NCBI RefSeq assembly: GCF_020892095.1 | Contig: NZ_AP024845.1 | Coordinates: 744,001 to 808,000 of the forward strand | Length of the DNA stretch: 64,000 nt | Direction of reading: 5' to 3' | Origin: Claveliimonas bilis | Lineage (GTDB): Bacteria > Bacillota > Clostridia > Lachnospirales > Lachnospiraceae | Part shown: piece by piece, positions 1-64,000 of the stretch | Layout: every line of letters begins with the position of its first letter | How positions within the stretch are numbered: the stretch's first letter is position 1 | Made by a program: the position numbers and the translations under genes | Notes under the pieces: generated by a model | What the model was told of the DNA's origin: nothing | What the model saw: the letters and a program-made list of their open reading frames with translations, nothing else | Databases searched by the model: none

Positions 1-853
1 ACATTTCGTAATCCTTTTCCCTGTCATCCAGGACACATTCCATTGCCTCCAATGCAAGGGATACATTCATAGGCTGGTAAATTCCGCATCCGTTTATACT
101 CCAAAGGACATCTTTATCATACGCACTGCTTCTTGAAAAAGCAATATGTTTCTTAGTGATTTCCCGGATTTCGTACGCATTTTTCGTAAGTTTTCTACAC
201 CTGGCATGAGCCTCAAGCGCACGCTTTATGATTACTTCTGACGCTTCCTCATCTGTGCCGTCGAAAATGATCGGAACTCCTTCTTTTATAATTCCCGCCT
301 TCTCTTTTGCAATTTCCCTGACTGTATTTCCCAGATACTGGGTGTGATCCAGACTGATAGATGTAATGATGGTAAGAATCGGATGCTCCACTGCGTTGGT
401 AGCATCCAGCCGTCCTCCAAGGCCGGTCTCCAGAATAATGTATTCCACATCAGCCTCTTCAAAAGCCAGCATCGCCATTCCAAAAAGAAATTCAAAATAG
501 GAAGGATGGGCAATGCCATCTGCTGCCATCCCATCCACTGTCTTTTTCACCTTCTGAAATATCTCCAGAAATTTTTCGTTTCCTATCTGAATATTATTGA
601 TCCGGATCCTCTCATTTATCACGATCAAATGAGGAGAAGTAAAAAAGCCGGTCCTTTTTTTCATTGCGAGAAGAATCGCCTGCATATATGCGCATACGGA
701 CCCTTTTCCGTTTGTGCCGGCCACATGAATGACCTTCCGGTCTATACCGGGATTTCCCAGTCTTCTCAAAAATTCTCTTGTATGGGCAAGCTCATGCTTT
801 TCCGTAAATTTAGGAATTTCCGCTATATATGCAGCTGCTTCTTCATATGTCAT
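1..853 (-). CDS. folC: Folylpolyglutamate synthase / dihydrofolate synthase (C-terminus beyond window)
   Basis: FolC adds glutamate to (dihydro)folates in an ATP-dependent Mur-ligase-type reaction. The visible ~284 residues start MTYEEAAAYI and carry the P-loop GTNGKGSV near residue 45, then FFTSPHL, ERIRIN and a GLGGRLDATN block with SLDHTQYLG, all typical of the FolC N-terminal and central domains. The gene leaves the window at its 3' end, so the C-terminal ligase domain is not seen. The ATG overlaps the stop of the upstream LTA-synthase-like gene in an ATGA arrangement, which suggests translational coupling. It closes a valS-ltaS-like-folC operon. Confidence 0.93.
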   Translation of the reverse strand, partial: MTYEEAAAYIAEIPKFTEKHELAHTREFLRRLGNPGIDRKVIHVAGTNGKGSVCAYMQAILLAMKKRTGFFTSPHLIVINERIRINNIQIGNEKFLEIFQKVKKTVDGMAADGIAHPSYFEFLFGMAMLAFEEADVEYIILETGLGGRLDATNAVEHPILTIITSISLDHTQYLGNTVREIAKEKAGIIKEGVPIIFDGTDEEASEVIIKRALEAHARCRKLTKNAYEIREITKKHIAFSRSSAYDKDVLWSINGCGIYQPMNVSLALEAMECVLDDREKDYEM

Positions 854-3072
854 TTTCCTGTTCCCCTTCCTCCGGTCGCTTCTATCCATGAAACGCCTTT
901 ATCTGCACTTCCGGTGCCCGGTCTTTCGATCAGTTTGCCATCCTGGTATTCATATTCACAGGATGTGCGGAAAACAGTATTGCTGGATCCCACCTGGCTG
1001 ACAGTAATGATATCTCCGTTTTCCAGCGTTGTCTCTGAAAGCTCTATTCTCGTGTTATTTAAAAATTTGCTCTGCTGCCGTTCCCCATTGACATATACTC
1101 TGCTGTTCTTTGTAAAATTCTGTCCGTACAGACTGTACCCTTCATCCAGCTTCGGTACAAGATCGGTAAGTTCCACATCTTTAACGCCCATCTGCATATG
1201 GCCTTCCGTGATAGGCGGATTGCCGTTATAGACATATTGCTCTCCGTACATAATATCATACTGAAGCAGCTCCAGGTCAGCGAGGTAATTTTTTGTCTGG
1301 CGGCGTTCCTGATGATAATTAAAAACTGTTCCTGAATGGATATCCAGTCTTTCCAGAACATCCGCTACGATCTGATAGGAAGGAATATTACGGTCTTCTT
1401 TTTCCAGACCGATATTATCCCAGATCACATAATTTGTATTGTACAGGTATCGGCTCTTCAGATCCTCTGCCTCCAGCCCCATAGTCGGAAGATGGTCACC
1501 ATAAAAGACAACAACTGTCGGCTCCCCTCTCTCCTCAATTTTCTGAACCAGTTTGCCGGCAAAGGCATCCATCTCATATACCTGATTTACATAGTATTCC
1601 CATTTATTTTTTGTCGCCTCATCCTCGATCCCTTCTACTTTGATCTTCGGATTTTCAATTATTTGCTCTTCCGGATAATCTCCATGGCCCTGAACACTGA
1701 CACCAAAAACAAAATCCTGCTGCTCTGTCGTGTCCATTGCTTCCAGAATATGATCGATCAGCACATCGTCTTTCGCCCAGCCGTTTTCTGTTGTCTGAAG
1801 GATATTCATAAACTCCTTGCTGGTGAAGGAATCGAATCCCATCTGATTATATACCTCTGCACGGCTGTAAAAATTACCTCCGTTATTGTGAAGTGCATGT
1901 GTGCCGTACCCAAGGGCAGAAAGGGCAGACGCCGCACTCTCTGTCGGCTGATATTTTACAATCGTCTTATAAGGATATTCTCCAGGTCCGAAATAACGCA
2001 TATTCATTCCTGTCAGCACCTCAAATTCCGTGTTGGCTGTCCCTGCTCCCACGGATGGCACCTTGAAATATCCAGACGAATATTCTTTAAACATGGCGTG
2101 AAGATTCGGAGAGGCATCCTCCGATGTAGTGAAAAATTCCGCTTCATCTACATCAAAATAAGATTCCAGCTGGATAAAAATGATATTGGGAAGCTCTTCA
2201 TCCGAGCGGCCTGTCTCACTTTTTGTAAGTTCTCCGTTATTGCTGATTTCCGCAATTGTCTCTTCACTGTATCCGTTAGGTTCGTCAATTCCGGTATTAA
2301 ACAGACTCGCCATAAAACAGTAGGGAAGACCATAATCTTCATAGGCAAAAGCAATATTTCCAAAATAGTTGGATACAACCCGTTTATCAAGCGCCGCCTG
2401 CGAAACAAAAGTATAAAGTCCGAAACAAGCTGCAATACCTATAAGAGCTGCAATACGATGCATTTTGCCTTCATATTGTCCGCCCCGGCGCCACATGGAA
2501 ACAACCCAGAGAACAACCGCCACAATACCTATGACAAGCACGATCAGCTCGATGGGGTCAAAATAATTATTGATAAGAGACACTGCATCTCCTGCTACTT
2601 TCAGATCCTGGGCGTTAAAGGGCGTTACCCTCTTGATCAGCATATAGCCGTTGGCGACTCCCAGCACAAGCCAGAGTACGCTGATGATGATTCTGGCAAA
2701 GACCCTTCTTCGCACCAGATAGACCACAGTGAAGGTCATAAAGATCATAAAGGCATTGTAAAGAAATACCAGCGGCGATCCCACCATATAATCCCAGGCC
2801 TCAAAGACAGAATGCCTTGAAATGGCCTCTATGATGAAATTGATCACACACGCCCAAAAGGCATGAAGCAACAATGAAATTCTGTTCATAAAAGCATAGA
2901 TTGGCTGCATCTTCCGGGCAAAAGGGCCGTTCCGCCGCTCTTCCAGTATCCGCTCCCGGCGTTCTTTCTTCTTCCGGTGCCATTCCTTTATATCTTCCTT
3001 TTTTAAATGTCTCAATTTCGAAAAAGTGCCTTTGATATCCGGCTTTTTCAAATGAATTTTTTTCATTGTCAT
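850..3072 (-). CDS. LTA synthase family sulfatase-fold membrane protein
   Basis: A 740-residue membrane phosphoglycerol transferase of the alkaline-phosphatase/sulfatase superfamily. The N-terminal ~50 residues are very basic and are followed by about five hydrophobic segments (to ~residue 230). An extracellular domain then carries IFIQLESY (metal site), GTANTEFEVLTG (the position of the catalytic Thr in LtaS), GVSVQGHGDYPEE and FYGDHLPTMG (metal-binding Asp-His). After the catalytic domain there is an extra ~140-residue C-terminal extension (from about NPPITEGHMQ) rich in beta-like sequence, longer than classical LtaS. The family polymerises or transfers glycerolphosphate on lipid anchors at the cell surface; the exact polymer is not deducible. 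It lies 43 bp after valS and overlaps folC by 4 bp, an unusual insertion into a valS-folC operon. Confidence 0.85.
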   Translation of the reverse strand: MTMKKIHLKKPDIKGTFSKLRHLKKEDIKEWHRKKKERRERILEERRNGPFARKMQPIYAFMNRISLLLHAFWACVINFIIEAISRHSVFEAWDYMVGSPLVFLYNAFMIFMTFTVVYLVRRRVFARIIISVLWLVLGVANGYMLIKRVTPFNAQDLKVAGDAVSLINNYFDPIELIVLVIGIVAVVLWVVSMWRRGGQYEGKMHRIAALIGIAACFGLYTFVSQAALDKRVVSNYFGNIAFAYEDYGLPYCFMASLFNTGIDEPNGYSEETIAEISNNGELTKSETGRSDEELPNIIFIQLESYFDVDEAEFFTTSEDASPNLHAMFKEYSSGYFKVPSVGAGTANTEFEVLTGMNMRYFGPGEYPYKTIVKYQPTESAASALSALGYGTHALHNNGGNFYSRAEVYNQMGFDSFTSKEFMNILQTTENGWAKDDVLIDHILEAMDTTEQQDFVFGVSVQGHGDYPEEQIIENPKIKVEGIEDEATKNKWEYYVNQVYEMDAFAGKLVQKIEERGEPTVVVFYGDHLPTMGLEAEDLKSRYLYNTNYVIWDNIGLEKEDRNIPSYQIVADVLERLDIHSGTVFNYHQERRQTKNYLADLELLQYDIMYGEQYVYNGNPPITEGHMQMGVKDVELTDLVPKLDEGYSLYGQNFTKNSRVYVNGERQQSKFLNNTRIELSETTLENGDIITVSQVGSSNTVFRTSCEYEYQDGKLIERPGTGSADKGVSWIEATGGRGTGK

Positions 3073-3115
3073 CCCTTGCCTTTTTTATAATATATCTGGT
3101 CCTTTTGTAAAACTG

Positions 3116-5776
3116 TTAGGACATTTTAGCCTTTAAACCTGTAAGTCTTTCCTGCACCTGCGCCATCATCTGCTCATATTTCTCCAGTTTGTCCCGCTCT
3201 TCCTGCACCTTTGCCTCCGGCGCTTTGCTGACAAATTTTTCATTATTCAGCATACCGTTGGAACGGGCAATCTCCTTTTTAAGGCGCTCTTCTTCTTTTG
3301 TAAGACGCTCCAGCTCCTGTTCAAAATCAATCATATCTTCAAGAGGAAGGTATGCTGTTGCATCCGGAATCACTACAGACATAGCGTCCTCTGCAATTCC
3401 GTCTTTGTCCTTCTGTACAATAAATTCACTTGCATTTGCCAGACGAAGCACTGCATCTTTTAAAAGTTCAAAGCCTTCCCGCAGCTTCTGATCTTCACTG
3501 ACAACATAGATCTTGATCTTCCTTCCGGCCGGCACATTCATTTCCGCACGAACGTTACGCACACCGGTTGCCAGTCTCTTGAGATGTTCCACAATATTTT
3601 CTGCCTGCGGGAAATCCCAGTCTTCTCTGTATTCCGGCCATTTGGACATCATAAGAGATTCTTCTTCCGGAATCAGTTTGCTGTAAATTTCTTCTGTCAC
3701 AAAAGGCATGAACGGATGCAGAAGCTTCAACGCATTTTTCAGCACCTCGCGAAGCACCCAGAGAGCAGCCCCTGCAGACTTCGGATTCTCCTTGGCATCG
3801 TACATTCTCTGTTTTACAAATTCAATGTACCAGTCACAAAATTCATCCCAGATAAAATCATAGACTTTCTGAAGTGCGATCCCAAGCTCGAATTTGTCCA
3901 TATTCTCTGTCACGTCATGGATCAGCTTGTTGCATTTTGACATGATCCAGCAATCGGCCGGCATCAGACTTTCCTGATCTGGCTTTTGAATCTCTTTCCC
4001 TTCCATATTCATAAGAATGAATCTGGATGCATTCCATACTTTATTGGCAAAATTACGGCTTGCCTCTACTCTCTCATTGTAAAAACGCATGTCGTTTCCA
4101 GGCGCGTTTCCTGTTACCAGAGTCATACGGAGAGCATCAGCGCCATACTGATCGATAATTTCCAGCGGATCAATACCGTTTCCTAAAGATTTACTCATCT
4201 TACGTCCCTGGGAATCCCGTACCAAGCCATGAATAAATACAGTATGGAACGGAGATTTTCCGGTATGGGCATATCCGGAAAATACCATGCGGATCACCCA
4301 GAAGAAAATGATATCATATCCGGTTACCAGCACATCTGTAGGATAGAAATAATCAAGATCCTCGTTCTTTTCGGGCCACCCCAGTGTAGAGAAGGGCCAC
4401 AGCGCAGAGCTGAACCAGGTATCCAGTGTATCCTCATCCTGAGTAAAGTGAGTGCATCCGCACTTCGGACATTTATCCGGCATTCCTCTTGATACGACTA
4501 CTTCGCCGCACTCGTCGCAGTAGTACGCCGGAATCCTGTGTCCCCACCAGATCTGCCGGGAAATACACCAGTCGCGGATATTCTCCAGCCAGTGAAGATA
4601 AATCTTGTCAAATCGCTCCGGCACAAATTTCAGATCTCCGTTTTTTACTGCCTCAATGGCCGGTTTTGCAAGTTCATCCATCTTAACAAACCACTGCTGC
4701 TTGATAAGCGGCTCTACCGTTGTATGACAGCGGTCATGAGTTCCGACATTGTGAGAATGAGGCTCTACTTTTACAAGATATCCCTGCTCCTCCAGGTCTT
4801 TCACCATAGCCTTTCTTGCTTCATACCGATCCATTCCGGCATATTTTCCGCCGTACTGCTCATTGATGGTGGCGTCATCATTCATAATGTTGATCTCCGG
4901 CAGATTATGGCGCTTTCCAACTTCAAAGTCGTTAGGGTCATGGGCCGGCGTGATCTTCACTGCACCTGTACCGAACTCCCGGTCTACATAGGAATCCGCA
5001 ACAATCGGGATTTCCCGGTCTGTCAGCGGCAGGAGACATTTCTTTCCTACAATATCTTTGTAACGGTCGTCATCCGGATGTACAGCGATAGCTGTATCTC
5101 CCAACATTGTCTCCGGACGTGTGGTTGCAATTTCCAGATAATCATCTGTGCCGATGATCGGATATTTGATATGCCAGAAATGTCCGTCCTGTTCCTCATG
5201 CTCTACTTCCGCATCAGAAAGAGAAGTTTTACATACCGGACACCAGTTAATGATCCTGGATCCTTTATAGATATAGCCTTTCTCATACAGGCTGATAAAT
5301 ACTTCCTCTACTGCTTTGGAACATCCTTCATCCATGGTAAAACGCTCTCTGTCCCAGTCGCAGGATACGCCCAGTTTCTTCAACTGCCCTTCGATCGTTC
5401 CTGCATATTCTTCTTTCCACTGCCAGGTTCTCTCCAGGAATTTTTCTCTTCCCAGCTCTTTTTTGTCAATTCCCTCTTCCTTCAGCTGATTCGTAACCTT
5501 CACCTCGGTAGAAATTGCTGCATGGTCCGTTCCCGGGATCCAGAGGGTATTATATCCCTGCATTCTCTTATAGCGGATCAGGATATCCTGCAGTGTATTG
5601 TCCAGCGCGTGCCCCATATGAAGCTTTCCGGTTATATTCGGAGGGGGCATTACGGTTGTAAACGGTTTTCTGCTTCTGTCTACTTCTGCATGAAAATATT
5701 TGTTCTCACACCATTTGTCATAAAGTTTTGGTTCAATCTCTTTTGGATTGTAGGTTTTTTCCAGATTCTGGCTCAT
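3116..5776 (-). CDS. valS: Valyl-tRNA synthetase
   Basis: Charges tRNA-Val with valine; class I aminoacyl-tRNA synthetase. The 886-residue protein (family usually ~880) has the HIGH-type motif HMGH at residues ~53-56 and KMSKS in [11 protein letters not shown] near residue 520. It also shows a CP1 editing domain ([13 protein letters not shown]), two CxxC pairs of a zinc knuckle ([17 protein letters not shown]), and a C-terminal coiled coil ([19 protein letters not shown]). The start at 5776 is preferred because GAGGAGG lies 6-7 nt upstream; the ATG at 5791 sits inside that ribosome site. Expression should be set by charging of tRNA-Val through the T-box leader just upstream. First gene of an operon with the LTA-synthase-like gene and folC. 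Confidence 0.97.
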
Positions 5777-5894
5777 GTGTTTCCTCCTCATAATGTGGTC
5801 TGTGCAAATTTCAGATACTACAGACTGTCTGTTTCAGTTCCATGAGAGGCCGGCTTACTTAGCCTGTGTCTTACAATCAGAGTTTCCTATTGAA

Positions 5895-6193
5895 TAAAAA
5901 ATCACCCCTCACTTACAGCAAAGGGCGAATCATTCTCCGCGGTACCACCTTCATTTATTATACAGAAAACTTTATGCTTCTGCATTTCTCATCATGTTCT
6001 TTAACGGGAACGACTTCGTGACAGCTTACTTCTCTCATATAATCTGATCTCCTATCGGTTCAGCTGTCCGGCTCCAAAGCTACCTTCCACAGTTCCTCTT
6101 CCAAACTGTCTTTCAGCCTGAGGACAGTTCTCTCTTTTCGGACGGCTTCTCCTGTGTACTCCTCTTCTTCACAGCCTTTCTCTTCATAAGCTA
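5895..6193 (-). ncRNA. T-box leader (tRNA-Val sensing) of valS
   Basis: On the minus strand the T-box sequence AAGGTGGTACCGCGG occupies 5937-5951. It is followed by a terminator arm pair (GATTCGCCC at 5923-5931 with GGGTGA) and a T6 run at 5896-5901. Upstream, Stem I has an AGTA bulge element, an AGAGAA-type GA motif and a specifier loop GGAAG-GTA-GC; the specifier triplet GTA (6081-6083) is a valine codon. Uncharged tRNA-Val would stabilise the antiterminator and switch on valS. The ~300-nt length fits the class. The specifier was assigned by alignment by eye to the glyQS-type loop. Confidence 0.93.
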
Positions 6194-6199
6194 TTGATA

Positions 6200-6228
6200 A
6201 TCATAGCCAGCCAGGCCTTTTTTGTCAA
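6200..6228 (-). promoter_or_regulatory. Sigma-A-type promoter of the valS T-box transcript
   Basis: Minus strand: -35 TTGACA (6223-6228), 17-bp spacer, -10 TATGAT (6200-6205). Predicted start is near 6193, at the 5' edge of the T-box leader. Confidence 0.8.
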
Positions 6229-6293
6229 GATATTCACCGAATTTTCACAAACTCTTAAGAACTTCAGAAAGAAGCAGTTCTCTTTATCTGTTT

Positions 6294-7097
6294 TTATCGA
6301 AATAATTTCTGATAAATATGCAAATCCTCATCTTTAAACACGTTAAATATTACTCTTTTCATACCAGAGCCGGATAAATATTTATCAACTGTCTCTACTG
6401 CGATCTGCGCCGCCAATTTATTTGGAAAATGGAACTCTCCGGTAGAAATACAGCAAAACGCGATCGAATCAAGATGATTTTTTTCGGCAGTCCGAAGGCA
6501 GCTAAGATAGCAGGATTTCAGCTCTTCTTCCTGCTGTTTTGTCACTTTCACCCCAACGATCGGTCCTACCGTATGGATCACATGCTTTGCCGGAAGATTG
6601 TATCCCAAAGTGATCTTCGCTTTTCCGGTGGGCTCATCGTGTCCCTGCTCTTCCATCAGCCTGGCGCATTCATTTCTAAGCTGAATACCTGCTGCCGAGT
6701 GAATAGCATTGTCAATACAGCCATGGCAGGGCACAAAACATCCCAGCAGCTGTGAGTTTGCCGCATTGACTATGGCGTCCGCCGCAAGCCTTGTAATATC
6801 TCCCTGCCAAAGGGAAATACGGTCCCCGTTTTTTACGCTGCTGCAGGGGTATAGCTTTGCAATAACAGGAATCTCTTCTATATAAATAATCCCCTTTTCC
6901 TGAAGCTCCTCCTGAAGCAGTTCATCCTGGATCTTCAGAACTTCTTCATCCGCTTCCTTCGGCCACCGGACATTCATCAGACTTCTTAGCAGCCTTCGTT
7001 TTCCCCTCTCATCTACGGGTTCACCGACTGCATGATATCCTGGATTTTCTTTGATGAGCTGTTGGATGAGCCATGATACTTTTTCTGAATGTGTCAT
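6294..7097 (-). CDS. Protein-ADP-ribose hydrolase, zinc-containing macrodomain
   Basis: A 267-residue macrodomain protein predicted to remove ADP-ribose from proteins (or act on O-acetyl-ADP-ribose) in the cytosol. The N-terminal ~90 residues are helical. The macrodomain starts at LWQGDITRLAADAIVNAANS and contains PCHGCIDNAIHSAAG, the Cys/His pattern of the zinc-binding macrodomain class often linked to SirTM ADP-ribosylation systems. VIHTVGP, SIAFCCISTGEFHFP and VIFNVF complete the fold. No sirtuin, lipoyl-carrier or lipoate-ligase partner is seen nearby. The DUF1848 gene lies directly upstream on the same strand with a 26-bp gap, so the two may be co-transcribed. Confidence 0.88.
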   Translation of the reverse strand: MTHSEKVSWLIQQLIKENPGYHAVGEPVDERGKRRLLRSLMNVRWPKEADEEVLKIQDELLQEELQEKGIIYIEEIPVIAKLYPCSSVKNGDRISLWQGDITRLAADAIVNAANSQLLGCFVPCHGCIDNAIHSAAGIQLRNECARLMEEQGHDEPTGKAKITLGYNLPAKHVIHTVGPIVGVKVTKQQEEELKSCYLSCLRTAEKNHLDSIAFCCISTGEFHFPNKLAAQIAVETVDKYLSGSGMKRVIFNVFKDEDLHIYQKLFR

Positions 7098-7123
7098 TCT
7101 TCTTCCTGTCCTTTCTTTTCCTA

Positions 7124-8050
7124 CTACATAAAATCAAACAATGACAGCTGATTGTCGCGGCTGGATCTTATTTCCCGGTCCGTGATCGTTTCATCTCCCC
7201 GGAGATTCCCTATTAAAATGGGAGATTCCGGATCATGTTCCTTCTTTTTATTTTTCGCACTGAAAAGACTGGCCGTCGCATAACAGTATCTGCATCCATG
7301 GACGCAGGTATCATACATGCCTATATCAATACTTTCACAACATCCGCACTCCGGCCGCTGACCCTTGTCCTTCTTTAAGTCCAGCTTATATCCTGCAACT
7401 TCCTCCGCTTTCTTCCGGTCAATGCAGGCGGCATGCCTGATTCCTAGTGATTCCAGATTCATCTTTTCAGCACAGGTATATAATGGCAGATTGTATTTCG
7501 CCGCTATTTTTGCAAGTCCCTGCGCCACTTCTATTTTCTCTTCCTCCTCCATTTCCTGAAAAGGACATCCCTTATATGAATCCACAAAACTGAAAATACA
7601 GCGCGTAGTATATTTGTGAAGCCATTCACAGAGCATATCAAACTTTTCAATATGATAGGATAGCGAATATTTCTCTGTCAGGAGAATAGGATCAAAGCGG
7701 AAATCCACGCGCTTTTTCCCCAGCCTTTCACTTAACAGAATAAAGGTGGCAATGGAGTCCTCTGTCGTCGGCAGTCCCGGTTCAATCTCTTTTTCATAAT
7801 CCGTCACTGTCATTTCAAAGTAATAGGAATATCCCAGCTGATCGATCATCCGCAGATACGGCAGCATAGGTTCCGGATTTTTGGTCCAGAACACAAAACA
7901 GTCCACTGTCTGCGGAGACAGACGGATACGGCTTACTTTTTTTCTGTTATAAGGACTTGGCACCAGAATTTCTTCCGCCAGCAAACGGTTCATAAACCAC
8001 TGCGGATACAGCGCCGGAATATCTGTCCTTCTGCTTGCACTGATAATCAT
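7124..8050 (-). CDS. DUF1848 family protein with C-terminal CxxxCxxC-like iron-sulfur motif
   Basis: A 308-residue protein starting MIISASRRTDIPAL, the hallmark N-terminus of the DUF1848 family, whose function is unknown. It has FVFWTKNPEPM, a conserved TIM-barrel-like middle (RFDPILLTEKY), and a C-terminal cysteine cluster with CGCCESIDIG then DTCVHGCRYCYA. The last cysteines resemble a radical-SAM CxxxCxxC cluster site displaced to the C-terminus. The start at 8050 is chosen over the GTG at 8062 because AGAGGA precedes it with good spacing. It sits upstream of the macrodomain hydrolase. Confidence 0.85.
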   Translation of the reverse strand: MIISASRRTDIPALYPQWFMNRLLAEEILVPSPYNRKKVSRIRLSPQTVDCFVFWTKNPEPMLPYLRMIDQLGYSYYFEMTVTDYEKEIEPGLPTTEDSIATFILLSERLGKKRVDFRFDPILLTEKYSLSYHIEKFDMLCEWLHKYTTRCIFSFVDSYKGCPFQEMEEEEKIEVAQGLAKIAAKYNLPLYTCAEKMNLESLGIRHAACIDRKKAEEVAGYKLDLKKDKGQRPECGCCESIDIGMYDTCVHGCRYCYATASLFSAKNKKKEHDPESPILIGNLRGDETITDREIRSSRDNQLSLFDFM

Positions 8051-8150
8051 ATGTCCTCTCACTTTCTGCCGATAAAAGTAAACAAACCACTAAAAAGTAC
8101 ATAATTTATATAAATTATATCACATCCCTTTTCCCCCGACCAACAAAAGT

Positions 8151-8179
8151 TTGCATATCCTTTTTTCCTGCGCTATGAT
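8151..8179 (+). promoter_or_regulatory. Promoter of the S51-like peptidase gene
   Basis: -35 TTGCAT (8151-8156), 17-bp spacer, -10 TATGAT (8174-8179), 30 bp before the ATG at 8209. The ribosome site is GAGAGGAG. Confidence 0.65.
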
Positions 8180-8208
8180 AGGTTTAGTAAAGAAAGAGAG
8201 GAGACTGT

Positions 8209-8817
8209 ATGAAAAAATTACTTCTTGTATCCCTGTTTCAAAACGTCACTCATATTCTAAAAAAGGCAGAGCCAAAGCTAAAGGGAAAGACCATTGCCTA
8301 TATCCCCACCGCCGCTCTTGTCGAAAACAGCGGCGATATGATCCAGGCTGAAATGCTTACTTTGTCCAATATGGGGCTGATCCCTGTCAAGCTGGAAATT
8401 TCTTCTGCTCCCTATGAAGTGATCGACCGCACTCTGTCTGAAAGTGACTTTCTGTTTGTCTCCGGCGGAAATACCTTCTTCCTTTTGCAGGAAATGAAAA
8501 GGACCGGAACAGACAAACTCCTGATCCGTGAAGTGGAAAAGGGAAAGCTGTATATCGGAGAGTCCGCCGGCGCTATTATCACCTCGCCGGATATCGGCTA
8601 TTCCGCCGCCATGGATGCACCTGAATCAGCTCCCCGGTTAACGGATCATTCCGGCCTTGACCTTGTTCCTTTCTATGTGGTTCCCCACTACAAAGGTTCC
8701 TTTCTTGGAAAGGAAGCACAGAACATCGAAGAAGAGTTCTCTCACTCTTTAAACTTAAAACTTCTCACTGACCATCAGGCTTTGCTGATAGAAGGTGAGC
8801 GTGAAACACTCTTCTGA
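8209..8817 (+). CDS. Peptidase S51 / dipeptidase E-like (type 1 glutamine amidotransferase fold) protein
   Basis: A 202-residue cytosolic protein of the dipeptidase E (PepE) group. The nucleophile elbow GESAGAIITSP (Ser in the GxSxG context) and the preceding FVSGGNTFFLLQEM are typical; VPFYVVPHYKG supplies a candidate catalytic His. PepE enzymes cut Asp-X dipeptides, but many homologues have other or unknown substrates. It is a single-gene transcript with its own promoter, convergent with the MOSC gene. Somewhat shorter than E. coli PepE (~229 residues). Confidence 0.85.
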   Translation: MKKLLLVSLFQNVTHILKKAEPKLKGKTIAYIPTAALVENSGDMIQAEMLTLSNMGLIPVKLEISSAPYEVIDRTLSESDFLFVSGGNTFFLLQEMKRTGTDKLLIREVEKGKLYIGESAGAIITSPDIGYSAAMDAPESAPRLTDHSGLDLVPFYVVPHYKGSFLGKEAQNIEEEFSHSLNLKLLTDHQALLIEGERETLF

Positions 8818-8842
8818 TTTCTGCCTGGTATTCTTAATGAAC

Positions 8843-9301
8843 TTAACTGATCTGCTGCGGAAGCTTTGCCTGCATTTCTTCTCCCGGGCGAAGCTCTCCG
8901 CCTTTTATCACTTCTGCAAACACTCCCTGGGTAGGCATGATACATTCACCCATTCTCTGATAAATAGCGCAATGGGAATGGCATTCCTTTCCAATCTGAG
9001 TGATCTTCAATTCCACCGGGCCACAGTAGAGCATAGTTCCTACCGGAAGCGCCGCAAAATCCAGCCCTTCTACTACAAGATTTTCTCCAAAAGCTCCGTC
9101 CTCTACTCCCGCTCCTCTTTGATTAAACTCTTTTACCCGGTCATAGGACAAAAGGCTCACCTGGCGGTGCCACTTTCCTGCATGGGCATCCCCTTCTATT
9201 CCAAAATCTTTTATAAAGCGGGCAGATGAGACTGCCTTTTTTTCCACGCCGCGTACCGTACTGATACAGATTGCCTTTACTGTTCCCTTCAATTGTTCCA
9301 T
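8843..9301 (-). CDS. MOSC domain-containing protein
   Basis: A 152-residue stand-alone MOSC (molybdenum cofactor sulfurase C-terminal) domain. Visible features are the N-terminal CISTVRG strand, GIEGDAHAGKWHRQVSLLSYD, GAFGENLVVEGLD and a conserved cysteine in KECHSHCAIYQ. MOSC domains are thought to carry sulfur or Moco-related ligands and occur with molybdopterin genes. It follows moaA by 6 bp, so the two are almost certainly co-transcribed. The partner enzyme is not seen. Confidence 0.9.
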   Translation of the reverse strand: MEQLKGTVKAICISTVRGVEKKAVSSARFIKDFGIEGDAHAGKWHRQVSLLSYDRVKEFNQRGAGVEDGAFGENLVVEGLDFAALPVGTMLYCGPVELKITQIGKECHSHCAIYQRMGECIMPTQGVFAEVIKGGELRPGEEMQAKLPQQIS

Positions 9302-9307
9302 TGTCTG

Positions 9308-10324
9308 TTATCCTCCTATTGATGACATGGGATTTTCTTCTGTCATATCTGACGGTTTCTCAAAGCAATGAGCACACGCCTTTTCCCACACCGCATTTCT
9401 GATTGCTTCTTCTATGTTTTCTTCCCTGCACGCCGCCTCATCCAAAGAGCGCAGAATATGTTTCAGATCTATTCCGTCTTCATAGCAAAGACAGGTTTTC
9501 AAATATCCCTGTGCCGTCAGCCTCACCCTGTTGCAATCCTGGCAAAACTTCCCGTGAATGGCACTGATAAATCCGATATCTCCAAGAAATCCGGGAATAT
9601 GATAATATCTGGCCGGGCCGCATCCGTGAACCCTGGGGCTTTCCTCCATATCGGGATACCGTTTCTTCATCTGCTCCAGCAGCTCCTTATGACTCATGGA
9701 CTGGATACTCTTTCCAAGGCCGATGGGCATCATTTCTATGAAACGTACATCCACCGGCATCTCTTTTGCAAGCTTTGTCATCCCGATCCATCCGGCGCTC
9801 TGATCCGGTTTTGGAAATCCGCCTTCTTCCGCCATTTTCTCCCAATCCAAAGAAACTGCATTTATCTTAACTTTCACCCCGATATGCAGCGCTTTCTCCA
9901 CCGCCTGAAGCACCGTTTTTATCTCTCCGCCTCCGGTGATCATGCGAAAAAGCTCTCTGTCCCTTGTGTCCATGCTGATATTGATTCCGTCCACTCCGGC
10001 TTCTTTCAAAGCCTCCAGATGTTCGGCAAGAAGGATCCCGTTTGTTGTCAGCGTCACAGTCTCAATACCGGGAACTTCCTTAAGACGTCTGATAAGTCCG
10101 GCACAGCCTTTTCTTACGAGGGGTTCGCCGCCTGTCACTTTAATGTGCCGGATTCCCAGCCTGGCCGCACACTGAACAACCATTATAATTTCTTCATAAG
10201 TGAGGATTTCAGCCATGGAAACCGTCTTAATTCCTTCCGGCATACAGTACCGGCAGCGCAGATTGCATCTGTCCGTAATAGATATCCTCAAATAATTGAT
10301 CTCTCTGCCATATTGATCCTGCAT
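9308..10324 (-). CDS. moaA: GTP 3',8-cyclase (molybdopterin biosynthesis)
   Basis: A radical-SAM enzyme that starts molybdenum-cofactor synthesis by converting GTP to 3',8-cyclo-7,8-dihydro-GTP. The 338-residue protein has the N-terminal CNLRCRYC cluster motif (residues ~20-27), the SAM-binding GGEP, and a second C-terminal cluster: FCQDCNRVRLT, then CLCYEDG about 15 residues on. The C-terminal GG expected of classical MoaA is present (SSIGG). No moaC, moaE, moeA or molybdoenzyme lies nearby, so the rest of the pathway must be elsewhere. Operon with the MOSC gene. Confidence 0.95.
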   Translation of the reverse strand: MQDQYGREINYLRISITDRCNLRCRYCMPEGIKTVSMAEILTYEEIIMVVQCAARLGIRHIKVTGGEPLVRKGCAGLIRRLKEVPGIETVTLTTNGILLAEHLEALKEAGVDGINISMDTRDRELFRMITGGGEIKTVLQAVEKALHIGVKVKINAVSLDWEKMAEEGGFPKPDQSAGWIGMTKLAKEMPVDVRFIEMMPIGLGKSIQSMSHKELLEQMKKRYPDMEESPRVHGCGPARYYHIPGFLGDIGFISAIHGKFCQDCNRVRLTAQGYLKTCLCYEDGIDLKHILRSLDEAACREENIEEAIRNAVWEKACAHCFEKPSDMTEENPMSSIGG

Positions 10325-10426
10325 ATTTCATCCTCCCTTCCTCTGAAAATTTGTCATCCTGCCTAACGACATTCTATCACATAATTTTCATTTTTCCATA
10401 ATCCCGGCACATTTTTCTTTCCTCCC

Positions 10427-10455
10427 TTGCAGAAAGAAAACAAAGCCTATATAAT
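10427..10455 (+). promoter_or_regulatory. Promoter of the GNAT gene
   Basis: -35 TTGCAG (10427-10432), 17-bp spacer, -10 TATAAT (10450-10455). An AGCGTCAGTGTACA-like repeat arm begins just downstream at 10459. Confidence 0.65.
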
Positions 10456-10507
10456 AGCAGCGTCAGTGTACACCGGTACCGTTTTTATTGATAAGGAGAT
10501 TTGATCC

Positions 10508-10996
10508 ATGATTTTAAGAGAATATCAGCCTTCTGATTTAAAAGAAATTTTAGAATTGTTTTATCATACCGTTCACTCTGTAAATGCCAAAGACTATACT
10601 CCGCAGCAGCTGGATGCCTGGACAGGCGGCACTGCTTCTTTCGAAGCCTGGAATACTTCTCTTTTGGAGCATAAAACATTTGTGGCTGCTGAAGGCGGTA
10701 TCATTATCGGATTCGGAGACATAGATAAAAAGGGGTACCTGGACAGACTGTATATCCACAAAGATTTCCAGCGCCGTGGCATTGCCTCCACTATCTGTGA
10801 TGCTCTGGAATCTGCCGTCCAGGTACCCCTTATTACAACCCACGCTTCCATCACCGCCCGTCCTTTTTTTGAAAAACGCGGTTACCGCGTGGTAAAGGAG
10901 CAGACGGTGATGCGCATGGGCGTTTCACTTACAAATTATCTTATGGAGAAAGACTGTAAACTCATCAGCAAAATGTCGGATTCAGCGCCTGTGTGA
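10508..10996 (+). CDS. GNAT family N-acetyltransferase
   Basis: A 162-residue acetyl-CoA-dependent acyltransferase. The acetyl-CoA pyrophosphate-binding motif A is LYIHKDFQRRGIAST (around residues 79-93), followed by an ARPFFEKRGYRVVKEQTV segment typical of the C-terminal half of GNAT folds. The N-terminal ILREYQPSDLKEI is characteristic of YafP/ElaA-like members. Substrate unknown. The start at 10508 follows AAGGAG with suitable spacing. Its last 32 bp overlap the convergent FGGY kinase gene. Confidence 0.9.
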   Translation: MILREYQPSDLKEILELFYHTVHSVNAKDYTPQQLDAWTGGTASFEAWNTSLLEHKTFVAAEGGIIIGFGDIDKKGYLDRLYIHKDFQRRGIASTICDALESAVQVPLITTHASITARPFFEKRGYRVVKEQTVMRMGVSLTNYLMEKDCKLISKMSDSAPV

Positions 10997-12476
10997 TCTC
11001 GACATATTTTCTGTAAGTTTCTTCATATATTTCCGCATTTTCCAGATTTGGAACATAAATTTTTTCAATCTCAACAAACTGCTCCACCGCACTTTCTATG
11101 GATGGCCATATTCCATTCGCCACCCCGGCAAGTATTGCACAGCCCATACACGGAGTGCTTGCGCTGTTCTTTATAACCTTAACCGGGATTCCCAGTATAT
11201 CTGCCTTTATCTGGCACCAGGCTTCTGATTTGGATCCGCCTCCCAGAGAACGTATCTCATCCATGGTCGCCCCAAGTGCCTTTTCACATTCAAGCATTCT
11301 TTTCAGTGCAATTGCAAGCCCTTCCATGATTGCTCTGATGAAATGTCCCCTTGTATGTCCTGCATTAATTCCATAATATACGCCGCTTGCTTTCTCATTC
11401 AGTTCCGGAATCCCGGATCCCTGGAAATAGGGAAGCATGATCAGCCCTTCCGCTCCGGGCGGAGTTGCCTTTACCAGTGCATCCATTTGTGTATACGCAT
11501 TCAGTCCTGTTTCTTTTTCAATCTTTTTCTCCGTTTCACAAAACGCGTCCCTGAACCACTTTGTAATCATAGCTCCTGTGCAGTAAGGCTGATACATGTA
11601 TTTGCCCGGAATGCCGCTGCACAGAGTCGGCACATCCCCTTTTGAATCGGCGCTCAGCTCATCAATGGTGGCAACTGTCACAAGAGCCGATCCCGTGCTT
11701 TCCGAAGCGATTCCAGGCCTGATATTTCCTGCTCCGATCGCCCCGCATCCCTGATCGAATGCGCCTACATTGATCATCGTATCCCGATCCAGTCCATATT
11801 CTTCCGCCGCTTCCTTTGTAATTTTTCCAATTTCTTTTCCGGGTTCCACGATTTCCGGAAGATATTCTTTTTTTATCCCGACGAAATCCAGCATCTCCTG
11901 CCAGTAGCATCTGTTTGTGATATCGAAAAAGCCATGGTCGCTTGCCACAGAATGTTCCGTTATAAATTTCCCTGAAAGGACATAGACAAAATAATCTTTG
12001 ATCTGCAAAAACATTCTGGTATCTGAGAACACTTCCGGTGATTTGTTTTTTACTGCCAGTATCTTGCTGACGGGATGGATCGCATAAATATTATCAAACC
12101 CAACTTTACTGATAATATCCTCTTTACTAAAATGTTCTGACAAATACTCTGCTTCTTCTGTTCCCCTGGTATCCATCCAGGCGATCACTTTGCATAGAGG
12201 CTGATAATCTCCGTCTAAAAAGACACATGTCTCTGCCGTCGAAGAAAAACCGACGCATTTAATCTCTTTTTTGTCTGCCTTTGATTTACGGACAGCGCCT
12301 TTTATCGCTTCTGCAAATGCATCTTTATACAACTGAAGATCAGCTTCTACCTCCCCGGAAGACAGCGTAGTAAGTGCGTATTCGGAAGTTTCTTCCCCAT
12401 ATACTTTACCATCCTCCCCTATCACTGCCGCTTTGATCGCGGTTGTACCTATGTCAATTCCCAGTATATATTTCAT
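10965..12476 (-). CDS. FGGY-family carbohydrate kinase (xylulokinase-like)
   Basis: A 503-residue ATP-dependent kinase with the FGGY two-domain fold. The N-terminal phosphate loop GIDIGTTAIKAAVIG and the MDTRG sugar-site segment (residues ~105) are present. The C-terminal domain has YFQGSGIPELN, GLAIALKRMLE and the ATP-binding GGGSKSEAW. It resembles XylB-type kinases, but the family covers many polyols and ketoses, so the substrate is uncertain. It is the last gene of the eight-gene minus-strand cluster at 10965-19155, separated from the AGCS symporter by 122 bp that hold a strong stem-loop. Its 3' end overlaps the convergent GNAT gene. Confidence 0.88.
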   Translation of the reverse strand: MKYILGIDIGTTAIKAAVIGEDGKVYGEETSEYALTTLSSGEVEADLQLYKDAFAEAIKGAVRKSKADKKEIKCVGFSSTAETCVFLDGDYQPLCKVIAWMDTRGTEEAEYLSEHFSKEDIISKVGFDNIYAIHPVSKILAVKNKSPEVFSDTRMFLQIKDYFVYVLSGKFITEHSVASDHGFFDITNRCYWQEMLDFVGIKKEYLPEIVEPGKEIGKITKEAAEEYGLDRDTMINVGAFDQGCGAIGAGNIRPGIASESTGSALVTVATIDELSADSKGDVPTLCSGIPGKYMYQPYCTGAMITKWFRDAFCETEKKIEKETGLNAYTQMDALVKATPPGAEGLIMLPYFQGSGIPELNEKASGVYYGINAGHTRGHFIRAIMEGLAIALKRMLECEKALGATMDEIRSLGGGSKSEAWCQIKADILGIPVKVIKNSASTPCMGCAILAGVANGIWPSIESAVEQFVEIEKIYVPNLENAEIYEETYRKYVEITQALNPTFC

Positions 12477-12549
12477 GTGCTTCTTCTGCTCCTTTCATAC
12501 GCATATTCTTAATAGTTATTCATTTTGACCGACCCGCAGTTTTTTCAAA

Positions 12550-12584
12550 AGCGCTGCGAAAACACCTTATGTCCTCACAGCGCT
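12550..12584 (-). terminator. Intraoperonic stem-loop between symporter and kinase genes
   Basis: Minus strand: a 15-bp stem (arms 12570-12584 and 12550-12564, with three G-T pairs) around a 5-nt TAAGG loop, followed by TTTTGAAAA. It can act as a partial terminator or 3'-end stabiliser between the transporter and kinase messages. Confidence 0.65.
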
Positions 12585-12598
12585 CTGATCGTTCCATG

Positions 12599-14095
12599 TT
12601 ACTGGTTTACATTCTCCTGTTTTATTGCTTCCTTATTAATCTCCATCCAAACATCTGCATTTTTAATCCCCAGTTTCTGTGGATTAAATATGGGTCTGTC
12701 TACACCTGCTTTTCTCTGTCTGCTGTAATCATCATGTACTTTTTTAATCGTAGGTGACATGATAAGGAGCATGATCACATTAAACCATACCATCAGCCCC
12801 ACTCCAAGTTCCCCGGAAGAAAAGCTTGTAGAAGAAGACTGGATCGCAAAGTAGAAGAAGATCAGAGGCATTACAATACGCAGTACCCATATCGCACTAC
12901 GGCGTATTTTCTGGGATTTATTATATAAAAGATATGCAATTGCTGTTTCACCCTGATAATAATAATTTAACAATGTCGTAAAGGCAAAGAAGAACAGAAA
13001 GATTGCGAGAATTACTGCTCCAATTCCGCCGGGGAACAGACTGTTCAGTCCTTCCTGTGCCCAGGCAATTCCCGGTTCAACACTCTGTGATGCAATAGCC
13101 TGTGATCCTTCGCTTACATGAATAAGATTTCCTGCACTGTCCTGTACATTAAAGCAGTCCGTCAAAATGATAATAAGTGCACTGCACAGACAGACAAACA
13201 GGTCAATGTAGACAGAGAACGAATTGACAAGTCCCTGTACTCCCGGATGCGGGCACTCTGTAGCAGACGCCGCCGGTACAGCTTCTCCCATTCCGGCTCC
13301 GGAGGAGTTTACAGATCTTTTCACTCCCCACAGTACTGCTGATCCAAGGATTCCTCCAAATACTGCATCCTGGCCAAATGCACTCCGCAGGATCAAAGAA
13401 ATAGTAGACGGAACCGCATCAATGTTCATAATAATAACTACGATTGTAAGAACTGCAAAACCAATTGTCATAAACGGGACCATCAGTTCCGCTGTTTTTG
13501 CAATCCGCCGAATACCGCCCGAAATGATAACAAACAGAAGTACGGCCGCAATAGCTCCGGTGATATACTGTGAAATCCCCAGGCTGGTCTTAAATCCGCT
13601 GGTAATAGAAAAAGCATGAGGGGCTACCGTCAGGATCGGCACGCAGATCAGGGTCAGAACCGCATAAATGACAGCCGGAACTCTCCATCCCAATCCTCTT
13701 TGTACATAATAATATGCACCTCCCCGATATTCTCCATCCTGCTTGATCTTATAAACCTGACCCAGTGAACACTCCGCATAAGAGATCGCTGTTCCGAGCA
13801 AAGAGGTGACCATCATCCAAAAAACCGCTCCCGGTCCTCCGCTGAAGATTCCTACCGCAACTCCCGCTACGTTGGCCGTTCCGACACGATATCCGATAAC
13901 GGTACAGAAAGTAGCAAAAGGAGAAATACCTGCATCGGAGTCCTGTGCCGTGAAAAGGAGGTGTATCTGATGTTTCATATTACGCACCTGGACTCCTTTC
14001 AGAATCACAGTAAAAAATATCGAAGATCCTAAGATCAGAAAAATGATGGGGTTCGCCCAAACAAGATTGTTTAAATTTACGATAAATTCATTCAT
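12599..14095 (-). CDS. AGCS family sodium:amino-acid symporter
   Basis: A 498-residue inner-membrane protein of the alanine/glycine:cation symporter family, about 11 hydrophobic segments. Family signatures visible are FCTVIGYRVGTANVAGVAVGI near residue 60-80 (the segment corresponding to the conserved N-terminal AGCS motif), GPGAVFWMMVTSLLGTAISYAE and LNYYYQGETAIAYL. The start follows AAAAGGAGGAAAAGGG. In this operon it probably imports the substrate of the dehydrogenase, i.e. an amino acid or amino-acid-like compound. AGCS members carry alanine, glycine, D-alanine or glutamine; a broader specificity is inference. Confidence 0.93.
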   Translation of the reverse strand: MNEFIVNLNNLVWANPIIFLILGSSIFFTVILKGVQVRNMKHQIHLLFTAQDSDAGISPFATFCTVIGYRVGTANVAGVAVGIFSGGPGAVFWMMVTSLLGTAISYAECSLGQVYKIKQDGEYRGGAYYYVQRGLGWRVPAVIYAVLTLICVPILTVAPHAFSITSGFKTSLGISQYITGAIAAVLLFVIISGGIRRIAKTAELMVPFMTIGFAVLTIVVIIMNIDAVPSTISLILRSAFGQDAVFGGILGSAVLWGVKRSVNSSGAGMGEAVPAASATECPHPGVQGLVNSFSVYIDLFVCLCSALIIILTDCFNVQDSAGNLIHVSEGSQAIASQSVEPGIAWAQEGLNSLFPGGIGAVILAIFLFFFAFTTLLNYYYQGETAIAYLLYNKSQKIRRSAIWVLRIVMPLIFFYFAIQSSSTSFSSGELGVGLMVWFNVIMLLIMSPTIKKVHDDYSRQRKAGVDRPIFNPQKLGIKNADVWMEINKEAIKQENVNQ

Positions 14096-14113
14096 CCCTT
14101 TTCCTCCTTTTCT

Positions 14114-14959
14114 CTACCAGTCATGCTCAAACATTTCTTCCTGTGCTTCAATATCCAGTGAAGTATAAGCCGTAAGCTTAACTGGGCGTACCGGCCCCCT
14201 CTTGGTTGCCTGCGGCACCTTGGCCGGGGAAACACCCAGCTCCTGAGCAATAATACGTTCGATCGTCTTGGAACAGTTTCTGCCCTGGCAAAGTCCCATT
14301 CCTGTCCGCAGAAGTCGCTTGACTTCATTTACGCTGGTAGCTCCGGCCCTGACTGCCCGGATCACTTCCTCCTTGGTGATCTCTTCGCACCGGCATACAT
14401 ACATGTTATTGTCATCTGATTCCGGGAAATTGTCCGCCTCAATATCAGGCGTTTCTTTGGCAATCCTTTTTCCATCTGTAGAGATGTTTCGCACCTCCAT
14501 GCCATATCCTTTTGGAACCTTAATCTCTATCACTGCCGTCCGGTCGTTTGCCTTTGTCCATACTACTCGTACTACTGTCGCTTTTACTAAAAAGCGTCCG
14601 TCCCGGCTTAGCCCGTATACTTCCTGATCCCTCTCGGGGAGCGGATAATATTCGTAAGGAATTGTAACCAGATCATAATCTTCCTTCGACTGATCCACCA
14701 GAAAGCATGCCTGCCCCGGACACCTGGCCACACAAAGTCCGCATCCAATACATTTTTCCGGATCCACTACCGGAAGATTGGTGATCGGCTCCCCCACTGT
14801 AATCGCCTGATGGGGACAGGCCGCCTCACAGGGATTGCAGGGGATATTCTGTTCACACTCTACTACAACACATTTTTTCTTTGCAAGGACTTCCTCTCCC
14901 GGATAACCAGGAATATTCTTAACTTCTTCCAAATCCAAATATCCATTCTTAGCAAGCAC
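14114..14959 (-). CDS. Ferredoxin/BFD-type iron-sulfur subunit of an FAD-dependent dehydrogenase
   Basis: A 281-residue iron-sulfur protein made of two parts. Residues ~30-85 carry two [4Fe-4S] motifs (CEQNIPCNPCEAACP and CIGCGLCVARCP). Residues ~195-255 form a BFD-like [2Fe-2S] domain (CRCEEIT, then GLCQGRNC). It would take electrons from the flavoprotein subunits encoded immediately upstream. The chosen GTG start at 14959 overlaps the preceding gene by 11 bp, indicating tight coupling. In related gene sets (D-hydroxyproline, sarcosine or proline dehydrogenases) a BFD domain is often fused to one of the flavoproteins, so a separate ferredoxin-BFD protein is a variant arrangement. Confidence 0.88.
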   Translation of the reverse strand: MLAKNGYLDLEEVKNIPGYPGEEVLAKKKCVVVECEQNIPCNPCEAACPHQAITVGEPITNLPVVDPEKCIGCGLCVARCPGQACFLVDQSKEDYDLVTIPYEYYPLPERDQEVYGLSRDGRFLVKATVVRVVWTKANDRTAVIEIKVPKGYGMEVRNISTDGKRIAKETPDIEADNFPESDDNNMYVCRCEEITKEEVIRAVRAGATSVNEVKRLLRTGMGLCQGRNCSKTIERIIAQELGVSPAKVPQATKRGPVRPVKLTAYTSLDIEAQEEMFEHDW

Positions 14960-16079
14960 CGCAGTTCACCTTCCATTCTTCCATCTGTTCAATGATCTTT
15001 TCTTTTGCATCATGGCGTCCCGCTCCAAAGGGTCCCGTCCTGAGCTGATCCAGAGAATTCCATACCTGCTCTTTTGCCTTTTGGGCCGTCTGTGCATCAA
15101 TCTTTCCAAGCGCCTCTGCCGCCGCGATTCCTGCCAGTTTTCCTTCCTCAATCGCCGAAGATGCTTCTTCAACACCTGCTGAATCTCCCGCAACATAGAT
15201 TCCTTCTCTGGTCGTTTCCATATTCCGGTCATGCATAGGTACCTGTGAGCCAAGCCTTCCTCCATTTACAAATGTCACATCCGCCATCGCCGGAAGTGCA
15301 ATATCCGGAGTCAGTCCCACAGCGATTCCTATGGTATCACATGCAATATATTGTTCCGTTCCCTTTATCGGCTGGAATTTTTCATCTACCTTGGCAATTA
15401 CGGCGCCCTTCACTCCTGACATATCTTCATTGGGGACTGCTTCCAAAACAGTATGCCCTGTATATACAGGAACTCCGGCTCTTCGGACTTTTGCCGAATG
15501 AACGCCGTAACCTCCCACCTGTGGTGCAGCTTCAACAATCCCGGCCACATCTATCCCTGCCTGAAGGAGCTGGTAAGTAACGATCAATCCTACATTTCCC
15601 GAACCGATCATCAGCACCCTCTCTCCTACTGGTACCCGGTGGACATTGATCATTGTCTGTATTGCCCCGGCTCCTACTACTCCCGGAAGAGTCCATCCAG
15701 GAAAGGCCAGAGGATTTTCACTGGCTCCCGTAGCCATAATCACCTTTTGGGGATGCACGATCAGCCCCTCCTCACTGTTTACCGCAAGGGCAACTCCTTC
15801 ATCGTTCGGGTAAATCCCATAGGCTACTGTGTTCAGCATAACCTCTACCCCAAGCATTTCTACTTCTTCCAGCAGTTCCGTTCCGATATCAATCCCCCGG
15901 ACGCCCGCTTTATGCCGTCTTGATCCGAAAAACTTATGAATCTGCTTAAACAGCTGACCGCCCGGTTTGTCATTTTCATCTACTACAAGCACATCCGCTC
16001 CGTATTTCGCCGCTTCGATCGCCGCTGAAAGACCGGCAGGTCCTGCTCCTATCACCAAAATCTCAACTTCTTTTCCCAT
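14949..16079 (-). CDS. FAD-dependent pyridine-nucleotide-disulfide-type oxidoreductase subunit (HcnB-like)
   Basis: A 376-residue flavoprotein with two dinucleotide folds: GAGPAGLSAAIEAA near the N-terminus and MIGSGNVGLIVTYQ in the middle, plus a C-terminal GIYVAGDSAGVEEASSAIEEG FAD-binding block. It matches the alpha-type subunit of multi-subunit amine dehydrogenases such as hydrogen-cyanide synthase HcnB and D-hydroxyproline dehydrogenase. The ATG at 16079 overlaps the stop of the [2Fe-2S] gene by one base and follows GGAGGAGTC. Likely passes electrons between the DAO-type subunit and the iron-sulfur partners. Confidence 0.88.
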   Translation of the reverse strand: MGKEVEILVIGAGPAGLSAAIEAAKYGADVLVVDENDKPGGQLFKQIHKFFGSRRHKAGVRGIDIGTELLEEVEMLGVEVMLNTVAYGIYPNDEGVALAVNSEEGLIVHPQKVIMATGASENPLAFPGWTLPGVVGAGAIQTMINVHRVPVGERVLMIGSGNVGLIVTYQLLQAGIDVAGIVEAAPQVGGYGVHSAKVRRAGVPVYTGHTVLEAVPNEDMSGVKGAVIAKVDEKFQPIKGTEQYIACDTIGIAVGLTPDIALPAMADVTFVNGGRLGSQVPMHDRNMETTREGIYVAGDSAGVEEASSAIEEGKLAGIAAAEALGKIDAQTAQKAKEQVWNSLDQLRTGPFGAGRHDAKEKIIEQMEEWKVNCGAC

Positions 16080-16396
16080 TATGACTCCTCCCACTTTCCA
16101 AGTCCATCCTGTGTTTCTACAACCATCCCTTCTTCTACCGGAGTAATACAGGTACGGACGTTGGGATCTCCATTTACCGTCATCACACAATTCGTACAGC
16201 GGCCAATTCCACAGAAGTATCCTCTGGGTTCATGATGCTTTGGACTGATATTGGCCACTTTGATCCCATTTGCCAGAAGAGCGGAAAGGATTGGTTCACC
16301 CTCTACAGCCTGGATCTTCTTCCCATCAACAGTAATGGTAACTTCTTTTTTCTCTCCAAGCTCTCCAAGGATCATATGATTTTCTATTCTGGACAT
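16079..16396 (-). CDS. Small (2Fe-2S)-binding subunit (HcnA-like)
   Basis: A 105-residue protein with a plant-type ferredoxin fold: VTITVDGKKIQAVEGEPILSALLANGI, then CGIGRCTNCVMTVNG and RTCITPV, giving the CxxxxCxxC...C ligand pattern. Small subunits of this type sit between DAO-like and pyridine-nucleotide-like flavoproteins in HcnABC and D-hydroxyproline dehydrogenases. It lies 22 bp after the DAO-type gene and overlaps the next gene by one base. Confidence 0.9.
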   Translation of the reverse strand: MSRIENHMILGELGEKKEVTITVDGKKIQAVEGEPILSALLANGIKVANISPKHHEPRGYFCGIGRCTNCVMTVNGDPNVRTCITPVEEGMVVETQDGLGKWEES

Positions 16397-16418
16397 GTTC
16401 CATCCTCCCTTAACTCAA

Positions 16419-17498
16419 TTATGATTCCTTTACCTTAAAATAGTCTTCTCCATTCATGCATCGGATTGCATGCGCTGCAACACCAGGTCCGATACAATAG
16501 CCGCAAAAACCTGTGACGGCGTAATAAACTCCCGGATATTTCTCCACTTCTCCGATATAGGGAAGCCGTTCCGGCGTAAATCCTTCGAACCCGGACCAGC
16601 TTCGCAGGATATTCAGTTTTTTGATTGAAGGAATAATATCCTGTGCTTCCCGCACGTTGAAACAAAGACCATCGATAGAAACATCCTTTTTTCTGTCATT
16701 ATGATCCAGATCACCGTAGCCTTCCCGGCCTCCGCCTAACAGGATAGACCCTTCCGCCGTCTGTTTCATTGTCAGGGTCGGTGTGGTAATCGTATAATCG
16801 ATAAAATGCGGTGCTTTCTCTGTAACTGTAATCATATTATGCTTCTCTTCAAAATCAATATGGACTCCCAGATCATTAAGCAGCCAATTGGAACGAATCC
16901 CACAAGCAACCAGAACCTTTTTTGCGTGATATTCCTCACCTTCTGCGTAAGCCACATATCCTTCCCCGTCCGGTTCAATCTTTTTGATAAACTGATGATC
17001 GTAAAATTCACATCCCAATTCTCTTGCTTTCATGAGAATTGCCACTCCTGCCTTCAGCGGATTAGAGTACCCGGACATGGGACTGAAATTAGCGGCGATC
17101 ACATTGTCGCAGATATAAGGAACCTTTTCCTTCACCTGCTCCTTGGTAAGTCTTTCTATCGGCAGATTATTTTTCGCAAAACGTTCTTCCTGTTCATCTA
17201 GGAGGTGAAGATCCTCTTCCCGCAGGATGCAGTATAGTCCTCCAGTCCGATGGTATCCCACATCAATACCATCCTGATTCTGGAACTGATCCCACAACTG
17301 TGCCGCCAGAATATGTAACGGGAGGGATCTGGGCGGCTGCTGTAGAAGTTCCATTCCACCGGCGTTCACTCCAGACGCCTCATTACACGGATAATTTTTG
17401 TCTACAACTACAACTTTTTTTCCCTGCTTTGTCAGAAGATAGGCAGCGCTACATCCGACAATACCGGCGCCAATGATCAAATACTCTGTTTGTTTCAC
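16419..17498 (-). CDS. DAO-family FAD-dependent oxidoreductase, catalytic subunit (HcnC/SoxB-like)
   Basis: A 359-residue amine-oxidising flavoprotein. The N-terminal FAD motif is LIIGAGIVGCSAAYLLTKQG followed by VVVVDKN. LVACGIRSNWL and the C-terminal SGFEGFTPERLPYIGEV with VTGFCGYCIGPG are typical of the DAO family (sarcosine, D-amino-acid, hydroxyproline and glycine oxidising enzymes). It is expected to oxidise a C-N bond of the cluster's substrate, with electrons leaving through the [2Fe-2S], HcnB-like and ferredoxin/BFD subunits instead of O2. The substrate is not deducible from sequence. Confidence 0.88.
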   Translation of the reverse strand: MKQTEYLIIGAGIVGCSAAYLLTKQGKKVVVVDKNYPCNEASGVNAGGMELLQQPPRSLPLHILAAQLWDQFQNQDGIDVGYHRTGGLYCILREEDLHLLDEQEERFAKNNLPIERLTKEQVKEKVPYICDNVIAANFSPMSGYSNPLKAGVAILMKARELGCEFYDHQFIKKIEPDGEGYVAYAEGEEYHAKKVLVACGIRSNWLLNDLGVHIDFEEKHNMITVTEKAPHFIDYTITTPTLTMKQTAEGSILLGGGREGYGDLDHNDRKKDVSIDGLCFNVREAQDIIPSIKKLNILRSWSGFEGFTPERLPYIGEVEKYPGVYYAVTGFCGYCIGPGVAAHAIRCMNGEDYFKVKES

Positions 17499-17515
17499 AA
17501 GCGATTCCTCCCTGC

Positions 17516-18433
17516 TTATTTATTTGTCTTAGACAATTCCCGAATATTACTCCACTCAAGAACCAATTTTTTCTCATCCTCACTGATCTCCCTTCGAGGA
17601 CGACGGCAGATACCTTCTTCAAATCCGTATACTTCCTGAAGGATATACTTTACTGCCTGTGTCGGCTTTGGGAACCGCTCCGTCATATTGACTACCGGAT
17701 AGAGCTGCTTATAGATTTCTAAGCCTTTCTGATAGTCTTTCTCAACAATCATTGCATTGTGGAAATCCGCCGACAGTTTTGGCAAAATGTTCGCTGTCAT
17801 ACTGATCCAACCGATAGCTCCGGTAGCATAGGAAGGATAGAGGAGGTAATCACATCCGCAAAGGACCGCTTTCTCCTCTTTTGCCTCTTCCGCCTCAAAA
17901 ATAAAGTCTGTCATTACATCGATCACCATAGAAGCATCTTTCACAATCTTTACATGGGGCAGCTTATACAGCTCCTTCATCGTCTCTCTCGTGATCCCTG
18001 ATGTTACATTCGGATTATTATAAACCATAATATCCAGATCTGAATGATCATTCAAATAAGTATAGTGATCAATGATCTCTTCCTGAGACTGATTATAATA
18101 GAAGGAAGGCAATACCATAGCGGCGTCTGCTCCCGCTTTGTAAGCATTGTTCATCAGTTCACAGGCATCCTCTACCCTTTCTCTGGAACAGCCCACGATC
18201 ACTGACGCTCCTCTGTTCTTAATGTAAGGAACCATTTCATTTACATATTCTTTATGCTCTTCCAGTGTCACGCTCTGATACTCGCCTGCTGCCATCAACA
18301 CTCCGATGCCGCCGATTCCATTGTCCATCATCCAGTCTGCATGCTTTTTAGCCGCTTCATAATTAAAGCTTCCATCCTCATTCATTGGTGTTACCATTGC
18401 CGGAAATACATGTGTAAATTTCTCTAAACTCAT
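17516..18433 (-). CDS. Dihydrodipicolinate synthase (DHDPS/NAL) family lyase
   Basis: A 305-residue class I aldolase-type barrel. Seen are GIGVLMAAGEYQSVTLEEH (the GxxGE region), LPSFYYNQSQEEI, VYNNPNVTSGI (catalytic Tyr) and HVKIVKDAS with the Schiff-base Lys. Family members include DHDPS, N-acetylneuraminate lyase, KDG aldolase and the pyrroline-4-hydroxy-2-carboxylate deaminase of hydroxyproline catabolism. Its place next to a DAO-type dehydrogenase argues for a catabolic lyase or deaminase, not lysine synthesis. The start at 18433 is chosen because AAGGAG precedes it; the in-frame ATG at 18475 lacks such a site. Confidence 0.88.
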   Translation of the reverse strand: MSLEKFTHVFPAMVTPMNEDGSFNYEAAKKHADWMMDNGIGGIGVLMAAGEYQSVTLEEHKEYVNEMVPYIKNRGASVIVGCSRERVEDACELMNNAYKAGADAAMVLPSFYYNQSQEEIIDHYTYLNDHSDLDIMVYNNPNVTSGITRETMKELYKLPHVKIVKDASMVIDVMTDFIFEAEEAKEEKAVLCGCDYLLYPSYATGAIGWISMTANILPKLSADFHNAMIVEKDYQKGLEIYKQLYPVVNMTERFPKPTQAVKYILQEVYGFEEGICRRPRREISEDEKKLVLEWSNIRELSKTNK

Positions 18434-18477
18434 CTTTTTATTCTCCTTTTCTCTTTTATTTTTTCGTTTCATCAACC

Positions 18478-19155
18478 TTATTGGTTGTTTAAATACTTTA
18501 AGACATATTCCAGGTTCTCCCGGAAGGTTCCGCCCTCCACAAAGTTACCATTAAAGAGAGCACCTCCCATGGTGTATTCCGCGACCCCTGCTTCTTTCAT
18601 GGCGTCCATCCTCTGCGTATTCCCGATGCTGCCCGCAATACATACTTTGTCCGCGCCCACGGCATCTACCACCGCTTTGGTCAGCTCTACCGGATCTCCA
18701 TCCCTGTAACGATAAGAAGTAAGATCGATTCCTGCCGCTCCTTTCCCAATACAGTCTTTTGCCGACTGCACGATTTCTTCCAGGGAACCGGTCAGCTCTA
18801 CCGGACTTCCCCCCACATTTCCACAGAACGGGGAGTACTGCAGCCCATGCTCTTTGGCATACCGGAATACAGAATCAAAAGGAAGTGTCCCGGTCAGATG
18901 GTCAAATCCACATTCATAAGCAAGCTTTGCGCCCTCCAGACACCCTTCTTCCGTATAGGTAACTACTTCTATGAATGTCTCTTTCCCTGCTTCCTTCATC
19001 TTCTTTGCCAGAGCAATCATCTCCTCTTTGGGAAGTCCCACATCTTTAAACCCCCACTTCTTCGCCGGCAGATCCTTGCATCCTTCAAAAATCTCTGCTG
19101 CATTTTTGACAGTTATGTCATTATTTGTCAGCATAATGATCAGTTCTGGTGACAT
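18478..19155 (-). CDS. TIM-barrel protein, aldolase/isomerase-like, function unknown
   Basis: A 225-residue protein I do not recognise by name. It reads as a (beta/alpha)8 barrel: alternating strands such as ETFIEVVTYTEE and FDHLTGTLPF, and C-terminal AGSIGNTQRM and YTMGGALF segments that look like the paired phosphate-binding loops of ribulose-phosphate-binding barrels (KDPG aldolase, PRAI, TrpA type). It is the first gene of the minus-strand operon, 45 bp before the DHDPS-family gene (from the chosen start of that gene). A role in cleaving or isomerising a phosphorylated product made by the FGGY kinase is plausible but is inference. Confidence 0.7.
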   Translation of the reverse strand: MSPELIIMLTNNDITVKNAAEIFEGCKDLPAKKWGFKDVGLPKEEMIALAKKMKEAGKETFIEVVTYTEEGCLEGAKLAYECGFDHLTGTLPFDSVFRYAKEHGLQYSPFCGNVGGSPVELTGSLEEIVQSAKDCIGKGAAGIDLTSYRYRDGDPVELTKAVVDAVGADKVCIAGSIGNTQRMDAMKEAGVAEYTMGGALFNGNFVEGGTFRENLEYVLKYLNNQ

Positions 19156-19173
19156 ATCCTTCTCTCCTTTTAC

Positions 19174-19368
19174 TTTTAATCGTTTATCGTTGATTTATGG
19201 TTCTATACTACCATTGTTTTTAATTGTTTTCAATCATTGTTAATTGTTTATCATCATTTTTGCCATATATTACAATTATTTTTTCACTTTTTTATTAAAT
19301 ATGCACTATTCATTCTTTGTTTTCTATGTATTTATTGATTGTTTTTCGCTATTTTTAATCGTTTTCGC
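19174..19368. promoter_or_regulatory. Five operator-like TTAATYGTTT repeats in the divergent control region
   Basis: Copies read on the plus strand: TTTTAATCGTTTATC (19174-19188), TTTTTAATTGTTTTC (19217-19231), TTGTTAATTGTTTATC (19237-19252), TTGATTGTTTTTCGC (about 19335-19349) and TTTTTAATCGTTTTCGC (19352-19368). They flank and overlap the predicted promoter of the catabolic operon, and one pair sits close before the deoR-like promoter. The likely reader is the DeoR-family protein encoded next door. The segment is very AT-rich. Confidence 0.6.
19205..19233 (-). promoter_or_regulatory. Predicted promoter of the amine/sugar catabolic operon
   Basis: Minus strand: -35 TTGAAA (19228-19233), 17-bp spacer, -10 TAGTAT (19205-19210). 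The spacer contains one operator-like repeat, so a bound repressor would block it. Confidence 0.55.
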
Positions 19369-19375
19369 TTGTTTC

Positions 19376-19404
19376 TTGTATTTCTTTCGATTATTATTTA
19401 TAAT
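19376..19404 (+). promoter_or_regulatory. Promoter of the DeoR-family regulator gene
   Basis: -35 TTGTAT (19376-19381), 17-bp spacer, -10 TATAAT (19399-19404), 27 bp before the ATG at 19432. Two operator-like motifs end 8-27 bp upstream of the -35, suggesting autoregulation. Confidence 0.65.
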
Positions 19405-19431
19405 AGAATAAAACAACAGGGAGGATTTTTT

Positions 19432-20220
19432 ATGAACACACAGAATAATTCGCCTTTCCCGGAAGAGCGGGAAGAAATTATCATGAATTTTCTTCACAAT
19501 CAGGGCAGCATCAGAATTGGCGATGTGATAGATATACTGAATATTTCCCCATCTACCGCCCGTCTTCTTCTCCAGAAGATGCAGGATAAAGGGATGCTGA
19601 AGCGAACTCACGGCGGCGCGATCCTGATCGGCGAAGAAACTTCTCTTAGGAACGCCCCCCGTGATTTTATTAATATCGGCAACCGGGAAGCAAAGTTAAA
19701 GATAGCCTCTGCAGCAGCAGCGACAGTCGAGAACGGTGATTATATCTGCCTAGGGAGCGGAACTACCACCTTTCTGATGGCAACACTTCTCCACGGCATA
19801 CAAGATCTGACAGTCGTAACAGATTCTATCCCCATAGCAAACGAACTTTTATATGACGAAGCTATCACCCTGTATGTTTGCGGCGGGTGGATCTTAAAAC
19901 GTAACAATGCCTGCCGGGGGCTGACCGCCGAGAATTTCTTTCGCGACATCAGAGTAGATAAGGTCTATAGTGGTGCGGATTCCATTGATATTGAACTAGG
20001 AATAACCTCCGTAGATTTTGATCCGAGAACCGAAAGTGCCATCTGCCACTCTGGAAAACAATGTTACATCCTGGCCGACTCTACAAAATTCAAAATCCGT
20101 CCATATATGGATAAAGTGGTAAAAATCTCTGATATTGACTATGTAGTTACAGACGAGGGCATCGACAAAAAATATGTCCAGGCCCTGGAAAACGCAGATG
20201 TCAAGGTAATCATCGGTTAG
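19432..20220 (+). CDS. DeoR/GlpR family transcriptional regulator
   Basis: A 262-residue regulator: N-terminal winged helix (REEIIMNFLHNQGSIRIGDVIDIL, SPSTARLLLQKMQDKG, KRTHGGAIL) and a C-terminal DeoR sensor domain with ICLGSGTTTFLMA and ILADSTKF. Sensor domains of this family bind phosphorylated sugars, which fits a neighbouring FGGY kinase that could make the inducer. The ATG at 19432 follows GGGAGG; an upstream in-frame ATG at 19339 lacks a ribosome site and lies before the promoter. Divergent from the catabolic operon and probably its repressor. Confidence 0.92.
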   Translation: MNTQNNSPFPEEREEIIMNFLHNQGSIRIGDVIDILNISPSTARLLLQKMQDKGMLKRTHGGAILIGEETSLRNAPRDFINIGNREAKLKIASAAAATVENGDYICLGSGTTTFLMATLLHGIQDLTVVTDSIPIANELLYDEAITLYVCGGWILKRNNACRGLTAENFFRDIRVDKVYSGADSIDIELGITSVDFDPRTESAICHSGKQCYILADSTKFKIRPYMDKVVKISDIDYVVTDEGIDKKYVQALENADVKVIIG

Positions 20221-20234
20221 CTATAGTCGTCTAA

Positions 20235-20280
20235 AAAAATTCCACCTTGCAAAGTGCAAACTCTGCGAGGTGGAATTTTT
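20235..20280 (+). terminator. Intrinsic terminator after the DeoR gene
   Basis: A 13-bp perfect stem (20235-20247 with 20268-20280, AAAAATTCCACCT / AGGTGGAATTTTT) ending in a T run. The A-rich left side makes it bidirectional and able to serve the convergent MFS gene. Confidence 0.85.
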
Positions 20281-20316
20281 AAATCCTTAAAATATGAATT
20301 TTGTGTCAAAACTTCT

Positions 20317-21507
20317 TTATGGAGAAAGACTTCGGCGATTGATCCGGTAAACGGCAAGTCCCAGAGGTACCGTCAGGGCAAGCACCGGATAAAACATCTG
20401 AATGCTCACTTTTCCATACAGCACTCCTCCAAGCATAGGCCCAAGAGACATTCCCAGATCCAGTCCAATATAATACGTACTGTTTGCCAGCCCTCTTTTT
20501 CCTTCTCCGGCAAGAAGAATGGCCTTTGACTGACAGGCTGAACACATCATCCCATAACCGCCCGCCATAAAAGCCGCTGCCAGGAGCATCGTGATATTGC
20601 GGTTCATCACGCCCAGCAGGATAATCCCTATCAGGGCGCTGCATGAACTTAAAATCATAAAAAAGGAAAACGGACGGCTGTCAAAAAGACTGCGCCGCAA
20701 TACCCGAAGAAGGAGCAGTACCGCTGCATATGCAGAAAAAAACAAACTGACCGTAACCGAAATCTGCCTTGCGTTTACATAGCTCACCAAAAAAGACTGG
20801 GTTGCACAATACGGTATCGCAAACAGCATAATAATAAATGCAATAGGGAGCACCTTCTTTTCCACAACCTGTACTCTTCTTTTTTCCTGATTTTCTCTTT
20901 CTTCTTTCGATACAGATACCGGTTCCCCTTTGTTCTGAACAAACTGTATGACAACAACAATCAATATACTGAATGCGGCTGCTACCAGAAACGCCGGCCT
21001 GTAGCCGATCCTTTCATACAGACTGACACCCACAGCCGGGGCCGCCGCCATCGCCAGTGCGTTCATAGCGCCGTAAATTCCCATTCCGGAACCAATCTTT
21101 TCTTTCGGGAGCAGCGTGGACATCCAGGTGGAAATACAGACAGAGCAAAGGGAAAAACCTATTCCATTTACAATTCTGGCTGCCACAATAAAAAGAGGCG
21201 ACTGTGCGGCTGCGTATCCAACACTGGCCGCTGCCATTAATACTGCACCAATAAAAGACAGCTTATATTTACTGATTTTATCCGTAAAATTTCCAACAAA
21301 AGGGCGGCAAAAAAGGGAACAAATATTCATGAGTCCTCCGATCACTCCCATCAAAGCTGCACTTGCGCCCAAATTTTCCGAAAATCCTGTAATAAGAGGC
21401 GTCACAAGCATAGGACTTGCAAAATAAAAAAATCCCGAAATCAAAATCAGGATCCTGTCTCTCGTAACTATGTTCTGTTTCAAAAAAATACTCCCCCTTC
21501 CCGGCAT
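20317..21507 (-). CDS. MFS transporter
   Basis: A 396-residue integral membrane protein with about 12 hydrophobic segments arranged as two halves. The GNFTDKISKYK loop after helix 2 is the usual MFS motif A region (G-x-x-x-D-[KR]). Drug or metabolite efflux is the usual role of such short (~395) members; the substrate is unknown. Upstream of the first helix is a short basic stretch (SIFLKQNIVTRDR). It is a monocistronic gene convergent with the DeoR gene. Confidence 0.88.
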   Translation of the reverse strand: MPGRGSIFLKQNIVTRDRILILISGFFYFASPMLVTPLITGFSENLGASAALMGVIGGLMNICSLFCRPFVGNFTDKISKYKLSFIGAVLMAAASVGYAAAQSPLFIVAARIVNGIGFSLCSVCISTWMSTLLPKEKIGSGMGIYGAMNALAMAAAPAVGVSLYERIGYRPAFLVAAAFSILIVVVIQFVQNKGEPVSVSKEERENQEKRRVQVVEKKVLPIAFIIMLFAIPYCATQSFLVSYVNARQISVTVSLFFSAYAAVLLLLRVLRRSLFDSRPFSFFMILSSCSALIGIILLGVMNRNITMLLAAAFMAGGYGMMCSACQSKAILLAGEGKRGLANSTYYIGLDLGMSLGPMLGGVLYGKVSIQMFYPVLALTVPLGLAVYRINRRSLSP

Positions 21508-21590
21508 ATCTTGCCTTTCACATCAATGCGCAAAGAAAGACGCAGCCTAAACCGCATCACTTCTTTGCACACTGCCATGTTCCCTTAAAA

Positions 21591-22133
21591 TCACTCAAAA
21601 TTCTTTTCAATCAACGCACAGTATTCCTGAAATGCAGCTTCCTCCGCAAACACAGACTGGAGCGCATCTCTTATTCCTTTGTAATACCAGCCGATCATCT
21701 TTTTATCTTTCATGCGAAAACGATTCCAAAGGTCTTCCCCGACTTTAGGGTAATCCCTGTCAATGTCTCTCATATTTGACAGTTTATCTGCCAGAGCGAT
21801 CATCTGCACCTCTCTTGGGGCCTGTCCGATTGAATGGATGGTTGCGCTTTTCCTTTCCATCCATGTCTTTGATTTATCTTCGCTCTCCCCCAGCACCATA
21901 CCGGCTACTCTGGGGGAAAATTCCAACGCCAGGACATCTGCCGTGACTCCCTCACAATCCTCTATGGTATCATGCAGCACTGCAGCGCTGATAATTTCTT
22001 CATCCTTCGTCATTCCTGCCACGATTTCTCCCACTTCAATCGGATGGACGATATAAGGACGTCTTGTGCCTTTCCTTAGCTGTCCCTCATGCGCCTTTGT
22101 CGCAAATTGAATTGCCCGCTCTATCATATTCAT
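21591..22133 (-). CDS. HD-domain hydrolase, SpoT/MESH-like small protein
   Basis: A 180-residue HD-superfamily protein. Metal ligands are in HEGQLRKGTRRPYIVHPIEVG and AAVLHDTIEDCEG (the HD pair), with a later ADKLSNMRDI segment where a further Asp is conserved. This is the hydrolase half of RelA/SpoT-type enzymes without a synthetase domain, a size seen in small alarmone hydrolases and generic GTP-pyrophosphohydrolase-like proteins. The nucleotide it acts on is not certain. Confidence 0.82.
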   Translation of the reverse strand: MNMIERAIQFATKAHEGQLRKGTRRPYIVHPIEVGEIVAGMTKDEEIISAAVLHDTIEDCEGVTADVLALEFSPRVAGMVLGESEDKSKTWMERKSATIHSIGQAPREVQMIALADKLSNMRDIDRDYPKVGEDLWNRFRMKDKKMIGWYYKGIRDALQSVFAEEAAFQEYCALIEKNFE

Positions 22134-22315
22134 ACCTCTTTTTCATCCTCTGAATCCACTTTACATGCCTACATCATAGCACCTGTACTGATAAATAGCA
22201 ACGCATAAATGACCTGCAATCAGATGAATTTCCCGTCAAAATGTGTTACTATGTTATATATTGGACAGCAGATCCTTCTGCTGCCCTTCTGATCTTTTCA
22301 AAAAGGAGCTGTCAT

Positions 22316-23068
22316 ATGAAAACATACACTTCTTCTGCCGAACATTTTGTGTTGATTACCGGGGCTTCCCGCGGCATCGGAAGAGCATGCGCCCTTCTTT
22401 TTGCCCGTATGGGATGGCATATTTTTCTCAACTGCCGCCGCTCTTTCCTGGAGCTTCAGGAAGTAGAAAAGAAGATCCAAAGCGAAACTCCCGGAAGCTG
22501 CACGATCCTCCCCGGCGATGTCGGGAATCCAAAGGACGTGCGGCAGATTTTTGATGCAATTTATCAGATATGTCCCTGCCTGGATGTTCTCATCAACAAC
22601 GCCGGCATCGCCCACATCGGGCTTCTCACGGATATGACTGATCAGCAGTGGCAGGATATTATCAACACAAATCTTTCTTCTGTATTTTATTGCTGCCGCA
22701 GTGCCGTTCCCCCTATGATAACAAGAAAACAGGGTCGGATCATCAATATTTCTTCCATGTGGGGAACCAGCGGCGCTTCCTGCGAAGCTGCCTATTCCGC
22801 TTCCAAATCAGGAGTGCACGGTCTGACACGGGCGCTGGCAAAAGAGCTGGCCCCCAGCAACATTCAGGTAAACGCTGTCGCATGCGGCGTCATTGATACT
22901 GCCATGAACAGCCAGTTGGACGCCAGGGAACGGCAGGCGCTGGAAGAAGATATCCCTTCCGGCAGATTCGGCCGCCCTGAAGAAGTCGCCCGGCTTGTCT
23001 GGGATCTTTCCCAAGCTCCCGATTATCTCACCGGACAGATCATAGGAATAGACGGAGGGTATATCTGA
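22316..23068 (+). CDS. SDR family oxidoreductase (FabG-like)
   Basis: A 250-residue short-chain dehydrogenase/reductase. It has the NAD(P) motif TGASRGIG, the NNAG motif, the catalytic Ser in NISSMWG and YSASK (Tyr-Lys), and ends with the family-typical GQIIGIDGGYI. Closest in pattern to 3-oxoacyl-ACP reductases, but no fatty-acid genes adjoin it, so the substrate is open. The ATG at 22316 is chosen because AAAGGAG lies just upstream and the product then begins MKTYTSSAEH. Its stop codon lies in the loop of a perfect hairpin. Confidence 0.9.
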   Translation: MKTYTSSAEHFVLITGASRGIGRACALLFARMGWHIFLNCRRSFLELQEVEKKIQSETPGSCTILPGDVGNPKDVRQIFDAIYQICPCLDVLINNAGIAHIGLLTDMTDQQWQDIINTNLSSVFYCCRSAVPPMITRKQGRIINISSMWGTSGASCEAAYSASKSGVHGLTRALAKELAPSNIQVNAVACGVIDTAMNSQLDARERQALEEDIPSGRFGRPEEVARLVWDLSQAPDYLTGQIIGIDGGYI

Positions 23069-23086
23069 TGATATACCCTCCCTTTT
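23054..23086 (+). terminator. Terminator hairpin embracing the SDR stop codon
   Basis: A 12-bp perfect stem (23054-23065 GGAGGGTATATC, 23070-23081 its complement) with a 4-nt TGAT loop; the stop TGA (23066-23068) is in the loop. C and T-rich CTTTTCTTC follows. Confidence 0.75.
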
Positions 23087-23093
23087 CTTCTCT

Positions 23094-23633
23094 TTATTTT
23101 ACCAGTCTCTGGATTTTTTTACTCTCCTCTGTACCTGCAGCGCCAAGAAGCTCAAAAAGCAGAGCCTCATATGTTGTCAGCACAGCCCCTTCCTCCTGTG
23201 CGCGCAGAATCGCCATCTCTTTGTCCGTATCTTTTCTGCTGGAAATGCAGTCTGTCACAAGAACCGGAATATATCCGTGCGCGCGCAGATCGATCAAAGT
23301 CTGCAGCACACAAATATGGGCCTCTATTCCGCACAGAACAATATATTTTTTCTCCTGAATGGACGGACATTCTTTTAGAACATCTTCATAAGCGCTGAAG
23401 CGGATCTTCTCCACAAATTCCTCTGTACGGGCAGCTTCCCTAATCTCCTTTACAGTCGTACCCAGCCCCCTGGTATACTGCTGGGTCAGAAATACAGGCA
23501 CATCCAAAGTGCAAAGTCCTGCAAGAAGGATCGATGAATTTTCGATGAGACCTTCTTTTCCCGACATTGCCGGAACCAGTTTTTCCTGGTAATCAATTAC
23601 AATTGCTGCTGTATGTTCGCGTTCTATTTTCAT
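23094..23633 (-). CDS. Isochorismatase-family cysteine hydrolase
   Basis: A 179-residue hydrolase. The catalytic Asp is in AAIVIDYQEKL near the N-terminus and the nucleophilic Cys in CGIEAHICVLQTLIDL; VLVTDCISSR follows, as usual for the family. Members hydrolyse amides such as nicotinamide or N-carbamoyl compounds; the substrate cannot be set. The start at 23633 is chosen because the homologous N-terminus begins MKIEREHTAAI, and it lies 2 bp after the xth stop, so the two are co-expressed. Confidence 0.87.
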   Translation of the reverse strand: MKIEREHTAAIVIDYQEKLVPAMSGKEGLIENSSILLAGLCTLDVPVFLTQQYTRGLGTTVKEIREAARTEEFVEKIRFSAYEDVLKECPSIQEKKYIVLCGIEAHICVLQTLIDLRAHGYIPVLVTDCISSRKDTDKEMAILRAQEEGAVLTTYEALLFELLGAAGTEESKKIQRLVK

Positions 23634-23635
23634 AT

Positions 23636-24388
23636 CTACTCCATCTCCAATACAACTGGGCAGTGATCCGAGCCCATGATATCCGTCAATATTTCCGCAC
23701 TTTTCAAACGGTTTTCCAGACAAGCAGACACACAGAAATAGTCAATGCGCCACCCTGCATTCTTCTCTCTTGCTTTAAACCGGTAGGACCACCAGGAATA
23801 AATTCCCTCCTTATCCGGATAGAAATAACGGAATGTATCAATAAATCCTGCATTCAGAAGTGTGGAAAATTTCCCTCTCTCCTCGTCAGTAAAACCTGCA
23901 TTCTTTCGGTTTGTCTTAGGATTTTTCAGATCGATCTCCTTATGAGCCACATTCAGATCTCCACAGAAAACAACCGGCTTTTTCTCTTCCAGCTTCTTCA
24001 GATAAGCCAGGAAATCTTCTTCCCAATGCATCCGATACGGCAGCCTGGCCAGCTCATTCTGTGAATTGGGAGTATATACCGTAATAAAATAGTAGTCAGG
24101 AAACTCCAGAGTGATTACCCGGCCTTCCTGATCGTGTTCTTCTATTCCGATTCCATAGGATACAGAAATGGGTTCCTCCCTGGTAAATACCGCTGTGCCG
24201 GAATACCCCTTCTTCACCGCATAGTTCCAATACTGGTGATATCCCGGTGTTTCAAGGACAAGCTGTCCCTCCTGCATTTTTGTCTCCTGTATACAGAAAA
24301 TATCTGCGTCCGCTTCTTTAAAAAAATCCATGAAGCCTTTCTGCACACACGCGCGGATCCCATTTACATTCCATGAAACAAATTTCAT
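23636..24388 (-). CDS. xth: Exodeoxyribonuclease III (AP endonuclease)
   Basis: A 250-residue EEP-fold nuclease for base-excision repair. Seen in order are [18 protein letters not shown] (metal-binding Glu), [18 protein letters not shown] (catalytic Asp-Asn), a [10 protein letters not shown] block and the C-terminal [11 protein letters not shown] with Asp-His. Length and motifs match XthA/ExoA. Ribosome site AAGGGAG. Downstream it is nearly contiguous with the isochorismatase-like gene. Confidence 0.95.
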
Positions 24389-24432
24389 CTTTTGTTCTCC
24401 CTTCTGTCGTATCTGCCTGTGGCAGGCGGCAG

Positions 24433-25167
24433 TTAATAATATACTTTTCTTAAAAACAATCCCCTGGCCGGAGCAAGGAATCCGGCAAGACTTCTGTCCT
24501 CCGCTGCGATCACTACCGGAAGCTTGGATGCATCTCTCCTGCCTGTCCCCACTTCCAGCAGCGTTCCTGTCAGGATCCGCACCATATGATACAAAAATCC
24601 CGAACCATAGTAGGTAATCCGCACCTTTTCTCCGGAACGTACAATCTTGATATTATAAATTTTACGTACGGTATCATTTGTATCTTTATTATCTGTAAAA
24701 CTGACAAAATTCTTGACACCGATCAGATATTTTGTCGCATCTCTCATTGCCTCTATATCCAGTTTTTCGGGATAATGATAACAATATCTGCGGGAAAATA
24801 CATCCGGCTTCTCCCTGCAGTCAATATAGTATTCATACTTTTTTCCCTTTGCGCTTTTTCGGGCGTGGAAATTGTTTTTCACCAGCTCTACTTTCAAGAT
24901 ACGGATATCTTCCGGCAGATAGCGATTCAGAGATTCCTTCAATTCTTCCGGATCGTAGAGTCCTGACAACTTTACACTGGCCACCTGTCCTCTGGCGTGT
25001 ACGCCGCTGTCTGTCCTCCCGGATCCGTCCACCTGAACCCGGTATCCCACAATTTTTCCAAGGCTCCACTCTATGATATACTGGATCGTATTGTCTGTGG
25101 TCGCCTGCCGCTGCCATCCCTGGTAACGGCTGCCGTCATAGGCAATCGTCAGCTTATAGTTTCTCAT
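24433..25167 (-). CDS. truA: tRNA pseudouridine synthase A
   Basis: Makes pseudouridine at positions 38-40 of the tRNA anticodon arm. The 244-residue protein starts [21 protein letters not shown] and holds the catalytic Asp in [13 protein letters not shown], plus the conserved [20 protein letters not shown] block. The start at 25167 matches the family N-terminus; the longer reading from 25227 adds residues with no family match. Upstream of xth on the same strand. Confidence 0.95.
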
Positions 25168-25281
25168 ATCACTCACCCAATCTATCTGAATTTCCATTGA
25201 AATTTTTATAACAAAAGAAGAAGCCATTTCATGCTTCTTCTTTTATCTTATCACTTTCCCCGGGGATACGCAATTCATTTC

Positions 25282-25743
25282 TTAAGCATTTCCCCGATCC
25301 AGAATTTTCTTTATTTCATCCATGAATGTGTTGACATCTTTAAATTCACGATATACGGAAGCGAATCTGACATAGGCCACTTCATCCAGTTTTTTCAGCT
25401 CATCCATTACGATCTCTCCAATCGTGCTGCTGGGAATTTCTTTTTCCTCAAGGCTGAAAATTTCTGTTTCAATGTGATCGATACATTTCTGTATCTCTTC
25501 TGCCGAAACCGGCCGTTTATAGCAGGCACGAAGTACTCCTGATTCTATTTTCCCGCGGTTATACTGCTCTCTGTTATTATCCTTCTTAATGATGATCAGA
25601 GGGATCGTTTCAACTTTTTCATATGTAGTGAACCGTTTTCCGCAGACGTCGCAGGAACGTCTTCTGCGAATGGAATTTCCGTCCTCCGCCGGTCTGGAAT
25701 CGATCACTCTGGTATCCGGATGGCTGCAATATGGGCATTTCAT
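25282..25743 (-). CDS. nrdR: Transcriptional repressor NrdR
   Basis: The 153-residue regulator of ribonucleotide reductase genes. It has the N-terminal zinc ribbon (MKCPYCSHPDTRVIDSR, then CDVCGKRFTTYE) and the ATP-cone domain (IIIKKDNNREQYNRGKIESGVLRAC). Length is exactly that of the family. Own promoter upstream. Confidence 0.97.
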   Translation of the reverse strand: MKCPYCSHPDTRVIDSRPAEDGNSIRRRRSCDVCGKRFTTYEKVETIPLIIIKKDNNREQYNRGKIESGVLRACYKRPVSAEEIQKCIDHIETEIFSLEEKEIPSSTIGEIVMDELKKLDEVAYVRFASVYREFKDVNTFMDEIKKILDRGNA

Positions 25744-25777
25744 CTTGGCTTACGTCCTTTCTTCTGATTATATCTCC

Positions 25778-25807
25778 AGTATATAACCCCCGAATAGAAA
25801 TTGTCAA
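25778..25807 (-). promoter_or_regulatory. Promoter of nrdR
   Basis: Minus strand: -35 TTGACA (25802-25807), 18-bp spacer, -10 TATACT (25778-25783). Confidence 0.65.
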
Positions 25808-25812
25808 TTTTT

Positions 25813-26067
25813 TTACTTTTGTCTGTGGTGTTTTTCTTCATGTACTTCTACCAGAATAATATCCGGACCGATTTTCTGGATGCAGCAAAACGGAATTACA
25901 TATTCCCCGCCGTCTCCAAACCATCCGCACAATTTCCCCCCTTTGGGGACAATAATGGATTCTATACATCCGCTGCATTCATCAAAGACAAGATCCGCCA
26001 CATACCCTAACTTTCTGCAGTCGCATGCATTGATCACTTCTTTTTGCTGAAAGTCGCAAAGCCGCAT
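25813..26067 (-). CDS. YlmC/YmxH family PRC-barrel sporulation-associated protein
   Basis: An 84-residue PRC-barrel-like protein, MRLCDFQQKEVINACDCRKLGYVADLVFDE..., matching the YlmC/YmxH family found across spore-forming Firmicutes. The exact role is unknown; it is usually listed as sporulation-associated. Five cysteines are visible. The C-terminus is basic and His-rich (HEEKHHRQK). Single gene between the natB-like permease and nrdR. Confidence 0.87.
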   Translation of the reverse strand: MRLCDFQQKEVINACDCRKLGYVADLVFDECSGCIESIIVPKGGKLCGWFGDGGEYVIPFCCIQKIGPDIILVEVHEEKHHRQK

Positions 26068-26112
26068 TTTATCACCTCTTCTGCTATTTTATGCAAAAAA
26101 GGCAAATAGGTG

Positions 26113-27330
26113 TTAAGGCGCCATCACTTTTTCACTTTTAAAGGCACGGGCAATACAAGCTGTAAGTACTCCTCCTACAACCAGTGTTTCCGCCAGCGTT
26201 ACTATATACTGCATCACCGTAATGTCTTTTGCCAGGATCCCCTGCAGCGCCAGTGCACTGTTGTAGATCGGAATGTAATACCTGGAAGGATCCGGCGTTC
26301 CGGTCTGGAACATAGTGAGAAGTCCGATTACAAGGACAAGCATATAAACCGGCGTAATATAGCTGGTTGCCTCTTTTGTTGTCTTCGCAAATACGGAAAT
26401 AAGCGCTACAATAGCTGCATATAAAAATGCGATTGCAACAAGGAGAAGAGCCAGCATAACCGTCTGTTCCACATCCATCTGCAGATTCAGGCTTCCGCCG
26501 CTTGTTCCTGTCATGGATCTCATCATCAGCGGCATGCAGATAACCATTACTGCTACATAGATCAGGGAAGAAATCCCCGATATTACCATAAGGGCAAATA
26601 CTTTTCCAAGTACAATAGAAGTCCGCTTGATAGGAGCGACCAAAAGGCTCGCCATAGTTCCCCGCTCTTTTTCACCGGCAATCATATCTGCACCGATTCC
26701 CATAGCTCCTGCAAACAGAAGTATTGTAATAAAGTAAGGAAGCATCAGCCCAAGGGCTTTTCCGCTTGCTTTATCCTCATCCTGTATTTCCATCCTGTCA
26801 TTGTCTGAATTTACGGTGAATACTATAGTTGCCTCCGCATTTCCCATTCTTCCTGCCAGAAGCACCTGACGGTAAGCTTCCAGAGTTCCTCCTGAAATCT
26901 CCTGGTAAGCCTGTGCGGAATAATCTTCTGATGGATTATAGTAAGTCTTGATCTGTGGAATCTCATCTCCCGACTCGTACTGACTGATCGCCGAATCAAA
27001 ATTTTCCGGAAATTCAATAATTAGATCGGCCGTTCCCTGCAGGATTTCATCTTCTGCCTGCTTTCTTTGTCCGTCATTTTTCACCTCTTTCAGATCGTAA
27101 TCATACTCGCCTGACTCTAAAAACGCCTGAAAAGTTTCCGGCTGATTCTGAATATAGACAATTTCCTGATGTTCTTCCAGATCCTCTTCCATATTCTCTG
27201 CAAGATTACTGATGATCGTAAGAATCACTACCATGATAAGAACCGGCAGCAGAAAGACAGAAAATACCATTTTCCGGTCTTTAAAAATTCTCGCCATCTC
27301 TTTTCCGAAAATCTGTTTTATGCCGTTCAT
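26113..27330 (-). CDS. ABC-2 type transporter permease (NatB-like)
   Basis: A 405-residue permease: one N-terminal membrane helix (MVFSVFLLPVLIMVVILTII), a ~140-residue extracytoplasmic loop, then five or six helices from ~residue 185 on. GADMIAGEKERGTMASLLVAPIKR is the conserved cytoplasmic element of the NatB/CcmB-like ABC-2 family. NatAB in Bacillus exports Na+; similar pairs export other ions or small molecules. Starts one base after the ATPase gene's stop. Confidence 0.88.
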   Translation of the reverse strand: MNGIKQIFGKEMARIFKDRKMVFSVFLLPVLIMVVILTIISNLAENMEEDLEEHQEIVYIQNQPETFQAFLESGEYDYDLKEVKNDGQRKQAEDEILQGTADLIIEFPENFDSAISQYESGDEIPQIKTYYNPSEDYSAQAYQEISGGTLEAYRQVLLAGRMGNAEATIVFTVNSDNDRMEIQDEDKASGKALGLMLPYFITILLFAGAMGIGADMIAGEKERGTMASLLVAPIKRTSIVLGKVFALMVISGISSLIYVAVMVICMPLMMRSMTGTSGGSLNLQMDVEQTVMLALLLVAIAFLYAAIVALISVFAKTTKEATSYITPVYMLVLVIGLLTMFQTGTPDPSRYYIPIYNSALALQGILAKDITVMQYIVTLAETLVVGGVLTACIARAFKSEKVMAP

Positions 27331-28107
27331 CTACATCTCCCCCTTCCCTGCTGCTGTATACAATTGAAAGAACGCGTCTTCAAGATCATGGGCTCCCGTG
27401 CAGGAAAGGAGTTCATGAAGCGTCCCCTCCGCTTCTTTCTTTCCATCAATGATCATGCCGATGCGGTCACAAAGCTTTTCTGCTTCTGACATAATATGCG
27501 TAGAAATGATCACTAATTTTCCTTCTTCCTTCAATTTCTTCAGATAATCTGTCACGCCTCTGGCAGTCACAATATCAAGACCGTTTGTAGGCTCGTCAAA
27601 AATAACGATATCCGGATCATGTACCAGACTTACTGCAATGGCAGCTTTCTGTTTCATACCGGTGGACAGCTCTTTGATCCTCTTATGAGCAAACTCTTCA
27701 ATTCCAAAATAAGAGAAAAGTTCCTGTCTTCTCTTTTCCAGCATGTCTTCCGGCACCTTATGGAGTCTTCCGAAAAACCGGAACATATAATCCGGGTCAA
27801 ACTGCTCGTCCAGTTTAATATCACTTGTCAGGAAACCGATACGCCTCTGTACCTCCTCCGGCTCCTCCTGAACCTCATGCCCATCTACATAAATCTGCCC
27901 CTCTGTGGGTTTAATGATCGTTGAAATACAACGCAGGGTTGTCGTTTTCCCTGCCCCATTCGGACCCAGGAGACCATATATTTCTCCCGGCTTTGCAGTG
28001 AGACTTAAACCGTCCACCGCTCTTTTATACGGATCTTTTGTATGAGATTCCGCCATCTGTTTCTTGTTCAGCTTATAAATTTTTGTCAGATTCTTAATCT
28101 CAACCAT
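27331..28107 (-). CDS. ABC transporter ATP-binding protein (NatA-like)
   Basis: A 258-residue ATPase with Walker A GPNGAGKTT, signature LSTGMKQKAAIA, Walker B VIFDEPTNGLD and the switch His in ISTHIMSEAEKL. Downstream it abuts the NatB-like permease, forming an exporter. The promoter has a G8 tract in its spacer, which could slip. Confidence 0.92.
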   Translation of the reverse strand: MVEIKNLTKIYKLNKKQMAESHTKDPYKRAVDGLSLTAKPGEIYGLLGPNGAGKTTTLRCISTIIKPTEGQIYVDGHEVQEEPEEVQRRIGFLTSDIKLDEQFDPDYMFRFFGRLHKVPEDMLEKRRQELFSYFGIEEFAHKRIKELSTGMKQKAAIAVSLVHDPDIVIFDEPTNGLDIVTARGVTDYLKKLKEEGKLVIISTHIMSEAEKLCDRIGMIIDGKKEAEGTLHELLSCTGAHDLEDAFFQLYTAAGKGEM

Positions 28108-28147
28108 GTCTGCTCTCCTCCCTCTATTGTGTCACTGACTTAATACA

Positions 28148-28177
28148 AGTATATACCCCCCCCGAGAAATTTGTCAA
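28148..28177 (-). promoter_or_regulatory. Promoter of the natAB-like operon with a G8 tract in its spacer
   Basis: Minus strand: -35 TTGACA (28172-28177), 18-bp spacer containing eight consecutive G, -10 TATACT (28148-28153). Confidence 0.65.
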
Positions 28178-28198
28178 TAGAAAAATGTATTCTGTTAA

Positions 28199-28260
28199 TA
28201 AAAAAACACTCTGCCATCTGCAATTTCCGCATTCTGACAGGGTGTTTTCTTTTGTTTTTT
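28199..28260 (-). terminator. Intrinsic terminator after carbamate kinase
   Basis: A 9-bp stem (28205-28213 with 28238-28246, one G-T pair) flanked on both sides by A/T runs; on the minus strand it ends in T7. It can act in both directions. Confidence 0.85.
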
Positions 28261-28281
28261 ATTTTCTCAAACCAGGTGCTC

Positions 28282-29211
28282 TTATTTTATGATCGTTCCT
28301 GTTCTTCCCCGCAGTCCGTCTTTCAGTTTTTCCAGAGAAGTAATCAGGGCGATCCTTCCTTCCCGCTTTTCAATAAATTCCACAGAAGCCCGGAATTTCG
28401 GCAGCATATTATGTTTACCAAAATGCCCTTCTGCCATATATTGTTTTGCTTCTGCCACGGAAATGCATCCGATCTCCGACTCATTTGGCGTATCAAGATT
28501 AATTCTTACTTTCTCTACACTTGTGAGAATGATCAGCTCATCCGCGTCAATCTCTTCTGCCAGCTTGCCTGCTGCCAGGTCTTTTTCAATGACGGCACTT
28601 GCTCCTTTCAGACGATGATCCAGCTGCATTACAGGGATTCCGCCGCCGCCGCATGCAATGACCAACTGTCCGGCATCAATTAATGTTTTTATTGCATCAA
28701 TCTCTACGATCTTTACCGGGTTGGGTGCTGAAACGACTCGGCGGAAACCTTTGCCCGGCTCTTCCACCACATAGTTTCCTTTCTTTTTCTCCTCTTCCGC
28801 TTCTTCTTTCGTCATATAACGCCCCAGTACTTTTGTAGGAGTATAGAACGCTTCATCATAGGGATCAACAATCACCTGTGTAAGGATTGTGCTGACTGTG
28901 CGATAAATCCCCCGGTTCAACAACTCTTCCCGGATGGCATTTTGTAAGTCGTACCCAATATACCCCTGGCTCATGGCTGAGCAGACAGACATTGGAGCCG
29001 GAGTATAATCCTGATGCACCTTTCCAAATTCGTTCATTGCAGTATGGATCATCCCCACCTGCGGGGCATTGCTGTGCGTGATCGCAACCTGATATCCTTC
29101 CTCCACCAGTCCGGCAATTGCTTTGGCAGTATGCTTTACCGCCTCTTTTTGTTCTGGCAATGTGGTTCCCAGCGCCCGATGTCCCAGGGCAACTACAACT
29201 CGTTTCTTCAT
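28282..29211 (-). CDS. arcC: Carbamate kinase
   Basis: Makes ATP from carbamoyl phosphate in arginine, agmatine or purine fermentation. The 309-residue protein has the amino-acid-kinase motifs RVVVALGHRALG at the N-terminus, MSQGYIGYDLQNAI, VSAPNPVKIVEID, ACGGGGIPV and DKDLAAGKLAEEIDADELIILT-like segments. The start at 29211 has AAGGAG upstream. Monocistronic; no arcA or arcB lies in the window, so the source of carbamoyl phosphate is elsewhere. Confidence 0.95.
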   Translation of the reverse strand: MKKRVVVALGHRALGTTLPEQKEAVKHTAKAIAGLVEEGYQVAITHSNAPQVGMIHTAMNEFGKVHQDYTPAPMSVCSAMSQGYIGYDLQNAIREELLNRGIYRTVSTILTQVIVDPYDEAFYTPTKVLGRYMTKEEAEEEKKKGNYVVEEPGKGFRRVVSAPNPVKIVEIDAIKTLIDAGQLVIACGGGGIPVMQLDHRLKGASAVIEKDLAAGKLAEEIDADELIILTSVEKVRINLDTPNESEIGCISVAEAKQYMAEGHFGKHNMLPKFRASVEFIEKREGRIALITSLEKLKDGLRGRTGTIIK

Positions 29212-29276
29212 ATATGTGTCTCCTTTGAATTTCCACGTATTTTTCACTGTTGGAATAACTGTTGAAATATAAGAGA

Positions 29277-29305
29277 ATTATATTATTTTTCATGTAAAAT
29301 TGCAA
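29277..29305 (-). promoter_or_regulatory. Promoter of the carbamate kinase gene
   Basis: Minus strand: -35 TTGCAA (29300-29305), 17-bp spacer, -10 TATAAT (29277-29282). Confidence 0.7.
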
Positions 29306-29384
29306 CTTCTATTCCTTTTTCCCGTAAGATTTTCATAATCATTCAGCCTTGATTTTTCTCACAGTCATGCTATACTTTTCTTAT

Positions 29385-29457
29385 GGGGTATTAGCGCAGT
29401 TGGGAGCGCGTCACACTGGCAGTGTGAAGGTCACGGGTTCAAGTCCCGTATACTCCA
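29385..29457 (+). tRNA. tRNA-Ala (anticodon GGC)
   Basis: A full cloverleaf: acceptor GGGGTAT/ATACTCC (one G-T), D arm GCGC/GCGC, anticodon stem TCACA/TGTGA with loop CTGGCAG (anticodon GGC, reading GCC/GCU), T arm ACGGG/CCCGT with loop TTCAAGT, discriminator A. The 3' CCA is not encoded; a T run follows. Confidence 0.95.
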
Positions 29458-29505
29458 TTTTTTGATGCCTTTTATTATTTGCTGATATTCCACATACCGC
29501 AACTC

Positions 29506-31251
29506 TCACAGTTTCTTCTTTTTCCTTAGCAAATGTCTTACTCCGATTCCAATGCCTGCCGCTGCCGGCAGCGCAAGGAAAAAAGTCACCGGATCTGCTG
29601 CATTGCTGCTGTCTTTTTCTTTCTTTTGTTCATCCTTTTCAAATACTTCCCTCTCCAGTCCGAGTGCCTTTTGAACCGGTCCTAAAAGTTTTTGAACCGC
29701 CGTCTCTTCCGGCACAATTTCGATCATCACTGTCTCCACTGCCTGATTCTTCGCTTCATCTTCCGCCTGGACTTCGATCTCGTAAATACCGGCACCTCTC
29801 ACATTCACAGAATGGCTCCGGCTCTTTTCCGCCAGCACTTCTCTCTTTCCATTTACCTTAACTGCCGTAAGCCAGTCTTTCTCTCCTCGGATACGAATAT
29901 CGGCATTGGCTTCTGTCTCATACGATTTCCCGTCTGTGATTCCCCGGATCAAAATATCCGGAGCTGTGTGATCGATGGTAAAATCAGCCCTCGCTTCCGA
30001 CCGGTTACCTGCCTGATCTACGGCTTCTACCTTCATCTGATGCCTGCCTTCTTTTGTCAGAGACTGTCCCGGAAAATAAAATCTGCCATCTACCGTCATA
30101 GTGCAGGAGCAACTGGTAAAGTCCTGTATATATTCTGTCTCTGGATAATTCCAACAAAATTCTTTAAGATACCTTCCATCCATTTCACTGACTTTTGAGA
30201 TTACAGGTGCCTTTTTGTCAATGACAATCTGTGCCTTTGCCCCGGCTGCAAATCCCGCCATATCCTCTGCCTGAAGTTCCAGCTGATATTTTCCTTCCTC
30301 TGTCAGCTTCTGACGATAAACCTTCTTTCCTTTCTCTTCAGACCAGCCTTTGTTTTTGCTTAATGTTTCTTTTCCTTCCGGATCGCTTCTCACAATACGC
30401 ACATCTGCTGTCTTTAACAGATTATCATCAGAAACCGTAAAAACAACTTCTGTATCCTTCCCCGTAACCGTATAATCTGCCACGCCCTTTATTTCAGCAA
30501 TAGGGAAAGTACGGTCAATAAAGGCCCTGCCCTCCCAGCTTGCGGCATTTCCGGCATAATCCCAGGCCACTATGCGGATAGCAACTGCCTTGCCGCCGCT
30601 GGAATGCTCTCGGATCCGAAATTCCGCCTTCTCTTCTGCCGCATTTACTCCATCAATATTTTCTGTTTTCTGTCCATTTACATAGCACACAATGTTTTTT
30701 ACCCCACTTCCCAAGGCTCCGTCTTCTGCTGTCACCTTCGCACAGGCTTCGTACTGATGCCAGGCTGTATCCGGAAGCTGCACCGCCATTATTGGTGCTG
30801 TTGTATCAACTTTAAATTCAATTTGCTGATGCCGGATCTTTTTCCCTTCATCTTCCATCCATATTTCCAGAATACTGGTCCCTTCCTGAAATTCCTCCGG
30901 AGAGATCACCGCAACGCTTCCCCCTTCCTTCAGACGTCCTTCCTTTTTTCTGTCTCCGGACTGGAGAGAAAATACTGTCTCCCCTCTTTTCCCCGGATGT
31001 GTGATCTTTACAGTTGGAGGCGCCGTATAATACAAAGTCTCTCCTTCCGGCTTCTCATACTCTACCCGGTAGAGGACAAGGGGATCCGGCTCGGCTTCCT
31101 CCCCTTCTTCCTCTTCCCCATTCTCCTGCTCCTCCCCAATCTCCCGGACATCCCGGCTGTCCGGATCCTGGGCAAAAATGTCCTGCTGCCGGTACAAAAC
31201 CGCCAAAAGCAGAATAAGTACCAGAAGCTGCCCTGCTATCTTCCTACCCAT
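29506..31251 (-). CDS. Secreted, membrane-anchored Ig-like-repeat surface protein
   Basis: A 581-residue protein not matching a named family. It has an N-terminal signal-type helix (GQLLVLILLLAVLY), an acidic linker (~35-56), then four repeat borders of the D-x-x-x-P type at residues ~149, 246, 345 and 427 (VDTTAP, IDRTFP, IDKKAP, IDHTAP), spaced 80-100 residues. These are typical of bacterial Ig-like/cadherin-like modules, with D-AGN motifs (WDYAGN, VDQAGN). A C-terminal helix (FFLALPAAAGIGIGV) followed by RKKKK anchors it; no LPxTG sorting motif is seen. Its start overlaps the pseudokinase gene by 16 bp, so the two proteins are probably made together. Confidence 0.8.
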   Translation of the reverse strand: MGRKIAGQLLVLILLLAVLYRQQDIFAQDPDSRDVREIGEEQENGEEEEGEEAEPDPLVLYRVEYEKPEGETLYYTAPPTVKITHPGKRGETVFSLQSGDRKKEGRLKEGGSVAVISPEEFQEGTSILEIWMEDEGKKIRHQQIEFKVDTTAPIMAVQLPDTAWHQYEACAKVTAEDGALGSGVKNIVCYVNGQKTENIDGVNAAEEKAEFRIREHSSGGKAVAIRIVAWDYAGNAASWEGRAFIDRTFPIAEIKGVADYTVTGKDTEVVFTVSDDNLLKTADVRIVRSDPEGKETLSKNKGWSEEKGKKVYRQKLTEEGKYQLELQAEDMAGFAAGAKAQIVIDKKAPVISKVSEMDGRYLKEFCWNYPETEYIQDFTSCSCTMTVDGRFYFPGQSLTKEGRHQMKVEAVDQAGNRSEARADFTIDHTAPDILIRGITDGKSYETEANADIRIRGEKDWLTAVKVNGKREVLAEKSRSHSVNVRGAGIYEIEVQAEDEAKNQAVETVMIEIVPEETAVQKLLGPVQKALGLEREVFEKDEQKKEKDSSNAADPVTFFLALPAAAGIGIGVRHLLRKKKKL

Positions 31252-32783
31252 ACATTCTCTCCTTCCACTTTTATATCATAGATTGCCTTCAGCTTCTTAA
31301 ATTCTTCGTCTGAAGCAATTCCGGGAACCTCCTTCAGATATTTCTGTATGGTCTGCGCACATATCTGCCGATCCGTGCCGCTGTTCTGACACTGCATACG
31401 GATAAACTGTATCCGAAGCGTCCCGGAATCCTTTAACTCTTCTATGCCCTGACTGCAGACCTCCCACGCTTTTTCCTGATCGTTGTTCTTTTCATATAGA
31501 AGCACCAGCTTTTCATAGATCTGTTCCCTTTGCTCTGAACTTTCCTCCATATCCAGAAGCTCTTCATATACTCCGGCAGCATTCGCGATTTCCTCTGTCT
31601 GTTCATACGCCGCTGCCAGCTCTCTTAAAATCTCTTTCTGTTTCCGGCCTTCTTCGTCTTTCTCCTTCCATCCTTCCAGTTCCAGACAATGTGTTCCGAT
31701 CTCTATCACCCGCCTTTTGGCACTTTCTGCTGTCAGATGCCTGTATCCCCTAAGCAGACTGTAATAATAACGAAAGTCTTCCCTGTCCGGTATCTGCTCT
31801 TCTATCTGTCCCAGGAGATCTGCCAGCTCTTTTTCTTCCATTTCCTCCCCGGAAGCCAGATAGGCGGAAAGTTTTTCATAGCATGCGCCGAGAGGTTCCG
31901 TCTTTGCTGCCCCGGCAAAAATTTCTCTGCTTTTTTCATAGTCTTCCAGATCGAGAAAATACAGAAATCCCAGGTCAAATCTAAGTTTTGTCTCCTCCTG
32001 TCTGTCTAAAGTATCTTCTGCCTGCCTCGGTTTCTCACTTTCCCGATTCTCTGTCTGATTTTGCGCTTCTCTTTCCAGCTGTTTTTTCATTCTGCCTTTG
32101 CCGTCCAATACACTTCTCCCCGCGCCGAAAAAAAGGATCAGCAACACTGCTGCCAATATTGGAAAGAGCAGCTTTTTCTTTGATATTCTTTTATTCTCAC
32201 TTTGTATTTTGGAAAATTGATCTGATATTTCTTGAAAATTATGATACTGTTTTTTGAATTTTCTTTCAGTCTCCCGACCGGGATCCTGACTTAAACATAC
32301 GGCAATGATCCTTTGAAGTCTCCGCCTGTCCCTCCTGCGTATGGGAGGCGCGGTATCTGCTGCCGCAAAAACATACTGATAAGTTCTTCCCAGACTATAA
32401 ATATCGTCTGACATACTGATTCTTTGGTAATGCTTGTTATCTTCTCTCTGGAAACTTTCCCGCACTTCCCGCCTTCTCATCTTTTTCAAAAGCTCTTTTT
32501 GCTTTCCGCTTTCCAGATTAAGAAGATGTACCATTCCTTCGGAACCGATAATAATGCTGAAAGGGTTCACATACTGAAAACAGGGATTCCCCCGGCATCG
32601 ATGGAATTTCTCCAATTCTCTCGGAATCTCTTTCATCCAGCGAAGAAGAAGCTCCTGTGGCACAACAGGGTGGTGTTTCAAATACGCTGCAAGGGTCACT
32701 CCCCCAACGCAGTCCGTACTGGCGTAGCACCGCCCCTGATTTTCCACAAGCTTCCACACTTCATATTCTGTCTGTTCCTGCAT
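31236..32783 (-). CDS. Truncated pseudokinase - membrane helix - TPR-like protein
   Basis: A 515-residue protein. Residues ~1-190 look like a protein-kinase C-lobe: MSDDIYSLGRTYQYV matches the SDIYSLG subdomain, and the FHRCRG-NPFSIII region sits where HRD..N lies. The catalytic Asp, the DFG Asp (LLNLESG instead) and most of the N-lobe (Gly loop, Lys) are absent, so it should not phosphorylate. A single membrane helix (LLFPILAAVLLILFFGAG, ~residue 210) follows. The extracytoplasmic C-terminal ~270 residues are helical and TPR-like (AAAYEQTEEIANAAGVYEELL). It resembles the architecture of membrane pseudokinases such as EssB, but no ESX genes are present. Co-transcribed with the Ig-like protein. 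Confidence 0.75.
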   Translation of the reverse strand: MQEQTEYEVWKLVENQGRCYASTDCVGGVTLAAYLKHHPVVPQELLLRWMKEIPRELEKFHRCRGNPCFQYVNPFSIIIGSEGMVHLLNLESGKQKELLKKMRRREVRESFQREDNKHYQRISMSDDIYSLGRTYQYVFAAADTAPPIRRRDRRRLQRIIAVCLSQDPGRETERKFKKQYHNFQEISDQFSKIQSENKRISKKKLLFPILAAVLLILFFGAGRSVLDGKGRMKKQLEREAQNQTENRESEKPRQAEDTLDRQEETKLRFDLGFLYFLDLEDYEKSREIFAGAAKTEPLGACYEKLSAYLASGEEMEEKELADLLGQIEEQIPDREDFRYYYSLLRGYRHLTAESAKRRVIEIGTHCLELEGWKEKDEEGRKQKEILRELAAAYEQTEEIANAAGVYEELLDMEESSEQREQIYEKLVLLYEKNNDQEKAWEVCSQGIEELKDSGTLRIQFIRMQCQNSGTDRQICAQTIQKYLKEVPGIASDEEFKKLKAIYDIKVEGENVWVGR

Positions 32784-32862
32784 CCGTTCACCTCCTATTT
32801 ACATAATTTTTATTATATGTTAACTTATTTGTTGTTCGGATGCAAGCATTTTTTTCATTTTT

Positions 32863-34248
32863 CTAATGATCCGTTTCAAGATTCTGCTGCTGAAGTTTTT
32901 TCATCTGTTGCATTTCCCGCCGGATCAGTATAACAGTTGTAATAAAAGCAATGGTATCTGCTGCCGGTCCGGCATACAGGATTCCGTCAAGCCCCATAAA
33001 CAGCGGAAGGATCAGAATGAAAGGAATCAGAAAAATGACCTGCCTTGTCATAGACAGTACAAGACCTTTTACCGGTTTCCCAATGGCTGAAAAGAAATTA
33101 GATGAAATAACCTGGACTCCATTTGCAATTACCATAAAAAGGAAAATCCTCATAAACCGCACTGCAAATTCAAAATACAATTGATCTCCCGTTCCAAAAA
33201 GAGAAATGATCTGATAGGGGAAGAATTGAAACAGGATAAATCCAACTGCTGATATGGTCAGATTGGCTCCGATCGCCAGCTTGTATGTCTGCCGCACCCT
33301 GTCGTACTGTTTCGCCCCATAATTGAAACCGATAATGGGCTGCGACCCCTGAGAGATTCCGATCACAAAAGCAAGAAGGATCGCGTTTGTCTTCATTACA
33401 ATCCCACAGGCAGCCAAAGGAATTTCCATGCCGTAAGCCGAATCTGCCCCATAGAAGGTCAGAGAATTATTCAGCACAATCTGAACAAAAGTAATAGCCA
33501 GCTGATTTAAACTGTTGCTCATTCCAAGAGATGCTGTTTTTCCACACTCCTTCGGAATCAACCGTATGTCTTTTCCTTTGATTTCCACACTTTTGAATTT
33601 CCGGATATACAAAACTGCTGCAATAAATGAACAGAACTGGCCGATGATCGTCGCCCAGGCTGCCCCTGCAACTCCCAGATGAAAAACAAAAATAAAGATC
33701 GGATCAAGGATCGTATTGATAACCGCACCGATCAGCATACACGTCATGGAATATTTAGGACTTCCGTCAGCCCTTGCCAAATTGCTCATGCCATTCGTCA
33801 CGATCAAAAAAGGCATACCAAGTGCGATAATCCGCGTATATTCTTTCGCATAGGGCATAATCTCCGCGGTGGCTCCAAAAACAGTCAGGAGAGGATCCAG
33901 AAAAATCTCAATTACTATAGCATATATGATGCCAAAAACAACCATCATACTGATTCCGTTCCCTACCACCCGAGCTGCGTCTTCCTTCTCTCCGGCTCCC
34001 AGATGAAGGGAAAACCGCGAAGCGCTTCCAATACCGATCAAAAGGGCAATGGCAAGACAGATGGTCGTAAGAGGGTAGGAAACATTTGTTGCCGCGTTTC
34101 CGAGATATCCGACTCCCTGCCCGATAAAGATCTGATCCACGATATTGTAAAGCGAACTCACTACCATGGCGATAATGCTTGGAATCGCAAATCCTCTTAG
34201 AAGTTTTGATATTTTTTCGTATCCCAATGGGTTCTCTTGTTTTGTCAT
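32863..34248 (-). CDS. MATE family efflux transporter
   Basis: A 461-residue membrane protein with ~12 hydrophobic segments, in two six-helix halves. Typical MATE features are PSIIAMVVSSLYNIVDQIFIG near the N-terminus, GIGSASRFSLHLGAGEKEDA and GISQGSQPIIGFNYGAK in the second half. Such NorM/DinF-type proteins export drugs or metabolites using H+ or Na+. Located 18 bp upstream of nothing on its own strand: it precedes the pseudokinase gene by 79 bp. Confidence 0.93.
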   Translation of the reverse strand: MTKQENPLGYEKISKLLRGFAIPSIIAMVVSSLYNIVDQIFIGQGVGYLGNAATNVSYPLTTICLAIALLIGIGSASRFSLHLGAGEKEDAARVVGNGISMMVVFGIIYAIVIEIFLDPLLTVFGATAEIMPYAKEYTRIIALGMPFLIVTNGMSNLARADGSPKYSMTCMLIGAVINTILDPIFIFVFHLGVAGAAWATIIGQFCSFIAAVLYIRKFKSVEIKGKDIRLIPKECGKTASLGMSNSLNQLAITFVQIVLNNSLTFYGADSAYGMEIPLAACGIVMKTNAILLAFVIGISQGSQPIIGFNYGAKQYDRVRQTYKLAIGANLTISAVGFILFQFFPYQIISLFGTGDQLYFEFAVRFMRIFLFMVIANGVQVISSNFFSAIGKPVKGLVLSMTRQVIFLIPFILILPLFMGLDGILYAGPAADTIAFITTVILIRREMQQMKKLQQQNLETDH

Positions 34249-34265
34249 TGTCTCATTCCTTATCT

Positions 34266-34877
34266 TTATTCTTTCATTTTTATAATCTGTACAGCTCCGA
34301 TCCTCCGGGCTTCCTCCTCTTTATGAGTCACAAAGATCACCGTTCGTCCTGTACATTTCTCTTTTGTATATTCTATTACTTTCTGCTCTGTCTCCTTATC
34401 CAGTCCCCTAAAAGGCTCATCCAGAAACAGGATGTCATAGGGCGCAAGAAGGGCACGCAGGATTGCCACCCTTCGTTTCATTCCTCCCGACAGCTGGCTG
34501 ACCATCTGATCTTCACTTCCGGTTAGATCTACTGCCCTCATTTCCCGCAGGATTTCTTCTCTCGTCTTTTCCGGACAGGCAAGGCGGATATTTGCCAGCA
34601 CACTTAAATTTTCACACAGCCTGTCCTCCTGAAAGACAGCGCTTTTTCTTAAACCTCCCATCCCCCGGCATTCTCCCTCGTCTGCTGTCTCTAATCCCAT
34701 CATGATCCTAAGGAGGGTTGTTTTTCCGCAGCCTGATCTTCCCATAATGCAGGTTATTTTTCCCCGCTCTGCTTCCATGGAAAATTCCTTCAGCACCTGA
34801 TTGCTTCCATAACGTTTTCCAAGCCCTGTCACTTTTACTGCTGTTTCTTTCATCTGCTTTGTTTTCTCCTTCTGCAT
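34266..34877 (-). CDS. ABC importer ATP-binding protein (nitrate/sulfonate type)
   Basis: A 203-residue ATPase with Walker A GRSGCGKTT, signature LSGGMKRRVAIL, Walker B ILFLDEPFRGLD and FVTHKEEEA. Its pattern is that of SsuB/TauB-type importers. Two starts are possible: 34877 (used here) or 34853, which has AAGGAG upstream at a long spacing. It lies 5 bp after the permease gene. Confidence 0.88.
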   Translation of the reverse strand: MQKEKTKQMKETAVKVTGLGKRYGSNQVLKEFSMEAERGKITCIMGRSGCGKTTLLRIMMGLETADEGECRGMGGLRKSAVFQEDRLCENLSVLANIRLACPEKTREEILREMRAVDLTGSEDQMVSQLSGGMKRRVAILRALLAPYDILFLDEPFRGLDKETEQKVIEYTKEKCTGRTVIFVTHKEEEARRIGAVQIIKMKE

Positions 34878-34882
34878 ACGGA

Positions 34883-35662
34883 TTACCTTTTATCCATACT
34901 GTTCAAATATTTCACAAGGACATCAATCAGTTTTAAAAACCCCTTTTCAAAGAACACACTGATACAGATGATCACTATAGTCCATGCAAAGAGTTCCGCT
35001 GTATCCAGATAGATTTTTGCGTTATACAGATTCTCTCCGATGGAGTTTTGGGGAATACCGATCACTTCCGCCGCCACTCCTGCCTTCCAGCATAGTCCCA
35101 GCCCCAGAGAGCACCCTGTCCGGAAAAAGGGCATGATCTGTGAAAGATAGATCCACCGCACTCTTTGCATGGCAGGAATCTGAAATACATCTGCCATTTC
35201 TTTCAGCTGAACATCCATATGGCTGATCCCGTCCAGAACATTGGTATAAATAATAGGAAATACCATTAAAAAGGAAATGACAACAGAAAGATTGCGCGAA
35301 GATACCCAGATCAGCACAAGAATTACAAAGGAGGCCACCGGGATAGATTTCACTGTCACAATAAACGGTTCCAGAAATTCCCGGACTCTCCGTGACACTG
35401 CTGCAAGGGCTGCCAGACCGGTCCCTGTCACAACCGCCAGCAGAAATCCGCCCATGATCCGAAGCAACAAGGATGCAATGGACAGCCAAAATTCACTTTT
35501 TGCCGCCAGTTTTACAAGGGCAGACAGAACAGTGACAGGAGACACCAGAAGTATCTCCTGTCCGATCCACATACTCACGGCCTGCCAGATTACAAGCCAT
35601 ACGGCTACTGCCCATATTTTTATTTTTCCTTTATTCTTATTCTTCTGTGTAGTAGAAGTCAT
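34883..35662 (-). CDS. ABC importer permease (nitrate/sulfonate/taurine type)
   Basis: A 259-residue permease with about six membrane helices. The cytoplasmic EAA-like loop is MADVFQIPAMQRVRWIYLSQIMPFF, typical of BPD/SsuC-like permeases. It overlaps the substrate-binding-protein gene by 26 bp and is followed by the ATPase gene, completing a SBP-permease-ATPase importer. Confidence 0.9.
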   Translation of the reverse strand: MTSTTQKNKNKGKIKIWAVAVWLVIWQAVSMWIGQEILLVSPVTVLSALVKLAAKSEFWLSIASLLLRIMGGFLLAVVTGTGLAALAAVSRRVREFLEPFIVTVKSIPVASFVILVLIWVSSRNLSVVISFLMVFPIIYTNVLDGISHMDVQLKEMADVFQIPAMQRVRWIYLSQIMPFFRTGCSLGLGLCWKAGVAAEVIGIPQNSIGENLYNAKIYLDTAELFAWTIVIICISVFFEKGFLKLIDVLVKYLNSMDKR

Positions 35663-36674
35663 CGTTCGGCAGTTTTCCTCCTACAGACTCCGGATTCTGT
35701 TCCAGTAAAACGGACAGATATCCGGAGAGTTTCTCCTTCATTTCATCTCCGTCTATATAAGTGATATTACATTCAGGAAGCGCTTTTTCGGCCACATCAG
35801 CAGTTACAATCTCATACTGTCCTACAAGCTGTGCTGCTTCCTTTGTATTTTCATTTACATACTCTACGGAAGTCTCATAACGCTCCATAAAATCAGCAAC
35901 AGCTTCCGGATGCTCCTTGGCAAACTCGCTGCGCACCACAACGACTCCGGTAAGAAGTGCACTTTGCTCCTCTTCTTCTCCCTGAAGTTTATCCCACTCT
36001 TCTGTCAGATCTAATGCCACCTTCAGATTCGGATTCTTGGCCATAGCTGTCGTGACAAAGGGCTGTGGAAGCATTGCGATCCCTGCTGCATCCTGGGCAA
36101 GAGCTGCCACACATTCGGAATGTTCGCTTTTCCACTCAATCGTCACATCTGCCGCAGGATCAATTCCATTTTGTTCCAGAATATAATTCAGCGCATATTC
36201 GGGAGTGGCTCCCTTTCCGCTGGCATAGATCGTCTTTCCTTTCAGATCTGCCGCAGATTGAATCGAATCTCCATTTTCTACAATATAAAGAACGCCCAGC
36301 GTATTGATCGCAAGCACCTTTACATCGCCTTCCGTTTTGTTATAAAGCACAGAGGCTACATTCGCCGGGACTGCGGCAATATCGGTTTTCCCCTGTGAAA
36401 TTGCAGGAGTCACCTCATCAATGGATGCGGCAATATTAAAATGATAGTTTTCTGTATCAATCTCTCCTTTGTCAGACTCGTCCATCATCCTTACCATTCC
36501 CATGGCAGTGGGACCTTTCAGAGCCGTAACATTGACATCTACCGGTTCGGCTTCCGTCTCCTGCTTCGTTTCCTCTGTTGTCTGTGTGTTCTCTGTATTA
36601 TTTCCACAGCCTGCCAGCATACTGGCCGTCATTGTCAATGCCAGAAAGGCCGCTGCTGCTTTTTTCATTTTCAT
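35637..36674 (-). CDS. Substrate-binding lipoprotein of an ABC importer (NMT1/SsuA-like)
   Basis: A 345-residue lipoprotein with a lipobox LAGC at residues ~20-23 (signal MKMKKAAAAFLALTMTASM). The mature part reads as a periplasmic-binding fold of the NMT1/THI5-like or sulfonate type: GPTAMGMVRMMDE, IPAVPANVASVLYN-like segment and a GKGATPEYALNYIL phosphate/anion-site region. No TPP riboswitch or thiamin gene adjoins this operon, so a thiamin-precursor role is not supported. Substrate unknown. Confidence 0.87.
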   Translation of the reverse strand: MKMKKAAAAFLALTMTASMLAGCGNNTENTQTTEETKQETEAEPVDVNVTALKGPTAMGMVRMMDESDKGEIDTENYHFNIAASIDEVTPAISQGKTDIAAVPANVASVLYNKTEGDVKVLAINTLGVLYIVENGDSIQSAADLKGKTIYASGKGATPEYALNYILEQNGIDPAADVTIEWKSEHSECVAALAQDAAGIAMLPQPFVTTAMAKNPNLKVALDLTEEWDKLQGEEEEQSALLTGVVVVRSEFAKEHPEAVADFMERYETSVEYVNENTKEAAQLVGQYEIVTADVAEKALPECNITYIDGDEMKEKLSGYLSVLLEQNPESVGGKLPNDDFYYTEE

Positions 36675-36711
36675 GATCCGTCTCCTCCTTCTCCCTCATC
36701 GTATCGACGCT

Positions 36712-36741
36712 ATTATATCCCTTTTTCCGAATATTTGTAAA
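36712..36741 (-). promoter_or_regulatory. Promoter of the ABC importer operon
   Basis: Minus strand: -35 TTTACA (36736-36741), 18-bp spacer, -10 TATAAT (36712-36717). The ribosome site before the lipoprotein ATG is GGAGGAG. Confidence 0.65.
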
Positions 36742-36750
36742 GGGACAAAA

Positions 36751-36772
36751 AGAGTTCCGCAAGCGGAACTCT
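36751..36772 (-). terminator. Terminator after the PPi-type phosphofructokinase
   Basis: Minus strand inverted repeat AGAGTTCCGC/GCGGAACTCT (36751-36772) followed by TTTTGT, 17 bp after the stop at 36789. Confidence 0.8.
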
Positions 36773-36788
36773 CATTGGTCTTTCTATT

Positions 36789-38027
36789 TTACAGATTATA
36801 TGGCCGGAACAAATGTCTTGGGATTCCGTCTACCATAACCGGTGATACATCACCCTGGATCAGCGGACGAACATAAGCGACAAACTCATCTGTCACGCCT
36901 GTTCCCTCTGCATTTACCCATTCTCTTGGAACGAGTTTTTCATCGTTGGCAATCTTATGAACATCCTTTACTTCTGTTCCGCACTGGTATGGATCATCAG
37001 ACAGTCTCTGGAGCACTACCATTTTTCCTGAATCTCCTTCATCTGCAGCCTTTACTGCAGCACCACCCACCTGATATGCTTCCAGGATATCCACTCTGGA
37101 CGCTGCGTGGGAAGCAGAACGCTGAAGCGTGCTAAGTTCAATTGCCCTTGTCTTACATCCGATCTCACCGGCAATAAAGTTGGCAAGATAGGACGCTGTT
37201 CCGGACAGCTGCTTATGACCGAACGCATCTACAAAGTCAACACTGTTTCCAAGCTCACATACATAAGTTCCGTCTTCGGTGCGGATTCCTTCTGAAACTG
37301 CAACTACAACAGACGGTTTCTGGGAAAGCAGCTCTTTTACCTTTGCGCTGAATGCCTGCAGGTCAAAAGGAAGCTCCGGCAGATAGATCAGATCCGGTCC
37401 CTCGCAGTCCTCTCCTTTGGAAAGCGCCGCCGCTCCAGTCAGCCAGCCTGCATTTCTTCCCATAATTTCCACAATACTTACCAGCCCTTTACTGTATTCC
37501 AGACAGAAACTGTCCCGGATGATTTCTTTTACAGAAGTGCCAATATATTTTGCCGCACTTCCGTAACCCGGCGTATGGTCTGTCAGGGCAAGGTCATTGT
37601 CAATTGTTTTCGGGCAGCCGATGAAACGGGTCGGATGTCCTGTCACAATAGCATAATCGGACAGCTTTTTGATCGTATCCATGGAGTCGTTTCCTCCGAT
37701 ATAAATAAAGGCTTCGATATCCAGCTTATCCAATATTCCAAAGATTTTTTCATATACCGCTCTGTCTTCATGGATCTCCGGCAGTTTATATCTGCAGGAT
37801 CCAAGGAACGCTGCCGGTGTCCTCTTTAAAAGCTCTGCGTCAAGTTCTGTCGTAATATATTCGGAAAGATCCAGATATCTCTCCTGAAGGAGTCCCTGTA
37901 CACCGTGGAGCATGCCGTACACTTTGTTGGCTCCTCTGTCTTTCGCTGTACGATATACTCCTGCAAGACTGGAATTGATTGCCGCTGTAGGTCCTCCTGA
38001 TTGTCCTACGATTACATTTCGTCTCAT
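36789..38027 (-). CDS. 6-phosphofructokinase, pyrophosphate-dependent type
   Basis: A 412-residue PFK. It has the N-terminal GQSGGPTAAINSS, the donor-site GGNDSMDTIKKLS and PKTIDNDLALTDHTPGYGSAAK. Asp at the position occupied by Gly in ATP-PFK (GGDGS) and Lys in PKTIDND are the marks of PPi-dependent enzymes, so phosphoryl donor is predicted to be pyrophosphate. The sequence GGNDS differs from the more usual GGDDS. Monocistronic. Glycolysis in the cytosol. Confidence 0.9.
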   Translation of the reverse strand: MRRNVIVGQSGGPTAAINSSLAGVYRTAKDRGANKVYGMLHGVQGLLQERYLDLSEYITTELDAELLKRTPAAFLGSCRYKLPEIHEDRAVYEKIFGILDKLDIEAFIYIGGNDSMDTIKKLSDYAIVTGHPTRFIGCPKTIDNDLALTDHTPGYGSAAKYIGTSVKEIIRDSFCLEYSKGLVSIVEIMGRNAGWLTGAAALSKGEDCEGPDLIYLPELPFDLQAFSAKVKELLSQKPSVVVAVSEGIRTEDGTYVCELGNSVDFVDAFGHKQLSGTASYLANFIAGEIGCKTRAIELSTLQRSASHAASRVDILEAYQVGGAAVKAADEGDSGKMVVLQRLSDDPYQCGTEVKDVHKIANDEKLVPREWVNAEGTGVTDEFVAYVRPLIQGDVSPVMVDGIPRHLFRPYNL

Positions 38028-38121
38028 ATTTTTACCTCCGTCCTATACCTCAATAAACCTATTTTAGTATATTTCAACATATTTGTCCACAAAAACAATT
38101 TATATTTGTGTATTTTAACAA

Positions 38122-39618
38122 TCAATCCTCTTTTGCCCAGCCATAAGAATACCGCACTGCTCTTTTCCAGCCTTTCAGTTTTTCTTCTCTTTGCTCTGCA
38201 GAAATCTGAGGAGTAAATACCCGGTCTGACGCCCATTTTTCCCGGATTTCCTCCTGACTGCTCCAAAAGCCTGCTGCCAGCCCTGCCAGGTAGGCTGCTC
38301 CCATCGCTGTTGTCTCTACGCATTTCGGCCTGTTTACCGGCGCCCCGCTTAAGTCTGCCTGCACCTGCATAAGGAAGTTATTTGCACTGGCTCCGCCGTC
38401 TACTTTCAGAGCGCTTAAGGTAATGCCGGAATCTGCCTCCATGGCTTTCAGCACATCATTGACCTGATAGGCAAGGGATTCCAAAGTTGCACGGATAATG
38501 TGGTATTTATTGACGCCTCTTGTAATTCCCACAATGGTTCCCCTTGCGTACGGATCCCAGTGAGGCGCCCCCAGTCCTGTAAAGGCCGGCACAACATAAC
38601 ATCCGTTTGTGTCCTCCACTTTTCCGGCCATATACTCCGAATCCTCAGCTGAATCAATGAGCCTCATCTCATCCCGCAGCCACTGGATTGCTGCGCCCGC
38701 CACAAAGATCGAGCCTTCCAGGGCATAGTTTATTCTTCCATCCAGCCCCCAGGCAATGGTTGTCAAAAGTCCGTTGTCGGAAAATACCGGGCTTTCTCCT
38801 GTATTCATTAAAAGGAACCCGCCCGTCCCATATGTGTTTTTGGCCTCTCCCGGCTGAAAACAGGTCTGTCCGAACAGAGCCGACTGCTGGTCTCCGGCTG
38901 CACCTCCAATGAGGATACGTCCTCCGAAATAAGAAGGATCCGTCTCCCCGTAAATATAGCTTGACGGTTTCACCTTAGGCAGCATGGATGCCGGAATATC
39001 CAGAAGAGCCAAAATCTCTTCATCCCACTGCAGGGTGTTGATATTAAAAAGCATGGTTCTGGACGCATTGGAATAATCGGTGACATGGATCTTCCCCTTT
39101 GTCAGCTTCCAGATAAGCCACGTCTCTACTGTACCGAATAAAAGCCGGCCTTTTTCCGCTTTTTCCCTGGCTCCTTCCACATGATCCAGGATCCATTTGA
39201 TCTTGGTGGCGGAAAAATAAGCATCAATCTTCAATCCTGTTTTCTGCCGGATCTTTTCCTCCCAGCCGTCCGCGATCAGCTTATCGCAGAACTTTGCTGT
39301 CCGTCTGCACTGCCAGACAATGGCCCGGCATATGGGTTCTCCTGTTATCTTGTCCCATACGATCACTGTTTCCCGCTGGTTCGTAATTCCGATCACTGCA
39401 ATGTCCGAGGCCTCCGCTCCGATCTTGCTCATGGCTTCCACTGCCACTCCAAGCTGGCTGGACCAGATCTCGTCCGCGTCATGTTCCACCCAGCCGGGCT
39501 TCGGAAAATACTGGGTAAACTCCTTTTGGGCCATGCTGCAGATCCTGCCCTCTTTGTCAAATAAAATACAGCGGTTGCTCGTTGTGCCCGCATCCAGTGC
39601 CATTACATACTTCGCCAT
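38122..39618 (-). CDS. glpK: Glycerol kinase
   Basis: A 498-residue FGGY kinase, [21 protein letters not shown], with the GlpK-typical segments [38 protein letters not shown] and [16 protein letters not shown]. It phosphorylates glycerol to sn-glycerol-3-phosphate. No glpF or glpD adjoins. The leader carries an 8-bp inverted repeat and, farther upstream, two ACGGTGGGT direct repeats. Confidence 0.96.
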
Positions 39619-39639
39619 AGCTTCTCCCTTCTTCTATTC

Positions 39640-39715
39640 GACACGTAGTAAAGTTAAAAAGTGTTACGTGTCAGATTGCATGAAACGGTGGGTCAAACTG
39701 CGTTTTACGGTGGGT
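39640..39715 (-). promoter_or_regulatory. Inverted repeat and 22-bp-phased direct repeats upstream of glpK
   Basis: Arms GACACGTA (39640-39647) and TACGTGTC (39665-39672) enclose 17 bp and end just before the glpK ribosome site. Farther up, ACGGTGGGT occurs at 39685-39693 and 39707-39715, start-to-start 22 bp, i.e. about two helical turns. No recognised promoter was placed with confidence. Confidence 0.5.
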
Positions 39716-39730
39716 TTTTTTGCATATTTC

Positions 39731-40006
39731 CTACATCCGTACCCGGAAACTTTTCTCATCTTCTTCCAGGGGAAGATCCTTTGTATCCATCCAGTCGATC
39801 CGGATAAAGCTGTCATGGCTTAGTCCGTATAAAAGCTTATCTACCAGCTGGGGACGCCCCTGTATTTCCAGAGTAACGGTCCCATCCATCTCATTTCTTA
39901 CCCAGCCGGTAAGTCCCATGGATTTTGCCAGATATTTCGCCTTATATCGGAAGCCCACACCCTGTACTAATCCCTGAAAATGAATCCTTTTACGCACCTC
40001 TGCCAT
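39731..40006 (-). CDS. Acylphosphatase
   Basis: A 91-residue acylphosphatase. The catalytic Arg and Asn lie in GLVQGVGFRYKA and GWVRNEMDGTVTLEIQG. Hydrolyses acyl phosphates such as acetyl or carbamoyl phosphate. Full length; its stop is 113 bp before glpK. Confidence 0.95.
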   Translation of the reverse strand: MAEVRKRIHFQGLVQGVGFRYKAKYLAKSMGLTGWVRNEMDGTVTLEIQGRPQLVDKLLYGLSHDSFIRIDWMDTKDLPLEEDEKSFRVRM

Positions 40007-40131
40007 ACCGTTTTCCCTCCGAATTGTCTTCTGATCTTCATTTTAATTCTTTTTCGTATGTCTGGCAAGTATCACTGCCCAAAAGCGGTCCACACTATTA
40101 AAAGATTCTCACTGTCCAAAGACGCTTTGAT

Positions 40132-40725
40132 TTACACCCGCATTGCCCCGGACATAACACACCCGCCTGCCGCGCCGGCCTGCATCACTTCCTCCATCTG
40201 CCCGCTTCCCATGTGTATTCCTCCGATGGCATAGACAGGTACGCTGACAGACTGGCATACTTCTCTTAAAAATCCCAGCCCTCGGGGCTTTAAATCCTTT
40301 TTACAGTCCGTCTGGTAAATATGCCCTGCGGTCAGATAGGAAACGCCCAGCAGTTCTGCTTCTTTTGCCTCCTCCAAAGAGTGGACGGATGCGCCAATGA
40401 CCGGAAATTCCGGCAGTCCTTTCTTTCCGCCATGTTTTCTTAGAAGAGGCAGCGGAAGATGGATTGCTGCCGCCCCTGCTTCCCTGGCTGCCTGTACAAA
40501 CGTATGGTAAATGCAGGGGACCTCATACCTTTTGCATATAGCATAAACTTCTGACGCCAGCCGTCCGTATTCCTCCTCGCTTAGATCTTTTTCCCGGACG
40601 AGCACCGCTTCCGGTCTTTTCAGACAGATTCTTTCTATCTGCTCCATGTAGGGGCGCGCGGTCAGTTTCCGGTTTGTCACTGCGATCACATGTTCCCAGT
40701 TTTCCCTCTCTGTCTTTCTGCACAT
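40132..40725 (-). CDS. thiE: Thiamine phosphate synthase (ThiE/TenI-like)
   Basis: A 197-residue TIM barrel: VREKDLSEEEYGRLA (the phosphate-site Arg-Glu-Lys), AAAIHLPLPLL, GASVHSLEEAKEAE, YLTAGHIYQTDCKKDLKPRGLG and AIGGIHM. It joins thiazole and pyrimidine phosphates to thiamin phosphate; TenI-like variants lack full activity, and YLTAGHIY is slightly unlike the usual YVgfGPiF. The start at 40725 follows GGAGGCAGCCT, 11 bp after thiH. Last gene of the operon. Confidence 0.85.
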   Translation of the reverse strand: MCRKTERENWEHVIAVTNRKLTARPYMEQIERICLKRPEAVLVREKDLSEEEYGRLASEVYAICKRYEVPCIYHTFVQAAREAGAAAIHLPLPLLRKHGGKKGLPEFPVIGASVHSLEEAKEAELLGVSYLTAGHIYQTDCKKDLKPRGLGFLREVCQSVSVPVYAIGGIHMGSGQMEEVMQAGAAGGCVMSGAMRV

Positions 40726-40735
40726 AGGCTGCCTC

Positions 40736-41944
40736 CTACACATAAATGGCGTCCGCCATAACGGGCTGCAGGTGATGTTCCCGCAAAGCTCCATAGATTT
40801 CCTCCACAGACCGGTCGTCGGAAATCTCGAACTGCTCATCCCCTTTATCCTGGACTTCCTCCCCGTGTTCTCCGATTCCGGTACTCACCCCGGCAGAAAT
40901 TTTAGTGGCTGCGATCTGCATCAGATTATCCCTCACTCTCGCGCACTCCCGGCTGGACACGGTAATCCCTGCAAAAGGCATAAACAGCCTGTAGGCGCAG
41001 ATCACCTGAAGGAGCTGTCTTTCGTGAACATCCATAGGATTGATCCTGTCATTGTTGATGATCGGGCGAAGTCTCGGACATGAGAACGCAATCTCTGCAT
41101 GGGGATATTTTTTCTGTAAAAGATAAGCGTGCATTCCCGTGGCAAAAGCGTCCTTCCTGAAGTCGTCCAGCCCCAGCAGCGCTGAGAGTCCCACTCCTCG
41201 CATTCCTCCCATCAGCGCTCTTTCCTGAGCATAAAACCGATATGGGAAAATTCGCTTATGTCCGGCCAGATGAAGCGTTTCATATTTATCCGGATTGTAA
41301 GTCTCCTGAAAAACTGTCACATAGTCCGCTCCGCACTTGTGCAGATAAGCGTATTCATCCGTATTCACAGGATAGATTTCCAGCCCGATGACTTTAAAAT
41401 ATTCTCTTGCCATTTCCACTGCTTTTCCAATGTATTCTACTGTAGATTTTTTCCGGCTCTCCCCGGTAAGGATCAGGATCTCCTGAAGTCCGGTCTTTGC
41501 AATGGCCGCAAATTCCCGGCGGATCTCTTCTTCATTCAGCTGTGCCCTGCGAATATGATTATGGCAGTTAAAGCCGCAGTAAATACAGTAATTTTCACAG
41601 TAGTTTGCTATATAGACCGGAGTAAACATACTGACAGAATTTCCGAAATATTTCTGTGTCTCTGCCTGGGCCTTCCTTGCCATCTCCTCCAGAAGGGGAA
41701 GGGCCGCCGGAGAAAGAAGCGCCTGAAAATCCTTAAGCGTCCTTCTTTCCTTTGCGAGGGCGTTTCTGACGTCACTTTCTGTAAAAGAATCATAGTCATA
41801 GGCTTTCGTTTCCGCCAGCACCTGCTCCAGCATATCCGACGGAATCTGTTCCATATCCGGCAGATAAGTCATATGATCGATCCGATGTTCTTTTTGGTGC
41901 TCTTTGATCTCGTCACTTAAAATGCTTTCGTTGATCTTTTCCAT
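40736..41944 (-). CDS. thiH: 2-iminoacetate synthase
   Basis: A 402-residue radical-SAM tyrosine lyase that supplies dehydroglycine for the thiazole ring in anaerobes. The cluster motif CENYCIYCGF lies near residue 115, and GESRKKSTVEYIG, FQETYNPDKY and FSCPRLRP follow as in ThiH. Use of ThiH instead of the O2-dependent ThiO fits an anaerobe. Operon order thiS-thiF-thiG-thiH-thiE. Confidence 0.95.
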   Translation of the reverse strand: MEKINESILSDEIKEHQKEHRIDHMTYLPDMEQIPSDMLEQVLAETKAYDYDSFTESDVRNALAKERRTLKDFQALLSPAALPLLEEMARKAQAETQKYFGNSVSMFTPVYIANYCENYCIYCGFNCHNHIRRAQLNEEEIRREFAAIAKTGLQEILILTGESRKKSTVEYIGKAVEMAREYFKVIGLEIYPVNTDEYAYLHKCGADYVTVFQETYNPDKYETLHLAGHKRIFPYRFYAQERALMGGMRGVGLSALLGLDDFRKDAFATGMHAYLLQKKYPHAEIAFSCPRLRPIINNDRINPMDVHERQLLQVICAYRLFMPFAGITVSSRECARVRDNLMQIAATKISAGVSTGIGEHGEEVQDKGDEQFEISDDRSVEEIYGALREHHLQPVMADAIYV

Positions 41945-41956
41945 CTCTTTCCCCTC

Positions 41957-42733
41957 CTAGTCTCTCAAATATCCTGTCAGCGGGGAAGAAGCGCTTCCGC
42001 CCCTTGCCATGGTCTGTCCCATTCCCGCAAGATAAGCGGCCCGTCCTGCCTGCACGGCAAGCCCCATAGCTCCCGCCATTGCCTTTACATCGCCGGAAGA
42101 TGCGATGGCCGTATTTGCCATGACAGCCGCTGCTCCCATCTCCATGGCCTCACATGCCTGGGACGGCCTTCCGATCCCTGCGTCTACGATAACAGGCAGG
42201 TCGATCTCATCAATAAGAATCTGGATAAATTCCTTTGTGCAAAGCCCTTTATTGGAGCCGATAGGCGCTCCCAGAGGCATAATGCAGGCTGCTCCCGCAT
42301 CCGCCATATCTCTGGCCGCATTGAGATCCGGATACATATAAGGCATCACCACAAATCCTTCTTTTGCCAGAATTTTCGTTGCCCGGACTGTCTCGTAATT
42401 ATCCGGCAGCAGATATTTGCTGTCGCGCATGATCTCAATCTTCACAAATTCACTGCCGCAGACTTCCCGGGCCAGCCTGGCAATCCTCACTGCCTCCTCG
42501 GCGTTCCTTGCCCCCGAAGTATTTGGCAGTATGGTTATTCCTTCCGGTATATAATCTAAAATATTGGCAAGTCCGCCCTCATTTGCTCTCCGAAGAGCCA
42601 TGGTCACGATCTGCGCTCCGGCGTTTTCCACAGCCGCCTGTATCAGATCCAGAGAATACTTTCCGGATCCTAAAATAAATCTGGATGTAAATTCGTGATC
42701 CCCCAACTTCCATGTATCTTTTTCTGTATTCAT
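41957..42733 (-). CDS. thiG: Thiazole synthase
   Basis: A 258-residue barrel enzyme that forms the thiazole phosphate from DXP, dehydroglycine and ThiS thiocarboxylate. Signature pieces: FILGSGKYS, the Schiff-base region [40 protein letters not shown] and [14 protein letters not shown]. Typical length and position between thiF and thiH. Confidence 0.97.
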
Positions 42734-42821
42734 CTTTCTTTCCTCCCTGCTGTTATTCTTATTTTTTGTATTTCCTTTCGTTAGCGTCGGTGTACAAGAA
42801 CATATATGGTATACTTTTCCC

Positions 42822-43448
42822 TTATGATTTTTCCAGGATCAGCCTCACGATCATATTTGCCTGATGAGCCGCACACAGCGCCACCCGGGGCGCCATCAGT
42901 CCCGGCACCTCCTCTGCCGCGGATGTCTCGTCGCCGCACAGATAAAAATGGTCCGTAATTCTTCTGGTGCGTATTTTATTGCTGTCCCCAAATCCTGCCA
43001 TGCCGCTTGCCGCCACCAGATATTTCCCCGGAAAATATTCCAGCGCAGAATTGACAAGCATCGCTTTATATTCCGGCACATCAAAAGCTTCGCAGATATA
43101 ATCGTCTTCCGCAAACAGTTCCCGGACATTGTCCTCCTGTATTTTGATACATTCTGTACGGATATCAAGATATGGATTGATCCTCTGCAGATTTTCTCTT
43201 ATGGCGTCCGTTTTGTACATTCCGATCTGGCTGATAAAATACTGCTGCCGATTTAAGTTGGTAATATCCACACGGTCAAAATCGATCAAATGCAGATGGC
43301 CTACACCGATCCGGGCAAGACTGACTGCAATATTAGAGCCAAGCCCTCCAAGCCCTGCGACCGCCACCCTGGCTTTTCTCAAACTCTCCTGTATCCCGGA
43401 GCTGTGCCTTTCCTCCAGAGCCTTTTCTATTTCTTGCTTTGTTATCAT
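42822..43448 (-). CDS. thiF: ThiS adenylyltransferase, short form
   Basis: A 208-residue E1-like enzyme that adenylates the ThiS C-terminus. It has the Rossmann motif [38 protein letters not shown] (ATP site) and [12 protein letters not shown]. Shorter than E. coli ThiF (~250) and without visible CxxC zinc pairs, as in many clostridial ThiF. Gap to thiG is 88 bp and holds an AGCGTCGGTGTACA repeat arm. Confidence 0.92.
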
Positions 43449-43472
43449 CCTGCGGATTCCTTTCCTGTAAAT

Positions 43473-43670
43473 TTAGCCTCCTCCCACAAAACTTACGACT
43501 TCCAGCACATCTCCATCCTGCAGGATAATGTCCTGATAGGAAGTCTTGGGGATGATTTCTCCGTTTCGTTCTACTGCAATGCGCTCCATACGATATCCTT
43601 TCTCTTCCAGATATTCCTTGAGCGTCTTCCCTTCCAAATGCAGCTCTTCTTTGCCATTTATCCGAACCAT
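43473..43670 (-). CDS. thiS: Sulfur carrier protein ThiS
   Basis: A 65-residue ubiquitin-fold sulfur carrier ending VEVVSFVGGG-type (the required GG terminus). The start at 43670 (MVRINGKEEL) follows AAGGAGAAGGAGA; an upstream in-frame ATG at 43736 adds residues not found in ThiS proteins. First gene of the thiSFGHE operon. Confidence 0.93.
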   Translation of the reverse strand: MVRINGKEELHLEGKTLKEYLEEKGYRMERIAVERNGEIIPKTSYQDIILQDGDVLEVVSFVGGG

Positions 43671-43797
43671 TCTCCTTCTCCTTTCCTGCCTCGATATAGA
43701 GGAGAAACTGTTCCTATACAAGGAACAAATTTTCACTTCGCGCGACTGCGCATCCCGCGGAGCGTTTATTTAATGGGGAACGAAGTTCCCTGCTAAA

Positions 43798-43851
43798 TAA
43801 AAAAAGGTTCACGAAAGAATACACCCGCGGTGGTGCACCCCTTCATGAACC
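43798..43851 (-). terminator. Second leader terminator of the thi operon
   Basis: Minus strand: stem GGTTCA-GAA with its partner (43806-43815 and 43842-43851) enclosing a GC-rich inner fold, followed by T8 (43798-43805). Lies between the TPP-switch terminator and thiS. Confidence 0.7.
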
Positions 43852-43894
43852 TCTGGCTCACTCTATGTCTGGCAATATTAATTTCCTATCAAAT

Positions 43895-43928
43895 AAAAAA
43901 ACGGGAAATGGATCTTTGCCCTTTCCCG
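43895..43928 (-). terminator. TPP riboswitch expression-platform terminator
   Basis: Minus strand: CGGGAAA (43922-43928) pairs with TTTCCCG (43902-43908), then T7. Immediately 3' of the aptamer, as expected for transcriptional control by TPP. Confidence 0.85.
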
Positions 43929-43943
43929 CACTGAAACAATGTA

Positions 43944-44024
43944 TTTCCCTACGTTGGCATTATCCAAATCAGGTTTCGGGTCGAAGCTTCTCCGCTTCCT
44001 CTCAGCCTGTGTACAAGCTCCCCG
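43944..44024 (-). ncRNA. TPP riboswitch of the thi operon
   Basis: Minus strand carries the THI-box blocks: GGGGAGC, CTGAGAGG, GACCCGAA, ACCTGATTTGGATAATGCC and GCGTAGGGAA-type (here ACGTAGGGAA). This is the thiamin pyrophosphate aptamer. Binding of TPP would favour the terminator at 43895-43928. Confidence 0.95.
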
Positions 44025-44038
44025 TTTTCACATGTTTT

Positions 44039-44067
44039 ATATTAAAACTTTCCTTCTCCAATGTCAA
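44039..44067 (-). promoter_or_regulatory. Promoter of the thi operon
   Basis: Minus strand: -35 TTGACA (44062-44067), 17-bp spacer, -10 TAATAT (44039-44044), just upstream of the riboswitch. Confidence 0.75.
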
Positions 44068-44092
44068 TACCCAGCCTGGCAAATGTGCAAAG

Positions 44093-45010
44093 TCAGAAGC
44101 TCCTGCTCTCCTGGATCGGAAAACGGATTTCTACAATAAACCATCCATCCTGGATTCCTGCCTCTATGGTTCCTCCCATTCGTTCTGTCAGTTCCTTTGC
44201 AATGGAAAGACCGAGCCCGGTAGAGCTGCGGCTCCTTGCCTCATCTGCTTTATAAAAGCGGTCAAAAACATGTTCAACCTCTATTTTTTCCGCTCCATCC
44301 ACCATATTTTCAAAAGAAAGGACCGCACTTTCCTGACGGCGTTCCAGGCGGATACGGATTTTATTACGCCCATGATCCAGACCGTTTTTTATCAGATTCT
44401 GGATCACCCGTTTCAGCGCCGGAACATTTCCTTCCATTTCCAGCTCTTCTTCCGTGATGTAGATCTCCGGCTGTATACCCAATGCCATCCACTCTTCATA
44501 ATAGGAAAAAATCGTTTCTTTTAATATGCGGCCCAGGCGGCACCGCTCCAGCTCCATCTGGTATCCTCCGCTTTGCAGCTTCGTATAAGTAAAAAGCTCT
44601 TCCAGCATATCTTTCAGGCTCCTGATCCTCTCCTGTATGACCTGAAGATATCTCTGCTTCTCTTCCTCGTCTTTACTCTCCTCCAAAAGCTGGAAATAAC
44701 CGTCCAGTGAAGTCAGCGGAGTACGGATATCATGGGACAGACTGGTATATACTTCAGCAATCTCTTCCTCCTTTTTATCCGATTCCTTCTTCCTCTCCCG
44801 CCTTTCCAGGAGCAGCTCATTCAGCTTTTCCGCCAGCTCCTCTATCCCGCCGAAACGGATCTGCGTCGTTACCATCATGTTGCTGTCATGTTCTCTTAAA
44901 AACGCGATCTGGCGGCAGATGTCTTTCATCTGCCGCTGATATTTCCAGAGCATACCTGCCAGGATCATGATAAGTATAATAAGCAGGACAATAACGATTA
45001 TAACGATCAT
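44093..45010 (-). CDS. Sensor histidine kinase
   Basis: A 305-residue membrane kinase: one N-terminal helix (IVIIVIVLLIILIMILAG), a coiled linker, then a HisKA domain with the phospho-acceptor His in SLSHDIRTPLTSLDGY and an HATPase domain with NLIKNGLDH (N box) and STGLGLSIAKEL (G2 box). No large extracellular sensor domain, which is common in kinases that sense through an associated ABC transporter. Last gene of the RR-ABC-ABC-HK operon. Confidence 0.93.
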   Translation of the reverse strand: MIVIIVIVLLIILIMILAGMLWKYQRQMKDICRQIAFLREHDSNMMVTTQIRFGGIEELAEKLNELLLERRERKKESDKKEEEIAEVYTSLSHDIRTPLTSLDGYFQLLEESKDEEEKQRYLQVIQERIRSLKDMLEELFTYTKLQSGGYQMELERCRLGRILKETIFSYYEEWMALGIQPEIYITEEELEMEGNVPALKRVIQNLIKNGLDHGRNKIRIRLERRQESAVLSFENMVDGAEKIEVEHVFDRFYKADEARSRSSTGLGLSIAKELTERMGGTIEAGIQDGWFIVEIRFPIQESRSF

Positions 45011-45060
45011 CTTTTTCTCCTTCCGCCTGACGGGATGCTCTTAAAAAACCCTTCAAGCTC

Positions 45061-45933
45061 CTAAACGTCTCTTTTCTGAAATACTGTGCCTGCAAGAGCA
45101 AGGGCGCACACTGTGAAGGCCGCTGCTATGATAAGTGCCGAACGTACATCCGCGCCGCTCATTTCCATAGGGATCATACTGATCTTCCCGGTTACCGTGT
45201 GAGCCATAAAGTCAAAACTTTCAAATCCCAGCTTTTGGATCAGAAGGTTCACCATTCCGTAAAGCATCATGGTAAGATTCATGCACAGACATACACCCAG
45301 CAGCATACTGAGCACATTGCTTCTTAAGATCACGCTGACTGCTGTCAGAACGATCATAAATGCACAGTGGAGAACTGCCTGAATGCCAAAGTAAGAAAGG
45401 AACTCTCCCACATTTCCCCATTCCAGATATCCGAAAAGCACTCTTGCACTTATCACTTCCAGTATTGTAAAAATAACCAGAGTCAGTATGGTATAGAGGA
45501 CGACTGCCACTGTCTTGGCCGCCACAAGCCCGAACCGGTTCCTTACCTGACCGGCTGTATTCTTTACAAATCCGCTGTTTAAGTCTGCATTGGAAAAAAT
45601 AACAGTAAAGATCGCAATAAAAAGCGCAATAAATTTCCCCTGCACGTTAGCAAAAAACAGATCATATACTGTTACCCTTTCTCCAGGCGTTGTGGGAAGA
45701 GTCACCGTCAGCCCAAGATTCGGCGTCTCGTTCTCCCCTCCTTGGGAATCTGTGTAGCTGACCTCTGCATTTACCGGCGCTGTCTTCATGGCCTCTGTCT
45801 CTGCATTGTATTCATCAAAACTCATATAATTGGTAAACAGCACACAAAACACCATCACAAGCATGATGATATAAGCGCTCTTTGTGTGAAACATCCGGTA
45901 TACTTCCATTTTTATCATATTAAGCATGTGCAT
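45061..45933 (-). CDS. ABC-2 family transporter permease (lantibiotic/bacitracin-type)
   Basis: A 290-residue permease with about six membrane helices: one near the N-terminus (AYIIMLVMVFCVLFTNY), then an extracytoplasmic loop to ~100, then five more. FSNADLNSGFVKNTAGQVRNRFGLVAAK is a cytoplasmic coupling segment. It overlaps the ATPase gene by 14 bp. Pairs like this extrude or resist peptide antibiotics or move lipids. Confidence 0.87.
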   Translation of the reverse strand: MHMLNMIKMEVYRMFHTKSAYIIMLVMVFCVLFTNYMSFDEYNAETEAMKTAPVNAEVSYTDSQGGENETPNLGLTVTLPTTPGERVTVYDLFFANVQGKFIALFIAIFTVIFSNADLNSGFVKNTAGQVRNRFGLVAAKTVAVVLYTILTLVIFTILEVISARVLFGYLEWGNVGEFLSYFGIQAVLHCAFMIVLTAVSVILRSNVLSMLLGVCLCMNLTMMLYGMVNLLIQKLGFESFDFMAHTVTGKISMIPMEMSGADVRSALIIAAAFTVCALALAGTVFQKRDV

Positions 45934-46849
45934 TCCCTCCTGTCAGATTGAGAAAATAGGTTTCCAGCTCTTCATTTGTCACAGCAAGTCCTTTCACGGG
46001 AATGCCTGCTTTTGCAAATTCCATGTTAAGCCGGGCGCTCTCATCCAGCCGCTCAAACACGTATATATGCTCTTTGTCCATCACCTGGTACCGGCGTATC
46101 CCCAGCCGGTCCAGTACCGGAATGGCAAGTTCCGGTGACGAGAGAGTAATCTCCAGCCGCTCGCTGCATCTTTCCCGCAGCTCCTCATCTGTGATCTCCT
46201 GCAGAAGGGTTCCCTGATGAATGATCCCGTAATCCGTGGCGATCTTGGACAATTCCTCCAAAATATGACTGGATATGAGGATCGTCATATTTCTCTCTTT
46301 GTTCAGCCGCAGGATGGTTTCTCTTACCTCCGCAATCCCCTGGGGATCCAGACCGTTGATGGGCTCATCCAGCACCAGAAGATCCGGCTCGCCGATGAGA
46401 GCCATAGCAATCCCAAGCCTCTGCTTCATACCAAGCGAATACCTCTTCACATGTTTTTTCCCTACATCCTTCAGTCCCACAACCTCAAGAAGCTCTTCAA
46501 TATATCCCTTCTTCTGTACTCCCAGGAGAAGGCATTTCATTTTCATATTATCCCGGGCTGTCATATTTCCATAAAGTCCCGGACCCTCGATCAGACATCC
46601 CACTCTGGAACGGATCTGTTTCAGCTCCCTTCCTCTGCAGCCGAACATCTCGATCTCTCCTGCCGTCGGTGAAGCAAGTCCGCCGATCATTCTAAGAGTC
46701 GTTGTCTTTCCGGCTCCGTTCCTTCCGATAAATCCGTAAATAGCTCCTCGTTTTATATGCATGCTCACCTGATCGACCGCCTTATGCCTTCCGAACTGCT
46801 TTGTCAGGGCGCTGGTGCTAAGTAACAATTCACTCACCGTCTCTTTCAC
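45920..46849 (-). CDS. ABC transporter ATP-binding protein (BcrA-like)
   Basis: A 309-residue ATPase with Walker A GRNGAGKTT, signature YSLGMKQRLGIAMAL, Walker B LLVLDEPINGLD and SSHILEELSKIA. The ~90-residue C-terminal extension matches BcrA-type antimicrobial-peptide resistance ATPases. Second gene of the operon after the response regulator. Confidence 0.9.
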   Translation of the reverse strand: MKETVSELLLSTSALTKQFGRHKAVDQVSMHIKRGAIYGFIGRNGAGKTTTLRMIGGLASPTAGEIEMFGCRGRELKQIRSRVGCLIEGPGLYGNMTARDNMKMKCLLLGVQKKGYIEELLEVVGLKDVGKKHVKRYSLGMKQRLGIAMALIGEPDLLVLDEPINGLDPQGIAEVRETILRLNKERNMTILISSHILEELSKIATDYGIIHQGTLLQEITDEELRERCSERLEITLSSPELAIPVLDRLGIRRYQVMDKEHIYVFERLDESARLNMEFAKAGIPVKGLAVTNEELETYFLNLTGGNAHA

Positions 46850-46932
46850 TCCTTTTCTTTTTTATTTACAGGCTACAGTCTAAACTTCTTCCTTTAATCC
46901 TTCGCAAATAAATACTAAAGAAAAGGTAAAGA

Positions 46933-47634
46933 TTACTGGCAAATGCGGTATCCGATCCCCCAGATCGTCTCAATGTACTCTGTATCAGACACGCCTTTCA
47001 GTTTTTTGCGTATATTGCTGATATGGACATCCAATGTCTTTGTCTCACCCACATAGGGCTCCTGCCATGCATATTCAAAAATTTCCTCCTTACTGTACAC
47101 CTTCTTCGGATGAGAAAGAAGCAGCTCTAAAATAGCAAACTCCTGTCTGGTAAGGCGGGGAAGCTCACATCCTCCCGCTGTCACCGTAAAGGTATCCTTG
47201 TCAAGGGTCATGTCTTTATAGACGATCTTCCGTTCATCCGCCCCTTCCTTTGGTCCTTTTCTCCGAAGCTGCACTTCTATGCGGGCCTGAACTTCACGGA
47301 TTTCAAAAGGCTTTGTAATGTAATCATCCGCCCCGCTTTTAAGCAGATCGATCTTATCATCCAGCATATCCCTTGCGGTGAGAACAATCACGGGAGTGTC
47401 TCCCTTCCCCCTGATCTCTTCAAGCACCTTCTCCCCCGGAATACCGGGCAGCATCAGATCCAGTAGCACCAGATCATAGTCTTCCATTTTCATAAGAAGA
47501 CGGGCCTCTGTTCCGGAAAATGCCTGGCTGCACTCATACCCTGCCTTTTCCAGTGCTTCTTTCAGAAGATTGTTAATATTTGTATCGTCATCTATGATAA
47601 GAATACGCTCCACTTCCGCGACTTCTCCTTTCAT
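46933..47634 (-). CDS. OmpR/PhoB family response regulator
   Basis: A 233-residue two-domain regulator: receiver with the acidic pocket DDD, phospho-acceptor Asp in LVLLDLMLPG and Lys in YITKPF; C-terminal winged helix with FEYAWQEPYVGETKTLDVHISNIRKKL and YIETIWGIGYR. Start placed at 47634 after GAGGAG; a GTG nearer the receiver (VERILIIDDD) is possible. First gene of the RR-ABC-ABC-HK operon, so it likely controls that exporter. Confidence 0.92.
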   Translation of the reverse strand: MKGEVAEVERILIIDDDTNINNLLKEALEKAGYECSQAFSGTEARLLMKMEDYDLVLLDLMLPGIPGEKVLEEIRGKGDTPVIVLTARDMLDDKIDLLKSGADDYITKPFEIREVQARIEVQLRRKGPKEGADERKIVYKDMTLDKDTFTVTAGGCELPRLTRQEFAILELLLSHPKKVYSKEEIFEYAWQEPYVGETKTLDVHISNIRKKLKGVSDTEYIETIWGIGYRICQ

Positions 47635-47641
47635 GTCCACT

Positions 47642-47665
47642 CCTCAAAATCCTCTGCTTTTGAGG
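47642..47665 (-). promoter_or_regulatory. Hairpin covering the response regulator ribosome site
   Basis: Minus strand CCTCAAAA (47658-47665) pairs with TTTTGAGG (47642-47649) around an 8-nt loop; the 3' arm includes the GAGG of the ribosome site GAGGAG before the ATG at 47634. It could limit translation of the regulator. Confidence 0.5.
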
Positions 47666-47776
47666 TCTTCTCTCCGAGTTAATATTACGATAGCAATTGT
47701 GCCACTTCCCACCAGGAAAGTCAACCGGCGCATTGACTGGCCATATATGGATAGGCCGAAGATGCGTTATAAAAAC

Positions 47777-47805
47777 TTTACATTAAGGCTTTTAAATGCT
47801 ATAAT
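47777..47805 (+). promoter_or_regulatory. Promoter of the mgtE leader transcript
   Basis: -35 TTTACA (47777-47782), 17-bp spacer, -10 TATAAT (47800-47805), 34 bp before the leader ORF start. Confidence 0.7.
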
Positions 47806-47838
47806 AAACAAACTTTTACGGTAAAGGAGGCAAAATAT

Positions 47839-47931
47839 ATGGACAGTTGTGATAATCAAGGTCAACGTGCATACAGCGATGGGAACGACTTGAATTATAT
47901 TTCAAGTGTCTGTATTTATGCCCTTTTGTAA
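47839..47931 (+). CDS. Leader peptide ORF upstream of mgtE (30 residues)
   Basis: ATG at 47839 lies 8 nt after a near-perfect AAAGGAGG site and opens a 30-codon frame, MDSCDNQGQRAYSDGNDLNY then ISSVCIYALL and TAA. The strong ribosome site, lack of any larger gene, and position 110 bp before the transporter start point to a regulatory leader peptide. Codons for SDGN overlap the RNA segment (47877-47885) that can pair with the 5' arm of the terminator downstream. I do not recognise the peptide; function is inferred. Confidence 0.6.
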   Translation: MDSCDNQGQRAYSDGNDLNYISSVCIYALL

Positions 47932-47944
47932 TATATTTAAGCCT

Positions 47945-48010
47945 TTTCCATCGTCAGAGAATCTCACAACCATATGTGTTTGTGCAGCATTTAGCTGTGA
48001 TGGATTTTTT
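47945..48010 (+). terminator. Attenuator-like terminator between leader ORF and mgtE
   Basis: TCCATCGT (47947-47954) pairs with GTGATGGA (47997-48004), two G-T pairs, followed by T6 (48005-48010). Loop holds a second small stem CACAA/TTGTG. The 5' arm can alternatively pair 9 bp with CGATGGGAA inside the leader ORF (47877-47885). Confidence 0.5.
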
Positions 48011-48041
48011 ATGCCCTTTTTTGGGAGATAGGAGGCTTAAT

Positions 48042-49091
48042 TTGAAAAGAAAAAATATCTTAACGGACATTCGCTCAATCAATTCTTACAACATCGAAGA
48101 AATCGGCAGCCTGATTACAACAAATTATATTAAAATATCCCGGGAATTGTCTGTCCGCCAGGCAATGCGGGAACTGATCAAAGAGGCAGGGAAGCATGAT
48201 AATATTTCAACCATCTATGTAGTCGATCAAAACGACCGATTTTATGGTGCGATTGATCTGAAAGATCTGATTGCTGCCAGAAAATACGATTCTCTGGACA
48301 ACATTATCACCCGATCCTACCCTTATCTTCTCGATCATGAAAATATATCGGAGAATATAGAAAAGATCAAAGATTATGGACAAGATTCTCTTCCCGTATT
48401 AACCAGTGAAGGAAAAATACTCGGCATCTTAACATCTCGGGATATGCTCGAAGTTATAGATGATGAAATGGGCGACGACTATGCAAAACTTGGCGGCTTA
48501 ACGAAAGAAGAAGATTTAAAAGAGACAACAAAAGAAAGTATGAAAAAGCGCCTTCCATGGCTCATTATCCTATTGTTTTTGGGTATGGGCGTTTCTACAG
48601 TGGTCGGAGTTTTTGAAAATATTGTTGCGGTACTGCCCATTATTATTTGTTTCCAATCATTAATTTTAGATATGGCCGGGAATGTGGGAACACAGTCTCT
48701 GGCAGTAACGATAAGGGTTCTTATGGATGAGGAAATGGACGGAAAGGATAAGCTTTCCCTTGTTATAAAGGAATTAAAAATCGGATTGGGGAATGGTATC
48801 CTGCTTGGATTTCTGTCTTTATTTTTCCTTGGAATATATATTTATTTCTTTAAAAATTACCGCTTTTTTCATGCATTGATGATATCCGGATGTGTCGGTA
48901 CGGCATTATTGGTGTCTATGGCCATATCAAGCCTGGTCGGAACGCTGATTCCGCTGTTTTTTCATAAAATCAAAGTGGATCCTGCAATAGCGTCAGGCCC
49001 GCTCATTACAACCGTCAATGATCTGGTAGCCGTCGTCACTTATTATGGACTGTCATGGCTCTTCCTGATTCAATGGAGACATTTCATATAA
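48042..49091 (+). CDS. mgtE: MgtE-type magnesium transporter lacking most of the N domain
   Basis: A 349-residue membrane transporter. It begins with a TTG start at 48042 after ATAGGAGG. Residues ~20-150 hold two CBS motifs (AIDLKDLIAARKYD, then GILTSRDMLEVID), and residues ~190-345 hold five membrane helices with the pore-region LILDMAGNVGTQSLAVTIR and the final ASGPLITTVNDLVAVVTYYG. Typical MgtE (~450 residues) has a ~120-residue helical N domain before the CBS pair; here only ~30 residues remain. Gating through CBS Mg2+ sites may persist. Likely controlled by the leader ORF and attenuator just upstream. Confidence 0.88.
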   Translation: MKRKNILTDIRSINSYNIEEIGSLITTNYIKISRELSVRQAMRELIKEAGKHDNISTIYVVDQNDRFYGAIDLKDLIAARKYDSLDNIITRSYPYLLDHENISENIEKIKDYGQDSLPVLTSEGKILGILTSRDMLEVIDDEMGDDYAKLGGLTKEEDLKETTKESMKKRLPWLIILLFLGMGVSTVVGVFENIVAVLPIIICFQSLILDMAGNVGTQSLAVTIRVLMDEEMDGKDKLSLVIKELKIGLGNGILLGFLSLFFLGIYIYFFKNYRFFHALMISGCVGTALLVSMAISSLVGTLIPLFFHKIKVDPAIASGPLITTVNDLVAVVTYYGLSWLFLIQWRHFI

Positions 49092-49256
49092 ATGTTTCAG
49101 GCTTTGAAAGCAGGAAAGAGCCGATACAGATATGATTTTCCGGTTGCCATCATTTGTCAGTATGCTATAATTTTGTCATATAAATCTCCGGACGAAGGGT
49201 CTATATCATATATAGAAGCCTCTTGTCCGGAAAATCTGGAGAAAGAAGGAATCTAT

Positions 49257-50222
49257 ATGAGTTTATTCGAGAATAAAAAAATTGCCGTGGTCGGTCTTGG
49301 CGGAGTGGGCGGCTACATAGGCGCTCTGCTTGCCGATACCTATCCCCATGTCTCCTTTGTTGCCAGAGGCGCACGGAAGAAGGCCATTGATGAACATGGT
49401 CTAATCCTCCACAGTGATTACCGTGGAGAGCGTATCGTTCATCCGGAAAAAACAGTGGAGTCTGCTGAAGATCTGGAGATACAGGATTACATTTTTATCT
49501 GTGTCAAAAATTATTCCCTGCAGGACGCCTGTCTTTCCATGAAAAACTGCGTCGGCGATCACACAGTCATTGTCCCCGTAATGAACGGGGCTGACCCGGC
49601 AGACAGGGTCAGAGGATATTTATCTCATGGAACGGTGATCGATTCTCTCATTTACATTGTCGCATTTGCCAATGCGGATTTCTCCGTCACTCAGCAGGAT
49701 CAGTTTGCCAATCTCCATGTGGGGATTCAAAATGCCTCTGAAGCACAGTGGGAGATCATCCTTTCCGTTTCCAGGCTTTTAAACGGCGCCGGCATTGACT
49801 GCGAAGCTGATCGGGATATCCAGGCTGAAATCTGGAAAAAATATATCCTGAACTGCGCTTACAATGTAGAAACGGCCCTCTATGACAATACCATCGGACA
49901 GCTCAGATCCGATCCGAAAAAAGCGGCCGAATATGAAGCTCTGGTAGAGGAAGCCTACCAGGTGGCTCTTGCAAAGGGAATACATGTAGAACCCAAACAC
50001 CGGGATGCGATCCTTCACCGCTTCTATTATGAACTGGCTGATAATGCCACCAGCTCTCTGCAAAGAGATGTAAATGCAGGCCGCCAGACAGAGCTTGAAA
50101 CCTTCAGCGGCTATATTGTAAAAGAATCAAAACGGCTTCAGATCCCGGCTCCGGTATCCGAGCGCATGTACGGACAGCTGGGTGAAATCTGCCATAAAGA
50201 TGGAAAGGCGGGAACAAAATGA
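49257..50222 (+). CDS. Ketopantoate reductase (2-dehydropantoate 2-reductase) family
   Basis: A 321-residue NADPH-dependent reductase. The N-terminal motif is AVVGLGGVGGYIGALLA, followed by VCVKNYSLQDA-like and VPVMNGADPAD, with the C-terminal helical domain LRSDPKKAAEYEALVEEAYQVA (active-site Lys region in AEIWKKYILN). It would make pantoate for coenzyme A; several paralogues of the family exist, so another 2-oxoacid substrate cannot be excluded. The start at 49257 follows AGAAGGA. The last bases overlap the ABC gene start (ATGA). Confidence 0.85.
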   Translation: MSLFENKKIAVVGLGGVGGYIGALLADTYPHVSFVARGARKKAIDEHGLILHSDYRGERIVHPEKTVESAEDLEIQDYIFICVKNYSLQDACLSMKNCVGDHTVIVPVMNGADPADRVRGYLSHGTVIDSLIYIVAFANADFSVTQQDQFANLHVGIQNASEAQWEIILSVSRLLNGAGIDCEADRDIQAEIWKKYILNCAYNVETALYDNTIGQLRSDPKKAAEYEALVEEAYQVALAKGIHVEPKHRDAILHRFYYELADNATSSLQRDVNAGRQTELETFSGYIVKESKRLQIPAPVSERMYGQLGEICHKDGKAGTK

Positions 50223-51976
50223 AACGGCTGCTGGATTATCTGAAAAAACATCCTGTGATCACAATACTGGCACCTCTTTTCAAAATGCTGGAAGCTACAT
50301 TTGAATTGTTCGTCCCTCTTGTTGTGGCACAGATGATTGACGTAGGAATTGCCGGAAATAATGGGGCATATCTGTGGAAAATGGGCGGTCTTTTGATCCT
50401 CCTTGGAATCATCGGGTTCTCCTTTTCCCTGACAGCCCAGTATTTTGCTGCCAAATCCGCTATCAGCGCCGGAATGGCTATGCGCAGTGACCTTTTCGCT
50501 CATATTAATACCTTGTCCTACCAGGAAATTGACGCCATCGGCACTTCTACCTTGATCAACAGGATGACAGGTGATGTCAATCAGGTGCAAAACGGCGTCA
50601 ACATGTTTCTCCGGCTTTTTCTGCGCTCTCCTTTTGTAGTACTGGGAGCAATGGTGATGGCGTTTACAGTAGACGTAAAAGCGGCCCGTCCTTTCGCTGT
50701 TACCATTCCGGCTCTTTTGATCGTTGTATTTATTATTTTGCTGGCAAGCATGCCCCTTTATAAAGCGGTGCAGAAACAGCTGGACCGGGTTCTTTTGTCC
50801 ACCAGAGAAAATCTCCTTGGCATCCGGGTAGTCCGCGCATTCGGCAGACAAAAAGAAGAAATGGAACATTTCCGCCAGGAGACAGACCAGCTGTACGGAA
50901 AACAGATCTTTGTAGGGAAAATATCAGCGCTTTTAAATCCTCTTACTTATGTCATTATTAATTTGGGGATTATTGCTGTCCTTTACTTTGGAGGCATACA
51001 GGTAAACGAAGGAAGCCTTACCCAGGGACAGGTTATTGCCCTCATCAACTATATGTCACAAATCTTAACCGAACTCATTAAGCTTGCTAATCTGATCATT
51101 CTTTTGTCCAGATCTCTGGCAAGTCTTGGCCGTGTAAACGCCCTGTTTGACGTACAGACCTCCATTCCAAAAGAAGGAGAAGTTTTCGCACCCGACCCCG
51201 GGGTAAATTGTGCTGGGGCAAACTGCGCTGCTGTAGAATTTGAACATGTGAGCTTCTCCTATGCCGGATCGAAAAGTGCAGCTTTGAAAGATCTAAGTTT
51301 CCAGGCCATGCCCGGGGAAACCATCGGCATTATCGGCGGAACAGGTTCCGGCAAGTCCACACTTGCCAGTCTGATCCCGCGATTTTATGAATGTTCCGAA
51401 GGGACGATCCGCCTTTTTGGACAAGACATCCGCTCCTTCGCCCCGGCCTCCATCCGAAAACATATCGGAATTGTTCCCCAGAAGGCTGCCGTATTCTCCG
51501 GCTCCTTAAGAGAAAACATGCAGTGGGGAAAAAAAGATGCCTCCGATACAGAAATCTATCAGGCTCTTACCATCGCCCAGGCCCGGGAGTTTGTGGATGC
51601 CAAAAAGGAAGGACTGGATCTTATGATCCAGCAGCAGGGGAGCAACTTATCCGGCGGTCAGAAGCAGCGCCTTACCATCGCCCGGGCACTGGTGGGAGCT
51701 CCTTCAATCCTTATTCTGGACGACAGCGCTTCCGCTCTTGATTTTGCCACAGATGCAAGGCTTCGGAAAGCAATCCGGGAAAATACCGGAAATACCACTG
51801 TATTTATTATTTCCCAGCGAGTATCTGCTGTTAAAAATGCGGACCGCATTCTGGTTATGGATGACGGCCGGATCGCCGGATGCGGCACACATCGGGAACT
51901 TTTGGATTCCAATGAAATTTATCAGGAAATCTGTGCTTCACAGCTTTCCGGAAAGGAGGCAGTTGCCAATGTCTGA
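50219..51976 (+). CDS. ABC exporter half-transporter, degenerate-site subunit
   Basis: A 585-residue fused membrane/ATPase half (six helices, then ATPase). Walker A is GGTGSGKST, signature LSGGQKQRL, and Walker B reads ILILDDSASALD, with Asp in place of the catalytic Glu. That change marks the non-hydrolytic site in heterodimeric exporters such as TM287/288, LmrCD and BmrCD. It overlaps panE-like gene by 4 bp and the partner half-transporter by 8 bp. Exported compound unknown. Confidence 0.92.
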   Translation: MKRLLDYLKKHPVITILAPLFKMLEATFELFVPLVVAQMIDVGIAGNNGAYLWKMGGLLILLGIIGFSFSLTAQYFAAKSAISAGMAMRSDLFAHINTLSYQEIDAIGTSTLINRMTGDVNQVQNGVNMFLRLFLRSPFVVLGAMVMAFTVDVKAARPFAVTIPALLIVVFIILLASMPLYKAVQKQLDRVLLSTRENLLGIRVVRAFGRQKEEMEHFRQETDQLYGKQIFVGKISALLNPLTYVIINLGIIAVLYFGGIQVNEGSLTQGQVIALINYMSQILTELIKLANLIILLSRSLASLGRVNALFDVQTSIPKEGEVFAPDPGVNCAGANCAAVEFEHVSFSYAGSKSAALKDLSFQAMPGETIGIIGGTGSGKSTLASLIPRFYECSEGTIRLFGQDIRSFAPASIRKHIGIVPQKAAVFSGSLRENMQWGKKDASDTEIYQALTIAQAREFVDAKKEGLDLMIQQQGSNLSGGQKQRLTIARALVGAPSILILDDSASALDFATDARLRKAIRENTGNTTVFIISQRVSAVKNADRILVMDDGRIAGCGTHRELLDSNEIYQEICASQLSGKEAVANV

Positions 51977-53756
51977 AAAAATTTCATCTACGGACAACGC
52001 TCCGGACCAAAAATCGAAAAACAGACAGACGCTGAAGCGGATCCTCCGCCATATCCGCCCTTACCTGGGATATGTTATCCTGTCTTTGCTCCTTTCCGCT
52101 TTTACCGTTGCTTTGACTCTCTATGTCCCCATTCTTACGGGGCGGGGCGTGGACGCCATTGCCGGAAAAGGAGCTGTGGATTTTGACGCCCTCCTGGCCG
52201 TCATTTCTTCTATCATGATTTCCGTTATCCTTACCAGCGCCGGTCAGTGGATCATGAATCACATCAACAACAAAATTACCTATCATATTGTAAAAGACCT
52301 GCGCGTGCAGGCATTTGAAAAGCTGCAAAAACTGCCTCTTTCCTATGTGGACCGCCATTCTTCCGGAGATCTGATCAGCCGTATTATTACAGATATCGAT
52401 CAGTTTTCTGACGGTCTTTTGCTTGGATTTACCCAGCTTTTTACAGGGGTTGCAACCATTGCGGGAACCATCTGCTTTATGCTTGCCATCAATCCTTTCA
52501 TTGCGCTTGTGGTGATCGTTCTAAGCCCCCTGTCCTTCCTGCTGGCAAATTTCATATCTAGGAAATCTTTTGCCATGTTCCAAAAACAGTCCCAGACCCG
52601 CGGAGAGCTGACCGGATTTACCAATGAAATGCTGGGCGGGATCAAGGTTGTCCAGGCTTTCGGCCACCAGGATGAGGCACAGAAAACATTTGATGAGATC
52701 AATGAACGGCTTTCCGGCTATTCGCTGAAAGCCACTTTCTTCTCCTCTATTACCAATCCGGCCACCCGGTTTATGTACTCCTGCATCTATGCGGGCGTCA
52801 CCATTGCCGGATGTTTCGGAACGATTCACGGCATGCTGACTGTTGGACAGCTGTCCAGCTTTTTAAGTTACACAAACCAGTACACAAAACCCTTTAATGA
52901 CATCACAAGCGTTATGACAGAATTTCAAAATTCTCTCGCCTCAGCCGGTCGTGTCTTTGAGCTGATAGACGAGCCGGATGCGCCGAAAGAACCGGAAGAC
53001 GCTGCCGCACTTCATGATCCTAAAGGTGAGATTAAAATCAGTCACGTGGATTTCTCCTACGTACCTGAAAAACCTCTGATACGGGACCTGAACCTTTCCG
53101 TGCGTCCCGGTCAGCGTATTGCGATCGTAGGACCTACCGGATGCGGAAAGACAACTGTCATCAATCTTCTGATGCGCTTCTATGATGTGCAGTCGGGATC
53201 CATCGAGGTAGACGGGCATGATATCCGCCGGCTCACCCGCCATTCCCTTCGGACAAGTTATGGAATGGTGCTTCAGGAAACGTGGCTGAAATCCGCTTCC
53301 ATCCGGGACAACATTGCCTACGGAAAGCCTGACGCCTCCATGGAAGAAATCATTGCCGCTGCCAAAAAGGCACATGCCCACAGCTTTATCATGCGTATGC
53401 CGGAAGGATATGATACGGTCATCAGCGAAGGAGGAGAAAATCTTTCTCAGGGGCAGAAGCAGCTGCTTTGCATTGCGCGTATCATGCTCTGTCTGCCGCC
53501 AATGCTGATCTTAGATGAGGCGACTTCTTCCATCGATACGATGACAGAAATCCGGATCCAGCGCGCTTTTGAAACTTTGATGAAAGGGCGCACCAGCTTC
53601 ATTGTAGCTCACCGCCTCTCTACCATCCAAAGCTCAGATGTGATCCTCGTCATGGATCAGGGACATATTGTGGAGCAGGGCACTCACCAGGAGCTTCTTG
53701 AAAAGGGCGGCTTCTACGCGAAGCTCTACAACAGCCAGTTTGCGGCAGATACGTAA
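51969..53756 (+). CDS. ABC exporter half-transporter, catalytic subunit
   Basis: A 595-residue partner of the upstream half-transporter. Six membrane helices are followed by an ATPase with Walker A GPTGCGKTT, signature LSQGQKQLL and canonical Walker B MLILDEATSSID, then AHRLSTIQSSD. The start at 51969 (MSEKISSTDNA) follows AAAGGAGG; longer reading from 51738 is an out-of-place extension into the upstream gene. Together the two form an asymmetric heterodimeric exporter. Confidence 0.93.
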   Translation: MSEKISSTDNAPDQKSKNRQTLKRILRHIRPYLGYVILSLLLSAFTVALTLYVPILTGRGVDAIAGKGAVDFDALLAVISSIMISVILTSAGQWIMNHINNKITYHIVKDLRVQAFEKLQKLPLSYVDRHSSGDLISRIITDIDQFSDGLLLGFTQLFTGVATIAGTICFMLAINPFIALVVIVLSPLSFLLANFISRKSFAMFQKQSQTRGELTGFTNEMLGGIKVVQAFGHQDEAQKTFDEINERLSGYSLKATFFSSITNPATRFMYSCIYAGVTIAGCFGTIHGMLTVGQLSSFLSYTNQYTKPFNDITSVMTEFQNSLASAGRVFELIDEPDAPKEPEDAAALHDPKGEIKISHVDFSYVPEKPLIRDLNLSVRPGQRIAIVGPTGCGKTTVINLLMRFYDVQSGSIEVDGHDIRRLTRHSLRTSYGMVLQETWLKSASIRDNIAYGKPDASMEEIIAAAKKAHAHSFIMRMPEGYDTVISEGGENLSQGQKQLLCIARIMLCLPPMLILDEATSSIDTMTEIRIQRAFETLMKGRTSFIVAHRLSTIQSSDVILVMDQGHIVEQGTHQELLEKGGFYAKLYNSQFAADT

Positions 53757-53841
53757 AGAAAGATTTTTTCAAAATTAACGGTTGACATTACTGTAATCTT
53801 ATAATATAATTATTTTTGCTGTGAGAGATTACAGCAAAGAT

Positions 53842-53915
53842 GTGGGCGTAGCTCAGCTGGATAGAGCGTTTGGCTACGGACCAAAAGGTCGGGGGTTCGA
53901 ATCCTCTCGCCCACG
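53842..53915 (+). tRNA. tRNA-Arg (anticodon ACG)
   Basis: Acceptor GTGGGCG/CGCCCAC, D arm GCTC/GAGC, anticodon stem TTTGG/CCAAA with loop CTACGGA (anticodon ACG), T arm GGGGG/CCTCT with two G-T pairs and loop TTCGAAT, discriminator G. ACG is the substrate of TadA to give ICG. The 3' CCA is not encoded. Confidence 0.95.
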
Positions 53916-53920
53916 CGCCT

Positions 53921-53953
53921 AAAGCACTGTAGAAACTACAGTGCTTTTTTCTT
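53921..53953 (+). terminator. Terminator after tRNA-Arg
   Basis: A 12-bp stem AAAGCACTGTAG / CTACAGTGCTTT (53921-53932, 53936-53947) with 3-nt loop and T run. Confidence 0.9.
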
Positions 53954-54043
53954 TTTAACATTCACAAAATGCTTTCCCTTTTTTCACATATATTTAATAT
54001 TACATTCACATTTTAAACACAAATACGCGGTATATTATAATTG

Positions 54044-54129
54044 TTCAAAGGATAAAACCTTTGACAATATAAATTTTCTTTTTCATAATTTCCCCCTCCG
54101 GTCAGAGTTCCCCGCTCTGACCTTTTTTT
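54044..54129 (+). ncRNA. Candidate small RNA with C-rich anti-Shine-Dalgarno segment
   Basis: A compact unit with no ORF: -10 TATAAT (54036-54041; weak -35 TTAAAC at 54013-54018, 17-bp spacer), a hairpin CAAAGG/CCTTTG (54046-54051, 54058-54063), an unpaired stretch ending CCCCCTCC (54092-54099, complement of a GGAGGGGG ribosome site), then a strong terminator GGTCAGAG/CTCTGACC with T7 (54100-54129) whose loop TTCCCCG is again C-rich. The C-rich unpaired motif is the kind used by Firmicute trans-acting sRNAs. It could instead be an attenuator leader of the pdxK-like gene 80 bp downstream. Exact 5' end uncertain. Confidence 0.55.
54100..54129 (+). terminator. Terminator of the candidate sRNA
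   Basis: 8-bp perfect stem (54100-54107 with 54115-54122), 7-nt loop, T7 tail. Confidence 0.85.
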
Positions 54130-54210
54130 GTGCGAAAAAACGCTACCAAAATGCAGGCTAAGGCAGTATAATAAATTCTGTTATATATTGATAAAGGACG
54201 GTGAAATCGA

Positions 54211-55065
54211 TTGACAAAAAAAATTGCTGTAATCAACGATCTATCAGGGTTTGGACGTTGTTCCCTCACCGCGGCTATTTCAGTTATCTCCGCTATGGGA
54301 GTACAGCCCTGTCCGCTTCCGACTGCAATCTTAAGCGCACAGACCGGATATGACAATTATTATTGTGACAGTTATACAGATAAAATGCCTCTGATACGGG
54401 CGGAATGGGAAAAGATGGGCGTAGCTTTTGACGGTATCTATACTGGCTTTCTCGCCGATGAGCGGCAGGTGAATCAGATATATATGTTTCTTGAAAGCTT
54501 TCTGAAAGAACATACTTTTCTCCTGGTAGATCCCGTGCTGGGCGGCGACGGAAAGCCTCACTCCCTTTTTACGCCCCGGCTTCTTGAAAAAATGAAGGAG
54601 CTCTGTTTCAGGGCAGATATTATCACTCCCAATCTGACTGAGCTTTGTCTGCTCACCGGAGCGGATTATGAAGAGCTTTCACAGATCGGGACACCTTTTC
54701 TCCTCATGGAGGTGGTTGCTGAACTTGGCAGATCGCTTTTTCAGGAACGTCTCCACCAGGTTCTTGTCACAGGGATCCGTTATACAGATGAAGACGGTGT
54801 TGATCAGATGGGAAACCTCTTTCTGTCCGAAAAGGATCAGAAGCTGATCCCCTTTCCGTATATCGGAGGAAGCTATTCCGGCACAGGCGATCTGTTTGCC
54901 TCCTGCATTGCCGCCGGCATTGCCAGAGGAGATACACCGGAAACGGCAGCAGAGCTGGCTGGCGAATTTATCAGCTTGGCCATTGCTGATTCCATCAAAG
55001 AACAGGTGCCTCGCAACGACGGTGTCAATTATGAAAAATACCTGTCTATGCTTGCATCTTCTTAG
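54211..55065 (+). CDS. Pyridoxamine/pyridoxal kinase (PdxK/PdxY-like)
   Basis: A 284-residue ribokinase-superfamily kinase with a TTG start at 54211. Family motifs are INDLSGFGRCSLTAAISVISAMGVQPCPLPTAILS split as NDLSGFGR and PTAILSAQTG, LVDPVLGGDG, TPNLTELCLLTG and GTGDLFASCIAAGIA (the catalytic GTGD). It phosphorylates vitamin B6 vitamers to salvage PLP. A -10 TATAAT at 54167-54172 gives it a possible own promoter after the sRNA terminator. Confidence 0.9.
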   Translation: MTKKIAVINDLSGFGRCSLTAAISVISAMGVQPCPLPTAILSAQTGYDNYYCDSYTDKMPLIRAEWEKMGVAFDGIYTGFLADERQVNQIYMFLESFLKEHTFLLVDPVLGGDGKPHSLFTPRLLEKMKELCFRADIITPNLTELCLLTGADYEELSQIGTPFLLMEVVAELGRSLFQERLHQVLVTGIRYTDEDGVDQMGNLFLSEKDQKLIPFPYIGGSYSGTGDLFASCIAAGIARGDTPETAAELAGEFISLAIADSIKEQVPRNDGVNYEKYLSMLASS

Positions 55066-55103
55066 AACAAAGAGACAGAGTAAAAACTCTGTCCCTTTTT
55101 GAA

Positions 55104-56825
55104 CTAATGAAATCCTCTATATCGATTTAAGCAGGCATACAGCTCCTGCTTCCTTGCCATGGCAAGCGATACAGGAACATAAGAACCTTTCACCAGACTT
55201 ACCAGGCCCTTCTTTTCCATCTCACTCCAAAGTTCTTCTGCCAGCTCTTCCAGGCTTTTCTTATTTCCTGTTTCCATTTTATCTATCACATTTTTCAGAG
55301 CATAACTTAGGGCCGCTGTCTGCTCGCCGTCTGTGATCTGCTCCACATATTTCAGCTCTACTGTATCTTTTCCAAGGGAAAAGCTGTCTTTCCCAAACTG
55401 TTTTATCTTAATCTGTCCGTGCTTTTTCTCAATTTTTCCAATCCTTGGATGTCTGGACATTTTTTCCCATTTCAAAGTATTTTCCGTTTCTTTGCGGTGC
55501 ATTTCCATAAAACTTTGCTCTTTGGCATTTTGGCTGCAGATTGTACGAACCTGTTCTGTAATATCCTTGGCCCGATAGGTATCCATCTGAATGATCTTAT
55601 CAGCAATGTAAAAATAAGCCCCCGAACTTCCGGCCACCAGAATGACAGAGATTCCTTTTTCTTCATAGAGCTTTCTTGCCTGCTCAATAAATGGGGTGAT
55701 CGGCTCCTGCTCTCTGGCGATCACAGACTGCATCAGCGCATCTCTCACCATGAAATTCGTAGCAGAAGTATCTTCATCAATAAGAAGCGCTCCTGCTCCC
55801 GCTTCCACTGCCTCTACTGCATTTGCAGCCTGCGAGGTGGAACCGCTGGCGTCTTCTGTCGAGAAGTCTACCGTATCTTTCCCGTTTGGAAGGTGATTGA
55901 TAAAAGGTGAAATATTCACATGAGAGACTGCTCTTCCATCCTCCGCACGGATTTTCATTGCCGTATCATCCGTAATAACATACTCTCTTCCGTCGCCGGC
56001 AATGTGATTATACACACCTAACTCCAGCGCCTTTAAGAGCGTAGATTTTCCATGGTAGCCGCCGCCCACGATCAGCGTGATCCCTCTTGGGATACCCATG
56101 CCGCGTACTTTCCCTCTGTAGGGAAGGTCCAGTTCTATCTCCATACTTTTTGGGCTTTCAAATACAACTGCCTTTTTCATAGGTTTGTCAGAAACGCCGC
56201 TTTCCCTTGGAAGAATGGAACCATTTGCCACAAACGCTGCAAGATTCCTTTTTTTCAACTCTTCCCGGATGTAAGTCTGATCCTGCGCCAGCTCTGTCAC
56301 CTTCCGAACAGTCTGACTGTTCAGACTTTTATAATACAGCGCTTTTTTCACACACTGCGGAATGTAATCAAATAAAATCTTCTTCAGCTCCGGTGCATTG
56401 ATGGTTCTTCCGTTGGCAGGGAAGCCTACCTCAAAGCGCACCAGGATCCGTCTTTCATTCATTTCAAGCGCCGTGCGCTCCAGCACCTGCTGCCCACATC
56501 TGCTGATACTGATCAGACCGCTCTTTCCGGATCCTTTAGCCTGAAACATATAGGCAGAAATCTGCCGTCCAAATTCTCTCGTCAGATAATCCTGAAGAGC
56601 AATTCTTTTATCTTTTCTGTTGTACAGCTCTTCCGGAAAGCCTGCTGTCTTTGAAGCGATCTCCACACTCAGTTTGGAAGGACCGGCAAAAGGGTCTCCC
56701 TGGACATGGTCGATGTGGAGGATGTACCCCGGAAACTGCCAGCTTCCTGCAAGACTTTTATATGCCGGATAACTTTTCCGATGTATATTCATAAGCTGCT
56801 GCTCTAACTGTACCGATGTATTCAT
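55104..56825 (-). CDS. ABC-class P-loop ATPase, PF09818-type, function unknown
   Basis: A 573-residue soluble ATPase. Residues ~10-230 form a family-specific N-domain. A P-loop GGGYHGKSTLLKALELG follows near residue 255, with a Walker B-like AGALLIDEDTSATNFMVRD and later VILVAGSSGAYFYIADKIIQMD. This is the predicted ABC-class ATPase family (PF09818) whose role is not established. The start at 56825 follows GGGAG. It begins 2 bp before the xpt stop, so it is co-translated with xpt. Confidence 0.85.
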   Translation of the reverse strand: MNTSVQLEQQLMNIHRKSYPAYKSLAGSWQFPGYILHIDHVQGDPFAGPSKLSVEIASKTAGFPEELYNRKDKRIALQDYLTREFGRQISAYMFQAKGSGKSGLISISRCGQQVLERTALEMNERRILVRFEVGFPANGRTINAPELKKILFDYIPQCVKKALYYKSLNSQTVRKVTELAQDQTYIREELKKRNLAAFVANGSILPRESGVSDKPMKKAVVFESPKSMEIELDLPYRGKVRGMGIPRGITLIVGGGYHGKSTLLKALELGVYNHIAGDGREYVITDDTAMKIRAEDGRAVSHVNISPFINHLPNGKDTVDFSTEDASGSTSQAANAVEAVEAGAGALLIDEDTSATNFMVRDALMQSVIAREQEPITPFIEQARKLYEEKGISVILVAGSSGAYFYIADKIIQMDTYRAKDITEQVRTICSQNAKEQSFMEMHRKETENTLKWEKMSRHPRIGKIEKKHGQIKIKQFGKDSFSLGKDTVELKYVEQITDGEQTAALSYALKNVIDKMETGNKKSLEELAEELWSEMEKKGLVSLVKGSYVPVSLAMARKQELYACLNRYRGFH

Positions 56826-56826
56826 A

Positions 56827-57414
56827 CTACACTCCCTGCTCTCTGAATTGGATGGTTCCTGTTTTTTCATCCATTGCATCTACAATCGCCAGTGACTCCA
56901 GCTGATATCCGAGATTCCGGATAATGCTTCCCCCTGCCTGGAATCCTTTTTCTATGACAATGCCGATTCCTTCCACTGTAGCTCCGGCCATCTGTACAAT
57001 CTGGATCAGTCCCTGAAGCGCACATCCGTTGGCAAGGAAATCATCTATGATCAGAACATGGTCCTCTTCATTTAAAAATTTCTGTGATACGATCACCTGA
57101 TTTTTACACTTGTGAGTAAAGGACTCTACTTCCGCTACATACATTTCTCCTTCCAGATTAATACTCTGGGTTTTCTTTGCAAATACGACAGGCACCTGAA
57201 AATGCTGGGCTGCCACACAGGCAATCCCTATACCGGAAGCCTCGATCGTCAGGATTTTATTGATTGGTTTTTGTGCAAATCTTCTTTTAAACTCTGCTCC
57301 AATCTGATCAAACAGCTGAATGTCCATCTGATGATTCAAAAAGCTGTCTACCTTCAACACATTCCCTTCTTTGATAATTCCATCTTTTACTATACGTTCC
57401 TCTAAAAAATTCAT
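56827..57414 (-). CDS. xpt: Xanthine phosphoribosyltransferase
   Basis: A 195-residue type I phosphoribosyltransferase for xanthine salvage. It has [12 protein letters not shown] (the Xpt hallmark) near the N-terminus, [17 protein letters not shown], the PRPP motif [18 protein letters not shown], and a C-terminal [19 protein letters not shown]. The third of three ATGs (57414) is used, after AGAGGA. No purine riboswitch is seen in the 40-bp leader. Operon with the PF09818 ATPase. Confidence 0.93.
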
Positions 57415-57452
57415 CATCATTCCTCTTTTGCATCTTTTTGGTTTTAAACACT

Positions 57453-57481
57453 ATTATAGGAGAAAATATCATGCTTGACAA
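57453..57481 (-). promoter_or_regulatory. Promoter of xpt
   Basis: Minus strand: -35 TTGTCA (57476-57481), 17-bp spacer, -10 TATAAT (57453-57458). Confidence 0.75.
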
Positions 57482-57548
57482 TCTGTTTTTTCGGCAATTT
57501 CCCATTCCCGACAGATTAACACTTCCCTCCTTTTTCATGCAGATAAAA

Positions 57549-57599
57549 GGGTAGCGTCGGTGTACAAGGGGCAATACCCCTTGTACACCGACGCTACCC
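57549..57599. repeat. 23-bp perfect inverted repeat, AGCGTCGGTGTACA family
   Basis: Arms 57549-57571 and 57577-57599 are exact complements around a 5-nt CAATA loop, between the divergent xpt and EamA genes. The arm core AGCGTCGGTGTACAAG recurs as single or imperfect copies at 42783-42798 (within thiF-thiG spacer), 59361-59395 (imperfect palindrome) and 10459-10472 (AGCGTCAGTGTACA). No long T run follows on the plus strand. Confidence 0.75.
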
Positions 57600-57695
57600 A
57601 AATCCGTTGACACATAAAAACAGACGCTGTATCATCCAAATAGATATATATGCCGTCAGAAAGGCAAAAACACAAAAAAGAGGTGTGTATTTTGT

Positions 57696-58574
57696 ATGTG
57701 GATTTTATTTGCCTTTGGTTCCGCCTTCTTTTCAGGATTAACTGCTATTCTTGCAAAATGCGGGATTCAAAAAACAGATTCAACTGCAGCAACCGCAGTG
57801 AGGACGATTATCGTCTTAATTTTTTCATGGATCATGGTTTTTATTGTCGGCTCACAGGATACTATAACAAATTTGTCCGTAAAGACATGGATCTTTTTAA
57901 TCCTTTCCGGTTTATCTACAGGCGCCTCCTGGCTCTGCTATTTCAGGGCATTACAGATCGGAAATGTCAACAAAGTAGTTCCTATTGATAAATCAAGTAC
58001 GATCCTGACTATGCTGCTTGCATTTGTCTTTTTCCACGAAGGTTTCACATGGCTAAGCGGCACAGCGGTCATATTGATCGCAGTTGGGACAATGTTAATG
58101 ATTGAAAAAAGAGATGTTGCTGCAGAAGAACATATCAGCGGAAAAGGATGGCTGGTTTATGCTGTTCTGTCTGCTGTATTTGCCAGTTTGACTTCGATCC
58201 TGGGAAAGATCGGAATAGAAAATGTAGAATCAAATTTAGGCACGGCAATCCGTACCGCAGTCGTTCTTATCATGGCCTGGATCATTGTCTTTGTTACAGG
58301 AAAATCTGATAAACTTCATAAAATCCCAAAACGGGAACTATTATTTATATGCTTATCCGGAATCGCTACCGGCGGCGCGTGGCTCTGCTATTATCGGGCG
58401 TTGCAGGACGGACCTGCAAGTGTTGTCGTTCCGATTGATAAATTAAGCATATTGGTAACCATTGCCTTTTCTTATATCGTGTTCAAAGAAAAACTGTCAA
58501 AGAAGTCCGGCCCGGGCCTTTTGCTGATCGTGTTGGGTACTTTTTTGATGATAGTCCCAACACTCTCAGCCTGA
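57696..58574 (+). CDS. EamA/DMT family transporter
   Basis: A 292-residue membrane protein of ten predicted helices in two EamA repeats; each half holds a similar block: SGLSTGASWLCYFRALQIGNVNKVVPIDK in the first and SGIATGGAWLCYYRALQDG in the second. Drug/metabolite superfamily; substrate unknown. Start at 57696 after AGAGGTG. Its stop is 5 bp from the convergent CMD gene end. Confidence 0.9.
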   Translation: MWILFAFGSAFFSGLTAILAKCGIQKTDSTAATAVRTIIVLIFSWIMVFIVGSQDTITNLSVKTWIFLILSGLSTGASWLCYFRALQIGNVNKVVPIDKSSTILTMLLAFVFFHEGFTWLSGTAVILIAVGTMLMIEKRDVAAEEHISGKGWLVYAVLSAVFASLTSILGKIGIENVESNLGTAIRTAVVLIMAWIIVFVTGKSDKLHKIPKRELLFICLSGIATGGAWLCYYRALQDGPASVVVPIDKLSILVTIAFSYIVFKEKLSKKSGPGLLLIVLGTFLMIVPTLSA

Positions 58575-58579
58575 TAAGT

Positions 58580-59326
58580 TTAGTTTTTAGCTGCTTCATT
58601 GACACAGCGGAGTCCATTGAGGCTCCTTGGATAACCAAGATACGGGAGACACTGTGAAATGATCTGAATCAGAAATCCTTTATCATTTCCCACCATCATA
58701 TTTCCTGCCGCATGGCTGGTAAGCTGCGGCTCACAGCCGCCCTGTGCCAGAAGGAAACAAAATGTGATCATTTCCCGCTGCCTGTTGTCCAGTCCTGTCC
58801 TTGTATAATAATCTCCAAAACAGTTATCCGACAGCCACCGATTGATGTGTCTGGATTCTTCCGGTCCTGAATTTGCAAATCCCTTCATACCGTCTCCGAA
58901 AATATCCACCTGTGTCTGTTCGCCCTTCTCCAGGCGGTCTTCTCTGCCTGTAGTAGCCTGCCCCGGAAGCGGAAGCTCAATTCCCCTCTCTTCGAATATT
59001 TCATTGGTCTTATTGATAAACGGAAGGACGCGCCCGATCCCCAGATAAGCCACAGCCTGATAGACAATTTCCTTTATCTCAACCGGAGTCACACCGGCAT
59101 TCAGAGCTGCCGGCAGCACAATTTCGAACGTATCGAGTCCCTGACACCCAATCAGAGCTGCAAGAACCGCCATCATACGTGTACGGTCATCAAGGTCATC
59201 ATTGTTTACCACCTCATCAAACGCAAAGTTCTGGAAAAAATCCGAAAATTCCGGATCTGTTTCCGCCAGTCCCAACCCTTTTGCTCCAAAAAATTTTTCA
59301 CAATAACTTTTTGCCTTCTCGGTCAT
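58580..59326 (-). CDS. Carboxymuconolactone decarboxylase-family protein, two CMD repeats
   Basis: A 248-residue protein with two AhpD/CMD-like modules: LDDRTRMMAVLAALIGCQGLDTFEIVLPAALNAGVTPVEIKEIVYQ (seen in pieces) and LDNRQREMITFCFLLAQGGCEPQLTSHAAGN. No CxxC redox pair as in AhpD is visible. Such fused proteins act as decarboxylases or unknown oxidoreductases. It is downstream of the LysR gene on the same strand with 164 bp between. Confidence 0.87.
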   Translation of the reverse strand: MTEKAKSYCEKFFGAKGLGLAETDPEFSDFFQNFAFDEVVNNDDLDDRTRMMAVLAALIGCQGLDTFEIVLPAALNAGVTPVEIKEIVYQAVAYLGIGRVLPFINKTNEIFEERGIELPLPGQATTGREDRLEKGEQTQVDIFGDGMKGFANSGPEESRHINRWLSDNCFGDYYTRTGLDNRQREMITFCFLLAQGGCEPQLTSHAAGNMMVGNDKGFLIQIISQCLPYLGYPRSLNGLRCVNEAAKN

Positions 59327-59360
59327 TTCTGATTCCTCCTATTCTGCTTTATGTGAATGT

Positions 59361-59395
59361 CAGCGTCGGTATATACTGCTCATACACCGCTGCTG
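59361..59395. repeat. Imperfect palindrome of the AGCGTCGGTGTACA family
   Basis: CAGCGTCGGTATAT (59361-59374) and ATACACCGCTGCTG (59382-59395) are complementary at 11 of 14 positions. Lies between the LysR and CMD genes. Confidence 0.5.
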
Positions 59396-59490
59396 TCAGA
59401 CCTTACACTTATATGTTAATACTGCAGCAAAAAAAGTCTAATACTTTGTCTGAATACAATATCATGCTCTCCTGGCATAGTTCTGATGAT

Positions 59491-60378
59491 CTACTCTGCT
59501 TTTTTCACCGCTTTGAGAAATCTTTTTACAAGCTCCGACGGTTCTGTAGAATACAGAATGCCGTATGGGATCGTATATTTCCATTCCACAGGAATAATTT
59601 TCAACAGAGGGTGAGCGTCTTTCCAATTTTCAACAGCCATCAAAATTTCATTACTGTTCTCACACCGATTAAAAATCTCCATACTGTAGATATCAAAGTC
59701 AACCACTCGGATCTGGGGATGATTTTTCCAGATATCATCCCGAAGCTCATCTACATAGTTGCTCCAGCCCCGGTGCATCATAAGAAAATTCTCTCCGTAC
59801 AGATCCTGAAAGGTCAGCGTTTCTTTTGAGGCAAGGCGATGATTAAGTGATACTGCACAGCAGATCCTCTGTCTCGAAATTTCCATTCCCTGACATTGCC
59901 TAAGCTTCAGCATTGTCTCATCAAAAATGCCTCCCACGATATCTATATTCGTTCCCAGATTTTTTAAAATTTCCCGTGCACTCTCCTGACTGTTCATATA
60001 AGGGATCATCTGCAGTCTGATATCAGGATAATCTTTACGGACTTTCGCCCACATCTGTATTACCGGGGCGGCCGGCGTCATTGGAGATGTGCCGATACGG
60101 ATCACATTATCTTTTTCTTCCATAGCTCTCTTTGCCCGCTCCACAGAGTCTTTGCAGTACTGAATGATATATTTCGCATCTTTGTACAAAGATTTCCCGG
60201 CTTCTGTCAGAATCAGTCCTCTGTGTGTCCTTACAAACAGCTGAACTTCCAGATCCTTTTCCAGGAGATTGATCTGTTTCGTAACTGCCGGCGGAGTAAT
60301 ATACAGAGCTTCCGCCGCCTTATTAAAGCTTCCTAAATCCGCTACAACGATAAATGTTTCAAGCTGCAAATTATACAT
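59491..60378 (-). CDS. LysR family transcriptional regulator
   Basis: A 295-residue LTTR: N-terminal helix-turn-helix (LGSFNKAAEALYITPPAVTKQINLLEKDL), HRGLILTEAGKSLYKDA, then the effector domain. Ligand unknown. No divergent partner; CMD gene downstream and esterase lipoprotein upstream share the strand, so targets may be these. Confidence 0.93.
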   Translation of the reverse strand: MYNLQLETFIVVADLGSFNKAAEALYITPPAVTKQINLLEKDLEVQLFVRTHRGLILTEAGKSLYKDAKYIIQYCKDSVERAKRAMEEKDNVIRIGTSPMTPAAPVIQMWAKVRKDYPDIRLQMIPYMNSQESAREILKNLGTNIDIVGGIFDETMLKLRQCQGMEISRQRICCAVSLNHRLASKETLTFQDLYGENFLMMHRGWSNYVDELRDDIWKNHPQIRVVDFDIYSMEIFNRCENSNEILMAVENWKDAHPLLKIIPVEWKYTIPYGILYSTEPSELVKRFLKAVKKAE

Positions 60379-60502
60379 AGACCCGTCTCCTCTCTTATAT
60401 GTCTGCCATCTGTCTTAGAGCCGGTTCTGTGTAAAACTCCTGTCCTTTTCCTTCCGGCTGCCATAGTAAAACTATAATGCCGCCGGCTGGAATCTGTCAA
60501 CA

Positions 60503-61369
60503 TTACTTACTGAAAAGCCACCCCATAATCTCTTCATCTGCCGCAAAAAGATTTCCTCCTCCATGCTGATATGATAACCCTGCAAAATAATCGGCATCTT
60601 TTATATCCAAAACCAACAGTTCATTTATCTCTTCTTCTGTCAGTCCTTCTTCCATATACATATCATGCAGCGTCTCATAGGCTTCGCGGGTCGGTTCAGA
60701 TCCATAATACTCATCATCTTCTCCAATCACAAAATATACTGGCGTTTTATTTTTTATCACGGGAGCATAGTCTCCGTCCCACTGGGAGCTGCACTGAAGA
60801 TAAGCCGTAAATAATTCCGGACGTTTCCCCATCACAAGGGACATCGTCTCGCCTCCTCCCGAGTATCCCTCCCCGTACACTTTTGACTCATCGATATTAT
60901 AGTTTGCAAGGAAATACTCTGTAAGAGCAATGGTCTGGTCTGCCGATGTCTCATCCCAGCCAGAGAGCTGCGGCGCTACGACGATCATATCCTGCACATA
61001 CTTTTGCGCCTCAAATCCAAACTCTTCACTGTACAGATTTTGACCTACTCCCTGAAAATACAGACCCTCATATCCCGGCAGGGTAAGAAACAGCCCATAG
61101 GGCCTGCTTCCGTCATAACTGTCCGGAACATACAGATTGTAATGGATATCCCCTTCGCTTTCTGAATGAAGAACATTATCCAGAATAAATCCGCGGTATT
61201 CCTGTGTCCCCTCTGTCACAGAGTCCTGTCCCCCGATCTCCTCATCCTGTACTGTCTCTGTCTCCGGCATTTGCTCCTGATCTTCTTTATTTTCAGTCCC
61301 TGCATCGCTGCATCCGCTTAACGCTGCCGCAAGAGCGACCAGCAGAATACCAAGTTTCATTTTCTTCAT
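60503..61369 (-). CDS. Alpha/beta-hydrolase esterase lipoprotein (PHB depolymerase/Fes-like)
   Basis: A 288-residue lipoprotein: signal MKKMKLGILLVALAAALSGC with lipobox LSGC, acidic linker to ~50, then an alpha/beta-hydrolase. Nucleophile Ser in GEGYSGGGETMSL, oxyanion-type LTLPGYEGLY, Asp in VIGEDDEYYGSEPT and His in YQHGGGNLFA. Similar to polyhydroxybutyrate-depolymerase/feruloyl-esterase-like surface enzymes; substrate unknown. Exported and membrane-tethered. Confidence 0.87.
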   Translation of the reverse strand: MKKMKLGILLVALAAALSGCSDAGTENKEDQEQMPETETVQDEEIGGQDSVTEGTQEYRGFILDNVLHSESEGDIHYNLYVPDSYDGSRPYGLFLTLPGYEGLYFQGVGQNLYSEEFGFEAQKYVQDMIVVAPQLSGWDETSADQTIALTEYFLANYNIDESKVYGEGYSGGGETMSLVMGKRPELFTAYLQCSSQWDGDYAPVIKNKTPVYFVIGEDDEYYGSEPTREAYETLHDMYMEEGLTEEEINELLVLDIKDADYFAGLSYQHGGGNLFAADEEIMGWLFSK

Positions 61370-61523
61370 AATCCTATCCCTGCCTTTCTGCTATTTCTAT
61401 CTGCTTTTTCTAACTTACAGTATATCCGGAAAACACCAGGGGGAGAATCTATGTCTTAGTTGCGCTGTTCATACCTAAAGGTTTCAACCGCTTTTTCTAT
61501 CTTTCCTTTCCCGCAAAATGTGA

Positions 61524-61677
61524 TATAATAACCCCATTGTGGTTATTATAGACGCACATAAAGCGGTTTCTTAAAAACCGCCGGAAACCCTAAAACAGAC
61601 TGAAAAGAGGGAAGGTTATCCGATACGTCAAATGTGATAACAACTTCTTAGACACAACAGAAAGGGGAGAACGAAAT
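61524..61677 (+). promoter_or_regulatory. Promoter and structured leader of the dehydratase operon
   Basis: -10 TATAAT at 61524-61529 (-35 weak). A ~140-nt leader follows with three possible stems: GCGGTTT/AAACCGC (about 61564-61582), CCCT/AGGG and GTTATC/GATAAC, before the GGGGAG ribosome site. No known riboswitch class recognised; candidate regulatory leader only. Confidence 0.45.
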
Positions 61678-62955
61678 ATGTATGTTGTAGATAAATATAT
61701 TGATCACGTAAAAGAAGAAGCCATCAACCGCCCGGAGAAAAGCTGGGATAAGATCCTTCTCGGCTTCCGGGCAAATAAATGGCGCATGAAGCTTCTGCCT
61801 AACCGGAATCTTTCAAGAGGTTATCAGAAGCTGGAAACAATGATGATGAGCCTTGTAGCTGATTCTTTAAGCCGAGAGGGCAGCTATGTATGGGGGAATA
61901 TTTTTGCTCCCTGCGAGCTGATGCAGTGCTTTGGCCTTCACACCCTTTCCATTGAATGCCTCTCCTGTTATATGAGCGGTTACCATCTGGAAGACTATTT
62001 TATCGACTATGCACAGAATATCGGAATTGCCCCCACTCTATGTTCCTATCACAAAACTTTTGTAGGCGGAGTGGAAAGCAAAGTTGTAAAGAAGCCGGAA
62101 TATGCTGTGACTACTTCTCTGTCCTGCGACGGCAATTTAAATACCTTCCGCTATCTGGAAAAAAAGGCCCATGTGCCTTTTACCTTTCTGGACGTCCCGT
62201 ATTCTGATGACAAAGAATCCATCGCCTATCTGGCCGACCAGCTTAGAGCATTTACCAAAGTTCTGGAAGAGCGTACCGGCAAAACATTCCAAGAGGAAAA
62301 ACTGCAAAAAATACTCCGTACGGAAAACGAGACGCGCCGGGAACTGAAGAAATTTTTCGAATATCAAAAGAACTATTATTATCCCGGCGAACTGATCAGC
62401 CATCTCTATATGATGATGGGAATGCATCTTCTCATCGGCACAGAGGAATTTCTTGATCTCATCCGCTTTATGAATGAAGAAATTCAGCAGGGAGAACCTT
62501 TTACCGGGAAAAAGATCCTGTGGATTCATCTCCTTCCTTTTTATCAGGAAAGTCTGAAGGAATATTTCAACAGCAACAGAGACTATCAGATCATTGCCAG
62601 TGATATCATTCTGGATTTCATGGATGAACTGGATACCGAACATCCCTTTGAGGCTCTCGCCGGAAAGATCATTAAGAATCTGTACAACGGCTCCTACGCC
62701 CACAAAGCAGAAATGATCGGCCAGCTTGCAGACCGGCTGAAACCGGATGCCGTCATCCACTTCTGCCACTGGGGATGCAAACAGGCCTCAGGCGGAAGTA
62801 TCCTTCTGAAGGAAAAAATGCAGAAAATGAATATTCCTATGCTCATTCTTGACGGTGACGGAATTGACAAAAGAAACAGCCACGATGGCCAGATCAAGAC
62901 CCGGCTGGAAGCATTTCTAGAATTGATCGGAACAGGAGAAAAGACCACATGTTAG
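61678..62955 (+). CDS. 2-hydroxyacyl-CoA dehydratase-family protein (HgdB/DCCP-like)
   Basis: A 425-residue oxygen-sensitive iron-sulfur protein of the 2-hydroxyacyl-CoA dehydratase D-component family. Cluster Cys are in IFAPCELMQCFG, IECLSCYMSGYH, LCSYHKTF and FCHWGCKQASGG. These proteins receive a single high-energy electron from an ATP-driven activase. It may be a component of a real dehydratase or belong to the related double-cubane cluster proteins with unknown natural substrates. No CoA-transferase or dehydrogenase adjoins in the window. Overlaps the next gene by 7 bp. Confidence 0.82.
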   Translation: MYVVDKYIDHVKEEAINRPEKSWDKILLGFRANKWRMKLLPNRNLSRGYQKLETMMMSLVADSLSREGSYVWGNIFAPCELMQCFGLHTLSIECLSCYMSGYHLEDYFIDYAQNIGIAPTLCSYHKTFVGGVESKVVKKPEYAVTTSLSCDGNLNTFRYLEKKAHVPFTFLDVPYSDDKESIAYLADQLRAFTKVLEERTGKTFQEEKLQKILRTENETRRELKKFFEYQKNYYYPGELISHLYMMMGMHLLIGTEEFLDLIRFMNEEIQQGEPFTGKKILWIHLLPFYQESLKEYFNSNRDYQIIASDIILDFMDELDTEHPFEALAGKIIKNLYNGSYAHKAEMIGQLADRLKPDAVIHFCHWGCKQASGGSILLKEKMQKMNIPMLILDGDGIDKRNSHDGQIKTRLEAFLELIGTGEKTTC

Positions 62956-64000
62956 GATATATCTGTAAATACGCGCCCATAGAAGTCTTTCTTTCTATGG
63001 GAACGGAAATGAAACGAATCGAACCTTCTGTCACGAATTTTACGCAGGCAGACATGAAAATGCATCCTAATATATGCAGCTTTGCAAAAGGAGTTCTGGA
63101 GGATGTCCTGGCAAATGATTATGAAGGTGTTATCCTCACCACCTGCTGCGACAGCATCCGAAGGCTCTATGATGTGCTGAAAGCCGAGCTTCCGGATAAA
63201 TTCATCTATATTCTGGATACGCCACGCATCACAAAAGAAGCCGGAATCACGCTCTATGAAAACCGTATCCGCAAAATGATACAGGCCTATGAAGCTTTTT
63301 CCGGCAAAACATTTCAGGAAGAGGCTCTCGGCGAGCTCCTGAAACAACACAAGGAAGCCCAGAGCATTCAGTTAAAGCCGGGCAAAAAGAATATCGGAAT
63401 TGCAGGAGCGCGGGCAAACGAAGCAATCCTGCACATTTTAAATGAGAAAGGCGCCAATGTTGCTTTCGATCTTACCTGCACCGGACTGATGCGAAAATAT
63501 ATTCTGGAACCGGGCCAGATACTTACCGGATATACAAGAGGGCTGTTAAGCCAGTTCCCCTGTATGCGCATGGAAGCTGCTGCCGGTAGAGACGAGCTTA
63601 TTTCCCGGTATGCACAAAGCGCAGATGGTATCATTTACCACACTGTCCAGTTCTGTGACAATTATTCCTATGAGTATGCCTGGCTGAAAAACGTACTGAA
63701 CCGCCCCATGCTCCAATTGGAAACCGACTACACCAAACAAAGCTACGGACAGGTTCTGACAAGGATTGAGGCATTCCTGGAATCACTGACACCGACAGGA
63801 CCTTCAAAATCACCGAAAAGAAAGGATATCACTGAAACTATGTATGTCATGGGAATCGACAGCGGCTCCACCTCCACCAATGCGGTAATCATGAATGAAA
63901 ACCGGGAAATTGTCGCCTCGGCAGTTGTACGGACCGGGGCTAAATCAGGTGAGAGCGCGCAGAAAATATTAAATGAAATTCTGCAGAAAGCAGGATGCAG
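62949..64000 (+). CDS. Fused dehydratase-component and BadF/HgdC-type activase (C-terminus beyond window)
   Basis: The first ~297 residues repeat the dehydratase-like fold (MLGYICKYAPIEVF, VILTTCCDSIRRLYD, VQFCDNYSYEYAWL) and then a second fold begins with MGIDSGSTSTNAVIMNENREIV, the P-loop-like start of the ASKHA ATPase activase of 2-hydroxyacyl-CoA dehydratases. The join is in frame at nt 63840, where an internal ATG also exists with AAAGGAT upstream. The window ends in the activase, whose cluster Cys are not seen. Couples ATP hydrolysis to electron transfer to the partner protein encoded upstream. Confidence 0.82.
   Translation, partial: MLGYICKYAPIEVFLSMGTEMKRIEPSVTNFTQADMKMHPNICSFAKGVLEDVLANDYEGVILTTCCDSIRRLYDVLKAELPDKFIYILDTPRITKEAGITLYENRIRKMIQAYEAFSGKTFQEEALGELLKQHKEAQSIQLKPGKKNIGIAGARANEAILHILNEKGANVAFDLTCTGLMRKYILEPGQILTGYTRGLLSQFPCMRMEAAAGRDELISRYAQSADGIIYHTVQFCDNYSYEYAWLKNVLNRPMLQLETDYTKQSYGQVLTRIEAFLESLTPTGPSKSPKRKDITETMYVMGIDSGSTSTNAVIMNENREIVASAVVRTGAKSGESAQKILNEILQKAGC

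Follow-up and report, generated by a model that had tools for sequence, protein, structure and literature searches.

A conserved leader-peptide family upstream of mgtE in gut Clostridia that probably links ribosome progress to transcription of a magnesium transporter gene

Enterobacteria are known to sense Mg2+ through failure of the ribosome on a leader peptide. For MgtL, the leader peptide of mgtA, two reports state that Mg2+ shortage favours dissociation of the ribosome on the EPDP stretch, and that Glu2/Asp4 substitution removes the effect (PMC11282234, PMC11552253). Attenuators of the trp/ilv type, such as the one with the Corynebacterium ilvB uORF motif, combine an ORF, an antiterminator and an intrinsic terminator that have one arm in common, with translation deciding between the stems (PMC11109978). 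The M-box (ykoK, RF00380) controls MgtE-type genes in the same order in which the leader family described below occurs. In Thioalkalivibrio, the motif SRC-65-1 is likewise located upstream of mgtE but, unlike the Clostridial leader, it is reported as a strong riboswitch candidate without a uORF, found only in one genus (PMC11109978).

Here, we analysed a window of 64,000 nucleotides from Claveliimonas bilis (contig NZ_AP024845.1, positions 744,001 to 808,000), in which a small ORF precedes mgtE. Like MgtL of enterobacterial mgtA, and also mgtP of mgtCBR and corL of corA, it is short and occupies the leader of a gene for a Mg2+ transporter. It further resembles MgtL in having acidic residues at the very start (Asp2 and Asp5 in the Clostridial leader, Glu2 and Asp4 in MgtL) and in the alternative folds of the leader RNA, where translation of the whole ORF is predicted to turn the gene off (PMC11552253, PMC11282234). 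Different from MgtL, the Clostridial leaders have no EPDP/proline motif (0.4% proline at residues 2-6 of 51 leaders) and end in an intrinsic terminator rather than the Rho-dependent one reported there, and they belong to another phylum and another transporter family, with strongly preferred CGA and AGU codons. Compared to the trp/ilv type, the target is an ion transporter, there is no run of codons for a product amino acid, and the sensor candidate lies in the start of the peptide. The features of the locus are as follows.

47777-47805, + strand: promoter-like site (TTTACA, 17-nt spacer, TATAAT, TG before the -10), based on an 11/12 consensus match only
47823-47830, + strand: Shine-Dalgarno site of the leader ORF, AAAGGAGG, 8 nt before the ATG, based on sequence and the relatives' alignment
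47839-47931, + strand: leader ORF of 30 codons, MDSCDNQGQRAYSDGNDLNYISSVCIYALL, based on translation and conservation in relatives
47839-47868, + strand: conserved leader-peptide start of the family M-D-x-C/G/S-D-S-x-G/S-R-S, based on relatives
47876-47885, + strand: R1, putative 5' arm of the antiterminator, within codons 13-16, based on folding, pairing controls and covariation
47888-47907, + strand: small hairpin inside the ORF (ACTTGAA/TTCAAGT), between R1 and R2, based on folding
47944-47954, + strand: R2, putative arm common to the antiterminator (with R1) and the terminator (with R3), based on folding and covariation
47997-48004, + strand: R3, 3' arm of the terminator stem, GTGATGGA, based on sequence, folding and covariation
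48005-48010, + strand: T6 run of the intrinsic terminator, based on sequence and conserved in the relatives' alignment
48011-48022, + strand: ATGCCCTTTTTT, right behind the terminator, conserved in a large subgroup of the alignment, no assigned role
48030-48035, + strand: Shine-Dalgarno site of mgtE, AGGAGG, based on sequence
48042-49091, + strand: mgtE, TTG start, 349 aa, with a CBS pair and membrane domain and MgtE_N missing, based on domain search

A sequence-only reading had described here a 30-codon ORF with a near-perfect Shine-Dalgarno site ahead of mgtE, a 9-bp pairing that overlaps the 5' arm of a terminator-like fold, and the overall layout of a translation-coupled attenuator. These elements are all present: 47877-47885 (CGATGGGAA) is complementary to 47945-47953 over 9 bp including one G-U, and 47947-47954 pairs with 47997-48004, followed by six T. 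The stretch from R1 to R2 (47869-47957) had a predicted folding energy of -22.2 kcal/mol, which none of 200 dinucleotide shuffles reached (z -3.8), and the terminator stretch (47944-48010) one of -19.1 kcal/mol, below nearly all shuffles (2 of 200 as low, z -3.2). Since R2 is common to both stems, R1:R2 and R2:R3 are mutually exclusive. The promoter-like site is weak by itself, with 1.3 sites of that quality on average in shuffles of the 401-base stretch, and it fits a transcript start shortly before the leader ORF. The small hairpin inside the ORF is also weak (z -2.0, 7 of 200 shuffles equally low), with similar ones seen by eye in the relatives' alignment, and is possibly a pause hairpin. 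TATGCCCTTTT was found twice, at 47917-47927 at the end of the leader ORF and at 48010-48020 right behind the terminator, the second copy being widely conserved in the alignment and the first conserved in a subgroup; both copies are possibly polymerase pause sites. A further pairing, of GTTGTGA (47846-47852) with TCACAAC in the terminator loop (47964-47970), is possible in the window and close relatives. Such a pairing of at least 6 nt was found in 9 of 49 leaders compared to a mean of 8.8 for swapped leaders (4.4 for shuffles), and it is not claimed.

No MgtE_N match was found in the MgtE of the window, while both relatives scanned (L002 and L003) have one, and a second genome of the species carries the same short mgtE. 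The N domain of MgtE is involved in Mg2+ gating, and gating of the window protein may therefore differ. Divergent from mgtE, a response regulator and ABC transporter genes occupy 45061-47640 on the - strand, the best NCBIfam score of the latter being that of a lantibiotic protection ATPase, below its cut-off. Elsewhere in the window, Rfam models matched a T-box leader (5918-6181, - strand) and a TPP riboswitch (43929-44034, - strand).

The peptide had been called unfamiliar in the sequence-only reading, and indeed it matched no Pfam or NCBIfam family. Rfam gave no match at the leader at gathering scores, and at E values up to 10 only four, far below their cut-offs. A search with the 30-residue peptide across 397 genomes of the family matched 7, namely the window genome, a conspecific genome whose leader is identical, three (L033, L035, L036) with the match directly upstream of mgtE, and two (G074, G096) with matches not near mgtE, which were taken for chance. 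Further leaders were revealed by reading the upstreams of mgtE orthologues, and the window ORF is a member of a family with the start M-D-[S/G/N]-[C/G/S]-D-S-x-[G/S]-R-S, directly upstream of mgtE. The DNA start pattern GGAGG N4-11 ATGGACAGYTGYGAYAR, scanned over 84,980 species genomes, gave 47 loci, of which 44 have an MgtE match next, two an apparent 5' remnant of mgtE, and one (L064) ends at a contig edge. The MgtE match lies at most 2.6 kb downstream in 42 loci, three of which (L039, L059, L078) match only part of MgtE, and L047 also precedes an MgtE match. L083 is apparently the same contig as L033/L174, having equal length (49,358) and the same leader, and there mgtE follows. In L084 and L057, mgtE-like first codons were seen by eye and are then lost, and no MgtE was found in the L084 genome. 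The leader also precedes a different MgtE subfamily in L038, L075 and L052 (~41% identical to the L015 MgtE and 24-28% to that of the window). Sequence titles name Lachnospiraceae or its genera in 25 of the 47 loci, and the other taxa include Agathobaculum, Ruminococcus, Christensenellaceae, Peptoniphilus and one labelled Riflebacteria. The leader start on this last contig (L049, Candidatus Riflebacteria) is similar to that of L080, with MDSCDSSEQSNSCD in both, and the contig is possibly misbinned. When a looser pattern was applied to 391 genomes across the class, it matched in two of them, each time before mgtE; the window itself escapes that pattern.

For an unbiased set, 104 upstreams of mgtE orthologues were fetched regardless of leader, comprising 101 of the 104 original places plus G008, G043 and G046, and leaving out G329 (a conspecific genome whose leader is identical), G367 (matching only in part) and G072 (with 84 bases of upstream). 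Leaders were called by a simple motif score together with a Shine-Dalgarno requirement. Scores of at least 5 were reached by 54 of the 104 upstreams, compared to 5 on the reverse strand and a shuffled mean of 6.4, and scores of at least 7 by 41, compared to 0 and 0.2, respectively. Three upstreams that passed the score (L007, L123, L130) were removed by eye, leaving 51 leaders. The other 53 upstreams have no leader by the scoring rule, which counts against the proposal and indicates that within this mgtE clade the device is widespread without being universal. Among these 53, an acidic residue 2 together with CGA was found in three compared to none on the reverse strand, and CGA alone in 21 compared to 10. 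Divergent leader candidates, uncounted, were noticed by eye in seven (L098, L118, L142, L160, L164, L166, L167), with starts including MEGSDGAGRS and MSDSDGGGRS. One mgtE orthologue without a recognised leader has a Clostridiales-1 RNA (RF01699) upstream (L157, 247-411).

Conservation in the 51 leaders is concentrated in the start of the peptide. Asp2 is present in 50 (GAC 31, GAT 19), Asp5 in 44 (GAT 28, GAC 16) and Gly8 in 30, encoded by four codons, and 15 leaders have Gly or Ser in place of Cys4. Where the R site holds Arg, its codon is CGA in 42 of 43 cases (eight leaders have no such Arg), compared to 9/96 for other Arg codons of the leaders and 25/326 in coding sequence upstream of the mgtE match. 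Similarly, Ser codons 3, 6 and 10 are AGT in 29/33, 36/40 and 22/27 cases, respectively, compared to 58/363 in upstream coding sequence; these reference counts include some non-coding triplets, contributed by the window and L158, two of the 51 upstreams. Asp codons that vary beside strongly preferred CGA and AGT indicate that the peptide and certain codons are both under constraint. The window copy, having CAA at codon 9 and CGT at codon 10 in place of the usual CGA AGT, counts against the codon part. Residues 2-6 are 39% acidic and 57% Ser/Gly/Cys/Asn, and proline makes up 0.8% of residues 7-11. After codon 10 the peptide varies, with no position above 1.2 bits from codon 11 to 24 and leader lengths of 24-52. 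As the first ten positions served for selection, their conservation is partly by construction, but the reverse-strand and shuffled controls show that it is real.

The two stems were then compared across 92 distinct leaders, of which 76 have a terminator candidate by rule and 16 do not, the rules having replaced an earlier energy-best terminator finder that was noisy. Forty-five of the 76 carry the tail motif T4+[AG][TC]GC[CT] and 31 lack it. The unbiased set contributes no more than 17 of the 45, and 13 of these 17 reach an R1:R2 score of 13; the strict tail T4+[AG][TC]GCCC occurs in 13 of the 51 unbiased leader loci. R2 was defined solely by its fit to R3, and its best partner within the ORF was then sought. 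In the 45 tail-motif leaders the R1:R2 score averaged 18.04. Shuffling the ORF codons lowered this mean to 12.57 (highest of 200 runs 13.94), and exchanging R2 among loci lowered it to 14.81 (highest of 200 runs 16.27). With a mean above all 200 swaps, the predicted R1:R2 pairing is locus-specific. A score of at least 13 was reached by 38 of the 45, compared to at most 27 after codon shuffling and at most 35 after swapping. Of these 38 leaders, 36 have an R1 that begins between nt 30 and 41 of the ORF. The stop codon lies a median of 28.5 nt before R2 (range 8-217, n=38), and the pairing occurs in variants of the same arrangement, such as GATGG:CCATC, GCGGTG:CACCGC, TGTGGTG:CACCACA and GCGGTA:TACCGC. 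Among the 31 leaders without the tail motif, 18 reach score 13, many of them with the pairing located elsewhere; in the absence of a control, no claim is based on them. Under an earlier rule with 82 leaders, since superseded, stretches of at least 6 shared by the terminator 3' arm and the ORF were found in 25, compared to a codon-shuffle mean of 5.5.

Covariation was assessed in an alignment of 25 of 31 reference leaders, from which L013, L144, L038, L054, L075 and L063 were left out. The R1:R2 helix had 91.0% of cells paired, 21 cells changed on two sides and a covariation of 0.320, and the R2:R3 helix 88.7%, 20 and 0.300, values matched by 0 of 500 shuffles each; slid versions of the R1:R2 helix were lower on all three measures. 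Less striking were the numbers of pairs with two-sided change, 5 compared to 3.3 for R1:R2 (37 of 500 shuffles as high) and 5 compared to 3.6 for R2:R3 (76/500), the latter helix giving 204/500 for pair types. Because the 25 leaders were chosen for the tail motif and the R1:R2 score, the test leans towards structure. An unguided consensus fold of the alignment gave the terminator stem only, as would be expected if two stems compete. When the R1-to-R2 stretch was folded alone, R1:R2 pairs formed in 22/22 leaders, all preselected for them. In L044, a 4-base gap at codons 8-10 places R1 in another reading frame, which indicates that R1 is maintained as RNA rather than as peptide. On the sequence side, the refuting condition set with the sequence-only reading was a lack of conservation of the peptide or pairings in relatives; instead, the peptide start and both stems recur upstream of orthologous mgtE, with covariation, which supports the proposed layout.

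What an attenuator requires at the sequence level is met: a conserved ORF with a ribosome-binding site, an intrinsic terminator before mgtE, and a mutually exclusive antiterminator with its 5' arm in the ORF, the last being clear for the 45 leaders with the tail motif. As a prediction from sequence comparison, the attenuator itself is well supported, and the progress of the ribosome through the tiny ORF probably decides whether mgtE is read in many gut Clostridia. It rests on no expression data; the Mg2+ response and the dependence on ORF translation are inferred. The fuller reading, in which early halting or drop-off of the ribosome at low Mg2+ would let mgtE be read through transcription attenuation, is one we consider likely, though clearly short of certain. 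RNA polymerase would start near 47812, as inferred from the promoter-like site, and transcribe the leader ORF, whose translation is itself an inference. A ribosome moving through the whole ORF would, once past codon 12, disrupt the 5' half of the long R1..R2 stem; with R1 unavailable, R2 would pair with R3, and the intrinsic terminator, at which termination by the polymerase is inferred, would end transcription before mgtE. If the ribosome halted or fell off within about the first ten codons (M-D-x-x-D-S-x-G-R-S), R1 would be free just beyond, R1:R2 would form first, no terminator would arise and mgtE would be transcribed. The trigger is most likely low cytoplasmic Mg2+: for a Mg2+ importer, expression at low Mg2+ is sensible, and low Mg2+ should thus cause early loss or halting of the ribosome. 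That Mg2+ is the signal, and that the ribosome drops off rather than stalls, are both inferred. As in enterobacterial MgtL, the sensor may be the very beginning of the nascent chain, which carries Asp2 and Asp5 separated by small residues, and the wobble-decoded codons CGA and AGU may assist halting in most relatives. Two spaced Asp without proline may be a weak destabiliser.

The spacing of CGA and R1 bears on this reading. Counted from the C of CGA, R1 starts a median of 12 nt downstream, and its position is correlated with that of CGA (Spearman 0.43, p 0.004, n 42): with CGA at nt 19, R1 is at 30-34 in 6/8 leaders, and with CGA at nt 25, it is at 35-38 in 25/34. Given typical footprint sizes, this fits a ribosome with CGA in the A site and its front edge ending where R1 begins. 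The spread of R1 is no tighter from CGA (SD 4.02) than from ATG (SD 4.04). With a footprint of typical size, a ribosome resting on the stop codon would overlap neither of the two arms R1 and R2, so that the OFF state has to be explained by timing or steric effects.

The main rival retains the attenuator but inverts the state of the ribosome, and we regard it as unlikely. In such a Mg2+-dependent arrest peptide, arrest at G-R-S (CGA AGT) at high Mg2+ would let the leading edge of the ribosome cover the start of R1 and lead to the terminator, while at low Mg2+ the ribosome would run on and R1 would become free. The codon-specific conservation of CGA AGT right before R1, and the tendency of R1 to move with CGA at the median distance given above, are compatible with this, but the anatomy fits it less well: the spread of R1 is equal from CGA and ATG, a ribosome with CGA in the A site would by its usual footprint end at about the R1 start and leave R1 free rather than covered, and some members lack CGA or the G-R-S triplet. 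Moreover, the ORF runs on past R1, by a median of 47 nt (30-82) from the R1 end to the stop codon in 38 leaders, which would be needless for a stop at G-R-S. Rather less probable still is an amino-acid or general translation-stress attenuator, in which slow Ser (AGU), Arg (CGA), Cys or Asp codons would report tRNA charging or ribosome inhibition instead of Mg2+. The prevalence of AGT among Ser codons and CGA for Arg would suit it, and related leaders are described as responding to proline limitation (Salmonella mgtP; PMC3641672) and to lack of EF-P at proline codons (mgtL; PMC6460261). However, an MgtE match or apparent remnant is next in 46/47 loci, the last being cut off, this linkage includes the second MgtE subfamily (L038, L075, L052), and there is no run of a single amino acid, with even Cys4 replaced in 15/51 leaders.

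Two further explanations would give the ORF another role or none. We find it very improbable that GACAGTTGTGATAGT...CGAAGT is the aptamer of a structured RNA sensor (riboswitch) and the ORF incidental: the D2, D5, C4 and G8 codons differ at their third positions without a change of amino acid, the block is shortened in frame in three other leaders (L003, L005, L091), and no Rfam match reached the gathering score. These points stand against the strong nucleotide conservation of the start block and the frame-shifting gap of L044, both of which a riboswitch would explain; the pairing possible in a subgroup between GTTGTGA, at the ORF start, and the TCACAAC of the terminator loop would also favour it, but was not above swaps (9/49 compared to 8.8). 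That the ORF encodes a functional microprotein, for example a partner of MgtE, we can hardly credit, despite its conserved start and Shine-Dalgarno site, given a length of 24-52 with little conservation after codon 10 in the 51 leaders, a back half constrained as RNA pairing, and a window peptide without a Pfam or NCBIfam family. Ribosome-controlled attenuation with early halting or drop-off at low Mg2+ remains our preferred reading.

The absence of an M-box aptamer, also noted from the sequence alone, held up: no RF00380 covariance-model match was found in the window or in its genome, where stricter filters applied and 37 of 105 first-look candidates were scored. An M-box was found in 9 of 61 genomes surveyed, by coordinates just upstream of an MgtE paralogue in 4 of the 9, and none was found in the other 12 of the 13 surveyed genomes with this MgtE clade (stricter filters, at most 37 candidates scored per genome). 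Of 40 leaderless loci scanned among the 53, one (L141) has an M-box. Our literature searches did not find the leader family described; subscription papers and preprints were outside their scope, so a description elsewhere is possible. As far as searched, the regulatory logic is known and the peptide family is not, and the family looks like an undescribed counterpart of the enterobacterial Mg2+ leader peptides. Whether it forms a Clostridial class of Mg2+ sensing independent of MgtL, in which the di-Asp chain and CGA/AGU would make the ribosome the sensor and replace the M-box before one mgtE clade, we regard as evenly balanced.

If the preferred reading is true, gut Clostridia would have converged on the ribosome as Mg2+ sensor, and the control of mgtE would be accounted for where no M-box is found. 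The 92 distinct leaders would offer some 90 natural variants for finding what aborts ribosomes at low Mg2+ without prolines, and the preferred CGA/AGU codons make the contribution of decoding directly testable by synonymous changes.
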